This document shows positions 1 to 7,994 of a DNA stretch of 7,994 nt, piece by piece. Position numbers and translations under genes: made by a program. This DNA comes from Dehalococcoidia bacterium (GTDB lineage Bacteria > Chloroflexota > Dehalococcoidia > GIF9 > AB-539-J10). Position 1 is the first letter of the stretch; every line of letters begins with the position of its first letter. The notes below the pieces were generated by a model, which saw only the letters and a program-made list of their open reading frames with translations, had not been told where the DNA came from and did no database searches. The stretch lies in assembly GCA_030606765.1 (NCBI GenBank), contig JAUWFX010000083.1, forward strand, positions 1 through 7,994, in the 5' to 3' direction.

Positions 1-192
1 TGGGGGCCAGACTACCGGTTTTTGCTCCCTCTATCCACGCTGGTTGGCGCCATCTTCCTCATCCTGGCCGATACTTTAGCCCGTACCATAATTCCTCCTA
101 CGGAGATTCCGGTAGGAATAATTACTGCTCTCTGTGGAGCACCTTTCTTTCTTTATCTATTGCGGAGAAGAAAGGGGCTCGCTTTCTTTTAA
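1..192 (+). CDS. FecCD/BtuC-type ABC transporter permease, C-terminal end (partial)
   Basis: This open frame enters from the left edge and stops at TAA 190-192, giving 63 residues. They resemble the last helix pair of FecCD-family permeases: the [20 protein letters not shown] segment, a LADTLART motif, then a [22 protein letters not shown] helix and a basic tail (RRRKG). In this family the permease dimer forms the inner-membrane channel for iron-siderophore, haem or cobalamin uptake, powered by a cytoplasmic ATPase. The ATPase gene starts about 106 bases downstream on the same strand, so the two probably form an operon. The substrate cannot be told from this fragment, because the binding protein and any upstream riboswitch lie outside the window. 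The family call is fairly safe; the true start is not visible. Confidence 0.86.
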
Positions 193-202
193 ATTGTTTG
201 CC

Positions 203-258
203 TGTCACCCTGAACGAAGTGAAGGGTCTTGAGATTCTTCGCTTCGCTCAGAATGACA
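203..258. repeat. 56-base imperfect palindrome (interspersed-repeat type)
   Basis: The sequence begins TGTCACCCTGAACGAAG and ends CTTCGCTCAGAATGACA. Folding the two 28-base arms together gives 21 Watson-Crick pairs. The 7 differences are all transitions; on the + strand RNA four of them are G-U wobbles and three are A/C mismatches. It lies between the permease stop and the ATPase start, so it would be transcribed inside the operon as a long hairpin. From memory, palindromes of this TGTCATTCTGAGCGAAG type are scattered through many bacterial genomes, which suggests a small mobile palindrome. I see only one copy here and no clear target-site duplication. Confidence 0.75.
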
Positions 259-298
259 AGAGGAATAGGTAAAATGATGAGAGGAGCGGGTAGTAAGA

Positions 299-1090
299 AT
301 GATTGAACTGGATAATGTCAGCTTGGGCTACAACCATCGAGCCATCTTGCATAATGTAAATATGAAGGCTGGGCCCGGTCAAATACTGGGGCTTGTTGGC
401 CCCAATGGCTCGGGGAAGTCAACATTAATCAAGGGAATGACTCGGGTAATAGAACTATTCTCCGGGCGTATCTTAATCGACGGCCGCGATATAAAAACTA
501 TTAAGCACGACGAACTGGCCCGCCTTGTTGCCACGGTGCCGCAAAGCCCTGCCCTGCCCGGGGCCTTCACTGCTTTCGAAGTGGTGCTTATGGGACGAAC
601 GCCTCACCTCGGGCTTCTTCGCTACGAGGGAGGACAGGACCTGGCTATCGCCTGGCAGGCCATGGAGGCAACGCATACCCAATCCTTCGCCGAGCGCAGA
701 GTAGGTGAGCTCTCAGGAGGAGAGAGACAGAGGCTTATTATCGCCCGGGCACTAACGCAGCAGCCAAAGGCGATGCTCCTTGACGAGCCAACTGCCAATC
801 TGGATATAAACCATCAAGTCGAGATTCTCAATCTGGTCAAGAGCCTTTGCCTGGAGCAAAGTCTGACCGTCATTATCGCTTTACATGATTTGAATTTAGC
901 TGCTCAATACTGCGCTTGGATGGTCATGCTAAATGAAGGGAAAGTTTACGCTGAAGGCACGCCACTCGACATACTCACAGCGCCGAATATCAAGAAGGTT
1001 TACGGAGCCGAAGTATGTGTTTATCCCCACCCTATTAATAAGTTGCCTACCACTTTTATCACGGCAGGCGGGAGTCATGGAACGAGCTGA
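299..1090 (+). CDS. ABC transporter ATP-binding protein, iron-complex/cobalamin type
   Basis: A 263-residue cytoplasmic ATPase, the usual length for FecE/FhuC/BtuD-type subunits, that would hydrolyse ATP to drive import through the FecCD permease encoded just upstream. All motifs are intact: Walker A GPNGSGKST (34-42), Q-loop glutamine in VPQS (Q82), signature LSGGERQR (138-145), Walker B AMLLDEP with D162/E163, D-loop, and switch histidine in ALHDLN (H196). The MGRTPHLG segment after the Q-loop is typical of the iron-complex branch. The ATG at 299 is the first possible start: an in-frame stop lies at 278-280. A GAGGAG sits at 281-286, a rather long 12 bases ahead. The gene ends 18 bases before the stop of the convergent acetyltransferase. 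Substrate is unknown; siderophore, haem or corrinoid are all possible. Confidence 0.95.
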   Translation: MIELDNVSLGYNHRAILHNVNMKAGPGQILGLVGPNGSGKSTLIKGMTRVIELFSGRILIDGRDIKTIKHDELARLVATVPQSPALPGAFTAFEVVLMGRTPHLGLLRYEGGQDLAIAWQAMEATHTQSFAERRVGELSGGERQRLIIARALTQQPKAMLLDEPTANLDINHQVEILNLVKSLCLEQSLTVIIALHDLNLAAQYCAWMVMLNEGKVYAEGTPLDILTAPNIKKVYGAEVCVYPHPINKLPTTFITAGGSHGTS

Positions 1091-1108
1091 TATAATTCCT
1101 CTCCCCCA

Positions 1109-1648
1109 TCACAATCCTCTCCATTCCTCCCTCAGGATGCCGAACTGTAGCAGGTCATGATATTGCCCGTTTTTGAAAATGTCTTGCCGCAGACGGCCTT
1201 CTTCCCGAAAGCCGACTTTTTTGTGAAACTTAATACTGCGTTCGTTGAAGGCGACTGCAGTCGATGAGATGCGATGTAAATTCAATTGTTGGAAGCCATA
1301 GTTGATTAGCAGCCGAGTAGCTTCAATACCATAGCCTTTGCTCCAGTAATCCTTTTCACCTATGACGATTCCAAAATTGGCATTGTGGTCTTTTGAGTTA
1401 ATCTCGTGCAGCCCACAGTTGCCGATGGGTTTAATTGAATCACCTTCGATCACTTCGATAACAAACGAAACATCGCTTTTCGCCCTCGTGGTGCCCAATT
1501 CCTCGATGTATTTCTCCTCGGCCATCTCAGTCATCGGCAGATACAAAGTAAGATACTGGATTACCTCCGGGTCGTTAAACCACTTTAGAAAATATGAGAT
1601 ATCCGATCTCTTTACCGGCCGTAGAAGAACGCTCTTGCCCTTTAACAT
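1109..1648 (-). CDS. GNAT family N-acetyltransferase, RimJ/RimL-like
   Basis: A 179-residue single-domain protein of the size usual for RimJ/RimL/SpeG-type enzymes, which move an acetyl group from acetyl-CoA to a protein N-terminus, a polyamine or an antibiotic amine. It starts with the typical LRPVKRSDISYFLKWFNDPEV stretch. The acetyl-CoA pyrophosphate-binding loop is visible as YWSKGYGIEA (101-110), followed by TRLLINYGF. The C-terminal half carries NERSIKFHKKVGFREEGRLR (135-154), the conserved segment in which an asparagine and a small residue approach the cofactor, then a DLLQFGILREEW end. The acceptor substrate cannot be deduced. The ATG at 1648 has only a weak purine-rich stretch upstream. 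The gene is convergent with the ABC ATPase and shows no functional link to its neighbours. Confidence 0.93.
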   Translation of the reverse strand: MLKGKSVLLRPVKRSDISYFLKWFNDPEVIQYLTLYLPMTEMAEEKYIEELGTTRAKSDVSFVIEVIEGDSIKPIGNCGLHEINSKDHNANFGIVIGEKDYWSKGYGIEATRLLINYGFQQLNLHRISSTAVAFNERSIKFHKKVGFREEGRLRQDIFKNGQYHDLLQFGILREEWRGL

Positions 1649-2108
1649 TTAAATTCGTCCCTTTATCCTTGAGCTAGTTTTGTTATCCCCAATCGAATAT
1701 TAAGGCGGAGACCATGCTCGCCTAAATACGGCATATAATAACCTCAGAAAAATAATAAGCCCGGCTTTCTTATCTCCCCGGGCTCGATGCTCCTAATATT
1801 CTTAATAGTGGATTTAAGTTTCCCTGAAGTTGGAGACACACCAAGCCCAATAGACGCTGACGTCGAACTGAGCGTAGTAAACGATTGCACAGAAAGGCTC
1901 TTTATTGTCATGGGACTTCCGTATGTCTGTTGAAGCTATGTGAAGCTCATTCTAATGTGTCAAATAAGCTATTGTCAACTTGAATATGATGAGAATACAG
2001 GTGAGCCTAATGTGGTTTTACACCTGCTGTACCGGACAAAGGTAAATATACCAGACAAAACCATATCTAAGCTTCTAATTGTCGAATAAGTCACTGAGGG
2101 GGCGAGCT
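1649..2108. other. Gene-poor intergenic region, about 460 bases
   Basis: I find no convincing gene here. It holds two hairpins near 1703-1723 and 1758-1784, described partly as a separate terminator entry. There is also an inverted pair CAGGTG (1998-2003) and CACCTG (2021-2026) with a 17-base loop, a possible weak stop signal beyond the minus-strand asparagine-synthase-like gene, and a short near-repeat, TACCGGACAAA / TACCAGACAAA, around 2030-2060. No tRNA, riboswitch or insertion sequence end is recognisable. It may be decayed sequence. Confidence 0.5.
1748..1784 (-). terminator. Putative intrinsic terminator upstream of the acetyltransferase gene
   Basis: On the minus strand AGCCCGG (1784-1778) and CCGGGCT (1764-1758) form a perfect 7-base stem with a 13-base loop, followed by TATTATTTTTC. 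This fits an intrinsic terminator for minus-strand transcripts that pass beyond the asparagine-synthase-like gene, though it lies about 325 bases past that gene's stop. A second hairpin at 1703-1723 (AGGC/GCCT, a one-base bulge, then GAG/CTC) follows it. Confidence 0.45.
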
Positions 2109-3083
2109 TCATGACAGGGGGTGACAGAAACCACAAGTTGGGCAGTGGTATATGCCCATGGCTGCTCCGCAGCAGGGACATCTGATTTCATCGTCCCTGG
2201 CCTTGGCAATTTCCCCCACGATTTCGTTATAGATACGCCAGTAAAAGAAGTGCTCTTTGTTTATAAACTTTATGTCAACTTCTTTTCTTGCTGATTGGAA
2301 TTCTTCGTCTGTGACTATAGCGTTTATTATTCCGTGCAGTTTAGTGGAGCCAGAGCCGTACTCAATGGGCTCCTTCCTCCGCCACACTACCTCCGGGGGA
2401 ATCAAGTCCTCAAAGCTCTTTCTCAGGATATACTTCCCTACCCCGTCTTTGACCTTGAGCTCCGGGCTTATTTCCAGGGCAAAGCGACCAAAATCCTCAT
2501 CCAGGAAAGGCTGCCTTATTTCAACGCCCAAAGCCCTGCCAAGATAGCCAGCTGAGAAGTGCCAGTTTTGCGAAAGCCTTCTTATATACCTTTCCAGGTC
2601 TTGAGGAGGAAGCTCTGCCATATAAGAATAGCCGGCGAATAGCTCATCGGCTCCGTCACCGGTCATAACAGAGCTAATCTTATTCTCCCTGGCAAGTTTA
2701 AGGGCAAAATATATGGAGAGGTCGTTGGGCAGGGCGAGGTCAAAGGTCTTCAGTATTCTTATAACCTGGGGAAGGGTGGCAAGCGCTTCTTCCGTAGTGA
2801 ATTCCATTTTCCTATGCTGTATTCCCAGGAGCTGGGAAATCTTTTCTGAATAACTCAGGTCAGATGCCAGGGAGTCTTTCAGCGCCACTGTGAAGCCTGT
2901 GCTCGGCCTGGCTACAAAAGCCAAAATGCCGGTATCGAGCCCTCCTGATAGGAGTATGCCTTCGGTTTTGCTTCTCCCCACAGCTTCCTTAAGCTTACTC
3001 CTTAACTGCTCACAAACATCCATATCGACGGGTCCTTTCGCACCTATAATAACATTTTCCCCGTCTCTCAGACTTTTAATCAT
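2109..3083 (-). CDS. Stand-alone asparagine-synthase-domain protein with C-terminal zinc ribbon
   Basis: A cytoplasmic, ATP-pyrophosphatase-type enzyme related to the synthetase half of AsnB and to beta-lactam synthetase. From ATG 3083 it is 324 residues. Family motifs, in that numbering: PP-loop SGGLDT (46-51; AsnB has SGGLDS), GDGADELFAGYS (142-153), IRQPFLD (189-195), GKYILR, and RRKEPIEYGSG, which matches the conserved RKExFxxGxG region. There is no N-terminal glutaminase domain, so an amidation would need free ammonia or a partner. The last 24 residues hold a CPCC-x8-CPTC zinc ribbon, not part of AsnB. The open frame extends to GTG 3119, but that codon has no ribosome site, a TATAAT-like box lies only 3 bases before it, and the extra codons fall inside the duplicated RNA element, so I prefer ATG 3083. 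Product unknown; asparagine formation is possible but not shown. Confidence 0.87.
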   Translation of the reverse strand: MIKSLRDGENVIIGAKGPVDMDVCEQLRSKLKEAVGRSKTEGILLSGGLDTGILAFVARPSTGFTVALKDSLASDLSYSEKISQLLGIQHRKMEFTTEEALATLPQVIRILKTFDLALPNDLSIYFALKLARENKISSVMTGDGADELFAGYSYMAELPPQDLERYIRRLSQNWHFSAGYLGRALGVEIRQPFLDEDFGRFALEISPELKVKDGVGKYILRKSFEDLIPPEVVWRRKEPIEYGSGSTKLHGIINAIVTDEEFQSARKEVDIKFINKEHFFYWRIYNEIVGEIAKARDDEIRCPCCGAAMGIYHCPTCGFCHPLS

Positions 3084-3105
3084 TAAAAGCTTCACACTTG
3101 AACTC

Positions 3106-3140
3106 TTGACATGTCTCACTGTATTATATTAAGCTATACT
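3106..3140 (+). promoter_or_regulatory. Candidate promoter of RNA element copy 1 (weakened)
   Basis: A perfect TTGACA at 3106-3111 is conserved with copy 2. The base positions that align with copy 2's -10 box read TAAGCT (3130-3135), a poor -10. A better hexamer, TATACT, lies at 3135-3140 but 23 bases from the -35. The promoter is probably weaker than that of copy 2, or uses another -10. Confidence 0.45.
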
Positions 3141-3180
3141 GTCAGAACAGCTCTTGTAAGATTATTAGAATTGTTCCAGC

Positions 3181-3189
3181 AAGGAGGTG
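3181..3189 (+). promoter_or_regulatory. Very strong Shine-Dalgarno of the copy 1 short ORF
   Basis: AAGGAGGTG is a full match to the usual anti-Shine-Dalgarno tail of 16S rRNA, and the ATG at 3194 follows after four bases (GGGC). It is stronger than the site of any of the larger genes in the window, and it is fully conserved in copy 2. This is the main evidence that the short frame is translated. Confidence 0.8.
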
Positions 3190-3193
3190 GGGC

Positions 3194-3259
3194 ATGACAG
3201 AGAAACAAGTCTGGTTATGCCGCTGGATGTTTCCCGACCGGAGCTCTCTGGCAACGTAA
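3194..3259 (+). CDS. Putative 21-residue leader peptide, copy 1
   Basis: The frame begins MTEKQVWLCRW and ends in LAT before TAA 3257-3259. It has an ideal ribosome site. The copy 2 frame has exactly the same length and keeps WLCRW, FP, RSS and the final threonine. The last codons form the 5' arm of the 14-base stem that closes on 3288-3301, so a ribosome reaching the stop codon would melt that stem, an arrangement typical of attenuation-type leader peptides. Against protein-level selection: the 14 substitutions between copies fall 5, 5 and 4 on codon positions one, two and three. It has no signal peptide or membrane segment. It could equally be an RNA feature with incidental coding. Confidence 0.5.
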   Translation: MTEKQVWLCRWMFPDRSSLAT

Positions 3260-3421
3260 GTAGTATTTGACTTCGATAGTCAAGGTGCGTTGCTGGAGAG
3301 CACATGGAAGCGCTGAGTTCTTCGTCTGTAAGGCAAAGCTCCCAAGAAGAGGCAGCGGCAGTTCAGCTTAGAAACAGTAAATATCAAAAATATCAAATCA
3401 CCTGAAGTTAGGAGGGCAAAA

Positions 3422-4492
3422 ATGAAATTAGTCATAAGAATAAGTTCAATTATTCTATTACTACTTCTCATGTTGGTTCCAACAATAGCGGTATCCCTAG
3501 ATCAAAAAGATCAAAAATATCCTGAATTTATCAATGGGGAGTCCGTAATTTTCGTTCAAAATTCAGAGAATACATTCTCTCTGGACTCTAGCGATGTTGT
3601 CTTAACTATCCTTGACGATTCCAGCAGCATCGAAGAGTCTATGACAAAGTTTTCAGATTATCTCAGCAACCATCAATTGCCTAAAGGATGGTCAATTACG
3701 GTTCTCGGTGGCCCAGGAGCTTCTAAAGAAGAGTATTTACAGGTTCATAATTCTTTCAACGATGCGGTTGAGAAGAACGGCGGCCCTTTTAAATTGCAGC
3801 AGCAGTCGCTAGGGCGAACATACGCTATTTGCGCTCCGACTGACCCTAGTTCAGAGACAATCAGGTACATTGCTGCAGAGTGGCTAGCGCCCCAAGTCGG
3901 TAACAACCAAAATCAATATAGTGCGATGTTGGTCAATGGTTGGACTGATCAGAGCTGTACTGACCCCAATGGCAACCCCTGGAGTGGCTACTTCCTGCAA
4001 TCCGGACAACTCTACGTAGCTGGGCTTGGATTTCATGTATGGGCCGACACTACGACGAGCTTTCAAGCCCAGGATTGGGGAGTTCCATATGTTGCCGGCC
4101 ATGAATGTTGGTATGCTATTGCCTGGTTCGCAAGTGGTTGGTCTATGGCCATGTCCGACCAAAATACAGGGGGGTGGGTATGGCACTGGGAGCCTGCGGC
4201 TGTCGGGACAAGACTGGTCGAGAGCAACGATACTAGCGTATTCTTTGAGAATTGGAATACTAACGACAACTGGGAACAGGGATTTACCAGCCCGATATCT
4301 GTGTTCAACGCTTATGATGGGATGTCGTATCCTCTCAGTATTCATCCATGGAACAATGACTATATTTATATACAAGATACTTTTGGCAACAAAATATCAA
4401 ACGGCTGGTGGTTTTGGAGTACAATTCGAGGCCGCCTGCGCAACCTTGGGACAGCTAACTGGAATTTGTGGAGGATTCCGCTTGCCCAATAG
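3422..4492 (+). CDS. Secreted tryptophan-rich protein of unknown function
   Basis: A 356-residue protein that I do not recognise. It starts with a clear Sec signal: MKLVIR, then a hydrophobic core IILLLLLMLV (10-19) and probable cleavage near residue 25 (TIAVS-L). The mature part is acidic to neutral, rich in N, S, G and aromatic residues, with 20 tryptophans overall (about 5.6%), most of them after residue 150. Notable spots are FHVWAD (204-209), GHECW (226-230), WVWHWE (252-257) and NGWWFW (327-332). This dense aromatic C-terminal region looks like a beta-rich, possibly carbohydrate- or surface-binding fold, but that is a guess. There is no HExxH and no visible catalytic triad. AGGAGG at 3410-3415, six bases before the ATG, supports the start. 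It follows RNA element copy 1 with no terminator between, so it may be expressed from that promoter. Confidence 0.86.
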   Translation: MKLVIRISSIILLLLLMLVPTIAVSLDQKDQKYPEFINGESVIFVQNSENTFSLDSSDVVLTILDDSSSIEESMTKFSDYLSNHQLPKGWSITVLGGPGASKEEYLQVHNSFNDAVEKNGGPFKLQQQSLGRTYAICAPTDPSSETIRYIAAEWLAPQVGNNQNQYSAMLVNGWTDQSCTDPNGNPWSGYFLQSGQLYVAGLGFHVWADTTTSFQAQDWGVPYVAGHECWYAIAWFASGWSMAMSDQNTGGWVWHWEPAAVGTRLVESNDTSVFFENWNTNDNWEQGFTSPISVFNAYDGMSYPLSIHPWNNDYIYIQDTFGNKISNGWWFWSTIRGRLRNLGTANWNLWRIPLAQ

Positions 4493-4684
4493 TTTAAACG
4501 ATGAGCTTGTTCAGCAAAGAACGATAGAATCATTGCTCCATCTGGCAATGGCAATGGAAAAATTAAGAGAACACGAATATTGCAACCTTTTTCGACTTTC
4601 TGCATTACAGTGATAGAGGAAGGCAGAATCGTTGAAAAAATAGAATAGGGGCAGTGACCTTTTGATCGATTACGATGGAGAAAG

Positions 4685-5833
4685 GTGTCAGCGAACGTGA
4701 GTAAAACAAAAGTGGTGTACATTTTAATTGCCTTGGTGGTGGTATTGGTGGGTGCTTTGGTGGTAATATTGACTGTGGTGCTACCGTCTTATAAGGCGGA
4801 TGATTATGCCGTACAAATATGGCAGCCAGGGACGGTAAGTGGTGAACCAGAGATACTGTTAGCTTATGGTATTGTTGTTGATGATGGCAACCACGTGCTG
4901 ACTGTCCTGGACTATGAAGAATATACCCCAGACAAGCTATTAGTGGTCTCACCCGAATACGGCAGGTTCAATGCATCTATTCAAGCAATAGACTACCGCA
5001 CCAGCGCCACACTGCTTCAATTGCAAGATGCCGACTTACCGACGGCTGAAATCGGCGACACTTCATCCCTAGCCTCAAACCAGAGTCAGAGGGTGTACGT
5101 TCGGGGGTGGGTCGATGGAGCCAGTAAATACGTGAAGTGCCCGGCGAATGCCTGCTTCTCAGAAAAAACAGCACCATTATTCTTCTCGGTAAGTATACCG
5201 CAGGGAGTTGTCGCAAAGGGAGAAGTTTGGGTTGGCGAATCAGGGGCAGTAATAACCGATGAAGATGGCAAAGCTATCGGTCTGGTGGGCAGGTACTGGA
5301 GTAAGTTGCAGGCAGTGACCCTTCCTGCAGGATATGCATATCTTCCGTTGGCAATAAACATCGATAGTGCTTTAGGGCTATTAACAGATACAAGTCGCAC
5401 AAACGGACCAGCGGTATTCGTTCTATTGACCAGGCTCAGTGGTACAGATATCATGCCCGGGAACGTTCTGTCAGTCAATGATATCGAAAACCTGGCTACA
5501 AATGTAACGGGATTACTTGATGAGCTTGGGGAGCCTTTGCCGCTAGATGACCTGGCGCAATACTCCTCGGGTCTGCCCAGGTTTTTCCATCCCGAGGAAG
5601 GCATCATGCTGATAGCAGCTTTTGCATATCCTGTAGAACTGCACGATACCGACAACAATTTACTTGCCAGCGCTAAGTGGATTGGCATCCACTGGGACAG
5701 GAGCGAAGGCAAACCCAACCGCCTGATTTACGGAAGCACTGCCTATGCAGTGGAAGGTACTTATAGTATCGAAGGCGCTATAAGTGGTCTTGTACAACTC
5801 GTTGAACCGGTATTGTCAGAGCTTGAACATTAA
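4685..5833 (+). CDS. Membrane-anchored protein with degenerate trypsin/HtrA-like protease domain
   Basis: A 382-residue protein with a single N-terminal membrane anchor (about 11-33), then an extracytoplasmic region. Residues 60-200 follow the order of an HtrA-type trypsin fold: AYGIVVDDGNHVLTV (60-74), AIDYRTSATLLQL (101-113), LPTAEIGDTSSL (118-129), and GESGAVITDEDGKAIGLVG (184-202). The catalytic serine is kept (S186 in GESGA), but the histidine position of the usual LTxxHVV motif reads LTVLDYEEY (D76), and the aspartate of the usual TDLALL motif reads TSATLL (S107). It is therefore probably a non-catalytic pseudoprotease, or has a shifted active site. The 200-382 region is unassigned, and no PDZ domain is evident. 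The start is GTG 4685 with GGAG at 4677-4680; GTG 4697 is an alternative. Its stop codon lies inside the left edge of repeat copy 2. Confidence 0.85.
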   Translation: MSANVSKTKVVYILIALVVVLVGALVVILTVVLPSYKADDYAVQIWQPGTVSGEPEILLAYGIVVDDGNHVLTVLDYEEYTPDKLLVVSPEYGRFNASIQAIDYRTSATLLQLQDADLPTAEIGDTSSLASNQSQRVYVRGWVDGASKYVKCPANACFSEKTAPLFFSVSIPQGVVAKGEVWVGESGAVITDEDGKAIGLVGRYWSKLQAVTLPAGYAYLPLAINIDSALGLLTDTSRTNGPAVFVLLTRLSGTDIMPGNVLSVNDIENLATNVTGLLDELGEPLPLDDLAQYSSGLPRFFHPEEGIMLIAAFAYPVELHDTDNNLLASAKWIGIHWDRSEGKPNRLIYGSTAYAVEGTYSIEGAISGLVQLVEPVLSELEH

Positions 5834-5852
5834 AAACTCCACGCTTGCATTT

Positions 5853-5881
5853 TTGACATAGTCCCTGCATTATGCTAAAAT
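5853..5881 (+). promoter_or_regulatory. Sigma-70-type promoter of RNA element copy 2
   Basis: TTGACA (5853-5858) and TAAAAT (5876-5881) are separated by exactly 17 bases. This is the best promoter match in the window. The predicted start of transcription is near 5888, which is the first base of a 7-pair hairpin (GTTAGGC with GCCTAGC, 5888-5914). It lies 20 bases after the stop of the degenerate-protease gene. Confidence 0.82.
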
Positions 5882-5914
5882 ACATCTGTTAGGCAAGGAT
5901 GGTCGACGCCTAGC

Positions 5915-5923
5915 AAGGAGGTG
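5915..5923 (+). promoter_or_regulatory. Very strong Shine-Dalgarno of the copy 2 short ORF
   Basis: AAGGAGGTG, identical to copy 1 and with the same four-base GGGC spacer to the ATG at 5928. The neighbouring GGGGC (5923-5927) can pair with GCCCC in the 3' domain of the same RNA, so the site could be masked in one fold; that pairing is not available in copy 1. Confidence 0.78.
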
Positions 5924-5927
5924 GGGC

Positions 5928-5993
5928 ATGATACGGACAGAAGCCTGGTTATGCCGATGGGTGTTTCCTCATCGGAGCTCCCCGACAACGTAA
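5928..5993 (+). CDS. Putative 21-residue leader peptide, copy 2
   Basis: The frame begins MIRTEAWLCRW and ends in PTT before TAA 5991-5993, the same length as the copy 1 frame with no gap in the alignment. Shared features are the ribosome site, WLCRW, the FP pair, RSS and the final threonine. Three of the 14 changed bases are silent changes in matching codons (R10, P14, S18); most of the others alter residues, so there is no sign of strong selection on the peptide sequence. It may be a small regulatory peptide, a device that brings ribosomes to the RNA, or a chance frame inside a structured RNA. Confidence 0.48.
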   Translation: MIRTEAWLCRWVFPHRSSPTT

Positions 5994-6154
5994 GGGGGGA
6001 AGTGGTTTCGAGAGGTAAGGTACGTTGCTGGAGAGCAATTGGAAGCCCCGAGCTCTTCGTCTGTAAGGCTAGGCTCCCAAGAAGGGGCAACGCCAATTCA
6101 GCCGGAAGCTGAAGTGGAAGAGTAGGGGTGATTTAAAACTGAATAGCGATATTC

Positions 6155-6193
6155 AGGAGCGAGCTTCAAAATTTGGAGCTCGCTCTTCTTATT
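6155..6193 (+). terminator. Intrinsic terminator of RNA element copy 2
   Basis: GAGCGAGCT (6157-6165) pairs perfectly with AGCTCGCTC (6177-6185). The stem extends inward by one wobble and three pairs to a three-base loop, and outward by two pairs, and is followed by TTCTTATT. The opposite strand has no T-run, so it acts on + strand transcripts. It shares two bases with the GNRA hairpin at 6139-6156, so the two helices compete slightly. Confidence 0.88.
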
Positions 6194-6215
6194 ATCTGTT
6201 ATGCCGCTCTGGCAT

Positions 6216-6443
6216 TTACCTGAATAGACGGAAGACAAAGTTCAGAATGATGGTAAGCACAACGCTAATTATGATGCAGGTTACTATGGGGAAGAAAAAC
6301 TGAAAGCTCCCCCTTTGCAGAAATATATCGCCGGGAAGCTTTCCTAAGAAAGGAATTCGCTGCCAGAAGAACAATAGCAAACCGAGGAAGGCGAGAAAAG
6401 CTCCGCCGAGAATTAGAATCTTGCCTATGCCTTGTAAATCCAT
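6216..6443 (-). CDS. DUF2905 family small membrane protein
   Basis: A 75-residue inner-membrane protein of the usual length for DUF2905. It has two hydrophobic helices (about 8-27 and 50-72), separated by a short loop containing the family hallmark RIPFLGKLPGDI (29-40) and then an aromatic FQFFFP stretch. The biochemical role of the family is unknown. The ATG at 6443 has only a weak GAGTGG upstream. The gene is divergent from the exonuclease gene. A small perfect hairpin (ATGCC/GGCAT, 6201-6215) directly follows its stop, but with no T-run behind it on this strand. It lies head-to-tail against the terminator of RNA copy 2, so the two transcripts converge. Confidence 0.92.
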   Translation of the reverse strand: MDLQGIGKILILGGAFLAFLGLLLFFWQRIPFLGKLPGDIFLQRGSFQFFFPIVTCIIISVVLTIILNFVFRLFR

Positions 6444-6502
6444 GCTAAGCCACTCAGTATAAATTTTACCTTATTATGCTATCTTTGGTGTAATCTGGCT
6501 TG

Positions 6503-6508
6503 TATAAT
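6503..6508 (+). promoter_or_regulatory. Possible -10 box for the exonuclease gene
   Basis: A perfect TATAAT lies 29 bases before the ATG at 6538, in the 94-base gap between divergent genes. No good -35 box is seen at normal spacing, so the assignment is weak. Confidence 0.4.
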
Positions 6509-6537
6509 AATACTGGAAAAAATAAGAAGATGCAGGC

Positions 6538-7074
6538 ATGATTACCTCATACAGCCGAGAGTTAATGTTAGGTATTCCACAAGGAACCTTGATTGACCTA
6601 GAGACCACTGGCCTTGATATGGACCAGGATGAAATAGTGCTTTTCGGCTATATTCAAGGGAGCCGCCTCGAGATAATTTGCCGCAGTTCGCAAGAAGAAG
6701 CGCCGTTTATCGCTCAGCTTGCTGAACTCGTTCCGACGCTCCCCAGGCCATTTTACGCCTATAATCTCTCCTTCGAGAAGGGATTTCTTCAAGCTAAAGG
6801 GATCGATATAGAAGGGATAGACTTATTTCAGCCCTGGAAGGAAAAAGCCGAGGCACTTTACCTCAAGTGGCCTAAGCTGGACGAGCTATTTTCTCACGCG
6901 GAGCACTATTTTAACGAGCCAGTGATAAGTGGCAAGGACGTCCCCTTGCTATGGCAAAGGTTCCTTTACACAGAGGATGATAACTATTTGCAGCAAATCA
7001 TAAAGCACAACGAGTCTGACCTGCTTAGAGAGCTATACTTGCTGGTGTATTACCGAGATAGCTACAAGGTTTAA
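6538..7074 (+). CDS. RNase H-fold 3'-5' exonuclease, YprB-like
   Basis: A 178-residue single-domain protein of the RNase_H_2/YprB type, a metal-dependent DEDD-fold nuclease acting on RNA or single-stranded DNA in the cytoplasm. The first motif is LIDLETTGLD (D20, E22). The second is AYNLSFEKGFL (74-84), where the usual aspartate of the NxxxFDxPFL pattern is glutamate (E80). The third is HNESDLLREL (157-166) with D161. A KDVPLLWQRF segment and the short spacing between motifs fit the YprB group rather than DnaQ. The DNA or RNA substrate is not known. The ribosome site before ATG 6538 is weak; ATG 6565 (Met10), preceded by GAGAG, is an alternative that keeps all motifs. The pfkA gene follows after 136 bases on the same strand. 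Confidence 0.86.
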   Translation: MITSYSRELMLGIPQGTLIDLETTGLDMDQDEIVLFGYIQGSRLEIICRSSQEEAPFIAQLAELVPTLPRPFYAYNLSFEKGFLQAKGIDIEGIDLFQPWKEKAEALYLKWPKLDELFSHAEHYFNEPVISGKDVPLLWQRFLYTEDDNYLQQIIKHNESDLLRELYLLVYYRDSYKV

Positions 7075-7182
7075 GGGAGGCAGATAGCAAAGCATTGAGA
7101 ATACTGAGGGCTTTTTCTGCCCGGGCAACTCGGGTGCCGCAGGCTTTCTACAAAGTCAATGAAATAGCTCTACGGTTCATGG

Positions 7183-7188
7183 TAGAAT
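7183..7188 (+). promoter_or_regulatory. Possible -10 box for pfkA
   Basis: TAGAAT lies 22 bases before the pfkA ATG. The -35 region at 17 bases upstream reads TGAAAT, a poor match. The preceding gap (7075-7182) shows a short GC-rich CCCG/CGGG hairpin near 7121-7137 without a T-run, so I do not call a terminator. Confidence 0.3.
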
Positions 7189-7210
7189 AGAAGCTAAACC
7201 GGAAAGTATT

Positions 7211-7994
7211 ATGAAAAAGATTGGCGTGTTGACCAGCGGCGGTGACGCTCCGGGGATGAATGCCTGCATCAGAGCTGTCGTCCGCTGTGGGGTTAGCCGT
7301 AAGCTTGAGGTCGTGGGAATTCGCCGAGGGTACTGCGGTATATTGGAGGAGGACTTTGTAAAGTTAGGCAGCAGGTCGGTAGCCAATACTATCTACCGTG
7401 GGGGTACTTTCTTAGAAACAGCTCGCTGTGAGGAAATGAAGACCGCGGAAGGCATAAAGAAGGCAAATGAAATTCTCCAACGGGAAGGCATCGAGGGATT
7501 GATAACTATAGGCGGGGATGGCACCTTTCGCGGTGCAGTAGCCCTGGCTGAAGCCGGAGATGTAAAGGTGATTGGTATTCCGGGCACTATAGATAACGAT
7601 GTCTATGGCACTGACTATGCTATTGGCTTCGATACCGCCATAAATACTGCTTTGGATGCGATAGACAAGATTAGAGATACTGCAGGCTCGCTACAACGCC
7701 TCTTTTTCATCGAGGTCATGGGAAAGAGTAGGGGATTTATTGCACTGGAAGTAGGAATTGCTGGCGGAGCCGAAGATATCTTGATTCCGGAATCAGAGAC
7801 AAAAATAGAACAGCTTTGCCTTGATATAAGGCGCAGCTTCAAGAGAGGTAAAAAATCCTTTATTGTGATAGTTGCTGAAGGAGACGAGGCAGGCGGTGCG
7901 TTTTCAATTGCTCAACAAGTATGGGAGAGATTAAGGCTGGAGTACCGAATTTGTGTGCTGGGACATGTCCAAAGAGGTGGCTCACCTACAGCCA
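7211..7994 (+). CDS. pfkA: ATP-dependent 6-phosphofructokinase (5' part, cut by window end)
   Basis: The committed step of glycolysis: phosphorylation of fructose 6-phosphate to fructose 1,6-bisphosphate. 261 codons are visible and the frame is open at the edge; full-length relatives are about 320-350 residues. Motifs: MKKIGVLTSGGDAPGMN (1-17), YRGGTFLETAR (62-72), GGDGTFRGA (101-109), PGTIDNDVYGTDYAIGF (124-140), DTAGSLQRLFFIEVMGKSRG and VLGHVQRGGSPTA at the edge. Gly at position 104 in GGDG and Gly (not Lys) in PGTIDND mark the ATP-using rather than the pyrophosphate-using form. D128 is the expected catalytic base. One small change: the EVMGR arginine of the E. coli enzyme is lysine here. 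The start ATG 7211 has GGAAAG (7201-7206) upstream. Confidence 0.97.
   Translation, partial: MKKIGVLTSGGDAPGMNACIRAVVRCGVSRKLEVVGIRRGYCGILEEDFVKLGSRSVANTIYRGGTFLETARCEEMKTAEGIKKANEILQREGIEGLITIGGDGTFRGAVALAEAGDVKVIGIPGTIDNDVYGTDYAIGFDTAINTALDAIDKIRDTAGSLQRLFFIEVMGKSRGFIALEVGIAGGAEDILIPESETKIEQLCLDIRRSFKRGKKSFIVIVAEGDEAGGAFSIAQQVWERLRLEYRICVLGHVQRGGSPTA

Follow-up and report, generated by a model that had tools for sequence, protein, structure and literature searches.

What is the element that occurs twice, in direct orientation, in a 7,994-nucleotide stretch of a Dehalococcoidia genome (contig JAUWFX010000083.1; the whole stretch is called the window here)? From their sequence, the repeats look like copies of an undescribed RNA gene: a short, structured RNA that has its own promoter and terminator and also codes for a peptide some 21 amino acids long. 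The reading that we favour, with a probability of about 0.38, is a free-standing RNA gene of a dual type: it would be attenuator-like and ribosome-gated, with no structural gene attached.

Two copies and a family of relatives

No direct repeats in the window are longer than the ungapped blocks 3178-3260/5912-5994 (83 nt, 83% identity) and 3272-3367/6007-6102 (96 nt, 84%), which belong to copy 1 and copy 2. These blocks bear out the direct duplication of the original prediction, and an alignment of 3081-3420 with 5828-6150 also recovered the block around TTGACA and the linkers whose drift it had described. Its view of the repeat as a unit running from promoter to RNA is supported as well, but the end that it placed at 6102 is too early. 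The RNA continues 3′ of this position via a covarying junction up to a terminator-like hairpin at 6155-6187, and the family reaches approximately 6195. All features described below lie on the forward strand.

The element had been proposed to fit no known class. A scan of the whole window on both strands against Rfam 15 (4227 covariance models) gave no match at E≤1, so that a known non-coding RNA or riboswitch is rejected; tRNA and tmRNA were rejected as well. Neither an Rfam match nor absence from other genomes, the two outcomes that would have refuted the original prediction, came about, since many other genomes carry the element. With a covariance model built from relatives, it was found in 50 of 84 genomes from the order of a relative, in 50 of 393 genomes of the relative's class and in 14 of 400 genomes of the phylum, all 14 being already among the class matches. 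Judged by sequence, the element is a real family found in many Dehalococcoidia, and it is probably present in the dechlorinating species Dehalococcoides mccartyi, strain 195 included. The copy of interest for D. mccartyi lies, in genome G147, at contig positions of approximately 1,395,060-1,395,460 (+). The idea of several family members per genome did not hold, as exactly one match was found in 44 of the 50 matching genomes; the four genomes whose contigs are longer than 1.3 Mb likewise have a single match each. Given the predominance of single matches and the lack of shared neighbours, a mobile element was rejected. Phage records contained no match to 3170-3370, plasmid records none to 5900-6105, and two exact patterns did not occur in viral contigs. 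Two of three pattern matches, in Mediterraneibacter (L001) and Chitinophaga (L002), are ascribed to chance, with roughly two expected.

For the comparisons we used three sets of copies. Alignment A2 holds 25 of 29 copies, leaving out L020 (contig end), L027 (a stretch of N), copy 1 and L032. The A5 reference set comprises 37 of 43 copies, without L015, L024, L028, L048, L059 and L058, the last being close to L057. Alignment A6 comprises 64 rows, which come from 62 sources, without L020, L027, L046, L056, L058, L075, L076 and the weak G001:C172. Related copies do not count as independent.

A conserved small ORF

The original prediction had described the repeat as a promoter plus RNA. The unit is not purely non-coding, because the first block holds a conserved ORF. 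In AAGGAGGTGGGGCATGA we recognise a ribosome-binding site together with the start codon for an ORF of 21 codons. In copy 2, the Shine-Dalgarno sequence AAGGAGG (5915..5921), conserved in the alignment, precedes the ORF at 5928..5993 (MIRTEAWLCRWVFPHRSSPTT, then a stop), which was assigned by frame, motif and codon tests. Shine-Dalgarno sequence, start, motif and stop are present in 48 of 49 copies (stops TAA 20, TAG 20, TGA 8), a motif count that is not independent since the search pattern demanded the W-x-F/L-P codons; the ORF of L048 was read by eye. Where the motif was not demanded, an ORF with a Shine-Dalgarno sequence was found at 18 of 21 more distant places, and the frame ends at register codon 20-29 in all 29 aligned copies.

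A codon test with 44 unique sequences gave 31% synonymous codon differences and a mean BLOSUM score of +0.93 in frame 0, versus 19%/−0.52 and 7%/−0.63 in the other frames. In a harsher column-permutation test these values are high, yet not above all 300 permutations: the synonymous fraction is 0.313 (null mean 0.164, sd 0.054, maximum 0.345) and the BLOSUM mean 0.93 (null −0.25, sd 0.44, maximum 1.18). A Leu codon varies among TTA, TTG, CTA, CTG and CTC across the copies. Together these patterns indicate that the small ORF is conserved as a coding sequence. The W-x-F-P codons end approximately 7 nt 5′ of the first strand of helix P2 (strand 1), and the F-P codons UUUCCY are able to pair with the Shine-Dalgarno sequence; therefore, the motif may partly be kept as RNA. 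A predicted hairpin P1 (5925..5955 in copy 2; GGCAUGAU / GUUAUGCC) includes the start codon, which is paired with a probability above 0.5 in the local fold of 49 of the 61 rows with an in-frame start (of 64); in the D. mccartyi type it is mostly unpaired (about 0.2).

Constraint at the amino acid level, with its five Leu codons, and the conserved Shine-Dalgarno sequence and start would also be expected of a small mRNA, whose peptide would be a product acting by itself and whose structured 3′ part would serve stability or translation control. We regard this as possible but unlikely. The 3′ module exceeds the 5′ module somewhat in conservation (78% versus 72% mean column identity), contains the invariant word AGCTC and the nearly invariant GAGTA, and covaries, all of which goes beyond the needs of an mRNA tail; moreover, the peptide is strongly diverged between groups.

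A covarying RNA core

In copy 2, strand 1 (5977..5989), the 5′ side of helix P2, lies within the end of the small ORF. Strand 2 (6024..6036) is the 3′ side of P2 and could alternatively pair with strand 3 (6046..6058), the 5′ side of helix P3. The arms P4 and P5 of a three-way junction follow at 6059..6116 (alignment fold and covariation), and strand 4 (6117..6128, GAAGAGUAGGGG) closes P3. Strands 1 to 4 were assigned by covariation. For the helices, 90% of 1289 cells are paired and 24 of 35 pairs show two-sided changes; none of 500 shuffles was as good, and slid versions reached 40-55%. Helices P2, P3 and P5 are thereby shown by strong covariation. The case for RNA structure rests on this covariation and not on the fold stability of single copies, where the gain is modest: z was −2.28 for copy 1 (2 of 200 shuffles as good) and −1.33 for copy 2 (17 of 200). 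A pairing of the Shine-Dalgarno sequence with the 3′ tail proposed by RNAalifold was distrusted and rejected, as one group has its Shine-Dalgarno columns displaced in the alignment.

As would be asked of an attenuator, the small ORF with its ribosome-binding site overlaps strand 1 at the sequence level. In all 64 copies, strands 2 and 3 could pair (2:3) at 5 or more of 7 positions, which would also follow if strands 1 and 3 were alike for another reason. At one four-way position, 32 of the 64 copies have UAUA and 16 have CGCG. By covariation, two of five measures for 2:3 stayed within the range of shuffles, of which 197 and 192 out of 500 reached the same height. When strand 1 was masked and strand 4 not yet made, 2:3 exceeded 0.5 in 35 of 64 copies, versus 11 of 64, copy 2 included, with strand 1 free. 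The predicted switch behaviour was seen in folding for 25 copies and not for the other 39. Once strand 4 was present with strand 1 masked, P3 exceeded 0.5 in 49 of 64 copies and 2:3 in only 8. Folding thus supports a switch only as a transient state, which 25 of the 64 copies show; neither of the two copies in the window nor those of the D. mccartyi type are among them. Both window copies gave 2:3 values of 0.00-0.01 in the masked nascent state, and copy 2 even behaved opposite to the model (2:3 of 0.96 with strand 1 free; P2 of 0.00 in a folded 165-nt segment). The D. mccartyi-type copies L108, L109 and L111 reached at most 0.05 in every state.

At equilibrium the fold is P2 plus P3, each above 0.5 in 58 of 64 copies. 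Such a conserved, covarying core in a free-standing unit may instead be that of a structured RNA acting in trans by base pairing or protein binding, with an ORF that merely loads a ribosome or guards the 5′ end, and with no switch. The ORF argues against it by retaining its frame, its stop and constraint on amino acids, and we consider this explanation rather unlikely.

A unit with a predicted promoter and terminator

The original prediction had placed a promoter in both copies. In copy 2 this is supported by a promoter-like site at 5853..5881 (−35 TTGACA, 17-nt spacer, −10 TAAAAT) with a good −10 box. It matches 11 of 12 positions and is the best of 10 sites in a scan of 3000-6300 (shuffle mean 5.0), and TTGAC is kept at this −35 place in most aligned copies. 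For copy 1 the promoter was not confirmed: TTGACA is present (3106..3111), but the aligned −10 hexamer, TAAGCT, is weak, and the scan lists no site with this TTGACA.

At the other end of copy 2, a terminator-like hairpin with a U-rich tail (6155..6197) is aligned across copies. It is the sole site of the terminator scan, a hit which in the window alone is no evidence because shuffles of the region average 3.0 sites. At more distant places, a stem of at least 10 followed by T-rich DNA was found after 20 of 21, versus 9 of 105 shuffles; a looser test without the stem demand was also passed by 72 of the 105 shuffles. The 3:4 helix is not an intrinsic terminator, as the separate terminator-like hairpin lies 3-61 nt past the model end (21 places).

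There is no conserved neighbour on the same strand; the genes downstream vary from genome to genome and frequently have the opposite orientation. Therefore, the element is usually a free-standing unit, and at the level of sequence it would qualify as a transcript with its own promoter and terminator. A general leader of one gene is rejected, the downstream genes not being conserved. Copies that precede genes are exceptions by position only (copy 1 and L066). That the element is a cis-acting attenuator or leader of the next gene is suggested by copy 1, which precedes an ORF at 3422-4492, and by the second copy of genome G034, which lies before genes for a solute-binding protein and a permease (oligopeptide-transporter-like); the changing and often oppositely oriented genes downstream make this improbable. 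A type I toxin mRNA, in which a long-range fold hides the ribosome-binding site, is highly improbable, for in spite of the short ORF and the RNAalifold pairing mentioned above the peptides have charged residues and by eye no obvious membrane-spanning stretch, most genomes have a single copy, and matches occur both inside and outside the relative's order.

A possible mode of action

For the ribosome-gated RNA gene that we favour, we infer transcription, translation, gating by the ribosome and action in trans as follows. From the promoter, an RNA of approximately 300 nt would be made, spanning about 5888 to 6195 in copy 2. A ribosome would dock on the strong Shine-Dalgarno sequence, unfold P1 around the start codon and translate some 21 codons, ending just behind strand 1. 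Its position, whether it finishes the ORF, idles or stalls near the W-x-F-P codons, might then set whether strand 1 closes P2 with strand 2, and the closure of P2 might gate the folding of the 3′ domain with the P3 three-way junction. The state of this domain would be the output and would act in trans. If its 3′ domain is gated in this way, the RNA would work as a leader-peptide attenuator without a structural gene. Copy 1 and the second copy of G034 could be cases of secondary reuse as ordinary leaders. A still bolder version, which we consider doubtful, is a class-wide regulator that reads the translation state via the W-x-F-P peptide that it encodes and passes this state on in trans, i.e. 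an attenuator turned gene throughout the Dehalococcoidia, with copies occasionally reused as leaders.

In the classical trp and his attenuators a small ORF lies over strand 1, and strand 2 pairs with strand 1 or 3. The element resembles them in the overlap of ORF and strand 1 and in the two possible partners of strand 2. It differs in that no regulated gene is present, the terminator is separate from 3:4, and many copies have a weak 2:3 pairing or none. SgrS/SgrT and RNAIII are dual-function small RNAs; like them, the element would be a single, free-standing RNA that combines structure with a small ORF, but it has no Rfam match of any kind. The trp attenuator RNA of Sinorhizobium meliloti, rnTrpL, is located before trp genes. 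Its leader peptide, peTrpL, has been reported to act in trans (PMC7298713). The RNA proposed here would likewise join an attenuator leader peptide to trans action. It is set apart from rnTrpL/peTrpL by copies that usually lack a common downstream gene. If the ribosome-gated reading is true, attenuators can persist as independent trans regulators.

Dehalococcoidia include organohalide-respiring bacteria used in the clean-up of chlorinated solvents. A conserved gene for an RNA plus a peptide, which most carriers have once and which D. mccartyi 195 probably has too, would offer a handle on RNA regulation there. A study of 50 genomes reports an rdhA motif, mostly in Dehalococcoides, and defines uORF, sORF and high-ranking ncRNA categories; passages of its main text do not describe the element, which its supplement may list unnamed (PMC11109978). 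In part of the open PubMed Central literature, we found no small RNA of this kind described for Dehalococcoidia.

The derived copy 1

A covariance model that included copy 2 but not copy 1 scored them at 148.9 and 75.7 bits, respectively. Copy 1 retains a Shine-Dalgarno sequence (3181..3187; sequence and alignment) and a small ORF (3194..3259, MTEKQVWLCRWMFPDRSSLAT, then a stop) with the aligned frame and motif pattern. In folding, its strand 1 (3243..3255) forms 13 of 13 pairs of P2 with strand 2 (3289..3301). By alignment, only a remnant of the 3′ domain follows (3302..3367), without strand 4 and terminator. Copy 1 is a derived copy: its final helix strand and its terminator have been lost, and it now lies before an ORF. 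This ORF (3422..4492) encodes 356 amino acids and matched no family in Pfam, the one collection against which neighbouring proteins were scanned. By eye, its product begins like a signal peptide.

Occurrence of the element in the window and in related genomes

No direct repeats in the window are longer than the two shared by the copies of the element (~3081–3420 and ~5828–6197, forward strand), which run without gaps over 83 nt (83% identity) and 96 nt (84%). Pairwise alignment reveals TTGACA as an additional common block; together these bear out the duplication proposed in the original prediction. Its assignment to no known RNA class likewise stood, as an Rfam scan of the window yielded no family at E ≤ 1. 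No tRNA or tmRNA was found in the window; phage records contained nothing matching a stretch of copy 1, and plasmid records nothing matching a stretch of copy 2. Among the papers returned by a literature search, including the accessible portions of PMC11109978 and PMC7298713, none was recognised as describing the element.

When the genome collection was queried with a pattern from the 3′ block, three places were obtained. One of them (L003, JAOUFZ010000023.1, 'Dehalococcoidia bacterium') is a real relative, matching over 231 nt at 91% and sharing with the window a downstream exonuclease-like gene; the remaining two were taken as chance matches. In the family to which this relative belongs, BLASTN with copy 2 was positive for 26 of 52 genomes. 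Model R1, comprising the 3′ part of the element, detected it in 34/393 class and 6/400 phylum genomes, and at E ≤ 0.01 three of 18 previously empty family genomes gained a match. The covariance-model search of related genomes envisaged at the outset found the element in many: model R3 (P2–P5 region, built on 37 sequences) matched 50 of 393 class genomes, 50 of 84 order genomes and 14 of 400 phylum genomes, all 14 of which are also among the class matches. Some class matches, genome G147 for one, do not belong to the order's 84 genomes, which places the element in at least two orders. With R3 nothing was detected in 343 of the 393 class genomes, a shortfall perhaps due in part to strict filters and to incomplete genomes.

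The expectation of several family members per genome was not borne out: 44 of the 50 positive class genomes have a single R3 match and six have two, and each of the four genomes with matching contigs longer than 1.3 Mb has one copy. Locus L112 (G302:C15, 180–732) holds a tandem pair of copies, both with a terminator-like hairpin behind them; in the second, the peptide frame is changed and the gap between Shine-Dalgarno sequence and start is long. The relative's genome also has a second, weak match (L064, G001:C172, ~2056–2215, minus strand), which covers the 3′ domain, by eye without the small ORF.

A small ORF within the element

One of the conserved words of the predicted RNA represents a Shine-Dalgarno sequence plus start codon; with its conserved ORF, the element is not purely non-coding. 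The ORF spans 3194–3259 (+) in copy 1, encoding MTEKQVWLCRWMFPDRSSLAT, and 5928–5993 (+) in copy 2, encoding MIRTEAWLCRWVFPHRSSPTT. In the first alignment the frame ends 19–28 codons past the aligned start in 29/29 copies; in L027 the start sits one codon later. A pattern of Shine-Dalgarno sequence, start, W-x-F/L-P and stop, which required the motif, fits 48 of 49 copies (19–36 codons). Without this requirement, an ORF with a Shine-Dalgarno sequence was found at 18 of 21 further places, 15 of the 18 having F-P; L125 would need a CTG start, and no such ORF was found in L123, L127 and the second copy of L112. The W is replaced in some groups, by R in L114, L115, L116, L121 and L122. Codon differences fit the ORF frame far better than either other frame; in a permutation control, random column orders match its codon scores at their extreme.

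In local folds the start codon is paired (P > 0.5) in 49 of 61 rows, in the main group through hairpin P1, and mostly unpaired in the D. mccartyi type (L108, L109, L111). Complementarity between the F-P codons (UUUCCY; window 5964–5969 and relatives) and the Shine-Dalgarno sequence means that these codons could hide it by pairing.

Helices and the proposed switch

P2 is formed by strand 1, which lies inside the final part of the ORF, and strand 2; P3 is formed by strands 3 and 4. On alignment A5 (37 reference copies), 90% of the cells of P2, P3, P4 and P5 are paired (P3 98.5%, P2 90.2%, P5 79.2%), with two-sided changes in 24 of 35 helix pairs; none of 500 shuffles was as good, and slid controls were 40–55% paired. 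Taken singly, copies 1 and 2 fold only modestly better than shuffles. Copy 1 has kept P2 (13/13 pairs) and lost strand 4 and the terminator. For copy 2, a terminator scan gave a terminator-like hairpin at 6155–6187 (+), shuffles yielding 3.0 such sites by chance. Such a hairpin, with a stem of at least 10, follows 20 of 21 distant places versus 9 of 105 shuffles.

Strand 2 is complementary to strand 1 or 3, with at least 5/7 pairs in 64/64 copies and at least 6 in 57/64. On A5, 95% of the cells of the 2:3 helix are paired (slid versions 27–67%), and two of its five covariation measures are not above shuffles. One position co-varies across all four strands (UAUA 32, CGCG 16, mixed 16 of 64 copies, which are not independent). 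Folded as a full segment, the copies favour P2 and P3, with a value above 0.5 for each helix in 58/64. In folding, 2:3 exceeds 0.5 in 35/64 copies with strand 1 covered before strand 4 exists, in 11/64 with strand 1 free, and in 8/64 with strand 1 covered and strand 4 present; the switch fails by folding in the D. mccartyi type and both window copies. Overall, we consider the small ORF and the helices well supported, and the ribosome-gated switch that would choose between the pairings a hypothesis with mixed support.

Genomic neighbourhood

Neighbours of the element are not common between genomes, and downstream genes often lie on the opposite strand. At L066 (G034:C85, ~3152–8998), the divergent second copy of its genome precedes a gene for a family-5 solute-binding protein and permease genes, by eye without a terminator in between. 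In L009 and L015 the order is asparagine-synthase-like gene, element, DUF2905 gene; in the window it is broken by the second element and two ORFs between the copies, one of 356 aa (3422–4492) without Pfam family and one of 382 aa (4685–5833) with a weak, below-cutoff trypsin-like Pfam match. Relatives of both ORFs precede the sole element detected in genome G025. Directly upstream of copy 1 lies the gene for a protein that has an asparagine-synthase domain and a Cys-rich C-terminus (2109–3119, minus strand), relatives of which flank the element in L007, L009, L012, L015 and L023.
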